From Tepidicella xavieri (GTDB lineage Bacteria > Pseudomonadota > Gammaproteobacteria > Burkholderiales > Burkholderiaceae_C), in assembly GCF_004363315.1 (NCBI RefSeq), contig NZ_SNYL01000002.1, positions 1 to 64,000 of the forward strand: DNA of 64,000 bases, given 5' to 3'. Below are positions 1 through 64,000 of this stretch, piece by piece. A program made the position numbers and the translations under genes. Each line of letters begins with the position of its first letter. Position 1 is the stretch's first letter. A model generated the notes under the pieces. The model was not told the origin of the DNA and ran no database searches. It was given only the letters and a program-made list of their open reading frames with translations.

Positions 1-46
1 GCATGGAGACCGCTCTTTTGTCCGCCCCCCTGAAACTGAAACGCTC

Positions 47-754
47 ATGATCGACGTCTATTCCTGGCCCACCCCCAATGGCCACAAGGTGCACATCATG
101 CTGGAGGAATGCGGCCAGAAGCTCGGCCGCGACTGGCGGGTCCATCCGGTCAACATCGGCGCCGGCGAGCAATTCCAGCCCGACTTCCTGCGCATCAGTC
201 CGAACAACAAAATCCCCGCCATCGTGGACCCGCACGGGCCGGATGGCAAGCCCATGTCGCTGTTCGAGTCAGGCGCCATCTTGCTGTATCTGGCTGCCAA
301 GTTTGGCAAGTTGCTGCCCAAAACCGACCGGCAGAAGTTCGAAGTGCTCCAGTGGCTGATGTTCCAGATGGGGGGCGTCGGGCCGATGCTGGGCCAGGCC
401 CATCATTTCCGCATCTATGCGCCACAGAAGATCGATTACGCCATCGAGCGCTACACCCAGGAAGCGCGGCGCCTGTATCGCGTGATGAACGAGCGACTCC
501 AGCGCAGCCCCTATCTGGGTGGGCGCAGCTACAGCGTGGCCGATATCGCCGTCTTCCCCTGGCTGCGCAGTTGGCAAAACCAGGGCATCGACTGGGCCGA
601 TTACCCCGCGCTCAAAGCCTGGTTCGACCGCATCGCCGAACGCCCCGCGGTGCAGCGCGGCGTGGCGGTGCTGGCCGCCGCCCGCCAGCCACTGACCGAC
701 GACAAGGCCCGCGACGCGCTGTTTGGGCAGCAACAATATCGCCGCGGGCAGTGA
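47..754 (+). CDS. yfcG: Nu-class glutathione S-transferase / disulfide-bond oxidoreductase, YfcG type
   Basis: Cytosolic glutathione-dependent disulfide reductase of 235 residues. The N-terminal thioredoxin-like fold carries the TPNGHKV segment (about residues 9-15), followed by ISPNNKIPAIVD and LFESGAILLYLA, which bind the gamma-glutamyl end of glutathione. The helical C-terminal domain contains GPMLGQAHHF and the SVADIAVFPW segment. These blocks match E. coli YfcG almost word for word and the length is normal for that family. Known members reduce small disulfides through two bound glutathiones without a catalytic cysteine. It stands alone, ahead of two tRNA genes. The family call is firm; the physiological substrate is unknown. 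Confidence 0.9.
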   Translation: MIDVYSWPTPNGHKVHIMLEECGQKLGRDWRVHPVNIGAGEQFQPDFLRISPNNKIPAIVDPHGPDGKPMSLFESGAILLYLAAKFGKLLPKTDRQKFEVLQWLMFQMGGVGPMLGQAHHFRIYAPQKIDYAIERYTQEARRLYRVMNERLQRSPYLGGRSYSVADIAVFPWLRSWQNQGIDWADYPALKAWFDRIAERPAVQRGVAVLAAARQPLTDDKARDALFGQQQYRRGQ

Positions 755-783
755 GCCCATCGGCAGCACCCGCAGAGTGCGGC

Positions 784-789
784 TACAAT
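784..789 (+). promoter_or_regulatory. Likely -10 element for tRNA-Pro
   Basis: TACAAT lies 11 bases before the first base of the tRNA-Pro gene, the spacing expected for a stable-RNA promoter starting just upstream. No convincing -35 hexamer is visible 16-18 bases upstream, so the call rests on the -10 alone. Confidence 0.45.
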
Positions 790-800
790 GCGTGTCGTGT

Positions 801-877
801 CGGAGCGTAGCGCAGCCTGGTAGCGCATCTGCTTTGGGAGCAGAGGGTCGCGAGTTCGAATCCCGCCGCTCCGACCA
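801..877 (+). tRNA. tRNA-Pro(TGG)
   Basis: A 77-base cloverleaf. The acceptor arms CGGAGCG and CGCTCCG pair perfectly. The D arm is GCGCAGCCTGGTAGCGC, the anticodon arm is TCTGC-TTTGGGA-GCAGA with anticodon TGG, and the T loop is TTCGAAT. The 3' ACCA end is encoded. A spurious reverse-strand reading frame runs across it. Confidence 0.97.
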
Positions 878-902
878 AGTTTTTCACAACAAGCGCACAA
901 TC

Positions 903-924
903 AAGGCCCATCCGTGGGCCTTTT
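903..924 (+). terminator. Rho-independent terminator after tRNA-Pro
   Basis: The inverted repeat AAGGCCCA-TCCG-TGGGCCTT is followed by a short T run. It separates tRNA-Pro from tRNA-Arg. The stem is GC-rich and convincing, but the T tract is only four bases, so some read-through into tRNA-Arg is possible. Confidence 0.6.
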
Positions 925-937
925 GTTTCTGCAGCCA

Positions 938-1014
<77 letters not shown>

Positions 1015-1036
1015 TAACGGGTTGACCTGGACCGAC

Positions 1037-1858
1037 ATGACCATCACGATCAAGGATGCAGCCGGCATCGAAGGCATGCGCCTGGCCGGCCGCCTCGCCA
1101 GCGAAGTGCTGGACTACCTCACCCCCTTCGTGCGCCCCGGCGTCACGACCAACGAGCTCGACCGCCTCGCGCACGATTACATCGTCAACGTCCAGCAAGC
1201 CATCCCGGCACCGCTGAACTACGCGCCCAACGGCTACATCCCCTACCCCAAAAGCATCTGCACGTCGGTCAACCACGTCATCTGCCACGGCATTCCCAAC
1301 GACAAGCCGCTGAAGAAGGGTGACATCGTCAACATCGACATCACCGTGATCAAAAACGGCTGGCATGGTGACACCAGCCGCATGTTCATCGTCGGCGATG
1401 CCCCGCCGCCCGTGCGCCGGCTGTGCACGGTCACCTACGAGGCCATGTGGAAAGGCATCCAGATGGTGCGCCCGGGCGTGCGACTGGGCGATATCGGCCA
1501 CGCCATCCAGCAATACGCCGAGGCAGCGGGTTATTCGGTGGTGCGCGAATTCTGCGGCCACGGCATTGGGCAGAAATTTCACGAGGACCCGCAAATCCTG
1601 CACTACGGCAAACCCGGCACCGGCATGGAAATCCAGGCGGGCATGACCTTCACCATCGAGCCGATGATCAACCAAGGGCGGCGCGAAATCCGTGAGATGG
1701 GCGATGGCTGGACCATCGTGACCAAAGACCGGTCGCTCTCGGCCCAGTGGGAACACACCGTGCTGTGCACGCCAGACGGCTACGAAGTGCTGACCCGCTC
1801 GGCCGGCACCCCGCCGCCGCCCGCTTTCGTCACCGCTGCCGCCACCGCACCTGCCTGA
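1037..1858 (+). CDS. map: Type I methionine aminopeptidase
   Basis: Removes the initiator methionine from nascent proteins with two metal ions. The 273-residue pita-bread fold shows the expected ligand motifs in order: VICHGIP, NIDITVIKNGWHGDTSRMF with both metal aspartates, GHGIGQKFHEDP, TIEPMI and EHTVL near the C-terminus. A proline/alanine-rich tail of about 20 residues extends past the catalytic domain. I chose the ATG at 1037 because the protein then begins at the usual TITIKDAAGIE segment; an upstream in-frame start would lie inside tRNA-Arg. The stop is six bases before glnD, so the two are probably cotranscribed. Confidence 0.96.
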   Translation: MTITIKDAAGIEGMRLAGRLASEVLDYLTPFVRPGVTTNELDRLAHDYIVNVQQAIPAPLNYAPNGYIPYPKSICTSVNHVICHGIPNDKPLKKGDIVNIDITVIKNGWHGDTSRMFIVGDAPPPVRRLCTVTYEAMWKGIQMVRPGVRLGDIGHAIQQYAEAAGYSVVREFCGHGIGQKFHEDPQILHYGKPGTGMEIQAGMTFTIEPMINQGRREIREMGDGWTIVTKDRSLSAQWEHTVLCTPDGYEVLTRSAGTPPPPAFVTAAATAPA

Positions 1859-1864
1859 ACCCCG

Positions 1865-4522
1865 ATGGACCTGGCCGCTCCACCTCTGACGAGCACCCTT
1901 CGCCTTCAGTACCGCGAAGGCAAGGCGGCCATCCTGCAGCGGATCGCGCAATTGAAGGGGGGCGCCCGCGCCATCCACGCCCAACTGCGCCGGCTCAGCC
2001 GCCTGACCGACCAAACCTTGCGCGCCCTGTGGAAAGAGGCCGGGTTGCCAGCCGATTTCGCCTTGCTGGCCGTCGGCGGTTACGGGCGGGGCGAGCTGTT
2101 CCCCCATTCCGACGTGGATGTGCTCGTGCTGCTGCCCGAGGGCTGGGCGATGGACAACACCCCCGACACCCAGGCGGCGCTGGAGCGCTTCATCGGCCAG
2201 TGCTGGGACACGGGGCTGGAAATCGGCTCCAGCGTGCGCACCCTCGACGAATGCCTGGCCGAAGCGGCCGCCGACGTGACGGTGCAAACCGCTTTGCTGG
2301 AGTGCCGATGGATTGCCGGGCACCGGCTGGCGTTCGAACGTCTGGCCTGCCGCGTCCATGAGGCCATCGACCCCAAGACTTTCTGGCAGGCCAAAAAGCT
2401 GGAAATGCGTCAGCGGCACCAGAAATTCGAAAACACGCCCTATGCCCTGGAGCCCAACTGCAAAGAGTCCCCTGGGGGTTTGCGCGATTTGCAGATCATC
2501 CTGTGGATCGCCAAGGCCGCCGGACTGGGCGGCTCATGGGATGAGTTGGCCCGTCGAGGCCTGGCGACTTCGCTGGAAGTGCGGCAGCTCAAGGCGAACG
2601 AGGCATTCCTGAGCCTGGTGCGCGCCCGCCTGCACATCATCACCGGTCGCCGGGAAGACCGGCTGGTGTTCGACGTGCAAACCGCGCTGGCCGAATCGTT
2701 CGGCTACAAGGCCATCGTGGCCCCGGACACCAACGCCCGCGTCGTCAGCGCCAAAAAAGCGCGCCGGGCCAGCGAGGCGTTGATGCGCCGCTACTACTGG
2801 GCGGCCAAGGCCGTGACCCAGCTCAACCAGATCCTGCTGCTCAACATCGAAGAGCGCATTGCCAGCGACGAGCGCGGCGACCCGGTTCCCCTGCGCCCCA
2901 TCAACGAGCGCTTTCTGGAAAAAGCCGGGATGCTCGAAGTGGCCAGCGACGATTTGTACCTCCGCGAGCCGCACGCCATCCTGGAAACCTTTCTCATCTA
3001 CCAGCGCACGCTCGGGGTCAAGGGGCTGTCGGCCCGCACCTTGCGCGCGCTCTACAACGCGCGGCCCATCATGAACGCGGCGTTTCGCCGCGATCCGGTG
3101 AACCGACGGACCTTTCTCGACATCCTCCAGCAGCCCGAAGGCATCACCCACGCCTTCCGGCTGATGAACGAAACCTCGGTGCTCGGGCGCTACCTCTGGG
3201 TGTTCCGCAACACCGTCGGGCAGATGCAGCACGATCTGTTCCACGTCTATACCGTGGACCAGCACATCCTGATGGTGCTGCGCAATGTGAGGCGCTTTTT
3301 CATTCCCGAACACGCCCACGAATACCCATTCTGCGCCCGGTTGGCTGCGGGGTGGGACAAGCCGTGGCTGCTCTACGTGGCCGCCCTCTTTCACGACATC
3401 GCCAAAGGCCGTGGCGGGGACCATTCCGAGCTGGGGGCCGCGGATGTGGCCACATTCGCCCGGCAACATGGCATCGCCCGGGCCGACGCCGAACTCATCC
3501 AGTTCCTGGTGGCCGAGCACCTGACGATGAGCCGCATCGCGCAGAAGGAGGACCTGAGCGACCCCAGCGTCATCGCGGCTTTTGCCCGCCGTGTCGGCTC
3601 CGAACGGCGCCTCACCGGCCTGTACCTGCTCACCGTCGCCGACATTCGCGGCACCAGCCCCAAAGTGTGGAACGCCTGGAAAGGCAAGCTCCTGGAAGAC
3701 CTGTACCGCGCCACCGTGCGCGTGCTGGGCGGCGCGGCACCCGATCCGGGCGCCGAAATCGAAGCCCGTAAGCGCGAGGCGCTGACCACCCTGGCCCTGC
3801 ATGCCCTGCCGCACCAAGCCCACAAGCGCCTGTGGGACCAGCTGGACGTGAGCTACTTCATGCGCCACTCGGCCGACGAAATCGCCTGGCACACGCGGCA
3901 CGTCACGCGCGCCTTGTCGCACGCCAGCGGGGAAGCCCTGCCGCCCATCGTGCGGGCCAGGCGTTCGCCCGTTGGGGAAGGCTTGCAAGTCCTCGTCTAT
4001 GCGCGCGACGAGGCCGATCTGTTCGCCCGCATCTGCGGCTACTTCGACAGCGCAGGCTTCAGCATTCTGGACGCCAAAGTCCACACCACGCTGGACGGCT
4101 ATGCGCTGGATACCTTTCAGGTCATCACCAGCACCTTGCCCGATCACCACCGAGAGCTCATTGCCATGGTGGAAAACGAGTTGCCGAGCACCATCGCGGC
4201 CGGCGGCCCGCTGCCGCCGCCCAGCCGGGCCCGGGTCTCGCGCCGGGTGCGCAACTTCCCCGTCACGCCGCGGGCCGAACTGCAACCCGACGACAAGGGC
4301 CAGCACTGGCTGCTGAGCGTCTCGGCCAGCGACCGCAATGGCCTGCTCTACAGCATCGCCCGGGTGCTGGCCCGCCATCGCGTGAATCTGCAATTGGCCA
4401 AGGTGACCACCCTGGGTGAACGGGTGGAGGACACCTTCCTCATCAGCGGGCCGGGCCTGCATACCTACAAGCAGCAAGCCCAGCTGACCACCGATCTGCT
4501 CGAAGTGCTCGAATCCCCCTGA
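1865..4522 (+). CDS. glnD: Bifunctional [protein-PII] uridylyltransferase / uridylyl-removing enzyme
   Basis: Primary nitrogen sensor that uridylylates PII proteins when glutamine is low and removes the UMP when it is high. The 885-residue protein has every expected part. The nucleotidyltransferase motif GG...DVD is at residues 71-85. A PII-UTase helical domain contains the conserved [12 protein letters not shown]. The HD hydrolase motif [15 protein letters not shown] lies mid-protein. Two C-terminal ACT domains, starting near [14 protein letters not shown] and [15 protein letters not shown], sense glutamine. Length matches proteobacterial GlnD. It follows map by six bases, a common Burkholderiales arrangement. 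Confidence 0.97.
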
Positions 4523-4622
4523 GCCCCGATTCAGGGAATCCCCGCTGTCCATGCCATAGACAGGGCGGTAAGGTATGTCACCAGCAGGCGCTTCGGCCCG
4601 CTTACATCCCAAGGAGGACGGC

Positions 4623-4997
4623 ATGCAACCCCCTACCCTCTCCCTCATCGGTACCACCCCCCGCATGCGCTGGGCCTGGACGGCCGCCGGCGTGCTGCTG
4701 ATCGCTGGTTGGGTCCATCGGCCCGCCTCGGCCCAAGAGCCGGCCATCTTCCGTGGCGCAGACCTCAAGCTCGGCGAGGAACTGATCGCGCAACACCGGT
4801 GCGCCCAGTGCCATGCCGAAAAGGTGGGCGGCGACGGCAGCGCCATCTACCGTCCGCTGGGCGTGATCAACAACGCCGGCTTGCTGCGCGGCATGGTGGA
4901 GCAGTGCAATGCCACGCTGAACTTCCAGATGTTTCCGGAAGAGGTGACGGCCGTGGCCGCCGTGCTCAACCGCGACCACTACCGGTTCAAAGACTGA
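4623..4997 (+). CDS. Small periplasmic monohaem c-type cytochrome
   Basis: A 124-residue exported protein of unknown electron partner. After a positively charged start, a hydrophobic stretch (AAGVLLIAGW) and the ASA-Q site form a signal peptide. The single haem attachment site is CAQCH at residues 60-64, and M103 in NFQMFPEE is a plausible distal ligand. I chose ATG 4623 because AAGGAGG lies about six bases upstream; an earlier in-frame start lacks this. No oxidase or other redox gene is adjacent. Its stop abuts the converging ligA stop with no spacer. Confidence 0.8.
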   Translation: MQPPTLSLIGTTPRMRWAWTAAGVLLIAGWVHRPASAQEPAIFRGADLKLGEELIAQHRCAQCHAEKVGGDGSAIYRPLGVINNAGLLRGMVEQCNATLNFQMFPEEVTAVAAVLNRDHYRFKD

Positions 4998-8259
<3,262 letters not shown>

Positions 8260-8371
8260 CACGCCACCCGCTACCAAGGATATGGCGGGTTGGGGCCATG
8301 CACCACCCGGGCTGATCCCAAGCGGGTTAACGAGGATGGGGAGAACCCGAAAAGGCCAGGTACCCGAACAG

Positions 8372-8965
8372 TCAGCGACGATCGGCGTAGGCGTGGGCGA
8401 TCGTGCCCAGGTCCACGTACTCCAGCTCGCTGCCCACGGGCACCCCTCGGGCCAGGCGGGTCACCTTGACGCCACGGGATTTCAGAAGCTGCGCAATCAC
8501 ATGCGCCGTGGCCTCGCCCTCGGCGGTGAAGCTGGTGGCCAGCACCACTTCCCGCACCACCGCGCCCGCATCGCCTTGCAGGCGATGCAACAGCTTTTCC
8601 AGCCCAATGTCCGAGGGCCCTACACCCGACAGCGGGCTGAGCTTGCCCATCAGCACGAAATAGCGCCCCCGATAAACCCCCGTTCGTTCGAGGGCAGCCT
8701 GATCGGCAGGGGTTTCGACCACGCACAGCAGGCCATCGTCGCGGGCCGGGTCGGCGCAGGTATCGCAGATCTCGTCCTGCGTGAAGGTGTGGCACCGCTG
8801 GCAATGCCGAACCTGATCCACCGCTTGCACGAGCGCATCGGCCAAATGCCGTGCCCCTTGGGGGTCGTGTTGCAAAAGGTGGTACGCCATGCGCGAGGCC
8901 GACTTCACGCCCACGCCGGGCAGGCGCTGCAGCGCGGCGATCAGCTGGTCCAGCGCCCGCGACAT
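8372..8965 (-). CDS. recR: Recombination mediator protein RecR
   Basis: Works with RecF/RecO to load RecA on gapped DNA. The 197-residue protein has a helix-hairpin-helix at the N-terminus ([20 protein letters not shown]), a four-cysteine zinc finger ([16 protein letters not shown]) and a Toprim domain starting [15 protein letters not shown]. Length and order are normal for RecR. It is the last gene of the dnaX-ybaB-recR operon, 10 bases after ybaB. Confidence 0.97.
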
Positions 8966-8975
8966 GCCAGCGGCA

Positions 8976-9308
8976 TCAGAACGGGAACTTCATGCCACCC
9001 GGCAGCCCGGGCATGCCGGCGGTGATGCGCCCCATTTTTTCCTGGGTGGTTTCTTCGGCTTTGCGCACGGCGGCGTTGAAAGCGGCGGCCACCAGATCCT
9101 CCAGCATCTCCTTGTCGTCTGCGAGCAGGCTGGGGTCGATGGTCACGCGCTTGACGTCGTGCTTGCAGGTCATCACCACCTTGACCAGGCCAGCGCCCGA
9201 CTCACCAGTGACTTCAATGGTGGCCAGCTCGTCCTGGGCTTTTTTCAGGTTTTCCTGCATGGCTTGGGCCTGCTTCATCAGGCCGGCCAGTTGACCTTTG
9301 TTGAACAT
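8976..9308 (-). CDS. ybaB: Nucleoid-associated protein, YbaB/EbfC family
   Basis: Small DNA-binding dimer of 110 residues. The [21 protein letters not shown] helix (first 20 residues), a beta sheet with [20 protein letters not shown], and the [10 protein letters not shown] tail are diagnostic of the family. ATG 9308 gives the canonical N-terminus. It lies between dnaX and recR as in most proteobacteria, 34 bases after the dnaX stop. Family members bind DNA as tweezer-like dimers; their exact role is unsettled. Confidence 0.95.
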
Positions 9309-9342
9309 GGGGTTTCCTTGTCGCTTGTAGGGGTTGAGGCGC

Positions 9343-11103
9343 TCAGAGCGCCTGAATGCTGCCGGGCACGATTTTGCCGCCAAAATCGCGCATCATCGCC
9401 TGCACGAAGGGATCGGCCAGCAGGGTTTCCTCGGCGGCACGCTGCCGTGCCTGCGCCGCCGCGGCCAACCGCCGGGCCGGGCTGTCGGCCACTGCGCCGA
9501 CCTCCACCTCCAGCCGCACGGCATGGCCATGCGCCTGAAGCACCGCCTGCAGGCGCTCCCGCGAGCCGCTTTGGGCCAGCGTGGGATGGGCCACCCGCAG
9601 CGTCCAGACATCATCGTCACGCCGCACCAGCACCGCCTGCAAAGCCAGCTCGCGCACCAGGGCGCTGACGGCTTCACGCGCCACCAGCTCCAGCACCAGC
9701 TCATGCCAGAAATCTGCCAGGTCCGCCTCCCCATCAGACGCGCCCGTCGAGCGGCCAAGCTCATTGGGGCGGCCACCTTTTGGGACCGCGTCGGTGGCGG
9801 CCGGCGCCGAACCGACCGGCTCGGGCGCTGGCGCAGATCCCTGGGGCTCGGGAAGCACGGGAGAGACAGGCGCCACTGCGGGGGCTGGGGGCGCCTGTGT
9901 TGGTGCCAGCCGGGGGGCGGGGGAAACAGACGGCTCAGCGTCTTCAGGCGCTGCCCCCTCCGACGAAGCGCTGGCCGGGGTTTTCAGTGTTTTTTTTTCT
10001 GCCCCTTCCGGCTGGAAGGCCAAGAGCCGCAACAGCACCATGGTCAGCGCGGCATATTCATCCGGGGCCAGCCCCAGTTCGGTTCGGCCTTGCAGACACA
10101 GGCTGTAGAGCAGATGGGTCTGATCCGGCGGCAGCAGCCCCGCCAGTCGGGCACAGTCGGCATCGTCAGGGTCGGCTTGGCGTTGCTGCGCAGGCACGGC
10201 CTGCAGCACCGCCATGCGCTGCAGCACCCCCACCATCTCCTCCAGCGCTGAAGCAGCACCCTGCCCCTGCAGACGCAGTTCATCGACGGTCTGCACCACG
10301 GCGGCGCCGTCGCCTTGGGCCAATGCCTCGATCAAACGCTGCACATGGCTGCGGTCCACCGCGCCGAGCATCTGCCTGACCACCGTTTCCTGAAGCTGCC
10401 CGCCACCGAAGGCAATGGCCTGATCGGTCAGGCTCAGCGCGTCGCGCATCGACCCCCGGGCCGCCCGGGCCAGCAATCGCAAGGCGCCATCGTCGGCCGC
10501 CACCTGTTCGGCCTGCAACACACGGGCCAAGTGCTCGTGCACCGTGTCGGGCGCCATTGGCCGCAGGTTGAACTGCAGGCAGCGGCTGAGCACCGTCACC
10601 GGCACCTTCTGCGGGTCGGTGGTGGCCAGCACGAACTTCAGGTATTCCGGCGGCTCCTCCAGCGTCTTGAGCATGGCGTTGAAGGCGGTGTTCGTCAGCA
10701 TGTGCACTTCGTCGATCATGAAGACCTTGAAGCGCCCCTGCACTGGTTTATAGACGGCCTGCTCCAACAATGTCTGCACCTCATCCACCCCACGGTTGGA
10801 GGCGGCATCCAGCTCCGTGTAGTCCACGAAGCGGCCCGAGTCGATGTCGCGGCAGGCGTCGCACACCCCGCACGGGGCGGCCGTGATGCCGCCCTGGCCA
10901 TCCGGGCCGGTGCAGTTGAGCGACTTGGCCAGGATGCGGGACACCGTGGTCTTGCCCACCCCCCGGGTGCCGGTGAACAGATAGGCATGGTGCAGGCGCT
11001 GCGTGGTCAGGGCGTTCGTGAGCGCCTGCACCACATGCTCCTGCCCCACCATTTCGGCAAAATTCCGCGGGCGGTACTTGCGAGCCAGGACGACGTAGGA
11101 CAT
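9343..11103 (-). CDS. dnaX: DNA polymerase III subunits tau (and probably gamma)
   Basis: Clamp-loader ATPase of 586 residues. Walker A is [10 protein letters not shown] at residues 44-53. A zinc module (APCGVCDAC) follows, then Walker B (MIDEVHML), sensor 1 and the SRC motif (LSRCLQF). Domain III ends near residue 365, followed by a proline-rich linker and the tau-specific C-terminus that binds helicase and polymerase alpha. At the linker, codons 369-372 contain nine consecutive A residues in the mRNA. Shifting to -1 there adds 15 codons and stops at 9946-9944, which would give a gamma-like 386-residue product. First gene of the dnaX-ybaB-recR operon, divergent from ffs. Confidence 0.96.
9990..9998 (-). 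promoter_or_regulatory. dnaX: Candidate programmed frameshift / slippage site in dnaX
   Basis: Nine T on the plus strand give A9 in the mRNA, read GAA AAA AAA ACA (E369-K-K-T). The -1 frame reads 15 sense codons to TGA at 9946-9944. The +1 frame meets TGA two codons after the run. Both would truncate DnaX at the end of domain III, where gamma ends in other bacteria. E. coli uses A AAA AAG and Thermus uses an A9 run at the equivalent place. Use of this site is inferred. Confidence 0.6.
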
Positions 11104-11124
11104 GCAGGCATTCTATCTGTCGCA

Positions 11125-11130
11125 TACAAT
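11125..11130 (+). promoter_or_regulatory. ffs: Likely -10 element for the SRP RNA gene
   Basis: TACAAT ends seven bases before the inferred 5' end of the SRP RNA. No strong -35 is visible at the right distance. The element sits between the dnaX start codon and ffs, so dnaX and ffs promoters lie back to back or overlap. Confidence 0.45.
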
Positions 11131-11137
11131 CCTTCCT

Positions 11138-11231
11138 GACGGGCCTTCCCGCATGGTGAAGCGGCCAACCGGGTCAGGTGGGGAACCAAGCAGCCCTAAC
11201 TGTGTAGCCAGTGCCGGGGTCAAGGCTCGTC
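11138..11231 (+). ncRNA. ffs: 4.5S signal recognition particle RNA
   Basis: About 94 bases. The hallmark domain IV block GGGTCAGGTGGGGAACCAAG is followed by CAGCC at 11169-11193, matching the SRP54/Ffh-binding loops (GGTCAGG and AAGCAGCC). Flanking arms fold back: GACGGGCCTT at the 5' end pairs with AAGGCTCGTC at the 3' end with one G-U pair. The gene sits immediately upstream of dnaX in opposite orientation. The ends are inferred from pairing and could shift by a few bases. Confidence 0.85.
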
Positions 11232-11276
11232 ACCTCCTTTCCTGAATGTCAAAGACGAACAGAGGCGCACACTCTC

Positions 11277-11609
11277 ATGGCCAATGAACTGATCAAGCAC
11301 GTGACCGACGCAACCTTCGAAGCAGACGTGGTGAAATCCAGCGCGCCGGTCTTGGTCGATTTCTGGGCCGAGTGGTGCGGCCCGTGCCGCATGATCGCGC
11401 CCATCCTGGACGAGGTGGCCACGGCTTACAACGGCCGCCTGCAGGTGGCCAAAATGAACGTGGACGAAAACCGCAACGTGCCTGCCCAGTACGGTATCCG
11501 CGGCATCCCCACGCTCATGCTCTTCAAGAATGGGCAACTGGCCGCCACCAAGGTGGGGGCTTTGAGCAAGGCGCAACTGACCGCCTTTATCGATCAACAG
11601 CTGGCCTGA
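11277..11609 (+). CDS. trxA: Thioredoxin 1
   Basis: Cytosolic dithiol reductant for ribonucleotide reductase, peroxidases and many other targets. The 110-residue protein has the active site WCGPC with cysteines 34 and 37, the cis-proline segment [12 protein letters not shown], and the buried aspartate in [12 protein letters not shown] 11277 (MANELIKHV) gives the standard length; an upstream in-frame start would run into the SRP RNA. It precedes rho, a conserved pairing. Confidence 0.97.
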
Positions 11610-11774
11610 TACCCGCCTCCCATCCCTCCGCCCCGGTGCAAGGCCCGGGCGGAGATCATTTCCTGTCATAATTCGCCCAACGAGCGTCACGACCGCTTGA
11701 CCTCTGCTGCCGCGCACCACCGCGAGCGGCCCCATTCCCCCTCTTCCCGCCCGACTCCTTTCAGGAGTGACTTC

Positions 11775-13040
11775 ATGCACCTGAACGAACTCAAGGCCCT
11801 GCACGTCTCTGAAGTGCTCAAGCAGGCCGAAGCCCTGGAAATCGAAAACACCGGCCGCATGCGCAAGCAGGAGCTGATGTTTGCCATCATCAAGAAGCGC
11901 GCCAAGGCCGGCGAGCAGGTGTTTGCCGATGGCATCCTGGAAGTGCTGCCCGACGGCTTCGGCTTCCTGCGCAACATGGACACGAGCTTTACCGCGTCCA
12001 CCGACGACATCTACATCTCGCCCAGCCAGATCCGGCGCTTCAACCTGCACACGGGCGACATGATCGAAGGCGAAGTGCGCACCCCCAAAGACGGCGAACG
12101 CTACTTTGCCCTGAACAAACTCGACAAGATCAACGGCCTGCCCCCCGAGCAGAACAAGCACAAGATCATGTTCGAAAACCTCACGCCCCTGTTCCCGAAG
12201 GAACAGATGCGCCTGGAGCGTGAGGCCTTCAAAGGCGAGGAAAACATCACCGGCCGCGTGATCGACATCATCGCCCCCATCGGCAAGGGCCAGCGGGCGC
12301 TGATCGTGGCCCCGCCCAAGAGCGGCAAGACGGTGATGATGCAGTCCATCGCGCACGCCATCACCGCCAATTACCCCGAAGTCACGCTGATGGTGTTGCT
12401 GGTCGATGAGCGCCCCGAGGAGGTGACCGAAATGCAGCGCACCGTCAAGGGCGACGTCATCGCTTCGACCTTTGACGAACCCGCCGCCCGCCACGTGCAC
12501 GTGGCCGAGATGGTGATCGAACGCGCCAAGCGCCTGGTCGAACTGAAGAAGGACGTGGTGATCCTGCTGGATTCCATCACCCGCCTGGCACGCGCCTACA
12601 ACAACGTGCTGCCCTCCAGCGGCAAAGTGCTCACCGGCGGGGTGGATGCCAACGCCCTGCAACGCCCCAAGCGCTTCTTTGGCGCCGCGCGCAACGTGGA
12701 AGAAGGCGGCAGCCTCACCATCATCGCCACCGCGCTGGTGGACACCGGCAGCCGCATGGACGAGGTGATCTTCGAGGAGTTCAAAGGCACCGGCAATTGC
12801 GAGATCCACCTCGACCGCCGCCTGTACGAGAAGCGCGTGTTCCCCTCCATCCAGCTCAACCGCTCTGGCACCCGGCGCGAGGAACTCCTGCTACAACCCG
12901 AAATCCTGCAAAAGACCCGCATCCTGCGCCAGTTCATGTACAACATGGACGAAATCGAGGCCATGGAAATGGTGCTCAAGAGCATGAAGCAGACCAAGAA
13001 CAACCACGAGTTTTTCGACCTTATGCGCCGTGGCGGTTGA
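11775..13040 (+). CDS. rho: Transcription termination factor Rho
   Basis: Hexameric RNA helicase that ends untranslated transcripts. The 421-residue protein starts [19 protein letters not shown], followed by the cold-shock-like primary RNA-binding domain (DGFGFLR...[12 protein letters not shown]). Next come Walker A (APPKSGKT), Walker B ([16 protein letters not shown]), the Q and R loops ([15 protein letters not shown]) and the C-terminus ending [15 protein letters not shown] at 11667-11672 may be its own -10, since 165 bases separate it from trxA. Rho genes are often autoregulated through such leaders, but no leader structure could be confirmed here. Confidence 0.98.
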
Positions 13041-13066
13041 TGCCCCAAGGCCGAAACTGCTACAAT
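13037..13066 (+). promoter_or_regulatory. Promoter for rpmE within the end of rho
   Basis: TTGATG at 13037-13042 and TACAAT at 13061-13066 are separated by 18 bases. The -35 overlaps the rho stop codon. This would give rpmE a leader of about 63 bases, separating its expression from rho. Confidence 0.6.
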
Positions 13067-13135
13067 CTCAAGCTTTGCGGAAAGTACGCCAGATGGGCTG
13101 GCTGCGGCTACCGCGACAACCCGAAGGAATTTGCG

Positions 13136-13390
13136 ATGAAAGAAGGCATTCACCCCAACTACCGCGAAGTGTGTTTCGTGGACCTGTCCAACGGCTTCCA
13201 GTTCGTGACCCGCTCCTGCGTCAATACCAAGGAAACGATCAAGCTGGACGACGGCCGTGAACTGCCGCTGTTCAAGCTGGATACCTCCAGCGAATCGCAC
13301 CCCTTCTACACCGGCACCCAGAAAACCGTGGACAACATGGGTGGCCGCGTGGAGAAGTTCCGCAACCGTTTTGCCCGTGCCGCCAAGTAA
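13136..13390 (+). CDS. rpmE2: 50S ribosomal protein L31, type B
   Basis: Large-subunit ribosomal protein of 84 residues with the type B signature: [12 protein letters not shown] at the start and [16 protein letters not shown] in the C-terminal half. Type A L31 binds zinc through CxxC pairs; this form lacks them, so it is the zinc-independent version. In many bacteria type B is an alternative made under zinc starvation. Here it sits in the standard rho-rpmE position and could be the only copy; the window cannot show this. A strong terminator follows. Confidence 0.93.
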
Positions 13391-13413
13391 GCCATCGGCA
13401 CGGCAAGCACACG

Positions 13414-13438
13414 AAAAGCAGCCTCGGGCTGCTTTTTT
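13414..13438 (+). terminator. Rho-independent terminator of rpmE
   Basis: AAAAGCAGCC-TC-GGGCTGCTTTTTT forms a near-perfect stem with a T6 tail, 23 bases after the L31 stop codon. Confidence 0.88.
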
Positions 13439-13467
13439 GTTGGAATGCGCCCTGGGCGGGCTATAGT

Positions 13468-15210
13468 TTGCGCGTGATTCGTCCCACCCCTGCCATCGTC
13501 ACCCAACTGGCCGCTCGCCGCCTGCCTCGGTGGGTCATCGTGCTGCTGGGGCTGTTTTATGTCGTCCCGGGCTTTCTAGGGCGAGACCCCTGGCGCAACG
13601 AAGACCTGGCTGCCTTTGGCGTCATGTTCCATCTGGCCCAGGCCCCATGGGAGCAATGGCTGAGTCCGACCTTGTTGGGTGAAGCGCCTACCCGAGCCGG
13701 CTGGCTGCCTTACTGGCTCGGCGCCGTCGCCATCCAGGCCCTGCCGTTTCTGCCAGCGGATCTGGCCGCCAAAATCCCTTTTGCCGCACTGCTTGGCATC
13801 ACGCTGGCCAGCACATGGTACGCGGTGTTCCACCTGGCCCGTGCCCCAGGCGCTCAGCCTGTGAGCTTCGCTTTTGGTGGCGAAGCGCACCCAATCGATT
13901 ACGCCCGCGCCACGGCGGACGCGGCACTACTGGCCCTCATTGCCACCTTGGGGCTGGCGATGCTGGCCCACGAAACCAGCGTGGATGCCGCCCGACTGGC
14001 CTTCGTGGCCATGGGATTTCATGCCGGCGCGCGCTGCCTGTCGCCGCATGCCCGCCACCCCTGGAAGACGTTGACCCTCTGGTGGACATCGGCCTACGGG
14101 CTGGCCCTCAGTGGCGCCCCGGGTTTTGCGCTCCTCGTGGGCCTGTGGCCGTTGGCGGTGCTGGGTGGCCGGCAATGGCAGCGCCGCGCCGAAGCGCCCC
14201 CCATACCTGCGCCCGCCCCCCCTCGCTGGCTGCTGCTGATGGGACTGGCCGGCGCCGTGTCCGCCGCAGCGGCTGTGTACCTCTGGGGCTGGCCCGGTGG
14301 CTGGTGGCGCGACGTGTCGCTGCTGCACTGGGGGCGCTACGAGGCCTGGCGCAGCCTCGGGCGCTTGCTGGCGTGGTTCACCTGGCCCATCGGACTGCTG
14401 GCCGCCTGGGCGATCTGGACCTGGCGCCGTCAGTGGCTCAGCAGCCACTGGCTGCTACCTACGTCGTGGGTAACGCTGGTGCTGCTGGCCACCCTCTGGC
14501 ACCGCGGCAGCGACCGCACCCTCCTGCTGGCCTTGCCGGCTCTGGCGGCTTTGGCGGCCTTTGCCCTGCCCACTCTGCGGCGCAGCGTCACGGCGCTCAT
14601 CGACTGGTTTGCCCTGCTCTTTTTCACGGGCGGCGCCATCATCATCTGGACCATATGGGTGGCCATGATGACCGGTGTGCCAGCCAAGCCGGCGGCCAAT
14701 GTGGCCAAGTTGGCCCCGCATTTCGAGCCGGTGTTTCATTGGAGCGCATGGCTGCCAGCGCTGGTGGCGACCATCGCGTGGCTGGGGGTGATGGCCTGGC
14801 GCATGGGGCGCCACCGGCCGGCCTTGTGGAAAAGCCTGGTGCTGTCTGCATCGGGCAGCACCTTGTGTTGGGTCCTCCTCATGACGCTGTGGCTGCCCCT
14901 GCTCAATCATGGCATGGGCCAGCGCCCGATGTCGCAGCGGGTGGCGGCGGCCGTGCCTGCTGGCGACTGCGTGGCGGTGTTTGGACTGAGTCAGGCACAG
15001 ATAGCGGGGCTTCAATACCACGGGGGGCTGCGCGTGGTCCGGGCGCCGTCTGCAGCCGCGGCAGACTGCAATCGCCTCGTGGTGGATACCGAAGACTATG
15101 TCCATCTGGCCGGGGTGATGCCGCTGGACGGCTGGCGCTTGATGACGCGAATTCCGCGGCTGCGGGACAACCGCGACACCTGGATGATGTTCGAACGGGC
15201 TCGGCCCTGA
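13468..15210 (+). CDS. Polytopic membrane protein, possible GT-C glycosyltransferase
   Basis: A 580-residue inner-membrane protein with roughly 10-12 hydrophobic helices. Near the N-terminus, after the first helix, is GRDPWRNEDLAAFG. A DPW..(D/E)E element in the first periplasmic loop is typical of PMT/ArnT-like GT-C enzymes that use polyprenyl-linked sugars. The C-terminus has a soluble periplasmic part (GDCVAVFGLSQAQIAGLQYH). The start is TTG 13468, or GTG 13474; neither has a clear ribosome site. It follows the rpmE terminator and converges on phoR. The glycosyltransferase reading is inference; donor and acceptor are unknown. Confidence 0.55.
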   Translation: MRVIRPTPAIVTQLAARRLPRWVIVLLGLFYVVPGFLGRDPWRNEDLAAFGVMFHLAQAPWEQWLSPTLLGEAPTRAGWLPYWLGAVAIQALPFLPADLAAKIPFAALLGITLASTWYAVFHLARAPGAQPVSFAFGGEAHPIDYARATADAALLALIATLGLAMLAHETSVDAARLAFVAMGFHAGARCLSPHARHPWKTLTLWWTSAYGLALSGAPGFALLVGLWPLAVLGGRQWQRRAEAPPIPAPAPPRWLLLMGLAGAVSAAAAVYLWGWPGGWWRDVSLLHWGRYEAWRSLGRLLAWFTWPIGLLAAWAIWTWRRQWLSSHWLLPTSWVTLVLLATLWHRGSDRTLLLALPALAALAAFALPTLRRSVTALIDWFALLFFTGGAIIIWTIWVAMMTGVPAKPAANVAKLAPHFEPVFHWSAWLPALVATIAWLGVMAWRMGRHRPALWKSLVLSASGSTLCWVLLMTLWLPLLNHGMGQRPMSQRVAAAVPAGDCVAVFGLSQAQIAGLQYHGGLRVVRAPSAAAADCNRLVVDTEDYVHLAGVMPLDGWRLMTRIPRLRDNRDTWMMFERARP

Positions 15211-15214
15211 GTCG

Positions 15215-16528
15215 TCAGGCCACCAGCACCCGACTGGGCGGCAAGGTGATCGTGAAGGTCGAGCCCTGCCCGACGGTACTTTCCACATGCATCTGCCCGC
15301 CGTGCCGCTGCGCCACATGCTTGACGATGGCCAACCCCAAACCCGTGCCCCCCGTCTCGCGTGAACGGCTGCGATCCACGCGATAGAAGCGCTCCGTCAG
15401 GCGCGGCAGATGCTCGGGGGCAATGCCCGGGCCGTTGTCCTGCACGAAGAACTCGGCCCCGCCATCGCTGCACAGGCGCCAACCTGCCCTCACCACACTG
15501 CCCGCCGGGGTGTGGCGAACGGCGTTGTTGAGCAAGTTCGACATCGCACTGGCCAGCTCGGAGCGAGCCCCGGCGATGTCAAACGGCTCACAAGGCTCGG
15601 CCATCAATTGGTGCTGGCCGCCGCTGATGACGTTGGACAAAGCCTGCGCTTCGCCGAGGGCCTGTTCGAGCAGCGCCTGCGCACTGACCCACTCGGTGCC
15701 GCCCGGCGCGGGGCTGCCTTCCAGGCGCGAGAGCATGAGCAGGTCGCTCACCAACCCCTGCATGCGCTGCGCCTGCACGTCCATGAGTTGCAGGTATTGG
15801 CGTTGCTCTTCCGGGCTCAACGGCAGATTGAGCAGGGTTTCGATGAAGCCGGAAACCACCGTCAATGGCGTGCGAATTTCATGCGAGACATTGGCCACGA
15901 AATCACGCCGCATGGCTTCGGCCTGCTCCAGCGCGGTCACGTCGCGGGTCAGCATCAGCCGCCGGCCTTTGCCATAGACATGAATGTTGATGGAAATGCG
16001 CTGAGGATGCCCCGGCATGGCATCACGCCCATCGATTTCGACCGAGCGCGAATAGTCGCCCCGATTCAGAAATTCGATGAACACCGGGTCGCGCACCAGA
16101 TTGCGGATCTGCTGGTGCAAGTCACGCTTGGAATCAAAGCCCAGGTGCTGCGCCGCCGTGAAATTGCACCATTCGATGGCGGCATGGCGGTCCAGCAGCA
16201 CCACGCCGTTGGGTGAGGCCTGGATCGCTGCCAGGAACTCCTGCAGCCGTGCATCGCTCTTGCGCGCCTTGCGGTTGAGCAATTTGAAGCCCTTGCGCGC
16301 GCGCTCGACCACTTCCGCCCAGACGGCAGAGGTCTTCGGCGGACGCGCCGCATGCCCGTGCCGCAGCCAGGCCAGCACCCGCGCCGCGCGAATGTTGTCC
16401 AGGATGATCCAGAGGGCGGCCCCCGCCAGGCTGCCCAGCAGCGGGGCCGCCTCCCCTTCGCCGAGCCAGATACCGACCAGCCCGCCCGACAGCGTCAGGG
16501 CGAGCAGTTCCAGGGGGCGGCGAATCAT
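15215..16528 (-). CDS. phoR: Phosphate regulon sensor histidine kinase PhoR
   Basis: Membrane sensor kinase of 437 residues that phosphorylates PhoB under phosphate limitation. Two N-terminal hydrophobic helices (LLALTLSGGLVGIWLG and LLGSLAGAALWIIL) are followed by a charged linker, a PAS domain (IQASPNGVVLLDRHAAIEWCN), and the H-box VSHEIRTPLTVVSGF. The ATP domain has DNGPGIAPEHLPRL and GGTGLGLAIVKHV. PhoR has no large periplasmic domain and senses through the PstSCAB-PhoU complex encoded upstream. Its ATG overlaps the phoB stop by four bases (ATGA). Confidence 0.95.
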   Translation of the reverse strand: MIRRPLELLALTLSGGLVGIWLGEGEAAPLLGSLAGAALWIILDNIRAARVLAWLRHGHAARPPKTSAVWAEVVERARKGFKLLNRKARKSDARLQEFLAAIQASPNGVVLLDRHAAIEWCNFTAAQHLGFDSKRDLHQQIRNLVRDPVFIEFLNRGDYSRSVEIDGRDAMPGHPQRISINIHVYGKGRRLMLTRDVTALEQAEAMRRDFVANVSHEIRTPLTVVSGFIETLLNLPLSPEEQRQYLQLMDVQAQRMQGLVSDLLMLSRLEGSPAPGGTEWVSAQALLEQALGEAQALSNVISGGQHQLMAEPCEPFDIAGARSELASAMSNLLNNAVRHTPAGSVVRAGWRLCSDGGAEFFVQDNGPGIAPEHLPRLTERFYRVDRSRSRETGGTGLGLAIVKHVAQRHGGQMHVESTVGQGSTFTITLPPSRVLVA

Positions 16529-17250
16529 GCTGGGGTGGCGTCGTTCTTGGCTTTGAGGGCTTGGGGGTGCGCGGTGATGCGGTAACCCGCCCCGCGCACG
16601 GTTTCAATCATAGCGCCAGCGGCGCCCAGCGATTCGCGCAGACGCTTGACGTGCACATCGACGGTGCGCTCTTCGATGAAGACATGGTCGCCCCAGATGC
16701 GATCCAGCAACGACCCCCGGGTATGGACCCGTTCCGGGTGCTTCATCAGGTAGTGAAGCAGCTTGAATTCCGTGGGCCCGACCTTGAGCTCCTGCCCCTT
16801 GAGCGTGACGCGATAGGTCGCCGCATCCAGCGACAGCTCGCCCAATTGCACCGCGTCATTGACCACCTCGGGCGCGCGGCGACGCAGCACCGCGCGAATG
16901 CGGGCGAGCAACTCCTGGGTGGAAAACGGCTTGGTCACATAATCATCGGCGCCGGCATCCAGCCCCTGCACCTTGTCAGACTCTTCGGTGCGGGCGGTGA
17001 GCATGATCAACGGCACCGTTTTCATGCGCTCCTGCTGGCGCCAGCGCTTGGCCAGCGCCACGCCGCTTTCACCTGGCAGCATCCAGTCCAGCAGCACCAC
17101 ATCCGGCAGCACCGAGTCCACCTCCCGCTGGGCAGCCTCGCCGTCAAACACCACCGTGGGCGCAAAACCGTTGTGGCGCAAATTCACCGCAATGAGTTCG
17201 GCAATCGCTGGCTCATCTTCCACCACCAGCACGCGAGGCAGCTTTCTCAT
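16525..17250 (-). CDS. phoB: Phosphate regulon response regulator PhoB
   Basis: OmpR-type transcription activator of 241 residues. The receiver domain has the phosphoacceptor Asp55 in VVLLDWMLPGESG, the acidic pair EDE at residues 11-13, and the lysine in DDYVTKPF. The winged-helix domain binds Pho boxes (LLHYLMKHPERVHTR...VDVHVKRLRESL). It shares ATGA overlaps with phoU upstream and phoR downstream, so the three are translationally coupled. A Pho box ahead of pstS suggests it activates its own operon. Confidence 0.96.
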   Translation of the reverse strand: MRKLPRVLVVEDEPAIAELIAVNLRHNGFAPTVVFDGEAAQREVDSVLPDVVLLDWMLPGESGVALAKRWRQQERMKTVPLIMLTARTEESDKVQGLDAGADDYVTKPFSTQELLARIRAVLRRRAPEVVNDAVQLGELSLDAATYRVTLKGQELKVGPTEFKLLHYLMKHPERVHTRGSLLDRIWGDHVFIEERTVDVHVKRLRESLGAAGAMIETVRGAGYRITAHPQALKAKNDATPA

Positions 17251-17948
17251 TGGACGGCCGACTCCCTCTGCTCAGGCGTGGTGTGGCGCACATCCGCCCC
17301 TTTGACCACATAAATCGTGGCTTCCGCGATGTTTTTCGCATGGTCGCCCACACGCTCGACCGCCTTGGCCAGGAACAGCAGGTTTAGGCTGCTGCTGATG
17401 GTGCGGGGGTCTTCCATCATGTAGGTAATGAGCTGGCGGAAGTAGCCTTCGTACTCGGCATCGATGCGGTCATCCTCGTTGATGATGGCCAGCGCCGCCT
17501 GCACATCGAGCCGGGCGAAGGCATCCAGCGTGCGATGCATCTGGTCGGCCGCATGCTGGGCCGATGTGGCCAGATCGGCCACCGGCAGCGAGCGCGGCGC
17601 CCCGGCTTCGATGAAGGATTTGAGCATCCGCGCAATCCGCGAAGCCTCGTCACCCGCGCGCTCCAGGTTCACGATGACGCGCGAAACCCCGACGAGCAGG
17701 CGCAGATCGCGTGCGGTGGGCTGACGCCGGCTCATGGTGGAGGTGATATCGTGATCGATCTCGACCTCGTAGCGATTGACGCGCTGTTCGAGCGCCAACA
17801 CCTGATCGGCCGTCTCGGGGCTGAGGTGGTGCAACGCATAAATGCACTGGCGCAACTGGGACTCGACCACGCCGCCCATTTCGAGCACGCGGGTGGAAAT
17901 GCTGCTCAGTTCGGCATCGAACTGGCTGGAGAGGTGTTTGTCGGCCAT
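17247..17948 (-). CDS. phoU: Phosphate signalling protein PhoU
   Basis: Cytosolic negative regulator linking the Pst transporter to PhoR. The 233-residue all-helical protein carries two tandem PhoU repeats with the metal-binding E/DXXXD-type segments (LALEQRVNRYEVEIDHDI and EDDRIDAEYEGYFRQLITYM). ATG 17948 (MADKHLSS) is chosen; a TTG two codons earlier would overlap pstB. Two bases separate it from pstB and it overlaps phoB. Confidence 0.95.
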   Translation of the reverse strand: MADKHLSSQFDAELSSISTRVLEMGGVVESQLRQCIYALHHLSPETADQVLALEQRVNRYEVEIDHDITSTMSRRQPTARDLRLLVGVSRVIVNLERAGDEASRIARMLKSFIEAGAPRSLPVADLATSAQHAADQMHRTLDAFARLDVQAALAIINEDDRIDAEYEGYFRQLITYMMEDPRTISSSLNLLFLAKAVERVGDHAKNIAEATIYVVKGADVRHTTPEQRESAVQ

Positions 17949-17950
17949 GA

Positions 17951-18727
17951 TCAACCAAACCTTCCGGTGATGTAGTCTTCGGTCTCGGTGCGCTTGGGCT
18001 TGAAGAAAATCTGCTCGGTGGCACCGTATTCCACGAGTTCGCCCAGGTACATGTAGGCGGTGTAGTCGCTGCAGCGGGCGGCCTGCTGCATGTTGTGGGT
18101 GACGATGGCGATGGTGTAGTCCTGCTTGAGCTCGTGCACCAGTTCCTCCACTTTACCCGTGGAAATCGGGTCCAGCGCAGAGGTCGGCTCATCGAGCAGC
18201 AGCACCGAGGGCTTGACCGCCACGCTGCGCGCGATGCACAGGCGCTGCTGCTGCCCACCCGACAAGCTCAGCCCGTTCTGGTTGAGCTTGTCCTTGACCT
18301 CGTTCCACAGCGCGGCCTTGGTCAAGGCCCATTCCACCCGGTCGTCCATTTCGGAGCGGCTGAGGTTTTCGTACAGCTTCACGCCAAAGGCGATGTTGTC
18401 GTAAATCGTCATCGGGAACGGGGTGGGCTTCTGGAACACCATGCCGATGCGGGCCCGCAGCAGGTTCAAGTCCTGCTTCGGGTCGAGGATGTTCTGCCCG
18501 TAAAAATTGATCTGCCCCTCGGCGCGCTGACCGGGGTACAGGCTGTACATGCGGTTGAGCGTGCGCAGCAGCGTGGACTTGCCGCAGCCCGACGGCCCAA
18601 TGAAGGCCGTAACCTTGCGCTCCACGATGTCGAGATTGACGTTCTTCAGCCCCTGGAACTTGCCATAGAAGAAGTTGAGGTTACGCACCTCGATGGCATT
18701 TTTTTGGGCGATGGCCGTTTCGGTCAT
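17951..18727 (-). CDS. pstB: Phosphate ABC transporter ATP-binding protein PstB
   Basis: ATPase that powers high-affinity phosphate uptake. The 258-residue protein contains Walker A (GPSGCGKST), the Q loop, the ABC signature ([14 protein letters not shown]), Walker B with the D-loop ([12 protein letters not shown]) and the switch histidine ([14 protein letters not shown]). Length is standard. The start ATG 18727 ([10 protein letters not shown]) follows a recognisable AGGAAAT. The gap to pstA is 26 bases. Confidence 0.97.
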
Positions 18728-18753
18728 GATGATATTTCCTGTATGGACGGTGA

Positions 18754-19608
18754 TCAGGCGCGAACCTTTTCGCGGAACAGCACGCGAGCGATGATGTTGA
18801 GAAGCAGCACGGTCATGGTGATGATCAAAGCGCCACCCCAGGCCAGCCGGTTCCAGTTCTCGAACGGGCTCATAGCCATCTGATAGATCCAGACCGGCAG
18901 GTTGGCCATCGGGCCGCTCATGTCGGTGGTGAAGAACTGGTTGTTCAATGCGGTGAACAGCAAGGGCGCCGTCTCGCCGCTGATCCGGGCCACGGCCAGC
19001 AGCACCCCGGTGATCACACCGGCTTTGGCCGCGCGCAAGGTCACCATCATGGCCACTTTCCAGCGCGGAGCCCCCAGGGCGAAAGCCGCTTCGCGCAGGC
19101 TGCCCGGCACCAGGCGTAGCATGTTCTCGGTGGTGCGGACCACCACGGGCACCGCAATCAGCGACAAAGCCAAGCTGCCAGCATAGCCGGAGAAATTGCC
19201 CACCGTGGCCACGGCAATCGCATAGACGAACAGGCCCAGCACGATGGAAGGCGCCGACAGCATGATGTCGGTCACGAAGCGGGTGATTTCCGCCGTCTTG
19301 CTGGTATCGCCGTACTCGGCCAGATACACCCCGGCCAGAATGCCGATGGGGGTAGAAACCAGCACCGCCAGCCCCACCAGCATCGCACTGCCCACGATAG
19401 CATTGCGCAGCCCCCCACCCGGGGATCCAGGCGCCGGCGTGTCTTGCGTGAACATGGCCCAGTCGATGGCGGTCAGGCCGTTGTAGAACAGCACATACAG
19501 AATCCACAGCAGCACCGCCAGCCCCAAGGCCATGGCGGTCATCGACAGGGTCAGACCTATTGCATTATTGCGGCGACGGCGGTTGTACAGCGCTTGATTA
19601 AATTCCAT
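18754..19608 (-). CDS. pstA: Phosphate ABC transporter permease PstA
   Basis: Inner-membrane channel subunit of 284 residues with six predicted helices. It has the BPD-transporter EAA-type loop ([21 protein letters not shown]) that contacts PstB, preceded by [19 protein letters not shown] 19608 ([15 protein letters not shown]) starts one base after the pstC stop. With PstC it forms the transmembrane pore. Confidence 0.96.
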
Positions 19609-19609
19609 G

Positions 19610-20629
19610 TCAGACTCCCTTGGCCTTTTCGGCGCGGTTGACCAAGATCTTGGCCAGGGCCAGCACCATGAACGTGATGCCGAACAGCAAGAAGCCCAAG
19701 GCAAACAGCGTATGCATGTGCATCTCAAACGCTTCGCCAAATTCATTGGCCAGCACCGAGGCAATCGACGTGCCCGGCGAGAACAGCGAAGTCGGCATGC
19801 GGTTGGCATTGCCAATCACGAACGTCACGGCCATCGTCTCGCCCAGCGCACGGCCAAGACCGAGCATGATTCCACCAATCACCCCTTTTTGGGTATAGGG
19901 CAAAACGACCTTGCGCACCACCTCCCAGGTGGTACATCCCAGGCCGTAGGCCGACTCGCGCAGAATGGGGGGGACGATCTCGAACACATCGCGCATCACC
20001 GCCGCCACGAAAGGCAACACCATGAAGGCCAGAATCACCCCCGCGGCCAGAATGCCCAGGCCATTGGTCACCCCCCCAAAGAGGAAGCCGATGATGGGCA
20101 TGCCACCGAGCACCTGCTGTAAAGGCACCTGGAAATAATCGGCAAACAGCGGCGCGAACACGAACAAGCCGAACATGCCGTAAATGATGGACGGCACGGC
20201 GGCCAGCAACTCGACCGCCGTGCCCAGCGGGCGCCGCAGCCACACCGGGCAGGTTTCCGTGAGGAACAGCGCAATGCCAAAGGCCAAGGGTACCGCAATC
20301 AGCATGGCAATGCCCGCCGTCAGCAACGTGCCGACGATGGCCATGGCGGCGCCGAATTCCTCATTGACCACGTCCCACTCGACGGTCCAGAGAAACTTGA
20401 CACCGAAAGCCTTGAATGCCGGCCAGGCATTCATGAACAACGACACGATGATGCCAATGAGCGCCACCAGCACCAGCAGGGAAAACAGTTGCGTGACGCG
20501 ATGAAAGAAAAAGTCCTGCACGCGCTGGCGCTTGGCAATCGCCACCATGCGGGCCGAGCCCGTCTCGTGTGACATGTCTTCGTGGTTCATGGATGCCTTG
20601 ATGGACAGAGAGGAGTCGCCGGATGCCAT
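19610..20629 (-). CDS. pstC: Phosphate ABC transporter permease PstC
   Basis: Second channel subunit, up to 339 residues. Helices begin at [20 protein letters not shown], and the coupling loop [20 protein letters not shown] is clear. The start is uncertain: ATG 20629 is given, but ATGs for MNHEDMSHE and MSHETGS a few codons later are also possible, and none has a strong ribosome site. A GC-rich hairpin lies in the 86-base gap after pstS. Confidence 0.94.
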
Positions 20630-20648
20630 TTCGTATGCCTCTACACGT

Positions 20649-20690
20649 TGACACCCGCCGACCGGAAAACGAGCCAGCCGGCGGGTGTGG
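20649..20690 (-). promoter_or_regulatory. Intercistronic hairpin between pstS and pstC
   Basis: ACACCCGCCG and CGGCGGGTGT at the two ends are complementary, with an inner CCGG/CCGG pairing option. There is no T run on the minus strand, so it is more likely a 3' stabiliser or partial attenuator than a full terminator. It would let pstS mRNA outlast the rest of the operon, as is common for periplasmic binding proteins. Confidence 0.5.
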
Positions 20691-20715
20691 AACCGAAGTT
20701 TCAGAGCGATGGCGA

Positions 20716-21750
20716 TCAGCGCTTGATCTGCGACCAGACCTTGGTGCGGATGTCGTTGGTCACGCTATCCGGCAGCGGCACGTAGTCCAGTTCCAGGGCC
20801 ATTTTCTGGCCATTCTTGAACGCCCAGTCAAAGAACTTCAGCACCTCGTTGCTTTCGGCCACGTTGGTGGGCTCTTTGTACATCAGAATGAAAGAAGCGG
20901 TGCTGATCGGCCAGGAGTTGTCCCCCTTGGCATTGACCATGGACACGCCCATGCCCGGCACGCTGAACCAGTCCACGCCCGCGGCAGCGGCGGCGAAGGT
21001 GGTTTCATCGGGCCGCACGAACTTGCCCGAGGCGTTCTGCATGGCCATGTACGGAATGTTGTTCTTCTTGGCGTAGGCGTATTCCACGTAGCCGATGGCG
21101 CCACGGGTGCGCTGGACGTTGGCGGCCACGCCTTCGTTGCCACGGCCACCGATGGAGGTGGGGGCCGGCCATTTCACCGAAGCGCCCTTGCCCACGGTGT
21201 CGGCCCACTCCTTGCTGATGACAGAAAGGTAATCCGTGAAGTTGAAGGTGGTGCCGGAGCCGTCAGCGCGGTGCACCACGGTGATGGCCTGGTTCGGGAA
21301 AGTCTTGCCAGGGTTCAGGGCGGCAATCTTCGGATCGTTCCAGTTGGTGATCTTGCCCATGAACATTTCGGCCAGCACCGGGCCGGTGATGCGCACTTCA
21401 CCCTGCTGGAAGCCAGGCAGGTTGAACACGGGCACCGTGCCCCCGATGATGGCGGGGAACTGCACCATGCCGTCGCGCTCCAGTTCCTCGCCCGAGACCG
21501 GCGCATCCGTGGCGCCAAAGGCCACCGTGCGGGCGCGGATCTGGCGAATACCGCCAGAGGAACCGATGGACTGGTAGTTCAGACCGATGCCGGTCTGCGC
21601 TTTGTAGGCTTCGGCCCACTTGGCATAGATCGGGAACGGGAAGGTGGCACCTGCGCCGGTGATGTCGGCGGCCAGGGCCACGTTGCTGAAGCCGATGGTG
21701 GCCACGGACAGCGCGGCGGCAGCCACGGTTTTCAGAAAAGTACGTTTCAT
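20716..21750 (-). CDS. pstS: Periplasmic phosphate-binding protein PstS
   Basis: Captures inorganic phosphate for PstCAB. The 344-residue precursor begins with a Sec signal ([20 protein letters not shown]... cleaved at ALA-AD). Phosphate-ligand motifs follow: [36 protein letters not shown] and [18 protein letters not shown]. First gene of the pst-pho operon, with a Pho box and matched -10 about 50 bases ahead of the start. Confidence 0.97.
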
Positions 21751-21789
21751 CGATATCCTCTTGGAAGGAAGGTTGAAGGGGACAAGCGG

Positions 21790-21823
21790 ACTGTAAAAAG
21801 CTTGTGTGACACTTCTGTGACAG
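21790..21823 (-). promoter_or_regulatory. Pho box promoter of pstSCAB-phoUBR
   Basis: On the minus strand CTGTCACAGAAGTGTCAC (21823-21806) matches the PhoB consensus of two seven-base repeats separated by four bases. Ten bases later is TACAGT (21795-21790) as the -10. PhoB-dependent promoters use a Pho box in place of a -35 at this spacing. Confidence 0.85.
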
Positions 21824-21922
21824 ATCCAAGAAAAGCGTGTCACGGGCTGATGCCGCGCCCGGCGTCAGCGACCCGGGGCCACTTCGGTGGTATGCTGGGC
21901 GCCCTTCAAGTGATTCAGCGGC

Positions 21923-23407
21923 ATGCAAAACGGAACGTTGCTGGCGGCAGTGGACCTGGGGTCCAACAGTTTCCGCCTGGAAATCGGACGCTACGACTCG
22001 GGGCACATCGAGCGGGTGGAGTACCTCAAGGAGGTGGTTCGCCAAGGCAGCGGCCTCGACGAAGAGAAAAACCTCAGTCTGGCCGCCATGGAACGCGGCT
22101 GGGAATGCCTAGCCCGCTTTGCCGAGCGGCTGCACGGTTTCAAGAAGAACCAGGTACGGGCCGTTGCCACCCAGACACTGCGCGAAGCCCGCAATCGTGA
22201 CGTGTTCCTGCGCAAGGCGCAGCAGATCCTGGGCTTTGCGATCGACGTGATTTCAGGCCACGAAGAAGCCCGGCTCATCTACCAGGGGGTCTCCCACCTG
22301 CTGCCCCAGTCGGAGGAACGGCGGCTGGTGATCGACATCGGGGGCCGCTCGACCGAAGTGATTCTCGGCCAAGGCTATACGCCCATCCGCATGGAGTCGT
22401 ACCGGCTCGGCAGCGTGGCCTGGTCCACGCGCTACTTCCCGCGCAACCAGTTCACCGCCCCCATGCTGCGTACCGCGGTCATCGCAGCCAAGGCCGTGCT
22501 CGACGAAGCGCTGGAAACGTTCCCCAGGGCCGAATGGCAAGTGGCCTATGGCTCGTCCGGCACCATGGGGGCCGTCGCCGACATCTTGGCCACCCACGGC
22601 TTTCCCGCCGGCATGATCACCAAGCCCGGGCTGGATTGGATGACAGAGCGCATGTTGCGTGCCGGCAACGTGGACGAGCTGCGCCTCGACGGCCTCAAGG
22701 AAGACCGACGCCCGGTGCTGGCCGGGGGCATCAGCGTGCTGCACGCCCTGTTCGAGTTGTTCGAGATGGACGCCATCCTGCGCGCCGAAGGTGCCTTGCG
22801 CCAAGGCGCCCTCTATGACTTGATCGACCGCGACAACGACCAGACCGATGTGCGCGAACGCACCGTGCGCTGGCTGGCCGACCGCTTCACCACCGACAAG
22901 GCCCAGGCGGCCCGTGTCTCTGCCGTGGCCACTCAGTTGTTCGCGCAAGTCGCCACCGCCGACCCCCTCAATGGCCGCTACTCCCAAAAGCTGGAGTGGG
23001 CCGCCCGGCTGCATGAAATCGGCACCCACATCTCCCACGCCGACGCCCACCGTCACGGGGCCTACATCCTCGACCATGTGGACGCGCCGGGTTTCTCGCT
23101 CCCCGAACTGCACCGCATGAGCCAGTTGGTGCTGGGTCAGAGGGGCAAGCTGAAAAAACTCGAAGCCGAACTGGCCGACGAGCTGTTTGCCAAGCAGCTC
23201 ATGTGTCTGCGGCTGGCCGTGCTGCTGTGCCATGCCCGCAAAGACCCGGACATTGGCGCCTTGCGCCTGCAATACAAGTCCCGGCAGTTCAAGCTCACGG
23301 CGGTGCCGGGCTGGGCCAAGCAGTTCCCACAGTCGGCATGGCTGCTGGAGGAAGAAGCCCTGGCCTGGCAGAAGACCGACTGGCGGCTGGTGCTGGACTT
23401 GCGTTAA
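21923..23407 (+). CDS. ppx: Exopolyphosphatase Ppx/GppA family
   Basis: Releases phosphate processively from the end of polyphosphate. The 494-residue protein has the ASKHA phosphate-binding loops AAVDLGSNSFRLEIGRYD and VIDIGGRSTEVILG, the conserved ISGHEEARLIYQGV, and a C-terminal HD-like helical half (ARLHEIGTHISHADAHRHG). Length is close to E. coli Ppx. Divergent from pstS, and its TAA stop overlaps the converging sixA stop (shared TTAA). It could act on pppGpp as well; the family does not always separate the two. Confidence 0.94.
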   Translation: MQNGTLLAAVDLGSNSFRLEIGRYDSGHIERVEYLKEVVRQGSGLDEEKNLSLAAMERGWECLARFAERLHGFKKNQVRAVATQTLREARNRDVFLRKAQQILGFAIDVISGHEEARLIYQGVSHLLPQSEERRLVIDIGGRSTEVILGQGYTPIRMESYRLGSVAWSTRYFPRNQFTAPMLRTAVIAAKAVLDEALETFPRAEWQVAYGSSGTMGAVADILATHGFPAGMITKPGLDWMTERMLRAGNVDELRLDGLKEDRRPVLAGGISVLHALFELFEMDAILRAEGALRQGALYDLIDRDNDQTDVRERTVRWLADRFTTDKAQAARVSAVATQLFAQVATADPLNGRYSQKLEWAARLHEIGTHISHADAHRHGAYILDHVDAPGFSLPELHRMSQLVLGQRGKLKKLEAELADELFAKQLMCLRLAVLLCHARKDPDIGALRLQYKSRQFKLTAVPGWAKQFPQSAWLLEEEALAWQKTDWRLVLDLR

Positions 23408-23883
23408 AGCAGCTCGGGCGTCTGTACCGTCAGGATGACCGTCTGCCACTGACCGTGGCGCTCGCGCTGGCGCAGCCACCACACCGACCCCTTGCGCACC
23501 GAGCACTCGGCCTCGCGCAAGCCCAGCAAGCGCGCGATGGTACGCCCGAGTGTGGGCTGATGCCCCACCACGAGCACCGGCTGTCGCCCATGGGGCCACT
23601 GCGCCAGGGCCAGCAGATCGTCCACCGTGGCATCGGGGAGCAATTCGTCGCGCGCCTTGTATTTGCGGCCCAGGGCGATGACGGTCTGCTCGGTGCGCAC
23701 GGCAGGACTGCAATACACCTTCACCCCCTCGGGCAGTTGCCGATCCAGCCAAGCGGCCATCCGGCTGGCCTGCCGCTCGCCTTTGGCGGTCAACCGACGA
23801 GACAGGTCCGCCCCGCCGCCCTCATCGGTTTCTTCCAGATCCTCGGCTTCGGCATGCCGCCACAGTATCAGATCCATGCTCAT
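23404..23883 (-). CDS. sixA: Phosphohistidine phosphatase SixA
   Basis: A 159-residue histidine phosphatase. The catalytic RHA motif (LWRHAEAEDLEE) has His10. The second arginine motif is CSPAVRTEQTVIAL, and a C-terminal VVGHQPTLGRTIARLLG carries the second catalytic histidine. E. coli SixA removes phosphate from histidine on phosphotransfer proteins. Its ATG overlaps the ppk1 stop by four bases (ATGA), so it is translated with ppk1. The local target is unknown. Confidence 0.92.
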   Translation of the reverse strand: MSMDLILWRHAEAEDLEETDEGGGADLSRRLTAKGERQASRMAAWLDRQLPEGVKVYCSPAVRTEQTVIALGRKYKARDELLPDATVDDLLALAQWPHGRQPVLVVGHQPTLGRTIARLLGLREAECSVRKGSVWWLRQRERHGQWQTVILTVQTPELL

Positions 23884-25955
23884 CCTTTGCTTCCGTGTCG
23901 GGCCATCAAGGTGGCCTGGGCCGAATGCAACGCCGCCCGCCCTTTGGCGCCGGTCTGCGCGGCGGCTTTGACATAGCTGCCATCAGGCTGCAGCAACCAG
24001 GCGTCGCGCGTGTCCTGGAGGTATTGATGGATGCATTCGTCCATCAGCCGGTGGCGCAGGACCGGGTCGGTCACGGGCCAGGCCAGCTCGATGCGCCGCA
24101 ACATGTTGCGGTTCATCCAGTCGGCGCTGGACAACCACAGCTCCTCCTCGGCGCCCATGCGGAAATAAAAGACCCGGGAATGCTCCAGCAAGCGCCCGAT
24201 GATCGAGCGGATGTGCACCCGCTCGGTGAATCCAGGCACCCCGGCCGGCAGAATGCAGGCGCCGCGCACGATCACATCCACCTGCACGCCCTGTTGCGAC
24301 GCATTCGCCAGCGCCCGGGCCAGCGGCTCGTCGGTCAAGGCGTTCATCTTGAGGATGATGCGGGCCTCCTGCCCCGCCTTGGCCGCGGCCACGACGGCTT
24401 CGATGCGCTCCAGCAAGCCCTTGTGCAGATGGAAAGGGGCCACCATCACCTTGTTGAGCTTGGGCAAGCGGTTCTGGCTGGCCAAGTGCAGGAATACCTG
24501 CTCCAGATCGCTGGTCAAGGCCTCATCGGCAGTCAGGTAGCTCACATCGGTGTAGAGCCTTGCGGTGCTGGGGTTGTAGTTGCCGGTGGAAATGTGGGCA
24601 TAGCGCACGATGCGCCCCTCCTCCCGCCGGGTGACCAGCAGCATCTTGGCATGGGTCTTGAGCCCCACGATGCCATAGACCACCTGGGCACCCACGGATT
24701 CGAGGCGCTCGGCCTGGTTGATGTTGGCTTCCTCGTCGAAGCGGGCTTTCAACTCCACCACCGCCGTGACTTCCTTGCCACGACGCACCGCCTCGCGCAG
24801 CAGTTCGACCATTTCCCCTTTGGCACCGGTGCGGTAGATGGTCTGCTTGATGGCCAGCACGTCCGGGTCTTCCACCGCCTCGCGCAAAAAGGCCATCACC
24901 GCCTCGAAGCTCTCATACGGCTGGTGAATCAGCACGTCGCCTTTTTTCAGGCGCTCGAAAAACGACTGCCCGGCGTTGAGCTGGGTCGGCCAGCCCGGGT
25001 GATAGGGCTCAAACCGCAGGGCGGGCGCCTCCACCCGGTCGATGAGCTGGTTCAGGCGCACCAGGTTGACCGGCCCCGGCACGCGAAACAGCGTCTCGGG
25101 CGGCAGATTGAACTGCTGCAGGAGGAAGTCGGCCAGAAAATCAGAACACCAAGCCGACACCTCCAAACGCAGGGCCTGCCCGTAATGGCGCTGCTGCAAG
25201 CCCAACCGCATGGCCGTGCGCAGGTTTTTCACTTCCTCCTCGTCCAGCGCCAGATCGGAATGGCGCGTGACGCGGAACTGAGCAAACTCGGTCACCGTCC
25301 GGCCGGGGAACAGGTCATTGAGGTGAGAGCGGATGATGCTGGAGATGGAGGCGAAATAGACCGACTTGGAATGGCGTTGGCCGGGAACGCGGGCATAGCG
25401 CGGCAACGCCCTGGGCACCTTGACGATGGCGATTTCGTTTTCGCGGCCGAATGCATCACGCCCGGCCAGCCGCACGATGAAGTTCAACGACTTGTTGGCC
25501 ACCTGGGGAAACGGGTGGGACGGATCGAGCCCGATGGGCAGCAACAAAGGCTGCACCTCCTGGGTGAAAAATTCCTTCACCCAGCGGCGTTGCGCGGCGT
25601 TGCGTTCGGTATGGGCCAGCAGCTTGATGCCGCGCTTCTCCATGGCCGGCAGCAGCTCGTCGTTGTAGATGGCGTATTGCTGCGCCACCAGCTCTTGCAC
25701 CTTGGCCGACACCTCGCGAAAGGTCTGGGCATTGACCGGGCCGCGCTGCTCGTTGGTCTGGAAGGCCGCCAAATGGGGCGCAAAGCGGACCTCGAAAAAC
25801 TCGTCCAGATTGGATGAGACGATGGCCAGATAGCGCAGCCGCTCCAGCAAAGGCACGTCGGGCCGACGCGCCCAGTCCAGCACGCGTTCGTTGAAAGCCA
25901 GAATGCTCTGGTCCCTGTCCAGAAAACCGCTTTTGGTCGTTGTGATCGCGCTCAT
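23880..25955 (-). CDS. ppk: Polyphosphate kinase 1
   Basis: Makes polyphosphate reversibly from ATP through a phosphohistidine intermediate. The 691-residue protein has the N domain (LDRDQSILAFNERVLDWA), the H domain, and two phospholipase-D-like C domains. The histidines of LKTHAKMLLVTRREEGR and YAHISTGNYNPSTARLYTD are present, as is IRSIIGRLLEHSRVFYF. Length is standard for PPK1. First gene of a ppk-sixA operon. TTGACA at 26021-26016 (minus strand) is a possible -35, but I found no well-spaced -10 and no Pho box. Confidence 0.97.
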   Translation of the reverse strand: MSAITTTKSGFLDRDQSILAFNERVLDWARRPDVPLLERLRYLAIVSSNLDEFFEVRFAPHLAAFQTNEQRGPVNAQTFREVSAKVQELVAQQYAIYNDELLPAMEKRGIKLLAHTERNAAQRRWVKEFFTQEVQPLLLPIGLDPSHPFPQVANKSLNFIVRLAGRDAFGRENEIAIVKVPRALPRYARVPGQRHSKSVYFASISSIIRSHLNDLFPGRTVTEFAQFRVTRHSDLALDEEEVKNLRTAMRLGLQQRHYGQALRLEVSAWCSDFLADFLLQQFNLPPETLFRVPGPVNLVRLNQLIDRVEAPALRFEPYHPGWPTQLNAGQSFFERLKKGDVLIHQPYESFEAVMAFLREAVEDPDVLAIKQTIYRTGAKGEMVELLREAVRRGKEVTAVVELKARFDEEANINQAERLESVGAQVVYGIVGLKTHAKMLLVTRREEGRIVRYAHISTGNYNPSTARLYTDVSYLTADEALTSDLEQVFLHLASQNRLPKLNKVMVAPFHLHKGLLERIEAVVAAAKAGQEARIILKMNALTDEPLARALANASQQGVQVDVIVRGACILPAGVPGFTERVHIRSIIGRLLEHSRVFYFRMGAEEELWLSSADWMNRNMLRRIELAWPVTDPVLRHRLMDECIHQYLQDTRDAWLLQPDGSYVKAAAQTGAKGRAALHSAQATLMARHGSKG

Positions 25956-26056
25956 TCGGGTTGTCGTTGTGCTTATCGGTTTCCCCGATTATTGAGCACC
26001 CGAGCCCCTCGAATATGTCAATTTCATGAAAAACCGACCCCGCTCGGCTGGAAACT

Positions 26057-26650
26057 TCAGGCCACCAGATCGGCCAGCGCTTCGATGTCTTCCGCAAACA
26101 TCTGCCCTTGCTCAGCCGCGCGCACCCGACCGGCGGCATCGAGCAGCAGAGTGATCGGCAGCCCCTTGGGCTTGGGAAAGCCTTGCCGCCATTGCGGGCT
26201 CGTCCAGGCGGAGGGAAAGGTGTATCCACGACGGATCAGGTATTGGTGGGCCAAATCGGCGTGGCGGTCGATCGACAAGCCCAGAAAATCGATCTGGCCG
26301 CGATGCTTGCGCCAGAAAGTTTCCATGTGGGGGCTCTGCAAAGCGCAGAAGGGGCAAATGCTGGCCCACCAGTAGATGAGCAGCGGCCGCGCTGGCCGGC
26401 GATCGGCGTCGAACACGCTGCCGTCGAGCAAGGCAATCGATGGCACGCGCAACTCCGCTCCCAAGGCAGGCAAGGGCGGCGCCTGGGCCTCCTCGGCCGC
26501 GGCAGAAGCAGGCTGCGCCCACGCACGGCCAGCCAGGGCCCAGCCACCGATGGCGACCGGCACATTGGCAGCCGTCACCAGAAAACGGCGCCGTGATCTG
26601 CCCACGCTGGCCCACTCGACATTGGACGTGGAAATGCGGCTTCTCATCAT
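26057..26650 (-). CDS. Tat-exported TlpA/ResA-like thioredoxin-fold protein
   Basis: Periplasmic thiol-disulfide protein of 197 residues. SRRRFLVTAANVPVAIGG is a good twin-arginine motif, with cleavage likely after RAWAQ. The redoxin domain holds a CPFC active site (C99, C102) in WWASICPFCALQSPHMETFW and the cis-proline region GLPITLLLDAAG. CPFC is less common than CxPC in this family and may change redox potential. TlpA-like proteins serve cytochrome c or cytochrome oxidase assembly; no such gene is adjacent. The start may be either of two adjacent ATGs. Confidence 0.8.
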   Translation of the reverse strand: MMRSRISTSNVEWASVGRSRRRFLVTAANVPVAIGGWALAGRAWAQPASAAAEEAQAPPLPALGAELRVPSIALLDGSVFDADRRPARPLLIYWWASICPFCALQSPHMETFWRKHRGQIDFLGLSIDRHADLAHQYLIRRGYTFPSAWTSPQWRQGFPKPKGLPITLLLDAAGRVRAAEQGQMFAEDIEALADLVA

Positions 26651-26711
26651 GGCGTAGATTACGCCACCGCTCCGGTGTTGCCAAGCCCCGAAGCCGGCGC
26701 TCCTCAGGCCC

Positions 26712-27194
26712 TCAAAGCCATTTCTGCATGAAACGGGCCTGCCCCATGGCAGGATCGAGCTGATAGCCTTCGAACCCGATGCGTTGATAGAGTCGGACGG
26801 CCGGCCGGTTGCCTTCGAGCACTTCCAGCGTCAGCTTGCAGGCCCCTCGCGCACGGGCCAGTTGCTCCACCAGTTCCAGCATGCGCTCGGCAATGCGCAG
26901 CCCACGGTGGCTGGCCACGACGGCCACGTCATGCACATTGACCAGCGGACGGCACTTGAACGTGGAAAACCCCTCGATGGCGTTGACCAGACCCACCGGT
27001 TGCTCGCCATCGAAAGCCAGGACGCTGTAAGCGGGGCGACGCGCGAGCTCTTCCACGAGATGGGCGCGGGCATGCTCGGACAGCCCCTCCCCGCCCCCGG
27101 CCGGATCGCGCGCATAGGCGTCGAGCACTTCAACGATGGCACGGGCATGCACCGGATTGCGGTAATCGGCTTCGACGATGCGGATGGCATTCAT
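26712..27194 (-). CDS. GNAT family N-acetyltransferase
   Basis: A 160-residue acetyl-CoA-dependent acetyltransferase. Beta strands and the acetyl-CoA loop [20 protein letters not shown] are typical. The C-terminal part has [20 protein letters not shown], the signature of amine or amino-acid acetylators. ATG 27194 overlaps the glmM stop by four bases, so it is coupled to glmM. The substrate is unknown; the coupling may be only positional. Confidence 0.8.
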
Positions 27195-28522
27195 GCGGCG
27201 GCCACCTCTGCCAGACGCCGCGCCCAGTGCTGTGCGGTTTCGGCCTCGCGAGCCTCGACCATCACGCGCAACAGCGGCTCGGTGCCGCTGGCGCGAATGA
27301 GCACCCGCCCCGCCTCGCCGAGCGCGGTTTGCGCCTGCGCGATTTCGGCTTGCAAGGGCGCATGGGTCTGCCAATCCTGGTCGGGCCGCAGGCGGACATT
27401 GATGAGCACCTGGGGGAACAGCTGCAACCCTTGCAACAGTTCGGCCATCGTCTGGCCGCTGCGCACGCACGCCTGCAGCACCTGCAACGCCGACACGATG
27501 GCGTCCCCCGTGGTCTGCCGGTCCAGAATGAGCAGGTGGCCAGAACCCTCGCCACCCAGTTGCCAGCGCCGCCGCAGCAGCTCTTCCAGCACATAGCGGT
27601 CCCCGACCTTGGCACGCACGAACTGCACCCCCTTGGCCTGCAAGGCATGTTCCACGGCCATGTTGGTCATCAGCGTGCCCACCACCCCCGGCACCACCTC
27701 ATCGCGCCCAAGCCGGTCATCGGCCAGCAGGTACAGCAATTCATCGCCGTTGTAGAGCCGCCCCGCGGCATCCACCATTTGCAGGCGGTCGGCATCGCCA
27801 TCGAGAGCGATGCCCACATCCGCGCCATGGGCACGCACCGCTGCCACCAACGTTTGCGGATGGGTGGCGCCGACTTCGTGGTTGATGTTGAACCCATCGG
27901 GCTGGCAACCGATTTCCACCACTTCAGCCCCGAGCTCGTGAAACACCTTGGGGGCGATGTGGTAGGCCGCGCCGTGTGCGGCATCGACGACGACCTTGAG
28001 CCCACGCAACGACAGGTCATTGGCGAACGTGCTCTTGCAGAATTCGATGTAACGGCCGGCAGCATCGTCGAGCCGGCGCGTCTTGCCCAGGCGGGCCGAA
28101 TCGACCCACAGCGGCGGCTCAGCCAGCGCGGCCTCAACCGCCAATTCCCACTCGTCAGGGAGCTTGGCGCCCCGGGCATCGAAAAACTTGATGCCATTGT
28201 CGGCAAACGGGTTGTGACTGGCCGAAATCACCACCCCCAGCGAGGCCCGCTGGGCGCGGGTGAGGTAAGCCACCGCCGGAGTGGGCACCGGGCCGAGCAA
28301 CACCACGTCCACGCCGGCGGAGTTGAAGCCCGACTCCAGCGCCGACTCCAGCATGTAGCCAGAAATCCGTGTGTCTTTGCCAATGAGCACGACGGGGTGC
28401 GATTCGGTGCGCTTGAGCACTCGGCCCACGGCATGGGCCAACCGCAACACGAAATCTGGCGTGATGGGCGCCTGACCGACGGTCCCCCTGATGCCGTCGG
28501 TGCCGAAATACTGTCTTTTCAT
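27191..28522 (-). CDS. glmM: Phosphoglucosamine mutase
   Basis: Interconverts glucosamine-6-phosphate and glucosamine-1-phosphate for UDP-GlcNAc, feeding peptidoglycan and LPS. The 443-residue protein begins [16 protein letters not shown] and has the catalytic phosphoserine Ser102 in [12 protein letters not shown], the metal loop [11 protein letters not shown], and the phosphate-binding [14 protein letters not shown] near the end. It follows folP by 32 bases, the same folP-glmM order as in E. coli. Confidence 0.97.
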
Positions 28523-28554
28523 GAGATGTCTGTCGTCAGCGAAAGCCGACATTA

Positions 28555-29409
28555 TCACGCGGCCCGCGCCACCATCGCCTGCCACACCTTGAGCGCCTCG
28601 GCGGTGGCCGCCACGTCATGGACCCGCAAAATCCGGGCGCCTCGTTCAGCCGCCAGCACGGCCGCCGTCACACTCGCCAGCACCCGCTCCTGCGGGGATT
28701 GGCGGCCGGTGACGTGCCCAAGCGACGATTTGCGCGACCAGCCTGCCAGCAAGGGATGCCCCAAGGCCAGCAGTTCGTTTTGTCGAGCCAGCAGGGCAAA
28801 ATTCTGCTCGACCGTCTTGCCAAAGCCGATGCCATAGTCCAGCACCACCCGCTGCGGGGCCACGCCCAACTCGCCCAGGCGCTGCGCCCGCTCCCTGAGA
28901 AACGCCACCACCTGCGGCACGGCATCGCCCTGCATGGGAGCGATTTGCATGGACTGCGGCTCCAGATGCATATGCATCAGGCACACCCCGCAGCGGCCGT
29001 GCTGCGCCACCACCTGCTCCGCCGACAGGCCGCGCTCGCCCGTCCGGCGCAGGGCCCACACGTCGTTGATGATGTCCACCCCCAAGTCCAGGCAGGCTTG
29101 CATCACTTCGGGTTTGTAGGTGTCCACAGACAGGGGCACGCCCCAGGTCACCAATTCCCGCAACACCGGCAGCAGCCGCTCCAGTTCCGCCTCCAGCGGC
29201 AGCGCCGGGGCGCCGGGGCGGGTGGACTCGGCGCCCACATCCAGAATGCCCGCCCCATCCGCCACGAGCCGCTCGGCCTGTTGCAAGGCGTCGCCAGGCG
29301 CCAGAAAGCGGCCTCCATCGGAAAAAGAATCGGGGGTGACATTGAGAATCCCCATCAGCACGGGGCGGCTGAGGTCGATGGTGAAGCGGGAAGTCTGCCA
29401 CTGCTGCAT
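28555..29409 (-). CDS. folP: Dihydropteroate synthase
   Basis: Condenses p-aminobenzoate with hydroxymethyl-dihydropterin diphosphate; the target of sulfonamides. The 284-residue TIM barrel shows [60 protein letters not shown] and [14 protein letters not shown] in order. ATG 29409 gives the standard N-terminus. It lies downstream of ftsH, separated by a strong terminator-like hairpin. Confidence 0.97.
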
Positions 29410-29426
29410 GGAGGGTGTCGCCTGCA

Positions 29427-29453
29427 AAACCGCAGGGGCCCGAAGGCCCCTGC
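29427..29453 (-). terminator. Terminator after ftsH
   Basis: On the minus strand GCAGGGGCC-TTCG-GGCCCCTGC forms a nine-pair stem closed by a UUCG tetraloop, followed by GGTTTTGC. The T run is short but the stem is very stable. It starts 24 bases past the ftsH stop and should limit read-through into folP. Confidence 0.7.
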
Positions 29454-29477
29454 AGGTGGGTGGGAACGGCCGGCGTG

Positions 29478-31394
<1,917 letters not shown>

Positions 31395-31519
31395 GAAAGG
31401 CTCCTGCTCGAAATCACTGACCTTGACATTGGACCCATTTTAGGTCTTTCAAGAGGTCCGGCCCACCCCGACGACAAATCCATATGCATCACAGGGATAG
31501 GAAAAACCGATCGGGGGCT

Positions 31520-32188
31520 TCATTTCAGACCGATGCCGACCAAAAAGGTTTCCGCCGATTTGTCGCGCGAGGCTTTCGGCTTGCAGGGCTTGACGGCGCG
31601 AAACGTGTCGCGAAACAGCCGCACCAAGCCATCGTAGGCCCCGCCGTGGAACACCTTGGCCACCAAGGCGCCTTCGGGCTTGAGGTGCTGCCGGGCAAAC
31701 GCCACCGCCAGTTCCACCAAATGCTCGATGCGGGCCGCATCGACCGACTCCACCCCCGACAGATTGGGAGCCATGTCCGAGACGACCACATCCACGGGCC
31801 GGCTGCGCCCATCGGGCAGGCGCAGCGCCTCTTCGAGCTGAGCCAGCACCACCTCCTCGCGAAAATCCCCCTGGATGTAGCGCACGCCCTCGATCGGCTC
31901 CATCGGCAACAAGTCCAGCCCCACGATCAAGCCCTCCAACGACCCGGCGGGCGCGCCTTGCGGGGCCAGCCGCCGGCGCACATACTGGCTCCAGGCCCCG
32001 GGCGCGCAACCCAAATCCACCACACACTGCCCGGGGCGCAACAGGCGGAAGGTTTCATCGATTTCCTTGAGCTTGTAGGCGGCCCGCGCACGGTAGCCCT
32101 CCTTCTGGGCCAGTTTGACCCATGGATCGTTGACGTGCTGATTCAGCCACGCCTTGTTGACCTTTTTGCTCTGCGTTTTGACTTTCAT
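31520..32188 (-). CDS. rlmE: 23S rRNA (uridine-2'-O)-methyltransferase RlmE
   Basis: Methylates U2552 in the A loop of 23S rRNA. The 222-residue protein has the lysine-rich start, the SAM loop [19 protein letters not shown], and the K-D-K-E tetrad segments ([28 protein letters not shown] and the C-terminal KSAETFLVG). ATG 32188 is preferred because an upstream in-frame ATG would overlap divergent yhbY. Only 17 bases separate the two start codons. Confidence 0.96.
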
Positions 32189-32191
32189 GCT

Positions 32192-32205
32192 GGGATAATT
32201 GTCCC
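32192..32205. promoter_or_regulatory. Overlapping divergent -10 elements for rlmE and yhbY
   Basis: The 14-base near-palindrome GGGATAATTGTCCC fills most of the 17-base space between two start codons. GATAAT (32194-32199) ends six bases before the yhbY ATG. On the other strand GACAAT (32203-32198) ends nine bases before the rlmE ATG. Transcription would begin at or very near each start codon. No good -35 was found, so this is inferred from the -10 elements and geometry. Confidence 0.5.
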
Positions 32206-32682
32206 ATGCCACAGATTCAACTCACCCCCGCCCAGCGCAAACTTCACCGTGCCGATGCGCACCATCTCGACCCGGTCGTGCTCATCGGCGCCGACGGCCT
32301 GACCGATGCCGTCCGCCGCGAAGTGGATGCCGCGCTCAATGCCCACGGGCTGATCAAGGTGCGCGTGTTCAGCGACGACCGCAACGAACGCGAAGCCATG
32401 CTGCGCGACTTGGCCGACACGCTGGACGCCGCCCCCATTCAGCACATCGGCAAGCTGCTGGTGCTCTGGCGCCCCATCCCCGACAAGGCCAAGGCGCCCG
32501 ACGAAGACCGCAAACCCGGCCCGCGGGAGATCAAAATCCTCAAATACAGCAAAAAAGGCGGGCAGCGCCCCGAGGTGAAAACCGTGCGCTTGCTGGGCAA
32601 TCAGCGCCTGACGGCCGGCGGCCTGATCAAGAAGGCCAAAAAGCCCAAGCCCAAGAGCGTGAAAAAACTCAACCAGGCCTGA
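32206..32682 (+). CDS. yhbY: YhbY-family ribosome-assembly RNA-binding protein (CRM domain)
   Basis: A 158-residue protein with an N-terminal CRM domain ([20 protein letters not shown]...[18 protein letters not shown]) and the GxxG-type RNA-binding loop near [11 protein letters not shown]. coli YhbY associates with pre-50S particles. The C-terminal 60 residues are highly basic and longer than in E. coli, ending in repeated lysines ([17 protein letters not shown]). Divergent from rlmE, another 50S-related gene, as in E. coli. Confidence 0.92.
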
Positions 32683-32768
32683 CGGTCTGCCTCACCCCTG
32701 TCAGCCACAGGGTTGAGGCTTCCGCCTTAGTCTCGGGCTATTGATACTCGACCAGCCATCGCACACTC

Positions 32769-34901
32769 ATGAACGCCGTCTCCCCTGCTGACACCCTGAA
32801 CCTGGCCAACAACCCGTTGCTGGACTTCACCGACCTGCCGCGTTTCGACGCCATTGCGCCCGAGCACGTGGCGCCGGCGATCCAAGCGCTCCTGGAGCAA
32901 GCCCAGGCCGCGCTGGACACCGTGACGGCGGCGGACTTCCCCGCCGAATGGTCGCGCATGGCCGCCGTGCTCGACGTGGCCACTGAGCGCCTGGGCCGGG
33001 CTTGGTCGGCGGTCAGCCACCTCAATGCGGTGGCCGATACGCCCGCGCTGCGAGCGGCTTACAACGCGGCCTTGCCGCAAGTCACCGAATTCTGGACCCG
33101 GCTGGGGGCCGATGAGCGGCTGTACGCCAAGTACAAGGCCATGGACCCCGCCCGCTTGACGCGCGAGCAAGCCCAGGCGCACCGCCATGCATTGCGCGGC
33201 TTCGTGCTGGGCGGGGCGGAACTGCAGGGCGCGGCCAAGGAGCGGTTTGCCGCCATCCAGGAGCGGCTGGCCGAGTTGAGCCAAAAGTTCAGCGAAAACA
33301 CCCTGGATGCGACCGACGCCTACACCCTTTATGTGCAAGCGCACGAGCTCGACGGCGTGCCCGAAGACGTGAAGGCCGCGGCCCGCGCCGCCGCCGAGGC
33401 CGACGGCCAAGCAGGCTACAAGCTCACGCTCAAATTGCCCTGCTACTTGCCCGTGATGCAATTCGGCAGCAACCGGGCGTTGCGCGAACGCCTCTATCGC
33501 GCCTACACCACCCGCGCCAGCGACCAGGCCAACCCTGCCGAAGTGCCTGAGGCGCCGCGCCTGGACAACACCGCGCTGATCCGGGAAATTCTGGCGCTGC
33601 GGCAAGAGGAAGCCCAACTGCTGGGCTACCCCGACTTCGCCACCTTGTCGCTGGTGCCCAAGATGGCCGAGTCGCCCGAGCAGGTGACCGCGTTTCTGCG
33701 CGAGCTGGCGGCCAAAGCCCGCCCCCATGCCCAGCGCGACCTCGACGACATGCGCCGCTTCGCCGCCGAGCACCTGGGGCTGGACGCCCCCCAAGCCTGG
33801 GACTGGCCTTACATCGGCGAGCAATTGCGCCAGGCCCGCTACGCCTACAGCGAGCAAGACGTCAAGCCCTACTTCACCGCCCCCAAGGTGCTGCAAGGGT
33901 TGTTCCGAATCGTCGAGACCCTGTTCGACGTGCGCATCCGGCCCGACCAGGCCCCCGTCTGGCACCCGAGCGTGCAGTTTTTCCGCATCGAGCGGTTGCG
34001 CGCGGGCGCGACCGAACCCGAGTGCGTGGGCCAGTTCTACCTGGACCCTGGCGCGCGCACGGGCAAGCGCGGCGGGGCCTGGATGGACGACGTGCGCGCC
34101 CGCTGGCTGCGGCCCGACGGCGGGCGCCTCCAAACCCCTGTGGCGCACCTCGTGTGCAACTTTGCCGAAGGCGTCGATGGCAAGCCGGCCCTGCTCACGC
34201 ATGACGATGTCATCACCTTGTTCCACGAGTTCGGACACGGCCTGCACCACCTGCTGACCCAGGTGGACGAGCACGACGTCAGCGGCATCAGCGGGGTGGA
34301 ATGGGACGCGGTGGAACTGCCCAGCCAATTCATGGAGAACTTCTGCTGGGAATGGGACGTGCTGCGCCAGTTGACCGCCCATGTGGACACGGGCGAACCG
34401 CTGCCGCGGGCGTTGTTCGAGAAAATGCTGGCGGCCCGCAACTTCCAAAGCGGCTTGCAAACCCTGCGGCAAATCGAGTTCGCCTTGTTCGACATGCTGC
34501 TGCACCGCGCCGACGCGCCGCGCAACGCCGACGGGGTGGACTTCATGGGCCTGCTGCAACAGGTGCGCCAAGAGGTGGCACTCATCCATCCGCCGGCCTA
34601 CAACCGCATGCCGCACACATTCAGCCACATTTTCGCGGGCGGCTATGCGGCGGGGTATTACAGCTACAAATGGGCCGAAGTCCTCAGCGCCGACGCCTAT
34701 GCGGCTTTCGAAGAGGCCGCGCGGCACAGCGGGACCGTGCTGGATGCCGCCACCGGCCAGCGCTATCTGCAAGAGATCCTGGCCGTCGGCGGCAGCCGGC
34801 CAGCCATGGAATCGTTCAAGGCCTTTCGCGGACGCGAGCCACGCATCGACGCGCTGCTGCGCCATCAAGGCATGACCGACCCATCGCCCGTGGCGGCTTG
34901 A
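32769..34901 (+). CDS. prlC: Oligopeptidase A (M3 zinc metallopeptidase)
   Basis: Cytosolic endopeptidase that degrades signal peptides and other short peptides. The 710-residue protein has a helical N-terminal half and the zinc motif HEFGHGLHHLL, with the downstream glutamate ligand in SGVEWDAVELPSQFMENF. The C-terminal RMPHTFSHIFAGGYAAGYYSY matches the M3 substrate-closing loop. Length fits the PrlC/OpdA branch rather than bacterial Dcp. It stands alone, 87 bases after yhbY. Confidence 0.95.
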   Translation: MNAVSPADTLNLANNPLLDFTDLPRFDAIAPEHVAPAIQALLEQAQAALDTVTAADFPAEWSRMAAVLDVATERLGRAWSAVSHLNAVADTPALRAAYNAALPQVTEFWTRLGADERLYAKYKAMDPARLTREQAQAHRHALRGFVLGGAELQGAAKERFAAIQERLAELSQKFSENTLDATDAYTLYVQAHELDGVPEDVKAAARAAAEADGQAGYKLTLKLPCYLPVMQFGSNRALRERLYRAYTTRASDQANPAEVPEAPRLDNTALIREILALRQEEAQLLGYPDFATLSLVPKMAESPEQVTAFLRELAAKARPHAQRDLDDMRRFAAEHLGLDAPQAWDWPYIGEQLRQARYAYSEQDVKPYFTAPKVLQGLFRIVETLFDVRIRPDQAPVWHPSVQFFRIERLRAGATEPECVGQFYLDPGARTGKRGGAWMDDVRARWLRPDGGRLQTPVAHLVCNFAEGVDGKPALLTHDDVITLFHEFGHGLHHLLTQVDEHDVSGISGVEWDAVELPSQFMENFCWEWDVLRQLTAHVDTGEPLPRALFEKMLAARNFQSGLQTLRQIEFALFDMLLHRADAPRNADGVDFMGLLQQVRQEVALIHPPAYNRMPHTFSHIFAGGYAAGYYSYKWAEVLSADAYAAFEEAARHSGTVLDAATGQRYLQEILAVGGSRPAMESFKAFRGREPRIDALLRHQGMTDPSPVAA

Positions 34902-34946
34902 ACCGGCGACAATGCGAACATAGACCTTTATCCACAGGAGACAACC

Positions 34947-35339
34947 ATGTTCAGCCACGTGATGGTCGGCACCAACGACATCGAAAAGTCCAAACGCTTC
35001 TACGACGCCGTCCTCGGCGTGCTGGGCGTGCCCGAAGGGATCCGCAACACCGCAGGCAGCGGCCACCAGCGGGTGTTCTACCGGCATGAGGGTGTGTCGT
35101 TCGCGGTGACCCAGCCCATCAACAACGAGCCGGCCACCTGCGCCAATGGCAGCACCATCGGCTTCAAGTGCCAATCGCCTGAGCAGGTGCAACAGTTCCA
35201 CGATGTGGCCGTGGCGCACGGCGGCACCTCCATCGAATCTCCCCCGGGCCCGCGTCAAGGCCCTACCGGCGTGTTGCATCTGGCCTACGTGCGCGACCCC
35301 GACGGCAACAAGCTCTGCGCGCTGCACCGCCCCAAGTGA
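34947..35339 (+). CDS. VOC (glyoxalase/bleomycin-resistance) superfamily protein
   Basis: A 130-residue protein of two beta-alpha-beta-beta-beta units. It begins MFSHVMVGTNDIEKSKRFYDAVL and ends VRDPDGNKLCALHRP, the metal-site ends of the fold. A good ribosome site (CAGGAG) precedes the ATG. Related proteins are often annotated as lactoylglutathione lyase, but the true reaction cannot be assigned. It overlaps nothing and starts a run of small genes. Confidence 0.8.
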   Translation: MFSHVMVGTNDIEKSKRFYDAVLGVLGVPEGIRNTAGSGHQRVFYRHEGVSFAVTQPINNEPATCANGSTIGFKCQSPEQVQQFHDVAVAHGGTSIESPPGPRQGPTGVLHLAYVRDPDGNKLCALHRPK

Positions 35340-35368
35340 CTGGGGCTGGACGAAGGAGCCAAGACGCC

Positions 35369-35563
35369 ATGCGCCTGCTGCTTGCGATCTTTCTGCCCTG
35401 GCTGCAGTTTTTTACCATCGGCCGGCCGTTTGCCGGCATCATTTGCCTGATTCTGCAGATCACCATCATCGGCTGGCTGCCGGCGGCGCTGTGGTCAGTC
35501 TATGCCCTGAGTCAGTACAAGACCGACCAGAAAATCGCGCAGGCGCTGGGCAGAAAACCCTGA
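35369..35563 (+). CDS. YqaE/Pmp3-family small membrane protein
   Basis: A 64-residue protein with two transmembrane helices: LLLAIFLPWLQFFTIG and FAGIICLILQITIIGWLPAALWSVYAL. The helix pattern and the LP...G(W/I)xP(A/G)xxWA-like end match the Pmp3/YqaE family linked to membrane potential and salt stress. I chose ATG 35369 because AAGGAG lies 10 bases upstream; a longer reading overlapping the VOC stop is less likely. It is four bases from the next gene. Confidence 0.8.
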   Translation: MRLLLAIFLPWLQFFTIGRPFAGIICLILQITIIGWLPAALWSVYALSQYKTDQKIAQALGRKP

Positions 35564-35566
35564 CAG

Positions 35567-35977
35567 ATGGCTCTGCCCTATCAAGCGCTGGCCGACGCGG
35601 TGCTGGTGCTGCACCTGGGGGTGGTGCTGTTCGTGGTGCTGGGGCTGCCCGCCATCGTGATCGGGAATCGGCTGGGGTGGGGCTGGGTCAATGCCTGGCA
35701 CTGGCGACTGACCCATCTGGCGGCCATTGGCGTCGTGACGCTGCAAGCTTGGCTGGGGCGCTATTGCCCGCTGACCGTATGGGAATCGGCACTGCGCGAA
35801 CGGGCCGGTCAGCCGTCGTACACATCCAGCTTTGTGCAGCACTGGGTAGAGCGGATCATCTACTACCAAGCCCCTTTGTGGGTGTTTGCGCTCATCTACA
35901 CCGCCTTCGGCTTGCTGGTGCTCTGGGCGTGGTGGCGTTATCCGCCCAGGCGCCGCGGCCAGCAGGCACCCGACTGA
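35567..35977 (+). CDS. DUF2784-family membrane protein
   Basis: A 136-residue inner-membrane protein with four helices. Family marks are LADAVLVLHLGVVLFVVLGL near the start, a conserved CPLTVWE after WLGRY, and IIYYQAPLWVF in the third helix, which are characteristic of DUF2784. It starts four bases after the YqaE-like gene and converges on parE. No function is known for the family; the cluster suggests a membrane-stress role, which is inference. Confidence 0.8.
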   Translation: MALPYQALADAVLVLHLGVVLFVVLGLPAIVIGNRLGWGWVNAWHWRLTHLAAIGVVTLQAWLGRYCPLTVWESALRERAGQPSYTSSFVQHWVERIIYYQAPLWVFALIYTAFGLLVLWAWWRYPPRRRGQQAPD

Positions 35978-35994
35978 CGGCCCGCCGCTGGCGC

Positions 35995-37989
35995 TCACAC
36001 ATCGATCTCCACCGCGTCCCCGTGTCGCTCCATGAGCTCGCGGCGGGCGGCAGCCTCACCCTTGCCCATGAGCTGACTGAACTGGGCCTCGGTGGCGGCG
36101 AAGTCGAATGCGCCCAGTTGCACCGGCAGCAGACGGCGCGTATCGGGGTTGAGCGTGGTGTCCCACAGTTGTTCGGCGCTCATTTCGCCCAGCCCCTTGA
36201 AGCGACTGATGCTCCAGGCGCCTTCCCTGACGCCGTCTTTGCGCAGCTTGTCCAGAATGGCCGTCAGTTCGCCTTCGTCCAGCGCATACACCTTGCCCGC
36301 CGGCTTCTTGCCGCGCGCAGGCACGTCCACCCGAAACAGCGGCGGACGCGCCACATACACGTGGCCCGCTTCGATGAGCTTGGGGAAATGGCGGAAGAAC
36401 AAGGTCAACAGCAGCACCTGGATGTGCGAACCGTCCACGTCTGCGTCGCTCAGAATGCAAATCTTGCCGTAGCGCAGACCGCTGAGGTCCACCTCGTCAT
36501 CGGGACCATGGGGGTCCACGCCAATGGCAACGGCGATGTCGTGTACCTCGGCATTGGCAAACAGCCGGTCGCGCTCCACCTCCCAGGTGTTGAGCACCTT
36601 GCCACGCAAAGGCAAGATGGCCTGGTACTCTTTGTCGCGCCCCATTTTGGCGCTGCCGCCGGCACTGTCGCCCTCCACCAGAAACAGCTCGTTGTGGGCG
36701 ATGTCGCGGCTTTCGCAATCGGTCAGCTTGCCCGGCAACACGGCCACGCCACTGCCTTTGCGCTTTTCTACCTTCTGGCTGGCCCGCTGCCGGCTTTGTG
36801 CCGCGCGAATCACGAGTTCGGCCAGCCGCCTGCCGTGGTCCACATGCTGGTTGAGCCACAGCTCCAGCACCGGCCGCACGAAACTGCTGACCAACCGCAC
36901 GGCATCGCGCGAATTCAGCCGCTCTTTGATCTGCCCTTGAAACTGCGGATCCAGCACCTTGGCGCTGAGCACATAACTGGCGCGGGCAAACACGTCCTCG
37001 GGCAGCAGCTTGACGCCTTTGGGCAGCAGGGCGTGCAGCTCGATGAAACTCTTGACGGCCTGAAACAGCCCGTCGCGCAAGCCACTGTCGTGGGTGCCGC
37101 CGGCGCTGGTGGGGATGAGGTTGACATAGCTTTCCCGCACGGGCGCCCCTTCTTCGGTGAAGGCCACTGCCCAGGCAGCGCCCTCCCCCTCGGCAAAGCT
37201 GTCGTGCCCGGCATCGGCATAGCCTTCGCCCTCGAACAAAGGAATCAACGGCTCGCCATGGAGGGTCTGTTGCAGGTAGTCGCGCAAGCCCCCCTTGTAC
37301 TGCCAGCTTTGGGTTTCGCGGTTTTTCTCGTTGACCAGGGTGACCGTCACGCCTGGCATCAGCACGGCCTTGCTGCGCAGCAGTTGCACCAGTTCAGCGG
37401 CCGGCAGACTGGCCGACTCGAAATACTTGGGATCGGGCCACACGCGCACCGTGGTTCCCTGTTTGCGGTCGCCATCGGCCGCCGGGCGCCGCGTCAGAGG
37501 CGCGACGACGTCGCCGCCAGCGAAGGCCATGTGGGCCACGTGGCCTTCGCGGTAGCTCGTCACTTCGAGCCGGGTGGACAGGGCGTTGGTCACGCTCACG
37601 CCCACCCCATGCAAGCCGCCCGAGAAGCTGTACGCCCCGCCCTTGCCTTTGTCGAACTTGCCGCCGGCGTGCAGCCGGGTGAACACCAGTTCCAGCACTG
37701 GCGCGTTTTCTTCGGGGTGGATGCCGTGCGGAATGCCGCGGCCATCGTCTTCCACGCTGACCGAGCCATCGGCATGCAAGGTGACGCGAATGCGCTTGCC
37801 GAAGCCGGCCAGCGCCTCGTCGGCGGCGTTGTCCAGCACCTCCTGCACGATGTGCAGCGGGTTGTCGGTGCGGGTGTACATGCCGGGGCGCTGCTTGACG
37901 GGCTCCAGCCCCTTGAGCACGCGGATCGAACTTTCCGCATAACCGGAAGCTCGCAAGGCCCCGGAGGAGGAGATCGGTGTGTCTGCCAT
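35995..37989 (-). CDS. parE: DNA topoisomerase IV subunit B
   Basis: ATPase subunit of the decatenase. The 664-residue protein has the GHKL ATP site (VQEVLDNAADEALAGFGKR, DDGRGIPHGIHPEE, GLHGVGVSVTNALS), the transducer domain, and a Toprim domain with EGDSAGGSAKMGRDKEYQ. The length and absence of the large GyrB insertion favour ParE over GyrB. ATG 37989 (MADTPISSSG) is used; a much longer open frame upstream is antisense to the MFS gene. ParC is not in the window. Confidence 0.92.
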   Translation of the reverse strand: MADTPISSSGALRASGYAESSIRVLKGLEPVKQRPGMYTRTDNPLHIVQEVLDNAADEALAGFGKRIRVTLHADGSVSVEDDGRGIPHGIHPEENAPVLELVFTRLHAGGKFDKGKGGAYSFSGGLHGVGVSVTNALSTRLEVTSYREGHVAHMAFAGGDVVAPLTRRPAADGDRKQGTTVRVWPDPKYFESASLPAAELVQLLRSKAVLMPGVTVTLVNEKNRETQSWQYKGGLRDYLQQTLHGEPLIPLFEGEGYADAGHDSFAEGEGAAWAVAFTEEGAPVRESYVNLIPTSAGGTHDSGLRDGLFQAVKSFIELHALLPKGVKLLPEDVFARASYVLSAKVLDPQFQGQIKERLNSRDAVRLVSSFVRPVLELWLNQHVDHGRRLAELVIRAAQSRQRASQKVEKRKGSGVAVLPGKLTDCESRDIAHNELFLVEGDSAGGSAKMGRDKEYQAILPLRGKVLNTWEVERDRLFANAEVHDIAVAIGVDPHGPDDEVDLSGLRYGKICILSDADVDGSHIQVLLLTLFFRHFPKLIEAGHVYVARPPLFRVDVPARGKKPAGKVYALDEGELTAILDKLRKDGVREGAWSISRFKGLGEMSAEQLWDTTLNPDTRRLLPVQLGAFDFAATEAQFSQLMGKGEAAARRELMERHGDAVEIDV

Positions 37990-38052
37990 GGCCCGGGATT
38001 GTAAGGAGGCCACCAGCGAACAAGGCTGGCGCAAATTCGCTACAGTGTCGGG

Positions 38053-39285
38053 ATGACTGCTCACGCCCCCCGTTTGTCCATGCTGCAGGTGCTGGCCTGC
38101 GGCGCAGCGATCGTCACCTTGTCCATGGGCATCCGCCACGGCTTTGGCCTGTGGCTCCAACCCATCACCCAGGACCAAGGCTGGACACGCGAGACTTTCG
38201 CTTTCGCCATGGCGGTCCAGAACCTGTCGTGGGGGCTGTTCGGCATCTTTGCCGGCATGCTGGCCGACAAGTTCGGGGGCTACCGGGTGCTGGTGGGCGG
38301 CGCCTTGCTGTATGCCCTGGGTTTGACCGGCATGGCGCTGTCCACCTCCACGCTGGTGTTCGCGCTGACGGCCGGCGTGCTCATCGGCGCAGCCCAAGCC
38401 GGGACGACCTACGCGGTGATCTACGGCATCATCGGCCGGCAGATCCCCGCAGAGCGTCGCTCCTGGGCCATGGGCATGGCCGCCGCAGCCGGCTCGTTCG
38501 GCCAATTCCTCATGGTGCCGGTGGAAGGCTTGCTGATCGCACAGTTTGGCTGGAAAGAAGCGTTGCTCATTCTCGGGGCCGCGGCCTTGCTGATGGCCCC
38601 GCTGGCTTGGGGCCTGCGCGAACCGGGCTTCAGCGGCCAGGCAGCGCCCGTGGCCCGAGAACAGACGATTGCGCAAGCCCTGCGCGAGGCTTTCGGCTAC
38701 CGCAGCTTCCAGTTGCTGATGGCGGGCTACTTTGTGTGTGGTTTTCAGGTGGTGTTCATTGGCGTGCACATGCCCAGTTACCTGAAAGATAACGGCCTGT
38801 CGCCCCAGGTGGCCAGCTACGCGCTGGCGCTGATCGGGCTGTTCAACGTGTTCGGCACCTATGCGGCCGGCGTGCTCGGCCAAAAACTCGCCAAACGGAA
38901 GATCCTGGCCTTCATCTATTTCATGCGTTCGGTCGCCATCACGCTGTTTCTGCTGGCGCCGCTCACACCAGGGGCGGTCTATCTGTTTGCCAGCGCCATG
39001 GGGCTGCTGTGGCTTTCCACCGTGCCGCCCACCAACGCCATCGTGGCACAAGTGTTTGGCGTGGCCCATCTGTCTATGCTGGGCGGGTTCGTGTTCTTCA
39101 GCCACCAAGTGGGCAGTTTCATGGGGGTGTGGCTCGGCGGCCTGCTGTACGACCGCACGGGCAGTTACGATATCGTCTGGTACATCTCGATCGCGCTGGG
39201 CATTTTCGCCGCGTTGGTGAACTGGCCGATTCGGGAACACCCCATTCAGCGCGGCCCTCAAAGGGTGGCCGGCGCTGCCGCATGA
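38053..39285 (+). CDS. Major facilitator superfamily transporter (OxlT/MCT-like)
   Basis: A 410-residue carrier with 12 predicted helices. GIRHGFGLWLQPITQDQGW in helix 1 and the loop 2-3 motif FAGMLADKFGGYRVLVGGA match the monocarboxylate/oxalate-formate branch of MFS. A second motif (LGQKLAKRKILAFIYFMRS) occurs in the second half. Substrates in this group are small organic acids; none can be specified here. Divergent from parE; TACAGT at 38041-38046 may be its -10. Confidence 0.85.
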   Translation: MTAHAPRLSMLQVLACGAAIVTLSMGIRHGFGLWLQPITQDQGWTRETFAFAMAVQNLSWGLFGIFAGMLADKFGGYRVLVGGALLYALGLTGMALSTSTLVFALTAGVLIGAAQAGTTYAVIYGIIGRQIPAERRSWAMGMAAAAGSFGQFLMVPVEGLLIAQFGWKEALLILGAAALLMAPLAWGLREPGFSGQAAPVAREQTIAQALREAFGYRSFQLLMAGYFVCGFQVVFIGVHMPSYLKDNGLSPQVASYALALIGLFNVFGTYAAGVLGQKLAKRKILAFIYFMRSVAITLFLLAPLTPGAVYLFASAMGLLWLSTVPPTNAIVAQVFGVAHLSMLGGFVFFSHQVGSFMGVWLGGLLYDRTGSYDIVWYISIALGIFAALVNWPIREHPIQRGPQRVAGAAA

Positions 39286-39301
39286 TTTCCGCCCGTCTGC
39301 C

Positions 39302-39472
39302 ATGCCACCACCGCATTCCTCCCCCGCTGCACGGCCCAACGCCCCGCTTCGGCCGCTCTGGCGCTGGCTGGCCTGGATCGGTGCAACGGGCCTGATGGGA
39401 CTGGCGTTCACCCTCTACACCCATCCTGCTTTCATGGTGGACATGGCCGACCGTTTGTGGGCCTGCTTTTGA
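39302..39472 (+). CDS. Small single-span membrane protein, 56 residues
   Basis: The frame from ATG 39302 to TGA 39472 encodes MPPPHSSPAARPNAP... with one hydrophobic helix (LWRWLAWIGATGLMGLAFTL) and a C-terminal HPAFMVDMADRLWACF. It fits exactly between the MFS gene (16 bases before) and the methyltransferase (6 bases after), on the same strand. Its single clean TM segment and fit to the operon suggest a real gene. Function unknown. Confidence 0.65.
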   Translation: MPPPHSSPAARPNAPLRPLWRWLAWIGATGLMGLAFTLYTHPAFMVDMADRLWACF

Positions 39473-39478
39473 GCACGC

Positions 39479-40057
39479 ATGAACCCTACCGCGCAAACGC
39501 CTTCCGATTGGGTCTGCCGCTGGAGCCATCTCATCCCCGGCCAACATCCTGCAGGGCCGCGCGCGCTCGATCTGGCCTGCGGTCATGGCCGCCACACCCG
39601 TTGGCTGGCGCGGCAGGGCTGCCACGTGACGGCGGTGGACCGTGACGCCGCCGCGCTGGCCACCTTGATCGACCTGGGCGAGCAGGTGCGCATCGTCTGC
39701 GCCGACATCGAAAACGGCCCCTGGCCTCTGGAAGGCCAATCCTTCGATGCGGTGGTGGTCACCCACTACCTCTGGCGCCCATTGTGGCCCCACATTCTGG
39801 CCTGCCTGGCCCCGGGCGGCGTGCTGATCTACGAAACGTTTGCCCACGGCAATGCCAGCGTGGGCAAGCCCTCCCGGCCCGACTTTCTGCTCCAGCCGGG
39901 GGAACTGCTGCAGGTGTGCGCGGGCCTGCACATCGTGGCCTATGAAAACGGTTTTCTGGCTTCGCCGGATCGCTATCTGCAGCGCATCTGCGCCGTCCGC
40001 CCTGATGCGACAGAAAACGCCCCTCCGCCACGCTATTGGCTTCGTGCGGCTGGGTAG
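39479..40057 (+). CDS. Class I SAM-dependent methyltransferase
   Basis: A 192-residue methyltransferase domain. Motif I is ALDLACGHGRHTRWLARQG, motif II includes VDRDAAAL, and SFDAVVVTHYLWRPLWPHIL plus LAPGGVLIYETFAHGNA are motifs IV-V. The last motif resembles TehB-like enzymes, but no substrate can be assigned. It begins six bases after the 56-residue gene. TAGAAT overlapping its stop (40055-40060) may be the -10 for dapA. Confidence 0.82.
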   Translation: MNPTAQTPSDWVCRWSHLIPGQHPAGPRALDLACGHGRHTRWLARQGCHVTAVDRDAAALATLIDLGEQVRIVCADIENGPWPLEGQSFDAVVVTHYLWRPLWPHILACLAPGGVLIYETFAHGNASVGKPSRPDFLLQPGELLQVCAGLHIVAYENGFLASPDRYLQRICAVRPDATENAPPPRYWLRAAG

Positions 40058-40100
40058 AATGTGTGTTTGATCCTTCTTTTCATCCCTCATACCTGTTCAT

Positions 40101-40985
40101 ATGACAACGATCACTGGCAGCATCGTGGCGCTGGTCACCCCCATGCTTGAAGACGGCAGCGTGGACTACCCCACCTTGCGCAAGCTGATCGACTGGCACA
40201 TCGCCGAAGGCACAGACTGCATCGGCGTGGTGGGCACCACCGGCGAATCCCCCACGGTGAGCGTGCAGGAACATTGCGAAGTCATCCGCGTGGCGGTGGA
40301 ACAGGCGGCTGGCCGTATTCCCATCATGGCCGGTTGTGGCGCGAATTCCACGGCCGAAGCCATTGCCTTGGCCAAATTTGCCCGCGATGTCGGCGCCGAC
40401 TGCCAGCTTCAGGTGGTGCCCTACTACAACAAGCCCACCCAGGAGGGGCAATACCAGCATTTCAAGGCCATCGCCGAAGCCACCGGCGACCTGCCCATCG
40501 TCCTCTACAACGTGCCTGGCCGTACCGTGGCCGATCTGGCCCACGACACCGTACTGCGTCTGGCCCAGGTACCCGGCATCGTGGGCATCAAGGAAGCCAC
40601 GGGCAACATCGAGCGTGCCCAATGGCTGATCCGCGAAACCCCAGCGCATTTCGCGGTGTATTCGGGTGACGACCCCACCGCCGTGGCGCTCATGCTGTGT
40701 GGCGGCCAGGGCAACGTCAGCGTCACAGCCAACGTGGCCCCCAGACTCATGCACGAACTGTGCATGGCCGCCATCGCCGGCGACGTCAAAACTGCGATGG
40801 CCATCCAAATGAAACTGATGCCCGTGCACAAACTGCTGTTCGTCGAACCCAACCCCATCCCTGTCAAATGGGCCCTGCATCAGATGGGCAAATGCGGTCC
40901 GGGCCTGCGTCTGCCGTTGACGCCCCTGAGCCCCGCCCACCACCCTGCCGTCGCCCAAGCCCTGCGCGACGCAGGGCTGCTCTGA
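40101..40985 (+). CDS. dapA: 4-hydroxy-tetrahydrodipicolinate synthase
   Basis: First committed step of lysine and diaminopimelate synthesis: condenses pyruvate with aspartate semialdehyde. The 294-residue TIM barrel has [18 protein letters not shown], the catalytic tyrosine in [12 protein letters not shown], and the Schiff-base lysine in [15 protein letters not shown]. The pyruvate-binding end ([13 protein letters not shown]) is present. It is followed by bamC, the order seen in E. coli (dapA-nlpB). Confidence 0.97.
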
Positions 40986-41022
40986 ACGCCCACCCAGGAA
41001 CCCCTTACGCGCCGAATTTCCG

Positions 41023-42165
41023 ATGAGCCGATCCATGCACCTCGAACGCCCTGCCACCTCCCCCCAGACCTTCCGCAGCACGCCCTTGCGCTGGGGCGCC
41101 GTGGCGCTGGCCGTTGCGCTGGCCAGCGGTTGCTCCATTCTGGAAGAAGACCGCATCGACTACAAAAGCGCCAAACAGGTCAATGCCCTCGAAATTCCAC
41201 CCGACCTCACCCAACTGAGCCGCGATACGCGCTACACGGTGCCTGGCGGCGTGGTCACGGCCAGCGGCTACCAGACGGCACAACCTCACCGCGGCATGCC
41301 GACGGCGGCGAGCCAGATCGGCGACGTCCGCATCGAACGCGCCGGCAACCAGCGCTGGCTGGTGGTGGATCGCGCGCCCGAAGAACTCTGGGGGCCGATC
41401 CGGGACTTCTGGCAGGAAAATGGCTTTTTGCTGACCTTGGACCAGCAAAACCTCGGCATCATGGAAACCGACTGGGCCGAAAACCGCGCCAAACTCCCGC
41501 AAGACTTCATTCGCGCCACCATCGGACGCCTGTTCGAGAACCTCTACTCCACCGGCGAGCGCGACAAATTCCGCACCCGGCTCGAACGCAATGCCACTGG
41601 CGGCACCGAAATTTTCATCAGCCACCGCGGCATGGTGGAGGTCTATACCACCACCCGGCAAGACAACACCGTCTGGCAGCCACGCCCGGCAGACCCCGAA
41701 CTGGAAGCCGAATTTCTACGCCGCCTCATGGTCAAGCTCGGCGTGAGTCAGGAACAATCCCAGGCCCTGATGGCAGCCGGCGCCGTGCAGCCTGCCGCCC
41801 GCGTGAGCAGTGTCAACAACGTGCCCGTGCTGCAACTCGACGAAGGCTTCGACCGTGCCTGGCGGCGCGTGGGGCTGGCGCTGGACCGCACCGGCTTCAC
41901 CGTGGAAGACCGTGACCGCTCGCAAGGCGTGTACTTCGTGCGCTACGTGGCGCCCGACGCCACCGTGGCCACGGCCCGCCCCGGCATCATCAGCCGCGTG
42001 TTCGGCGGCTCGCGCGCCAGCGAGGCCACCCCCGTGCGCTACCGCATCGTGGTACGCAGCAGCGACACCCAGACCACCGTCTCCGTGCTGGATGCCAACG
42101 GGCAACCCGAGTCGTCGGCCAACGCGCAGCGCATCGTGCAAGTGCTGGCCGATGATTTGAAATAA
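41023..42165 (+). CDS. bamC: Outer-membrane assembly lipoprotein BamC
   Basis: Lipoprotein of the BAM complex. The 380-residue protein has a type II signal with lipobox LASGC after VALAVALA. An unstructured stretch (DYKSAKQVNALEIPPDL) resembles the segment that binds BamD, followed by two helix-grip domains (RIERAGNQRWLVVDRAPEEL and PVLQLDEGFDRAWRRVGLAL). ATG 41023 is used; ATG 41035 is possible. Coupled by position to dapA, 37 bases upstream. Terminator follows. Confidence 0.9.
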   Translation: MSRSMHLERPATSPQTFRSTPLRWGAVALAVALASGCSILEEDRIDYKSAKQVNALEIPPDLTQLSRDTRYTVPGGVVTASGYQTAQPHRGMPTAASQIGDVRIERAGNQRWLVVDRAPEELWGPIRDFWQENGFLLTLDQQNLGIMETDWAENRAKLPQDFIRATIGRLFENLYSTGERDKFRTRLERNATGGTEIFISHRGMVEVYTTTRQDNTVWQPRPADPELEAEFLRRLMVKLGVSQEQSQALMAAGAVQPAARVSSVNNVPVLQLDEGFDRAWRRVGLALDRTGFTVEDRDRSQGVYFVRYVAPDATVATARPGIISRVFGGSRASEATPVRYRIVVRSSDTQTTVSVLDANGQPESSANAQRIVQVLADDLK

Positions 42166-42199
42166 ACGGCCTCGCTTCTCTTTCTCGGTATTCAAAAAA

Positions 42200-42222
42200 A
42201 CGGCCAGCAAAGCTGGCCGTTT
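42200..42222. terminator. Bidirectional terminator between bamC and ahpF
   Basis: ACGGCCAGC-AAA-GCTGGCCGT is a perfect nine-pair stem. A T run follows on the minus-strand side (seven A on plus) and a shorter TT on the plus side. It serves both converging genes, with the stronger tail for ahpF. Confidence 0.85.
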
Positions 42223-42239
42223 GTCTGTGGCTGCCGAGG

Positions 42240-43826
42240 TCAGGCCAAAGCCGCTTCCTCCACCGCAGGCATCGGTGTGCGGATGAGGTAGTCGAAAGCG
42301 CTCAATGCCGCTTTGGCGCCCTCGCCTGCCGCGATCACGATCTGCTTATAAGGCACCGTCGTGCAGTCTCCGGCGGCAAACACCCCTGCCACGTTCGTGT
42401 GGCCTTTGGCATCCACTTCGATTTCGCCGAAACGGCTCAAGTCCACCGTGCCTTTGAGCCATTCGGTGTTGGGCACGAGGCCAATCTGCACGAAGACGCC
42501 TTCCAGTTCGATGTGGTGCTCGCTGCCCGTGGCCCGGTCTTTGTAGCGCAAGCCATTGACCTTTTGCCCGTCACCCGTGATCTCGGTGGTCTGGGCATGG
42601 GTGATGATGGTCACGTTGGGCAGGCTCTTGAGCTTGCTGACCAGCACCGCATCGGCTTTGAGGGTGTCATTGAACTCGATGAGCGTGACATGCTGGACGA
42701 TGCCGGCCAGGTCGATGGCGGCCTCGACCCCCGAATTGCCCCCGCCGATGACCGCCGTGCGCTTGCCCTTGAACAGCGGGCCGTCACAATGCGGGCAGTA
42801 CGCCACACCGCGGTTTTTGTATTCCTGCTCGCCCGGCACATTGACGTTGCGCCAGCGCGCGCCAGTGGACAGAATCACGGCGCGGGACTGCAGCGTGCCC
42901 CCATTGGCCAGTTCCACCGTCACATAGCCGCCCTCCTCCTCGGCGGGCACCAGTCGCACGGCCTGTTGCAGGTTCATGATGTCCACGCCATAGTGCTTGA
43001 CCTGCGCCTCCAGCGCCGCCGCGAACTTCGGGCCATCGGTTTCCAACACCGAAATGTAATTCTCGATGGCCAACGTGTCATTGACCTGGCCGCCAAAACG
43101 CTCGGCCACCACGCCGGTGCGAATGCCTTTGCGCGCGGCATAGACGGCGGCTGCCGCTCCGGCCGGCCCGCCGCCGACGATCAGCACATCGAACGGGTCT
43201 TTGGCGCTGAGCTTGGCCGCCTCTTTCTCGGCGCTGCGCGTATCGAGTTTGGCGAGGATCTCCTCCACCATCATCCGGCCAGAGCCAAACACCTGGCCGT
43301 TGAGGAACACCATGGGCACCGCCATCACGTTGCGCTCGGTCACTTCCTGCTGGTACAGCGCCCCATCGATCACGACGGTCTGCACGCGGGGATTGAGCAC
43401 CGCCATGAGGCTGAGCGCCTGCACCACATCCGGGCAATTGTGGCAGCTCAAGGACATGTACACCTCGAAGCGGTAATCGCCTTCCAGGCCCCGGATCTGC
43501 TCGATCACTTCGGGCTCCACCTTGGGCGGATGGCCGCCCGTCCACAGCAGCGCCAGCACGAGCGACGTGAACTCGTGCCCCAGCGGCACGGCCGCGAAAC
43601 GCAAGCCCATGTCGCTGCCCGGACGGCGCAGGGCAAACGAGGGTTTGCGGGCGTCGTCGCCATCGGTGCGCACGGTGATCTTGTCCGACAGCGCGGCGAT
43701 GGTCTGCAGCAGTTCGAGCATCTCCCGGCTGCTGGCCGAATCATCCACGCTGGCCACCAGTTCGAACGGCTGGGTCACGCGCTCCAGATAGGTTTTGAGT
43801 TGTGCCTTGAGGGTGTCGTCAAGCAT
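42240..43826 (-). CDS. ahpF: Alkyl hydroperoxide reductase subunit F
   Basis: NADH-dependent flavoprotein that reduces AhpC. The 528-residue protein has an N-terminal double thioredoxin-fold domain with redox pair [10 protein letters not shown], then FAD and NAD domains ([18 protein letters not shown]) with a second CxxC in [12 protein letters not shown]. It is on the same strand as ahpC but separated from it by a terminator and its own promoter, with an OxyR-like motif upstream. The start ATG 43826 follows AAGGAGA. Confidence 0.97.
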
Positions 43827-43881
43827 GTATTTCTCCTTGAGTGGGGGATATCGATTGCCTGCCTCGACAGGCCACGGTCAA

Positions 43882-43935
43882 ATTATAAATTTATGCTATT
43901 GATAAGTGGATTGGATATTTCTAAACTATCGATAG
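43882..43935 (-). promoter_or_regulatory. ahpF promoter with OxyR-like ATAG motifs
   Basis: On the minus strand TATAAT (43887-43882) is a consensus -10 about 55 bases before ahpF. There is no good -35. Just upstream is ATAG-N7-ATAT (43929-43915), adjoining a CTATCGATAG palindrome (43935-43926). OxyR binds four ATAG-type elements spaced 10-11 bases apart upstream of a weak -35. The match is partial. Confidence 0.5.
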
Positions 43936-43963
43936 CCAGGATTCATGTCGCCGAGCGCGCCCA

Positions 43964-43992
43964 CAAAAAAGGGGTTGCCGAGGCAACCCCTG
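43964..43992 (-). terminator. Terminator of ahpC
   Basis: On the minus strand AGGGGTTGCC-TC-GGCAACCCCT forms a 10-pair stem followed by TTTTT, 29 bases past the ahpC stop. It isolates ahpC from ahpF. Confidence 0.88.
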
Positions 43993-44020
43993 GATGCTCA
44001 TCACTGCATGCGCAGCCGCA

Positions 44021-44584
44021 TCAGATCTTGCCCACCAGTTCCAGAGAGGGGGCAATGGTCTTGGCGCCTTCGTTCCACTTGGCCGGGCACACTTGGCCAG
44101 GGTTGGCGGCGGTGTACTGAGCGGCCTTGAGCTTGCGCAGCGTTTCCTTGACGTCGCGGGCGATCTCGTTGCTGTGGATTTCAGCGGTCTTGATCACGCC
44201 CTCGGGGTTGATCACGAACGTGCCGCGCAGGGCCAGGCCCTCTTCTTCGATGTGCACGCCAAACATGCGGGTCAGGGTGTGGGTGGGATCGCCCACCAGC
44301 GGGAACTTGGCCTTGCCCACCGCGGGGGAGGTTTCGTGCCACACCTTGTGGCTGAAGTGCGTGTCGGTGGTCACGATGTACACCTCGGCGCCCACTTTCT
44401 GGAACTCGGCGTAGTTCTCGGCGGCGTCTTCCACTTCGGTCGGGCAGTTGAAGGTGAACGCGGCAGGCATGAAGATCAGCACAGACCACTTGCCCTTGAG
44501 GGTCTGATCGGTCACTTCGACGAACTTGCCATTGTGAAAGGCTTGGGCCTTGAAAGGCTGGACCTGGGTGTTGATCAAAGACAT
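44021..44584 (-). CDS. ahpC: Alkyl hydroperoxide reductase subunit C (peroxiredoxin)
   Basis: Scavenges peroxide and organic hydroperoxides. The 187-residue typical 2-Cys peroxiredoxin has peroxidatic Cys47 in FTFNCPTEVEDA, the active-site arginine region, and the resolving cysteine in GQVCPAKWNEG. Length equals E. coli AhpC. The proline loop reads MPAAFTFNC instead of YPADFTFVC. ATG 44584 follows AAGGAAA. Divergent from bfr, with an OxyR-like site between them. Confidence 0.97.
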   Translation of the reverse strand: MSLINTQVQPFKAQAFHNGKFVEVTDQTLKGKWSVLIFMPAAFTFNCPTEVEDAAENYAEFQKVGAEVYIVTTDTHFSHKVWHETSPAVGKAKFPLVGDPTHTLTRMFGVHIEEEGLALRGTFVINPEGVIKTAEIHSNEIARDVKETLRKLKAAQYTAANPGQVCPAKWNEGAKTIAPSLELVGKI

Positions 44585-44667
44585 GACGATTTCCTTTCGG
44601 TTGAACAAAACGGGGATGACACTGCCCTAGGCGTCTATACACAGGACGCCTCATCGGAGACCCCTCA

Positions 44668-44722
44668 ATGATAGCCGAAACCAATGATCTTGACCGAATG
44701 ATAGTTTCTATTGAGACGATAG
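44668..44722 (-). promoter_or_regulatory. ahpC promoter with OxyR-like site, shared with bfr
   Basis: CTAT-N7-ATAG at 44708-44722 is an exact inner pair of the OxyR tetra-ATAG pattern; an extra ATAG at 44701-44704 lies seven bases away. On the minus strand TATCAT (44673-44668) is the -10, with a poor -35 (CGGTCA, 44696-44691) at 17 bases. The ATAG elements sit directly upstream of this -35, the position used by OxyR activators. Confidence 0.6.
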
Positions 44723-44808
44723 ATTTTGTTGCACCACAGCATTCCCCGCCTCGACAGCCGCCTTGCCTGTGTGGAAAATGCGGGCTTTGATTCTTCAGGA
44801 GAACCCCC

Positions 44809-45285
44809 ATGAAAGGTGACGCACAGGTCATCACCCACCTCCAAGCCCAGCTCAAAAACGAACTGACCGCCATCAACCAGTACTTTGTGCACTACCGAAT
44901 GCTCAAGCACTGGGGCTTCGACAAGCTCGCCAAAAAGGAGTATGAAGAGTCTATCGGCGAGATGAAGCACGCCGATGCCCTCATGGACCGCATCTTCATG
45001 CTCGACGGCCTGCCCAACCTGCAAGACCTGGGCAAGCTTCAGGTGGGTGAAGACGTGCAGGAAATCCTGCAATGCGACCTGGCACTGGAACGCGCCGCCC
45101 AAGCCACCCTCAAAGACGGCATTGCCCACTGCGAGACGGCGCGTGACTACGTCTCGCGCGATCTGCTGGCCGGCATTCTGGAAGACACCGAAGAACACAT
45201 CGACTTCCTCGAAACCCAATTGGAGCTCATCGACAAGGTGGGCCTGCAAAACTACCAGCAAAGCATCATGGGCGACTTGAGCTGA
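44809..45285 (+). CDS. bfr: Bacterioferritin
   Basis: 24-subunit iron-storage protein with haem. The 158-residue protein aligns with E. coli Bfr without gaps. Ferroxidase ligands Glu18, Glu51, His54, Glu94 and His130 are present, and Met52 for haem. The sixth ligand, Glu127, is Thr (EDTEEH, codon ACC), with Glu128 and Glu129 beside it. Tyr25 is kept. Iron oxidation may thus differ from E. coli. Divergent from ahpC and followed by bfd. Confidence 0.93.
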   Translation: MKGDAQVITHLQAQLKNELTAINQYFVHYRMLKHWGFDKLAKKEYEESIGEMKHADALMDRIFMLDGLPNLQDLGKLQVGEDVQEILQCDLALERAAQATLKDGIAHCETARDYVSRDLLAGILEDTEEHIDFLETQLELIDKVGLQNYQQSIMGDLS

Positions 45286-45335
45286 AGCGCTGCCCACCCG
45301 CGCCCCTGTCCACGCAGGGGCTTGATTCATTTAAC

Positions 45336-45354
45336 GCGAATCATTATCATTGGC
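45336..45354 (+). promoter_or_regulatory. Fur box ahead of bfd
   Basis: GCGAATCATTATCATTGG contains two tandem Fur hexamer-like units (AATGAT AATGAT on the reverse strand). It lies about 20 bases before the bfd start codon, so Fur-Fe would block bfd when iron is plentiful. Confidence 0.75.
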
Positions 45355-45374
45355 TTCGTTTTCAGGAGCCTCTT

Positions 45375-45590
45375 ATGATCGTGTGCGTGTGCCACCGCGT
45401 CAGCGATAAAACCATCGCTCTGCGCGCCCAGCAGGGCGCCGAGTTCGATGAAATCCAGCTCGAACACGGCGTGGCCACCCAGTGTGGCCAGTGCGAATGC
45501 ATGGCTCGGCGCATTTGGGCGGAGTGCCGCTCCGCCTGCCCCGTGGCGCATCTGCGCAAAGAAATTCCCGCAGCGCCGCTGAGCGCCTGA
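45375..45590 (+). CDS. bfd: Bacterioferritin-associated ferredoxin
   Basis: A 71-residue [2Fe-2S] protein that binds bacterioferritin and delivers electrons to release stored iron. The four cluster ligands C4, C6, C37 and C40 (VCVCHRV and QCGQCE) keep the family spacing. ATG 45375 follows AGGAGCC. Repressed by Fur according to the box just upstream, so iron is mobilised from Bfr when it is scarce. Bfr itself shows no such box. Confidence 0.92.
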   Translation: MIVCVCHRVSDKTIALRAQQGAEFDEIQLEHGVATQCGQCECMARRIWAECRSACPVAHLRKEIPAAPLSA

Positions 45591-45603
45591 ACCCACAAAA
45601 TAT

Positions 45604-45622
45604 ATTGATTCTCATTTACAAT
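45604..45622 (+). promoter_or_regulatory. Fur box ahead of the TonB-dependent receptor
   Basis: ATTGATTCTCATTTACAAT resembles the Fur consensus (inverted repeat around TGATTCTCATT). It lies in the 108-base gap between bfd and the receptor gene, 77 bases before the receptor ATG. Confidence 0.7.
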
Positions 45623-45698
45623 ACCGAATTCTAGCCAGCCAGCACGGATTGCCGTGGTCAGCCAGCCAACAACTTGTCTATCTGTTTTCTGCTGACCC

Positions 45699-48026
45699 AT
45701 GAAAATCCGTGACCCGAAGCCGGGCGCCGTTGCGCCCACTGCTTGCCGCGATGCCGGCAAACCCCACTCCTCCACCCTGTCTTCATCGAGCGCTCTGTTG
45801 CCACTGGGCGCAATGCTGCTGGCCGGCTCCCTGTCGGCCATGGCCCAGACACCACCAACCGAGGCATCGCTGCCCACCGTCACCGTCAAAGAACAGGCCG
45901 AGCCCGAAGAAATCAAAGCCAAGCAAACCCTCCGGGCCACCGAGACCCGCATCGGCAAAGGCCAGCAGGCGTTGCGCGACATCCCGCAAAACGTCACGGT
46001 GATGACCGAGCGGCTGATCGACGACCGCAACCTCGACGACTTCAAAGACGTGCTGCGCGCGACCGCCGGCGTCACTTTCCTGGCCGGGGAAACCGGCGAG
46101 GAAGACGTGCGGCTGCGCGGCTTTTCGCTGGGGCAAGCAGGCGACATCTACCGCGATGGCATGCGCGAGGGGCAACTCATCACCCGCGACACGTTTGCCA
46201 CCGACCGGGTGGAAGTGCTCAAGGGGTCGGCGTCCATGCTGTTTGGCAAGGGATCGACCGGCGGCGTCGTCAACCAGGTGACCAAACAGCCCTTCCTGAT
46301 GGACCGCCACGAGGCAGAGCTGACGGTGGGCAGCGGCAACCACAAGCGCGCCCAGGTGGATCTGAACAAGCAGCTCGGCCCGAGCAGCGCGGTCCGGCTC
46401 AACGCCATGGTGCAAGACGCGGACAACCACGGCGCCAAAGACGACCGCCGTGGGCTGGCCGCCAGCTGGCGCACAGGCATTGGCGAGCGGCACGGCTTCC
46501 AGGTCGATCTTTACCACCTCAAAACCGATCAACGCCCGATCTACAACCACCCGCAGTTGCTCACGGGCGCGCCGGGCGACTTGAAGCGCACCATCGTGCC
46601 GGTGCTGGACGCCAAGAACTTTTACGGCCTGGCCAGCGACTACCTGCGCAGCGAGCAGACGGTGTTGTCGCTGTCGCACGCGCTGCGGTTCAGCGCCACC
46701 GAAGAACTCACGACCACGCTGCGCCACGGCCGCTACAAGCGCGACCTCTGGACCACGGTGGTGAGCTTTTGCCAGAACAACGCCACCTTGTGCCCGGGGC
46801 AAGTCGTCAGCCTGGACAACCCGCCCGGCCCCAACACCATCCTGAGCCGCAACAACTTCAAGGGCCGCCGCGGCATCAGCGACATCACCCAGGTGCAGAG
46901 CGACTACAGCAACCGCTTCGACCTCGGCGGCATGAAGCACCACCTCACCGCTGGTGTGGACATCACGGTCGAAAACGCCCTGCGCAACCCGAACAATGGC
47001 GGCGGCAATCTACCCGTCATTCCGGGCAATGCAAGCACTCGCCTGACCACCGTGGGCAACCCCAACGACGGCGCATCCCGCCCAGACACCCGGACATGGA
47101 GCTACAACGACTTTGACGCGGAAAGCCTGGGCCTGTATGTGCAGAACGTCGCCAGCATCACCCCCCATGTGAAGCTGGTCGGCGGCCTGCGCTTCGATCA
47201 CTTCCGCGCCAGCTACCGCGACACGGCCGGCAACAGCGGCCGCATGCGCGACAACCTGTGGAGCCCCCGCATCGGCGCCCTGTTCCAGCCGAATGAGGCG
47301 TCGTCCTACTACATCTCGTTTGGAGAGTCGTACAACATCTCCGGCGACACCTACCAATTCGCCCTGGGCAACCTGGCACCCGGCTCAGCCAACAGCCGCC
47401 TGGCCAACACCCCGCCCGAGAAGAGCCGCAATTTCGAAATCGGCGGCAAGTGGGACCTGTTCAACCAGCAAGCCACGGTGGGCGTGGCCCTGTTCCGCTC
47501 CGAAAAATACAACGAGCGCAACACCGACCCCGACAGCGCCGCCACCCAAATGCTGCTGTCAGGCAAGCGCCATGCCACGGGCCTGGAGATCAATGCCGCC
47601 GGGCGCATCACGCCGAAGTGGGAGGTGTTCTACAACCACACCTGGATCCCCAGCGCCAAGATTGACCGGTGCAATGCTGCCACTTGCAACCCGAATGGCA
47701 TGGTGCAGCGTGAAGGCGACCGCCCCGGCCTGACGCCCAAGCACAGCCTCAGCGCATGGACCACCTATCGCGTGGCGCCCCAGTGGCGCGTGGGCCTGGG
47801 GGCGACTTACCGCAGCGAACAAAACCCCGAAGGCAACCGCATCACCACAGCCCCGGCATTCACCGTGTGGGATGGCATGGTCGAGTACACGGTGGACGAG
47901 AAAACCACGGTCAAGCTCAACGTCAGCAACCTGACGGACAAGACCTATGTCGATGGGCTATACCGCGGCTTCTACACGCCGGGCGCGCCGCGCAAGGTGA
48001 TGCTGTCGCTCAAGACCGTGTTCTGA
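45699..48026 (+). CDS. TonB-dependent siderophore receptor (Fiu/PiuA-like)
   Basis: Outer-membrane gated barrel of 775 residues. A long signal region (to AMAQ, about residue 50) precedes a TonB-box-like LPTVTVKEQ, a plug domain ([19 protein letters not shown] and [19 protein letters not shown]), and a 22-strand barrel ending [11 protein letters not shown] with C-terminal Phe. Pairing with piuC suggests the Fiu/PiuA group, which takes catecholate-like monomers or xenosiderophores; the ligand is not proven. Fur-controlled. Confidence 0.9.
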
Positions 48027-48036
48027 TGCGCTGACC

Positions 48037-48723
48037 ATGTTGCTGAAACTGCCCCAGATCTTGAGCCGCGCCGAGGTACAGGCCATGCGCGAGCGCTTGG
48101 CCGACGATGGCCTGTGGCGAGACGGACGCATCAGCGCCGGCCCGCAGGCCCAAACGGTCAAGCGCAACGAGCAGGCCGCCCAGGACCACCCGACGGTCCT
48201 GGCCTTGCAGGCCGAGGTGCTGGCGGCAGTGCAGCGCAGCGCGCTGTTCTTCTCGGCGGCATTGCCGAGGCGCTACTACAACCCCTTGTTCAACCGCTAC
48301 CGGCCCGAGCATCCCACCTACGGGCCGCACATCGACGGCGCCATCCTGCATTCGAGGCGCACCCAGGAATGGGTGCGCACCGATGTGTCATGCACCCTCT
48401 TTCTGTCGGACCCTGACGAATACGACGGCGGCGAACTCACCATCCACGACACCTACGGGGTACAACGCGTCAAGCTGGCAGCCGGGGATGCGGTGCTGTA
48501 CCCCGGCACCAGCCTGCATGAAGTCACGCCCGTGACCCGGGGGGCGCGGATCGCCTCGTTCTTCTGGATCGAGAGCATGGTGCGCAGCGACGAACAACGC
48601 CGCTTGCTGTTCGAGCTGGACATGAACCTGCTGAAATTGCGCGAGCGCTTGGGCGAAACCGCCGAAACCACGGCCTTGACCGGCGTCTATCACAACCTGC
48701 TGCGCCAATGGGCCGACAGCTGA
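48037..48723 (+). CDS. piuC: PKHD-type Fe(II)/2-oxoglutarate dioxygenase, PiuC/YbiX family
   Basis: Cytosolic non-haem iron dioxygenase of 228 residues. The HxD...H iron site is [10 protein letters not shown] and [13 protein letters not shown], with the 2-oxoglutarate arginine in the latter. Found next to siderophore receptors in many proteobacteria (ybiX-fiu in E. coli), its substrate is not established. It follows the receptor by 10 bases and its TGA overlaps the ATG of the next gene by one base, so all three form an operon. Confidence 0.92.
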
Positions 48724-49796
48724 TGCATGCGCAACGCGCTTGGCCGGTGAATCTGGCCGACCACGAAACCCTGGCCCGCGCCCACCTGACGCCCGAAGCC
48801 GACGCCTATTTCAATGGCGGGGCGGCAGACGAAATCACCATGGCCGCCAACCGGCAAGCCTGGGCGGCCATCCCGCTGTGGCCGCGTGTCCTGCGGCTAC
48901 GCGCCGCGCCCTGCCTGAAAACCCCCCTGCTCGGTCGCACATGGCCCTCGCCGGTGTTGGTGGCACCGATGGCCCAGCAAGGCTGGCTGCATCCTGACGC
49001 CGAGCGCGCGACGGCGCTGGCCGCCAGCGCGCTCGGCGCGGGCATGGTGTTGAGCATGCAGGCCAACACCCCGCTAGAGCACATCGCCCAAGACGTGGCC
49101 CAGGAACCCGGCAGAGGCCCCCTCTGGTTCCAGCTCTACCACTTGGGCAACCGTGGCCACACCCTCGCTTTGGCGCAACGCGCCGCCGAAGCCGGCTACG
49201 AGGCCCTCGTCCTTACGGTGGACGCGCCCATACACGGCGTGCGCGACCGCGAGCGTCGCCATCCCGGCCATCCGCCTCGGGCATTGGCGCAACCCCACAT
49301 GCCCACACCTGCATCGGGGGCCGAGGGGCTGGACGCCCTGCTGCGCCAAGCCGCCACCTGGGAGGACGTGGTCTGGCTGCAATCACGCAGCCCGCTGCCC
49401 CTGCTGCTCAAAGGCATCCTGCATCCTGCAGACGCTCGCACCGCTTGCGAACTGGGCGTGGCGGGTGTGATCGTCTCCAACCACGGCGGCCGGGTGCTCG
49501 ACACCGCGCCCTCCACCGCCACAGCTTTGCCGCTGGTGGCCGACGCCGTGGCCGGACGCGCGGCCGTGCTCGTGGATGGCGGTCTGCGCCGCGGGACCGA
49601 CATCCTCAAAGCGCTGGCGCTGGGCGCCCATGGCGTACTCGTGGGCCGACCGGTCTTGCATGGGCTGGCCCATGCCGGCGCCCAGGGAGCGGCTCACGTG
49701 CTGCGGCTGCTACAGGATGAGCTGATGGCCGCGATGGCACTGTGCGGCCTGGCAGACATCGCCGCTATCGATCGGGCGTGCTTGCAGCCTCAATAG
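48723..49796 (+). CDS. FMN-dependent alpha-hydroxy-acid oxidase/dehydrogenase
   Basis: A 357-residue TIM-barrel flavoenzyme of the lactate/glycolate oxidase family. It shows the substrate tyrosine region (ADAYFNGGAADEITM), FMN-binding VLVAPMAQQGWLH and VLTVDAPIHGVRDRERR, the lysine LLLKGILHPADA, the catalytic His-Arg in VIVSNHGGRVLDT, and the phosphate loop LVDGGLRRGTDILKALALGA. It overlaps piuC (TGATG) and ends before the next Fur box. A hydroxy-acid oxidase in a Fur operon is unusual. The electron acceptor and substrate are unknown. Confidence 0.85.
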   Translation: MHAQRAWPVNLADHETLARAHLTPEADAYFNGGAADEITMAANRQAWAAIPLWPRVLRLRAAPCLKTPLLGRTWPSPVLVAPMAQQGWLHPDAERATALAASALGAGMVLSMQANTPLEHIAQDVAQEPGRGPLWFQLYHLGNRGHTLALAQRAAEAGYEALVLTVDAPIHGVRDRERRHPGHPPRALAQPHMPTPASGAEGLDALLRQAATWEDVVWLQSRSPLPLLLKGILHPADARTACELGVAGVIVSNHGGRVLDTAPSTATALPLVADAVAGRAAVLVDGGLRRGTDILKALALGAHGVLVGRPVLHGLAHAGAQGAAHVLRLLQDELMAAMALCGLADIAAIDRACLQPQ

Positions 49797-49814
49797 ATCC
49801 ACCGATAGATTTAT

Positions 49815-49840
49815 AAATACGAGTCATTCTCGTTTATAAT
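49815..49840 (+). promoter_or_regulatory. Fur-controlled promoter of the tonB operon
   Basis: AAATACGAGTCATTCTCGTT is a Fur-like inverted repeat (ACGAG/CTCGT) at 49815-49834. It overlaps TATAAT at 49835-49840, an exact -10. TTATAA at 49811-49816 may serve as a weak -35. Fur binding would cover the polymerase site directly. Confidence 0.75.
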
Positions 49841-49867
49841 CCGAAAACATACCATGCATACAATGCC

Positions 49868-49936
49868 ATGTTGTCCGGTCTTCTGCTCTCTCTGTGCCTC
49901 GTCGTCGTGCTGGGGTGGTGGGTGCTGAAGCCATGA
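49868..49936 (+). CDS. 22-residue hydrophobic micro-ORF upstream of tonB
   Basis: ATG 49868 to TGA 49936 encodes a peptide of 22 residues (MLSGLLLSLCLVVVLGWWVL, then KP), a single membrane helix ended by a lysine. Its stop overlaps the tonB ATG by four bases (ATGA), the arrangement of translational coupling. It sits 28 bases after the -10. It could be a small membrane subunit or a leader that sets tonB translation. No homologue is recognised and ribosome binding is weak. Confidence 0.45.
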   Translation: MLSGLLLSLCLVVVLGWWVLKP

Positions 49937-50688
49937 GTTCCACCGTTCACGACTCCATGCCCGTTTCCACCGCGCGCCTGCTCACCGTCGTGACGGGCGT
50001 GCTCGCCGCCCATGCAGGCGCGCTCTGGCTCGTGCAAACCGGTTGGCAGCAGCGTCCACAAGAGATCATCGTGGCCGCGGAGATCCTGGGTGAATGGGTA
50101 AGGCCAGAGCCTGCCGTGCCGACGGCAGCGCCTCCCGTGGCGCCACCACCGCCAGCGCCACAACCACCGGCACCCCGCCCCAACCCGCCGCGCCCAGCAC
50201 CGACGCCTGTGCCCAGCCCTGCTCCTGCGCCCGTGGCAGCTGCCGATCCCACGCCGGCGCCAGACATGGCGGTCGAATCCACCCCTTCGGCCTCACCCGC
50301 GCCCAGCAACGCGGCCTCAGCCACGGCCACCACCAGTGCCACTTCGAGTGCCACCTTGGTCAGCGCCAGCGCCCCGTCGGGACCGCCCGGCCCACCGGCG
50401 CCGCGCATCGAACTGCCGTCTGCTTCGGCCCGTTATCTGAACAATCCACCGCCGCGCTATCCCCCGCTGAGCCGTCGGCTTGGCGAACAGGGCAAAGTGG
50501 TTCTTCGGGTGCGCATCGAGGTGGATGGCACCGCCTCGCAGGCCGAAATCCACACATCCAGCGGCTATGCACGGCTGGATCAGACCGCCCTGCAAACCGT
50601 GCTGACCTGGCGTTATGTGCCCGGCACCCGCAACGGCGTGCCCGAGGCCATGTGGTTCAACATTCCCATCAATTTCGTACTGGAGTAA
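49933..50688 (+). CDS. tonB: Energy-transducing protein TonB
   Basis: Couples the inner-membrane proton gradient to outer-membrane receptors. The 251-residue protein has one N-terminal anchor (LLTVVTGVLAAHAGALWLV), a periplasmic proline-rich spacer (repeated PAPxP, about residues 55-110), and a C-terminal domain with PRYPPLSRRLGEQGKVVLRV and the YxP-type motif ending RNGVPEAMWFNIPINFVLE. ATG 49933 is chosen for its overlap with the micro-ORF; an earlier in-frame start lacks the anchor context. Six bases before exbB. Confidence 0.93.
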   Translation: MSSTVHDSMPVSTARLLTVVTGVLAAHAGALWLVQTGWQQRPQEIIVAAEILGEWVRPEPAVPTAAPPVAPPPPAPQPPAPRPNPPRPAPTPVPSPAPAPVAAADPTPAPDMAVESTPSASPAPSNAASATATTSATSSATLVSASAPSGPPGPPAPRIELPSASARYLNNPPPRYPPLSRRLGEQGKVVLRVRIEVDGTASQAEIHTSSGYARLDQTALQTVLTWRYVPGTRNGVPEAMWFNIPINFVLE

Positions 50689-50694
50689 TTGGCA

Positions 50695-51429
50695 ATGGAC
50701 ATGCAATTCGGCCTCGGCCACGTGTGGCAACAAGGCGACTGGGTCATTCGTTCGGTGGCTATCATTCTGTTGGCCATGTCGGTGGCCAGTTGGGTGGTGA
50801 TCGTGCTCAAGGCGCTGGCCCTTCGCCATCACCGCGCCCAGGCCCGGGCCGTGGACCAGTTCTGGCACAGCCAAGACTTCGCCGAAGGTCTTCACAAGCT
50901 CGAACCGGCCGAAAACAACCCCTTCTATCTGCTCGCCCTGCAAGGGCGCGAGGCCACCACCCACATCCTGCATCTGGATGGCGAGCCCAAGCGGCAGCTG
51001 CACGACAACCTCGACGTGAGCGAGTGGGTCACGCGGGCGCTGCGCAACACCATCGACGACGTGACGGCCCGGCTCCAATCGGGCCTGGTGATTCTGGCCT
51101 CGGTGGGCTCGACCGCCCCTTTCATCGGCCTGTTTGGCACGGTCTGGGGGATTTACCACGCGCTCATGGGGATAGGCGCGGCCGGTGCGGCGACCATCGA
51201 CCGGGTGGCCGGCCCCATCGGAGAGGCGCTCATCATGACGGCTCTGGGCCTGCTCGTCGCCATTCCGGCCGTGCTGGGTTACAACGCCCTGGTGCGCGGC
51301 AACAAAGCCCTGTTGCACAAGCTCAACCGCTTTGCCCACGACCTGCACGCCTACTTCGTGACCGGCGCCCGAGTGGGTGAAGAAAGCGCGCAGACATCGG
51401 CCAAAGTACGCCCGATCAAACAGGCTTGA
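50695..51429 (+). CDS. exbB: ExbB proton-channel subunit
   Basis: MotA/TolQ/ExbB-family inner-membrane protein of 244 residues with three helices. LGLLVAIPAVLGYNALVRGN and TAPFIGLFGTVWGIYHAL are the diagnostic channel helices. It energises TonB with ExbD. ATG 50695 is preferred over an in-frame TTG at 50689. The exbD start is 11 bases after its stop. Confidence 0.96.
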   Translation: MDMQFGLGHVWQQGDWVIRSVAIILLAMSVASWVVIVLKALALRHHRAQARAVDQFWHSQDFAEGLHKLEPAENNPFYLLALQGREATTHILHLDGEPKRQLHDNLDVSEWVTRALRNTIDDVTARLQSGLVILASVGSTAPFIGLFGTVWGIYHALMGIGAAGAATIDRVAGPIGEALIMTALGLLVAIPAVLGYNALVRGNKALLHKLNRFAHDLHAYFVTGARVGEESAQTSAKVRPIKQA

Positions 51430-51440
51430 GGATCACGGAC

Positions 51441-51848
51441 ATGGCGTTTTCCGATCCGCAAACCGACGACAACGACGTGATGAGCGAGATCAACATGATC
51501 CCGCTGATCGATGTGATGCTGGTGCTGCTCATCGTGTTCATGATCACCGTGCCAGTGATGACGCACTCGGTCAATGTGAATCTGCCACAGGCAGCCACCG
51601 AGCCCAACCGCGACAAACCCGAAACCATCCGCCTGACCGTGGATGCCGACGGCCAGTTCCACTGGAATCAGAGCCCGCTGACATTCAGCGAGCTCGAAGC
51701 CCACCTGGCCCAAGCCGCGCTCATGGATCCGCAGCCCGACCTGCACATCCGCGGCGACAAAGCCGTGCGGTACGAGCATGTGGCCAGCGCCATGGCCGCC
51801 GCACAGCGCGCTGGCATTCGCAAACTGGCCTTCGTGACGGAACCATGA
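51441..51848 (+). CDS. exbD: ExbD proton-channel subunit
   Basis: A 135-residue protein with one N-terminal helix holding the proton-carrying aspartate (INMIPLIDVMLVLLIVFMIT) and a periplasmic domain. The motif MSEINMIPLIDVML is canonical. The ATG start at 51441 is used; an in-frame TTG at 51426 is less likely. Its TGA overlaps the hemP start (ATGATG). Confidence 0.96.
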   Translation: MAFSDPQTDDNDVMSEINMIPLIDVMLVLLIVFMITVPVMTHSVNVNLPQAATEPNRDKPETIRLTVDADGQFHWNQSPLTFSELEAHLAQAALMDPQPDLHIRGDKAVRYEHVASAMAAAQRAGIRKLAFVTEP

Positions 51849-52057
51849 TGGAAGCACGCCTGCCCCTGAGCCCGGCCACGCGAGATGCCGAGCTTGGCGA
51901 ATGCCCGCCACGCCCAAGCCTGTGCCATCATGAAGCCGCAGCGCCGGTGGACAGCCGCGCTTTGCTCAACGGCCGGCGCGAGTTGCTCATCCACCACCAA
52001 GGCCAGCTCTACCGGCTACAGGCCACCCGCCAGGGCAAGCTCATCCTCACCAAATGA
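51845..52057 (+). CDS. hemP: HemP-family haemin uptake protein
   Basis: A 70-residue protein whose C-terminal half is the HemP signature: VDSRALLNGRRELLIHHQ then LYRLQATRQGKLILTK. The N-terminal 30 residues are unconserved. In Burkholderia, HemP is reported to act as a regulator of haem-uptake genes; in others it flanks haem receptors. Here it is coupled to exbD, so it is made with the TonB motor under Fur control. No haem receptor gene is in the window. Confidence 0.9.
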   Translation: MMEARLPLSPATRDAELGECPPRPSLCHHEAAAPVDSRALLNGRRELLIHHQGQLYRLQATRQGKLILTK

Positions 52058-52094
52058 GGACTGGGCCCACGGCTGGCAGCCGCCGAGGCCGGGT

Positions 52095-52502
52095 TCAGAG
52101 ACCCAGCGCCGCGATGCCCGCTTTGGCGATCTGGGCGTCCTCGTTGGACTTCACGCCGCTGACCCCCACCGCCCCCAGGCAATGGCCATCTTTGATGATC
52201 GGCACGCCGCCTTCGAGCATGCCGGCAATCCCGGGGGCGCTGAGAAACGACGTCCGGCCCTGATTGATCACGTCCTCGTAAATCTTGCTTTCGCGCCGAC
52301 CCAGGGCGGCGGTGTGGGCCTTGGCCGGCGCAATGTGGGCCGAGACGGCTGGCGCCCCATCGAGCCGCTGCAGCCACAGCAGATGACCGCCTTCGTCCAC
52401 AATGGCGATGGTGACGGCCCAATGATTTTTCAGGGCTTCGGCTTCGGCGGCGGCAGCGATGAGCTTGACATCGGCAAGCTCCAGTGCGGGTTTGGATTTC
52501 AT
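52095..52502 (-). CDS. GlcG/HbpS-family protein
   Basis: A 135-residue single-domain protein. It shows AIVDEGGHLLWLQRLDGAP, SKIYEDVINQGRTSFLSAPG and GGVPIIKDGHCLGAVGVSGV, the three conserved segments of the GlcG/HbpS (DUF336) fold. Some relatives bind haem, others sit with glycolate or cobalamin genes. It converges on hemP with 37 bases between. Adjacent hemP makes a haem role possible, not proven. Confidence 0.82.
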   Translation of the reverse strand: MKSKPALELADVKLIAAAAEAEALKNHWAVTIAIVDEGGHLLWLQRLDGAPAVSAHIAPAKAHTAALGRRESKIYEDVINQGRTSFLSAPGIAGMLEGGVPIIKDGHCLGAVGVSGVKSNEDAQIAKAGIAALGL

Positions 52503-52614
52503 GAACTTTCCTTCGTGGGACGAATCAGTGCAGCAAGCGTAAGCTTAATCGCAATCGGCGCGATGGGCTTATATATAGAATGTGGCTGGCATTTTCCTAC
52601 AGGAGCAAGCAACA

Positions 52615-53307
52615 ATGACCCAACCGACTTCGAGCTACGGCCGCTTTGGCACGACCTTGGCCACGCAGCAGCGCAACAAGGTGTTGCGCAACACCTACTG
52701 GTTGCTGGCCCTGAGCATGTTGCCCACCGTGCTGGGCGCATGGATCGGCGTGAGCACGGGCATCACGGCGTCGCTCAGCGGCGGCCTGGGCCTGATCGTG
52801 TTCCTGGGTGGCGCCTTCGGCTTCATGTTCGCCATCGAGAAAACGAAAAACTCCGCCGCCGGCGTGCCGGTGCTGCTGGCCTTCACCTTTTTCATGGGGC
52901 TGATGCTTTCCCGCCTGCTGGCGATGGTGTTGGGCTTCAAAAACGGCGCTGACTTGGTGATGACCGCCTTCGGCGGCACGGCCGCCGTATTCCTCATCAT
53001 GGCCAACCTGTCCACCGTCATCAAGCGCGACCTGGAAGGTCTGGCCAAATGGCTGTTCATGGGAGCCATCGTTCTGATGGTGGGCGCCATCATCAACGTG
53101 TTCGTGGGCAGCCCGGCCGGCATGGCGGTCATCAGCGTGATGGCCATTGGCATCTTCAGCGCTTTCTTGCTGGTGGACCTCAAGCGCATCGTCGATGGCG
53201 GCGAGACCAACTACATCAGCGCCACGCTCGGCATTTATCTGAGCTTGTTCAACGTTTTCCAGAGCTTGCTGGCTTTGTTGGGGCTCTTTGGCGGCGAACG
53301 TGACTAA
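52615..53307 (+). CDS. Bax inhibitor-1 / YccA family membrane protein
   Basis: A 230-residue inner-membrane protein with seven helices and the BI-1 signature near VFLGGAFGFMFAIEKTKN and the C-terminal DLKRIVDGGETNYISATLGI. The E. coli relative YccA binds FtsH and tempers its activity; other members are calcium channels. ATG 52615 follows AGGAGCAAG. A TAGAAT (52576-52581) is a likely -10. Terminator follows. Confidence 0.9.
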   Translation: MTQPTSSYGRFGTTLATQQRNKVLRNTYWLLALSMLPTVLGAWIGVSTGITASLSGGLGLIVFLGGAFGFMFAIEKTKNSAAGVPVLLAFTFFMGLMLSRLLAMVLGFKNGADLVMTAFGGTAAVFLIMANLSTVIKRDLEGLAKWLFMGAIVLMVGAIINVFVGSPAGMAVISVMAIGIFSAFLLVDLKRIVDGGETNYISATLGIYLSLFNVFQSLLALLGLFGGERD

Positions 53308-53330
53308 AGCGCGCATTCGGCCTGAAAATG

Positions 53331-53352
53331 AGGGGGCTTTGGCCCCCTTTTT
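53331..53352 (+). terminator. Terminator after the Bax inhibitor-1 gene
   Basis: AGGGGGC-TTT-GGCCCCCTTTTT: a GC-rich stem with a T5 tail, 23 bases after the stop codon. Confidence 0.85.
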
Positions 53353-53391
53353 CCTGGCCAATCGGGGCAGTTTTCATTGAACAATCACGCC

Positions 53392-53859
53392 ATGCCCATG
53401 TCCATGCCCTGCATCCGCCATGTGAGAGTGCTGCTGGCTCTGCCGCTGGCGGTGGCACTGTCGGCTTGCGACATGCTGGGCATCGAGACGCCCGGCATGG
53501 CCAACGCCAAAAAAGAAGCCGAAGGGCGCGCCATCGGCGCGGCATGCCGTCACGCGGTGCGCAGCCTGGAAGACTGCTACGGCGCCAACCCCCGCATATC
53601 GAAAGCCGCCATCTTTGAAGGGTGGCGCGAGATGGACGCCTACATGCGTGACAACGAGATCGAGGGCATGCCCGCACCGGCTCCCCCGCCCGCACCGGCT
53701 GCGGCAGCGCCCGAGGAAGTGATCTTGCCGCCGTCTGCGCCCATGCCCGTGCCGGCGTCAACGACACCAGCTCCGCCCAGCGGGCAAGTCCCCGGACAGG
53801 CCGCTCCCACGGGGGCCATTGCCTTGCCGCCGCGACCCAACATCGCTCCAGCCCGCTGA
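53392..53859 (+). CDS. Hypothetical lipoprotein with proline/alanine-rich tail
   Basis: About 155 residues; function unrecognised. The N-terminus has a hydrophobic stretch LLALPLAVALSAC, a good lipobox with the modified cysteine, then a helical region with two cysteines (ACRHAVRSLEDCY) and FEGWREMDAYMRDNEIEGM. The rest is a low-complexity Pro/Ala segment (PAPAPPPAPAAAAP) like those that cross the periplasm. The start is one of several close ATGs. It converges on rlmD. Confidence 0.65.
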   Translation: MPMSMPCIRHVRVLLALPLAVALSACDMLGIETPGMANAKKEAEGRAIGAACRHAVRSLEDCYGANPRISKAAIFEGWREMDAYMRDNEIEGMPAPAPPPAPAAAAPEEVILPPSAPMPVPASTTPAPPSGQVPGQAAPTGAIALPPRPNIAPAR

Positions 53860-53899
53860 ACCGGTGCTTCTGGGGCTGGCGCTTGCTGTGCGCCCCGTG

Positions 53900-55345
53900 T
53901 CAGCTGGCGGTGTCTCGGTCGAACACGGCGATGCTTTCGACATGGGCCGTGTGCGGAAACATATTGACGACCCCAGCGGCCGTACAGCGATAGCCGGCCT
54001 GATGGACGATGAGCCCAGCATCGCGGGCGAGCGTGGCCGGGTTGCAGCTGACATACACGATACGCTGGGGGGGCAGCCAGGCGCGGCCGGGACGGCCGCC
54101 GCTGAGGTGTTCCTGGTGCAGATCGGCCAGCGCCTTGGCCAACGCGAACGCCCCCTCGCGCGGCGGATCAACCAGCCACTTGTCGGCAGTCCCATCGGCT
54201 TCCAGCATGGAGGGCGTCATCTCGAACAAATTGCGGGCCACGAACTGCGTGGGCGCCAACACGCGCCCATCGCGCTGGTGGAGCCGGAGGTTGTCGCGGG
54301 AGCGAGCCACCAGGGCCTCGCTGCCCTCGATGCCCAGCACCTCCCGCGCCCGGGTGGCCAATGGCAGGGTGAAATTGCCCAGACCACAAAACCAGTCGAT
54401 CACGCGCTCGTGCGGCTGGACATCGAGCAAGCGCAACGCCCGATCCACCAGCACCCGGTTGATGTGGGGATTGACCTGGGTGAAGTCGGTGGGCTTGAAG
54501 GGCATGCGCACGCCAAACTCTGGCAAGCGATAGGCCAGCGTCGGCTCATCGGGTTGGGGGTCGAGCCGGTGCGCCGTCTCGGGCCCTTTGGGCTGCAACC
54601 ACCACTGCAGCACCACACCCTCTTCACGTTGGGCGGCGGCAAAATCGCGCAGACGCTGCAAATCGGCTGCGCTCAAAGGCTGCAGGTGCCGCAACACCAA
54701 GGCCGTGACCTCGTCGCCCACGGCCAGTTCGATCTGGGGGCAGCTTTCCCGGGCCTCCATGCCGAACACCAAGGCGCGCAGCGGCATCAGCATCCGGCTG
54801 ACGTGCGGCGGCAACACCGGGCACTCACGCATATCGGCCACGTAACGGCTTTTACGCTCATGAAACCCAACGAGGACTTCGCCCTTCTTCGGCACATAGC
54901 GCACCGACAGGCGCGCCCGGTAACGGTAGCCCCATGCCGGGCCGGCGATGGGACGCAACAGGTTTTGCGCACGCACCTTGGCCAGATGCCACAAGTTGTC
55001 TTCCAGCACGCGCTGCTTCATGGCCACCTGGGCGGCGGCGTCCAGGTGCTGCATCTTGCACCCCCCGCAAGCGCCCGCATGCAAGCCAAATTGCGGGCAG
55101 CGCGGCACCACCCTCAAGGCCGACTCGTGGTGGATTTCCGTCAGCTGGGCCTGTTCCCACTGGTTTTTGCGGCGCTGCGTCTCGGCGCTGACCCATTCGG
55201 TGGGCAGCGCCCCATCGATGAACACCACCTTGCCATCGGGTCGCCGGGCCACTCCCTGCGCCTCCAGGTCCATGGAGGTGACGTGCAGCCACTGCGGCGG
55301 TCGGTCCGTCTGCGCGACGGCCTCCGTTGCCTCGACGCCGCTCAT
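53900..55345 (-). CDS. rlmD: 23S rRNA (uracil-1939-C5)-methyltransferase RlmD
   Basis: Makes m5U1939 in 23S rRNA. The 481-residue protein has an N-terminal TRAM domain ([18 protein letters not shown]), the four-cysteine iron-sulfur site ([17 protein letters not shown] plus a later Cys), and the SAM-binding and catalytic parts ([36 protein letters not shown] with the nucleophilic cysteine). Its ATG overlaps the nlpD stop by four bases. Normally rpoS lies between these two genes in relatives. Confidence 0.96.
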
Positions 55346-56220
55346 CAACGGCGCGGCAGGTGGTTGAGCGGATCGACCGGCTTGCCCTGGCGCCGCACCT
55401 CGAAGTGAAGCTTGACGCGATCGGTGTCGCTGCTGCCCATTTCGGCGATCTTCTGCCCTTGGCGCACGGTCTGGTCCTCGCGCACCAACAACGCCTGGTT
55501 GTGGGCGTAAGCGGTCAGGTAGGTGTTGTTGTGCTTGAGGATGATGAGGTTGCCGTAGCCACGCAGGCCGGCCCCGGCATACACCACCCGGCCATCGGCC
55601 GCAGCCACCACCGGATCGCCGGGGCGCCCCCCGATTCCGACGCCCTTGTTGCGGGCTTCGTCAAACGGATCGATGACCGGGCCATTGGCCGGCCAAATGA
55701 AGCGGATTTCTTCGCTCGCCGGCGGGGTGGGGGAAGCCGCGGGCGCAGGCGAGGCCGCCGCCGTGGTGGTGGCGCTGGAGGACTCGGTCAGCGGGCGCCC
55801 CTGGGCCGAGGGGGACGCCACCGGCTGGGCGGCCGTGCCTTGCACAGCGGCGGCAGCCGGCGGTGCGGCCGCCACCACTGGCTCCGGCGGCACCACGCGC
55901 AACACCTGCCCCACCTCGATCACGTTGGGGTTGACGATGCCGTTCCAGGCTTGAATATCCCGCCAGTTCTGGCCGGTTTCCAGGCCAATGCGAATCAGCG
56001 TATCGCCGGGCCGCACGGTGTAGTAACCGGGCTTGCCGGCGTTTTCGGCACCAGGAGGCAACGGGGTAGAGGCGGCCGTGGAGGCCGGCACCGGCGCACG
56101 ATCGACCACCGGCGCACGCTGGGCCGGATTCTTCGGCGCCGCGCAACCCGCCAACACCAGCGCCGACAGCAGCATCACACCCAGGGCGCTCGTCCTCCCG
56201 CAGGGCAGATTCGGTTCCAT
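55345..56220 (-). CDS. nlpD: NlpD/EnvC-type LysM and degenerate M23 lipoprotein
   Basis: Outer-membrane lipoprotein that activates cell-wall amidases at division. Lipobox LVLAGC is followed by a Pro/Ala linker, a LysM domain ([20 protein letters not shown]), a second linker, and an M23 domain near the C-terminus. Of the M23 zinc ligands the HxxxD is lost (NKGVGI) and HxH is reduced to YAHN, so it should be inactive as a peptidase. I chose ATG 56220, which has GAGG nine bases upstream; ATG 56232 is in frame. Confidence 0.9.
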
Positions 56221-56266
56221 GCAATACCTCATCGAAAATCAAAAAGCCCAACGCGCCGCATGGCGG

Positions 56267-57082
56267 TCAGGCCACCCCCGATTTTAGAGGGACAAACAGG
56301 ACCGCTTCGAGCACGTTCCTCACATAGCCATGCGCGGTGCGCTCCACCACGACCAGACTTTGCCGGCCCGGCGTGAGTTCCGCAGGCGCCACCAGCCGGC
56401 CGCCGACCGCCAGTTGCTCCAGCCAGACCGCAGGAATCTCCTGCCCGCCTGCCGCAGCCACGATGCCCGCGTAAGGCGCGCCCGAGGGGAAGCCCGCCAT
56501 GCCATCGCCAAAAATCAGATGCACATTGGGCAACCGCAAGGGGCGCAGATTCTCGCGTGCGCGCTCATGCAGGCTGCGGATGCGCTCCATGCTGTAAACC
56601 TCTTGGCACAAATGGCTGAGCAGCGCGGCTTGATAGCCGCAGCCGGTGCCGATTTCGAGCACGCGCCCCAGTCGGGCGGGACGGTCGGCGCAGAGCAGTT
56701 CCAGCATCCGGGCCACCACACTCGGCTTGGAGATGGTTTGCCCCCAGCCGATCGGCAAGCTGGTGTCCTCATACGCCTGGGCCACCAGGCCAGAGTCCAC
56801 GAAACGGTGGCGCTCCACCGTGGCAAAAGCCTGCTGCACCCCGGGGTGACGCAAGCCCTGCGCCACGAGCCGCTGAACCATCGCCAGGCGCACGGCCTGC
56901 GAGTCCAGCCCCGCCCCCGTGGGCAACGCACTGAACGCGGCGGGGTGTTGCCCACTGCTGCGCCCTGAAGCGGCGGCAGCGGCACCAGCCACCGACCGGG
57001 CATGAGGGGACGAAGCCGGCGCCGCCGAGCGGGCCACCCACCCCGGCAAACGATCGGCTGAAGGGGGCGTTCGGCGGTTCAC
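56267..57082 (-). CDS. pcm: Protein-L-isoaspartate O-methyltransferase
   Basis: Repairs isoaspartyl damage in proteins. The 271-residue protein has an extra 50-60 residue basic N-terminus, then the standard domain: VMVQRLV-type helix ([20 protein letters not shown]), the SAM loop [30 protein letters not shown] and [19 protein letters not shown] 57082 overlaps the surE stop (GTGA). An internal start nearer the conserved domain is possible. Confidence 0.93.
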
Positions 57083-57918
57083 CGGGAACGGAACTCCGAG
57101 GAGGCTGCGGCGGGCAGCGGCTCAGCCATGGGCTGGCGGGCCGACAAGTGCGCCACCGACTGGGCCCAGTAAGCCAGTCGGGCATGATCGGTCAGATCGA
57201 TTTGCAGCGGGGTGACCGACACATAACCCTGGGCCGTCGCGTGGAAATCGGTACCTTCGGCCTCGTCCTTGGCCGGCCCGGCGGCGCCGATCCAGTACAT
57301 CGTCTCGCCGCGCGGGTTGACTTGCTTGATCACGGGCTCGGCCGCATGGCGCCTGCCAAGGCGAGCGACCTTGAACCCCTGCAACTGGGCCAAAGGCAGG
57401 CAAGGAATGTTGACGTTGAGGAGCCACGGCTCGTGATGCCCGCCCTCGGCCGCCTGCCGATGGGCCAGAATGGACGGCGTCAGAAAGCGTATCAACTCCT
57501 GGGCTTTGGCCGCTGCCGCATCGAGGTGGCGCCAGCCTTTCTCGGTCTGGGAAAACGCCACCGCAGGCACGCCAAACAGATAGCCCTCCATCGCCGCGCC
57601 GACGGTCCCCGAGTAGATGGTGTCGTCTCCCATGTTGGCGCCGTTGTTGATGCCCGAAACCACCAGATCCGGGGTGTAGCCCAGAAACCCCGTCAGCGCG
57701 ATGTGGACGCAATCGGCCGGGGTGCCATTCACATAGCGAAAGCCGTTGTGGGCGGTGTGCACGTACAGCGGCGAGTGCAGAGTCAGCGCGTTGGATTTGG
57801 CGCTGTTGTTGTGCTCCGGCGCCACCACCTCGACGCAGGCGATCTCGCTCAAGGCCTCATACAGCGCCTGGATGCCCGGCGCCTGATAGCCGTCGTCGTT
57901 GGACAGAAGGATTTTCAT
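57079..57918 (-). CDS. surE: 5'/3'-nucleotidase SurE
   Basis: Metal-dependent phosphatase of nucleoside 5'- and 3'-monophosphates and short polyphosphate. The 279-residue protein begins [19 protein letters not shown] with the metal Asp-Asp, and has [16 protein letters not shown] and [19 protein letters not shown], all family hallmarks. First gene of surE-pcm-nlpD-rlmD. Divergent from a quinone oxidoreductase by 104 bases. Confidence 0.96.
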
Positions 57919-58022
57919 CAGAGGTGATTGTAGGCCGTCGCCACAGGGACAAGCGCGTCTGGCCGGCTGGCCCGGTGCTGCCTATGATGGCCGCTGAGCC
58001 ATTTTTCGAGAAGGAGACCCGC

Positions 58023-59015
58023 ATGCAAGCCTGGCTGTGCGACAACCCCGTGGGCGTGGAGGCCCTGACCTGGAAGAACCTGCCCACGCCGACACCCGGC
58101 CCCCGGGAAGTGCTGATCGAGATCCACGCAGCCAGCCTCAACTTTCCCGACCTGCTGATCGTCCAGAACAAGTACCAGATCAAGCCCCCGCTGCCGTTTG
58201 TGCCCGGCGCGGAATACGCCGGGGTGGTGCAGGCGGTGGGCAGCGAGGTGACCCACCTGAAGCCCGGACAGCCCGTGGCCTGTCTGAGTGGGACGGGCGG
58301 CTTTGCCACCCACACCCTGGCGCCGGCCGCGCTGTGCATGCCCCTGCCCCCCGGGTTCGACCTGGTGGATGCGGCCGCTTTCATCATGACCTATGCCACC
58401 TCTTACCATGCCCTCATCGACCGCGCGGCCCTCAAGGCAGGGGAAACCGTGCTGGTGCTCGGCGGTGCCGGCGGGGTGGGCACAGCGGCCATCCAGATCG
58501 CCCGGGAGGCTGGCGCCCAGGTGATCGCCGCGGCGTCCAGCGAGGAAAAATGCGCGCTGTGCCGTGAGGCAGGGGCGCACGCCACCATCAACTACAGTGA
58601 GCATGCGCCCGCAGGCACACTGCGCGACGCAATCAAACAGGCCACGGACGGCAAAGGGCCTGATGTGATTTACGACCCGGTCGGCGGGGATTTTGCCGAA
58701 CCCGCTTTCCGCTCCATCGCCTGGCGGGGGCGCTATCTGGTGATAGGCTTCGCTGCTGGCCCCATTCCCAGCCTGCCGCTGAACCTGCCGCTGCTCAAGG
58801 GGGCGTCCATCGTGGGCGTGTTCTGGGGCGACTTTGCCAAGCGCGAGCCCCAGGCCAATGCCGCCATGCTGCAAACCCTGGCGCAGTGGTATCTGCAAGG
58901 CAAGATCAAACCCGTGATCGACCGCACCCTGCCCATGGCCGAGCTGCCCCAGGCCTATGCGTGGATGGGCAGCCGCCAGGTCAAAGGCAAACTGGTGCTC
59001 GTCAATCCGCGCTAA
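58023..59015 (+). CDS. NADPH:quinone oxidoreductase (MDR/zinc-free family)
   Basis: A 330-residue medium-chain reductase without zinc-ligand cysteines. It has the GroES-like domain (PREVLIEIHAASLNFPDLLI and FVPGAEYAGVVQAVG) and the nucleotide fold (GETVLVLGGAGGVGTAAIQIA) that prefers NADPH. VLVNPR ends the protein. ATG 58023 follows AGGAGAC. The substrate class is quinones or enoyl compounds; more cannot be said. Confidence 0.88.
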   Translation: MQAWLCDNPVGVEALTWKNLPTPTPGPREVLIEIHAASLNFPDLLIVQNKYQIKPPLPFVPGAEYAGVVQAVGSEVTHLKPGQPVACLSGTGGFATHTLAPAALCMPLPPGFDLVDAAAFIMTYATSYHALIDRAALKAGETVLVLGGAGGVGTAAIQIAREAGAQVIAAASSEEKCALCREAGAHATINYSEHAPAGTLRDAIKQATDGKGPDVIYDPVGGDFAEPAFRSIAWRGRYLVIGFAAGPIPSLPLNLPLLKGASIVGVFWGDFAKREPQANAAMLQTLAQWYLQGKIKPVIDRTLPMAELPQAYAWMGSRQVKGKLVLVNPR

Positions 59016-59044
59016 ACTCGCAGCTCATCCATTGTTCAACAGTC

Positions 59045-59136
59045 GCCAGGGGAGTCCCGCCAAGGGGCTGAGAGTGCGCCCAAGCCGCGCAGACCCTGGA
59101 ACCTGATCCGGTTCATGCCGGCGGAGGAAGCGCGAC
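59045..59136 (+). promoter_or_regulatory. TPP riboswitch (THI element)
   Basis: Carries the conserved core CTGAGA (59068-59073) and AACCTGATCCGGTTCATGCC starting at 59100, with a G-rich 5' arm (GGGGAGTCCC) and the terminal GGAGGAAGCG. It abuts the start codon of the next gene at 59137. The GGAGGA at the 3' end is also the ribosome site, so ligand binding would block translation. Thiamine pyrophosphate should therefore repress the symporter. Confidence 0.93.
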
Positions 59137-60504
59137 ATGGCATACGCCACTTTGGCCGCCCTGGGGGCGGCGCTCTTGCTGTTCGTCTGGGTCGGGCTGC
59201 GGGCCCGCAGCGCACCAGGCGATCTCGATCAATACCTCACGGCCCGCAATTCGCAGGGGGCCGTCACGCTCGGCCTGTCTTTTCTGGCTTCGGGCATGGG
59301 GGCGTGGATTCTGTTCGCCCCACCCGAAGTGGGGGCTTTCGTGGGCCCGGTGGCCGTGGCGGGGTATGCGCTGGGGGCGGCATTGCCCTTCTTGGTGCTG
59401 GCCTGGTGCGGTTCGGCCATCCGGCGCCGGCTGCCGCAAGGCCGCAGCATCGGCGAATACGCCCAGCAACGCTTTGGCAACGGCTTGCGCCACTGGGTCT
59501 CGGCCTTGTCGGTGCTGTACATGCTGTGCTTCATCACGGCCGAACTCACGGCCATCGGCGCCATCACCGCTATGCTGTCAGACATCCCGGGCAGTCGGAC
59601 GGTGGTGGGCGTGGCCGTCACCACGCTGATCTACACCGCGTGGGGCGGTCTGCGCGCCAGCCTGGCCACCGATCGCTGGCAGGCCTGGCTGTTGGTTGGG
59701 CTGCTGGCCATCGTGGCGGGGGTGGCGGTGCCCACGCTGCCCAGCAGTGCTTTTGACAACCCCCTGCCCGCCGCCCCGATCGGGGTGTCGCTGTCGGTGG
59801 CGCTGACGCTGGTGATCGCTGTGACCGCGGCCAACCTCTTTCACCAAGGGTACTGGCAGCGGGTCTGGGCCGCGGCCAGCGATTCCGCCTTGCGCCGAGG
59901 GGCCTGGATCGGCGGCATGGCGACGGTGCTGGTGGTGCTCCTCGTCGGTGCCCTGGGCATCCTCGCCGCCGCTTCGGGCAAACACCTGGGGCAGCCGCCC
60001 ATTCCTTTCTTCGCCCTGCTGGCCGATGCCCCCGGCTGGCTGGCCCTGCCGGCGCTGCTGCTGGCGCTGGCGCTGGTCGCTTCGTCGGTGGACACCCTGC
60101 AAAACGGCATCGCCTCGCTGGTGGCCACCAGTCGGCGCGGGTTTTCCCTGTCAGCGGCGCGCTGGGTCACGGTCGCGCTGATGGTGCCGGTGGTGTTGGT
60201 GGCGTTGCAAGGGCTGTCGGTGCTGCGCCTGTTCCTGATCGCCGACCTGCTTTGCGCCACGGCCGTGGTGCCGGTGCTGTTGGGCCTGTGGAACCGCATG
60301 ACCCCAGCCGCCGCCGTGGCGGGCTGCGTGGCGGGCCTCATCGGCGCGGTGCTGCCCGGATGGATGCAAACCGGCTCACTGGCGGGCAGCCTGCTCGCGG
60401 CCAGCTTCCCCGACAGCATCCCCACCCTCGCCCCCTTCCTGGGGGCCTTGGTGACATCGACCGTGGTGAGCATGGGCTGGGCGCTGGCGCGGCCGGCGCG
60501 TTGA
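59137..60504 (+). CDS. Sodium:solute symporter, predicted thiamine or precursor transporter
   Basis: A 455-residue membrane protein with 12-13 helices and the SSS family marks: LGLSFLASGMGAWILFAPPE near helix 2, LPQGRSIGEYAQQRFG in the linker before helix 4, and YTAWGGLRASLATDRWQA in the middle. It is controlled by the TPP riboswitch directly upstream, which places it in thiamine metabolism. Comparative genomics has proposed a few SSS members as thiamine-related carriers. The actual substrate (thiamine, HMP or thiazole) is inference. Confidence 0.82.
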   Translation: MAYATLAALGAALLLFVWVGLRARSAPGDLDQYLTARNSQGAVTLGLSFLASGMGAWILFAPPEVGAFVGPVAVAGYALGAALPFLVLAWCGSAIRRRLPQGRSIGEYAQQRFGNGLRHWVSALSVLYMLCFITAELTAIGAITAMLSDIPGSRTVVGVAVTTLIYTAWGGLRASLATDRWQAWLLVGLLAIVAGVAVPTLPSSAFDNPLPAAPIGVSLSVALTLVIAVTAANLFHQGYWQRVWAAASDSALRRGAWIGGMATVLVVLLVGALGILAAASGKHLGQPPIPFFALLADAPGWLALPALLLALALVASSVDTLQNGIASLVATSRRGFSLSAARWVTVALMVPVVLVALQGLSVLRLFLIADLLCATAVVPVLLGLWNRMTPAAAVAGCVAGLIGAVLPGWMQTGSLAGSLLAASFPDSIPTLAPFLGALVTSTVVSMGWALARPAR

Positions 60505-60581
60505 GCCAGCCTGTTGAGGGCGTCCGGCCCCGCCGGGCCTCGCTGCCGCCTGCCGGGGCTTTGGCCGGCGGCTCGGCGCGC

Positions 60582-61940
60582 TCACACATGCAGCAACAGG
60601 AAGCGCCGCTCCCAGGGGCTGACCACGTCGAAATACTCCTGGTATTCCGCCTCCTTGATGGCGCTATAGGTTTGCAGAAAATGCTCGCCAAACAGCTCGG
60701 CCAGCGGCTGACAGGCCGTCAGGCGTTCGATGGCGTCATCCAGATGGCGCGGCAACTGGTGGGGCTGCTCGTAGGCGCTGCCCGTGGTCGGCTCGGTCGG
60801 TCGGATGCGCTGCTTCATGCCCAGATAACCACAGGCCAGGCTCACCGCAATCGCCAGATAGGGGTTCACATCCACCCCCGCCAGCCGGTTTTCCACGCGC
60901 CGCGCCTCTGGCCCTGAATGGGGCACGCGCAGGCCGCAGGTGCGGTTGTCGTAGCCCCAGCTCAGGTTGATGGGTGCCGACGTGAAGCGCGACAGGCGCC
61001 GATATGAATTCACATAAGGCGCGAAGACCGCCGTGGCCGCCGGCAGATAGGTTTGCAAGCCGCCGATGAAGTGGAAAAACTCGTCGGAAGCCTGGCCGTC
61101 GGGCCGGCTGAAAATGTTTTTTCCCGTGGCCGTGGAGAGCACGCTCTGGTGGATGTGCATGGCGCTGCCGGGCTGCCCTTGCATGGGCTTGGCCATGAAG
61201 GTCGCGTACATGTTGTGGCGAATGGCCACCTCCCGCACCGTGCGCTTGAACAGAAACACCTGGTCGGCCAGCGGCAAGGGGTCGCCGTGGTCGAGGTTGA
61301 TCTCCATCTGCGCCGTGCCCATTTCATGGATGAGCGTATCGAGCTGGATGCCCTGGGCTTCGCACCAGTCGTACATCACGTCGAAGATGTCGTCGTACTC
61401 GTTGACCGAATCGATGGAAAAGCTCTGCATGCCGGCCTCGGTGCGGCGGGTGCGGCCCACCGGGGGCTTGAGGGGGATGTCTTCATCGGGCTCGATCTGC
61501 ACCAGGTAGAACTCCATCTCTGGCGCGACCACAGGCTTCCAGCCTTCGGCTTCATACAGCCGGATGAGGCGACGCAACACGGCCCGCGGCGACAGCGGGG
61601 TTTCCGTGCCATCGAAGCGGTAGCAGTCGTGGATGATTTGCGCTGTCGGCTCTTTGGCCCAGGGAACGGGCCGCAGGGTGGTGGCGTCGGGCACGAGCAT
61701 CATGTCGCCGTCGGCCACCGAGGTAAAGTCTTTCTCCGGATAGTCGCCGGTCACAGTCATGGTCAACACCGCTTCAGGCAGCCGCAAGCCGACGGCAGGG
61801 TCGTACTTGTGGCGCGGCACGATCTTGCCCCGTGCCTGGCCGGCCATGTCGGGGATGAGGCATTCGACTTCGGTGATGCGGTGTTCATCCATCCACCGCT
61901 GGATGTAAGCTGGGTCCTGTGTGGCTGAAGGCTGGTCCAT
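60582..61940 (-). CDS. puuA: Glutamine synthetase family protein, gamma-glutamylputrescine synthetase-like
   Basis: A 452-residue type III-like ligase that probably joins glutamate to a polyamine or other amine. It has VECLIPDMAGQARGKIVPR, PEMEFYLVQIEPDED with metal glutamates, GSAMHIHQSVL, and NLSWGYDNRTCGLRVP around the ATP and glutamate sites. The catalytic core differs from housekeeping GlnA (no tyrosine adenylylation NLYDLP segment). ATG 61940 (MDQPSATQD) is used. No puuBCD genes are adjacent, so the substrate is tentative. Confidence 0.78.
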   Translation of the reverse strand: MDQPSATQDPAYIQRWMDEHRITEVECLIPDMAGQARGKIVPRHKYDPAVGLRLPEAVLTMTVTGDYPEKDFTSVADGDMMLVPDATTLRPVPWAKEPTAQIIHDCYRFDGTETPLSPRAVLRRLIRLYEAEGWKPVVAPEMEFYLVQIEPDEDIPLKPPVGRTRRTEAGMQSFSIDSVNEYDDIFDVMYDWCEAQGIQLDTLIHEMGTAQMEINLDHGDPLPLADQVFLFKRTVREVAIRHNMYATFMAKPMQGQPGSAMHIHQSVLSTATGKNIFSRPDGQASDEFFHFIGGLQTYLPAATAVFAPYVNSYRRLSRFTSAPINLSWGYDNRTCGLRVPHSGPEARRVENRLAGVDVNPYLAIAVSLACGYLGMKQRIRPTEPTTGSAYEQPHQLPRHLDDAIERLTACQPLAELFGEHFLQTYSAIKEAEYQEYFDVVSPWERRFLLLHV

Positions 61941-62092
61941 AAAATGGTCAAAAATGGCGATGGCGCAACTGTACGCCCAAGCTGGCGGCCTTGCACAGCC
62001 GTTTGGGCAAGGCGCGTTGGTGCCGCTTTGCCGCTCAGCGGCTCGGTGCCGCGCCCTGCATCGTAACCACAGGAGCATCACCCCATTCGGCC

Positions 62093-62413
62093 ATGAACGA
62101 CGTGCAACTGATTTTCACCACCACCGACTCTCGCGCCACGGCCCAGGCACTGGCCCGGGCACTCGTGCAGGCGCGACTGGCCGCATGCGTGCAGATCGAG
62201 ACCATCGACAGCGTGTATGAATGGAACGGTGCGATCCAGGAGGCCCGCGAATTTCGCCTCTGCATCAAGACCACGGCCACGCAAGCCCGCGCGGCCATTG
62301 ACCTCATCCGCGCCCAGCACCCTTACGAATTGCCCGCCATCTGGTGGAGCGCTGCCCAGTCCTCCCCGGAATACGCCGCCTGGGTCGCGGCGCAGACTGG
62401 ACCTGCCCCCTGA
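62093..62413 (+). CDS. cutA: Divalent-cation tolerance protein CutA
   Basis: A 106-residue trimeric protein of the CutA1 family. Conserved segments are LIFTTTDSRATAQALARAL, AACVQIETIDSVYEWNGAIQ and LCIKTTATQARAAIDLIRAQHPYELPAI. ATG 62093 gives the normal N-terminus. Once linked to copper tolerance, its real role is unclear. Divergent from the glutamine synthetase homologue. It converges on tRNA-His. Confidence 0.9.
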   Translation: MNDVQLIFTTTDSRATAQALARALVQARLAACVQIETIDSVYEWNGAIQEAREFRLCIKTTATQARAAIDLIRAQHPYELPAIWWSAAQSSPEYAAWVAAQTGPAP

Positions 62414-62489
62414 AGCACAAGGGCCGCAAAGTTGCACGCAGAGGGCCTTGGCGGCATAGCGCCATTCCATCCCCGGGAGCACGGGCGCA

Positions 62490-62526
62490 TAAAAAAGCCC
62501 TTGCCGCCGAAAGGCGCAAGGGCTTT
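62490..62526 (-). terminator. Terminator of tRNA-His
   Basis: On the minus strand AAAGCCCTTGC-GCC-TTTC-GGC-(G)-GCAAGGGCTTTTTT forms a long stem with one bulge, a short loop and a T6 tail, 17 bases past the tRNA 3' end. Confidence 0.85.
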
Positions 62527-62542
62527 GAACATCATGAATGCT

Positions 62543-62619
62543 TGGGGTGGCTGATGGGACTCGAACCCACGACAACCAGAATCACAATCTGGGACTCTAC
62601 CAACTGAGCTACAGCCACC
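62543..62619 (-). tRNA. tRNA-His(GTG)
   Basis: A 76-base cloverleaf plus the extra G-1 typical of tRNA-His. Acceptor arms GTGGCTG and CAGCCAC pair perfectly and the discriminator is C followed by encoded CCA. The anticodon arm is CCAGA-TTGTGAT-TCTGG with anticodon GTG. A false reading frame runs antisense to it. Confidence 0.97.
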
Positions 62620-62629
62620 GTAGCCTTCA

Positions 62630-62635
62630 ATTATA
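62630..62635 (-). promoter_or_regulatory. -10 element of tRNA-His
   Basis: An exact TATAAT on the minus strand 10 bases before G-1. No strong -35 is visible 17 bases further. The element lies 49 bases past the ppiD stop codon, so tRNA-His has its own promoter. Confidence 0.65.
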
Positions 62636-62684
62636 ACCTGTATTGCGCTCCTTTTTACGGAGCCCAAAGCTGCTCAAGCCATTT

Positions 62685-64000
62685 TTACGAAGCCTGCTGG
62701 CGCTTGGCGAGCACCTGCACCTTGTAGCGGGCACGCAAGGCTTGCAGATAGGCTTGCGCCTCTGCCTGGGCCCAGAGTTCGGCCAGTTGGTTGCGCTCCA
62801 GCGAAGCGCGTACGGCGTCAGGGGCTTCACGCTCCAAGACACGATTGACGCGAATCACCATCACGCCATCGGCCCCCAGATCGGCGCTGGTCCAGGCGGC
62901 GGTCGAGGGGCCGGCACTGGCGCTCAGCGCCGCCCCCAGAGCCGGGCCGGGCAGCCCTTGATCATCGATGCGCGACACCACCACAGGTGCTTGCAAGCGC
63001 GGCTGGGCGCCGTCGCGCCAAGCGGCCAGCTGCTTCTGGGCCTCCTCGCGGGCGGCTTCCTGGGCGCGCTGTTGCAGCAGGCGCTCCCGGACTTCGGCCT
63101 TCACGTCATCGAGCGGCTGCAGGCGTGCCGGCCGATGCTCCAGCACCCGGGCCGACACCAGGCGGCTGGCGCCGATCTCCACGGCTTCGGTGTTGCGCTT
63201 GGTGCGCAGCGAATCGGGCGCGAAGACGGCCTCCAGCACGCGGCTGTTGGCCAGCGCGGCATCGCGGCCTGCATCCAGCGGCCCGGTGCGCAACACGCCA
63301 TTGGCGCGGCGCACGGTCAGCCCCAGGGCTTCGGCGGCGGGCGCCAGCGAATCGGCCTGTTCGTACACGAGGTTGCTGAAATCCTCGGCGGCTTCGGCGA
63401 AGCGACGCTGGGCTTGCTGCTGACGCAGCTCGCGCTCCAGGCGCGGCCGCGCCACCTCGAAAGGCTCGGGCGCGGGGCGGCGAATGTCGGTCACTTGAAT
63501 GATGTGGTAGCCGAATTCGGTTTCGACCACGTCGGAAATGGCGTTGCGTTCGAGGGCGAAGGCCGCATCCTCGAACGGCTTGACCATGGCGCCGCGGGAG
63601 AAAAAGTCCAGATCGCCCCCCTGGGCCGCAGAGCCCGGGTCCTGCGAGCGGGCACGGGCCAGCTCGGGGAAGCGTTCGGGGTGCTGGCGCAATTCCGCGA
63701 GCAACGCCTCGGCCTCGGCCTTGACGGCGGCACGGGCTTCGGCGCTGGCACCGGGCTCCACGGTCAGCAAAATGTGGCGAGCGCGGCGTTGCTCCTGCAG
63801 CGCCAGATTGGCGCTGTTTTGCTCATGGTAAGCACGCAAGTCGGCTTCGCTGAGTTGCAGGCGGGCGGCCACGGCGTCGAGGTCGAGGACCAGGTATTCC
63901 ACATCCACCTGCTCGGGCGACTGAAACAGTTGCGGGTTCTGGTCATAGAAAGCCTGCACGTCGGCATCCGTCACCTGCACCGCGGCGCGGAAGTCGGCGG
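62685..64000 (-). CDS. ppiD: Peptidyl-prolyl isomerase PpiD (3' part; continues beyond the window)
   Basis: The C-terminal 438 residues or so of a membrane-anchored periplasmic folding chaperone. The visible part contains a parvulin domain ([20 protein letters not shown] to [18 protein letters not shown]), then a long helical region and a SurA/PpiD-like chaperone tail ending VLAKRQQAS. The frame is open through 64000, so the N-terminal anchor and start lie outside. Parvulin residues look intact. tRNA-His follows it. Confidence 0.88.

Follow-up and report, generated by a model that had tools for sequence, protein, structure and literature searches.

A putative FMN-dependent α-hydroxy-acid oxidase as a conserved accessory to the receptor-PiuC pair in a predicted Fur-regulated operon of Tepidicella xavieri

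We found here that a gene for an FMN-dependent α-hydroxy-acid oxidase (hao, encoding HAO) follows the genes for a TonB-dependent receptor and a PiuC-type dioxygenase in Tepidicella xavieri, and that within the family of this bacterium the oxidase is almost never present without PiuC, and this points to the oxidase as a second step in an iron-uptake pathway that is yet to be solved. Dioxygenases of the PiuC/YbiX/CciO type adjoin Fiu/PiuA receptors across the Proteobacteria, and such receptors include the one by which the siderophore antibiotic cefiderocol enters. Our preferred reading, which we hold tentatively and with appreciable doubt, is that the locus is a Fur-repressed iron module in which HAO is a dedicated accessory to the receptor and PiuC, the two enzymes forming a hydroxylate-then-oxidise relay that acts on an imported ligand. 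The features of the locus are given below in the coordinates of the window, by which we mean the whole 64-kb stretch of DNA that was analysed.

44809-45285, forward strand: bfr, bacterioferritin/ferritin-like protein (PF00210, 129 bits), a neighbour kept in relatives
45333-45351, no strand assigned: predicted Fur box before bfd, AACGCGAATCATTATCATT (27.1 bits, de novo motif)
45375-45590, forward strand: bfd, bacterioferritin-associated ferredoxin (PF04324, 31.1 bits; cut-off 26)
45598-45616, no strand assigned: predicted Fur box of the trio, AAATATATTGATTCTCATT (19.1 bits, third best in 64 kb)
45699-48026, forward strand: TonB-dependent siderophore receptor, Fiu/PiuA-like (TIGR01783, 257 bits; cut-off 223.5)
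48037-48723, forward strand: piuC, PKHD-type Fe(II)/2-oxoglutarate dioxygenase (NF003975, 319 bits)
48723-49796, forward strand: hao, FMN-dependent α-hydroxy-acid oxidase of the PiuC-associated clade (PF01070, 379 bits)
49816-49834, no strand assigned: predicted Fur box before tonB, AATACGAGTCATTCTCGTT (23.2 bits, de novo motif)
49894-50688, forward strand: tonB (PF03544, 78.6 bits)
50689-51429, forward strand: exbB (PF01618, 114 bits)
51426-51848, forward strand: exbD (PF02472, 115 bits)
51845-52057, forward strand: hemP, hemin uptake protein (PF10636, 68.8 bits)

The receptor gene and piuC are 10 nt apart, and the piuC stop codon overlaps the hao ATG by 1 nt (TGATG, at 48723); the coordinates, strand and gaps of 10 and -1 that the initial annotation gave for the trio are all correct. 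The receptor, piuC and hao genes are predicted to form a single transcription unit behind the Fur box; upstream of the trio lie bfr and bfd, and downstream of it tonB, exbB, exbD and hemP. The adjacency of receptor and dioxygenase is that of the CciT-CciO/PiuA-PiuC module, and it is kept in relatives.

A search with the classical Fur consensus, allowing up to three mismatches, gave no match; mismatch counting was then used, followed by a de novo motif. This palindromic motif, AATGAGAATcATTCTCATT, which is the Fur box, emerged unsupervised from the sequences preceding the receptor gene in 66 homologous loci, a training set that included the trio's own receptor region and excluded the bfd and tonB sites. 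The upstream region scores above 99% of intragenic control windows in 49 of the 66 loci. In many of the motif-free cases tonB-exbBD precedes the receptor, which is therefore not the first gene in those loci. The window contains only three strong Fur boxes, the fourth-best site reaching 8.5 bits, and the best score per Markov-shuffled window was 9.0-12.1 bits (five windows). At 19.1 bits, against a shuffled maximum of about 12, the Fur box of the trio is well above chance. A Fur box ahead of the trio had been proposed from the start and is borne out, 45598-45616 being its better position, and Fur control of the three genes is predicted from this conserved site.

Both a Plug domain and a TonB barrel were found in the receptor, which belongs to the TIGR01783 siderophore-receptor family. 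Its best equivalog is Fiu (NF007349) at 294 bits against a cut-off of 686, so that it is Fiu-like and not Fiu; its relatives in the PDB are 5fok, 5fp1, 5nec and Fiu itself (6bpm). Three TonB receptors were found in the 2.8-Mb genome, one BtuB-like, one uncharacterised and that of the trio, which is the only one to pass the siderophore-receptor model. Searches of the same 2.8-Mb genome returned no NRPS condensation domain, no IucA/IucC, no FeoB, no FTR1 and no PepSY_TM, and its sole FecCD permease sits in a B12 locus. We reject an own siderophore on the first two of these results, which make a xenosiderophore or another ligand more likely. Given a single siderophore-type receptor and no find among the other iron systems, the operon is probably the main route for chelated iron in this genome. 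That the ligand belongs with a single type of receptor is made less likely by the persistence of piuC and hao together beside receptors as low as 24-30% identical.

The piuC product is a PiuC/YbiX protein of the PKHD type (NF003975, 319 bits against a cut-off of 180), and its residues H98, D100, H161 and R171 align with those of crystallised PiuC (9qn1). HAO carries a full-length FMN_dh domain (PF01070, 379 bits over residues 18-355), which places it in that superfamily, with Y29, Y139, R174, K230, H254 and R257 conserved. It retains every substrate-anchoring residue known from Hmo and glycolate oxidase (PMC6677016). By alignment, then, the catalytic residues of both enzymes are shown to be intact. 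The AlphaFold model of HAO (pLDDT 92) is best matched by spinach glycolate oxidase (1gox, 39% identity); the fold ranking places glycolate oxidase and HAO1 first, followed by 4-hydroxymandelate oxidase. The position of W108 in glycolate oxidase is occupied by Gln in 35 of 39 members of the main HAO clade. In subclade g2, Y24 is replaced by His and R164 is absent, and in subclade g3 Ser replaces R164 in eight of ten members; to judge from these residues, substrate recognition has shifted in both. Loss of the substrate-carboxylate arginine in two sister subclades makes it unlikely that all members of the clade share a single ligand. Citrate is implausible as a substrate of HAO: it is a tertiary alcohol and lacks the α-hydrogen that the chemistry of the family needs, and we exclude it on these grounds.

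The dependence of hao on piuC was assessed in 201 genomes drawn from the GTDB family to which the window belongs, the genome sets being samples. A hao match was present in 103 and a piuC match in 143: both genes occur in 102 genomes, piuC alone in 41, neither in 57 and hao alone in one, where the match is LldD-like (36%). The association has a Fisher p of 6e-22, with kinship among the genomes ignored. There were 84 hao matches with an identity of 50% or more. In 70 of these, hao is downstream of a same-strand piuC at a distance below 500 bp, and in eight others the two genes are within 2.6 kb of each other. Receptor-piuC loci without hao are also common, which argues that hao is the piuC-dependent accessory and not vice versa. 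The initial annotation had suggested a search for piuC and the oxidase together in other genomes and would have given up its reading had they not co-occurred; the outcome is strongly positive. Neighbouring genes were called by tblastn with the proteins of the window. Among the matches listed, the trio is present in Aquabacterium, Rhodoferax, Leptothrix, Zoogloea, Brachymonas, Inhella and Pusillimonas and also in Methylophilus, three Pseudomonas, Acinetobacter sp. NIPH 2699 and Zhongshania, and in Thiothrix hao is divergent beside a receptor-piuC pair. Its retention in dozens of genomes rules out a chance neighbourhood. The orders seen were receptor-piuC-hao, receptor-hao-piuC, hao-receptor-piuC, piuC-hao-receptor and hao convergent with piuC-receptor. 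Across several bacterial orders hao and piuC stay linked even where the genes have been rearranged or the receptor has changed, and a linkage that outlasts rearrangement points to function rather than inertia.

In a first tree every piuC-linked oxidase fell into one clade (66 rows, 63 of them linked), and in a more careful tree this clade comprised 51 rows, 46 linked, with support of 86/85; it is separate from LldD and from glycolate oxidase. Of the five unlinked rows in the careful tree, four are still in iron or haem contexts: hao is beside bfd-tonB-exbBD at two loci (L050 and L228), directly after hemP at another (L062) and in a siderophore operon at the fourth (L222). At the fifth, L066, no iron gene was found among the ORFs inspected. 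The nearest outsiders of the clade adjoin genes of sugar and general metabolism, as judged by eye from the sequences of these neighbours. Distances between hao sequences track those of piuC (partial r 0.39) over those of the receptor (0.21), and on the piuC tree the presence of hao requires about ten changes. A clade member at locus L222, 53% identical to the window protein, comes from a genome (G634) in another class of the same phylum, probably the alphaproteobacteria. There hao has the genes of a siderophore ABC transporter (Peripla_BP_2, two FecCD permeases and an ATPase) on one side and that of a Fiu-like receptor on the other, and the 9.6-kb stretch covered contained no piuC. This locus shows that piuC is not always beside hao, and its context supports a role for HAO on an imported iron ligand.

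In the relay that we tentatively favour, the receptor, powered by the adjacent TonB-ExbBD, would import an iron complex, probably of a catecholate-like ligand. PiuC would hydroxylate either the whole ligand or one of its fragments, and the product would keep or gain an α-hydroxy acid, which HAO, with FMN and O2, would oxidise to an α-keto acid, so destroying a chelating group. Such oxidation of the chelator would release the iron irreversibly and/or open the ligand to catabolism. The identity of the ligand and the order of the steps are what we infer, and the α-hydroxy acid may be made by PiuC instead of being present on arrival. The relay is favoured by the 102 of 103 hao genomes that have piuC and the 41 piuC genomes that do without hao, by the operon and its Fur boxes, the single oxidase clade, the covariation of hao with piuC, the context of L222 and the Hmo anchoring residues. 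Weighing against it are the lack of piuC around hao at L222, the residue losses in g2 and g3 and the many receptor-piuC loci free of hao. In a more specific version, PiuC would hydroxylate beside a carboxylate, HAO would turn the resulting α-hydroxy acid into a keto acid, and the iron would come free through destruction of the chelator with O2, as opposed to reduction or ester hydrolysis. This would be an undescribed two-step oxidative disassembly of the ligand; we consider it possible, if rather doubtful. HAO has well-understood chemistry and is kept with PiuC across several orders, and this narrows the substrate search: an α-hydroxy acid is to be expected among the candidate products of PiuC, and a simple peroxide-based readout from HAO would make PiuC function directly testable in a coupled assay.

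The initial annotation had instead proposed that the imported ligand already bears an α-hydroxy acid and that the two enzymes process it to free the iron or recover its carbon, in which case HAO would act in parallel to PiuC or before it and the two enzymes would merely share a cargo. Predicted Fur control, a single transcription unit, intact active sites and co-occurrence all uphold parts of that proposal; citrate, which it listed among the substrates to assay, is implausible as a tertiary alcohol. The arrangement at L222 and the existence of both piuC-hao and hao-piuC orders would suit a shared cargo. We nevertheless think it unlikely, as family genomes almost never have hao without piuC and hao covaries with piuC above the receptor. 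It is also quite unlikely that HAO is an ordinary, iron-free lactate or glycolate oxidase that stands in for iron enzymes during iron shortage and is encoded in the operon solely for the sake of iron control. HAO is indeed an FMN enzyme of the lactate/glycolate-oxidising superfamily behind a predicted Fur box, and its closest folds are glycolate oxidases. Iron sparing, however, should need no piuC, yet the 57 genomes without either gene fit a dependence on it and the sole exception is the LldD-like match; moreover, the genome encodes a separate LldD-like protein (about 35% identical to HAO and in a different clade), and the clade-specific Gln stands in place of W108 of glycolate oxidase. HAO also falls far under the cut-off of every lactate model (NF008398, 230 bits against 376; NF033901, 208 against 550; TIGR02708, 192 against 645.5). 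On these cut-offs and the tree we reject an ordinary LldD or lactate oxidase as a sequence-based assignment, and the genomic pattern makes lactate unlikely as the sole substrate.

Two further possibilities seem improbable. HAO might drive ferric reduction by handing its electrons to a cytochrome b561 or to Bfd in place of O2. Genes do sit between piuC and hao at L051, L057 and L063; those at L063 encode PepSY_2 and cytochrome b561 proteins, and the ORFs at L057 and L063 look alike. In related loci, too, bfd often comes after hao. Against this, the predicted HAO fold fits soluble O2-using oxidases best, the window genome gave no PepSY_TM match and most loci are without the cytochrome. Least credible is that HAO feeds PiuC its co-substrate by converting 2-hydroxyglutarate to 2-oxoglutarate. 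Such a supply would account for the dependence on piuC and for co-expression, but central metabolism already provides 2-oxoglutarate in abundance, and in 41 genomes of the family piuC is found where hao is absent.

The precedent for the favoured relay, an analogy that draws on enzyme classes and gene dependence, is HmaS-Hmo, which likewise combines a non-heme iron dioxygenase with an FMN α-hydroxy-acid oxidase. That pathway differs in being biosynthetic (hydroxyphenylglycine) with no tie to iron, and Hmo chains are only about 39% identical to HAO. To our knowledge, HmaS is not PiuC-like. The Hmo anchoring residues Tyr128, Arg163, His252 and Arg255 (PMC6677016) correspond to Y139, R174, H254 and R257 of HAO. 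Plant glycolate oxidase and human HAO1 share the fold, the catalytic residues and 37-40% identity with HAO, which differs from them in the Gln at W108, its separate clade and its own genomic context. With LldD and L-lactate oxidase it shares the PF01070 superfamily, whereas the NCBIfam lactate models score it far below their cut-offs.

CciT-CciO of Caulobacter crescentus, Fiu-YbiX of E. coli and PiuA-PiuC of P. aeruginosa are equivalent pairs, known as such although the substrate of the dioxygenase is not established (PMC12004947, PMC12004943). CciT-CciO is reported to be the main route for chelated iron in Caulobacter, a host in which no siderophore was found (PMC12004947). The present locus resembles it in combining a receptor of the Fiu type with a dioxygenase of the PiuC type in one predicted operon, and in a host where no siderophore biosynthesis was found, and differs in its third conserved gene, that of the FMN oxidase. 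CciT-CciO is Fur-regulated, and the conserved Fur box of the present locus predicts the like for it. Neither CciT-CciO paper mentions such an oxidase (PMC12004947, PMC12004943). Our search covered the open literature and found no description there of PiuC with a hydroxy acid oxidase, FMN or iron regulons, and no open paper for the PiuC structures 9qn1-9qn4, 9qn0 and 9ghl. While the pair itself is known, the oxidase as its third partner is thus new as far as the open papers go. In the published neighbourhood analysis the next commonest neighbours were PepSY and Sel1 proteins (PMC12004943).

The genome that carries the window returned no match for FeoB, FTR1 or PepSY_TM, nor for an NRPS condensation domain or IucA/IucC, and the only FecCD permease found in it lies within a B12 locus. 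Within the window, the neighbours of the iron cluster include the following:

42240-44608, minus strand: ahpF-like and ahpC-like genes (peroxide defence), as judged from sequence
52095-52502, minus strand: HbpS-like gene (PF03928, haem-degrading/GlcG family), where the iron cluster ends

The first pair adjoins bfr divergently, and the layout of ahpC, bfr and the receptor-piuC-hao trio is found again in relatives. This arrangement may matter because the hydroxy-acid oxidase encoded by hao should release peroxide. The HbpS-like gene is kept at the same cluster-end position in many relatives.

The oxidase gene also occurs away from piuC. At L222, in a genome from a different class of the same phylum, a hao of the window clade belongs to an operon for a siderophore ABC transporter (2481-7497, minus strand), together with a Fiu-like receptor, and no piuC was found within the 9.6 kb examined. 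At a second locus, L062, hao is no longer at the receptor-piuC locus and overlaps the end of hemP:

6835-7035 and 7032-8096 (hao-oriented coordinates): region around the hao start in L062

Elsewhere the two genes stand further apart, with piuC and hao separated by approximately 1 kb at L051, L057 and L063; the L063 interval codes for proteins of the PepSY_2 and cytochrome b561 families, a hint of a redox partner.

The oxidase itself varies. In one subclade (L071, L074, L076, L081, L083, L132 and L135) the substrate-binding Tyr24 is replaced by His and the Arg164 position is deleted (glycolate oxidase numbering), and substrate recognition is probably altered in these proteins. Finally, the hao of genome G015 (L040/L011) contains an in-frame TAA; the gene may have become a pseudogene recently, or the assembly may be wrong here.
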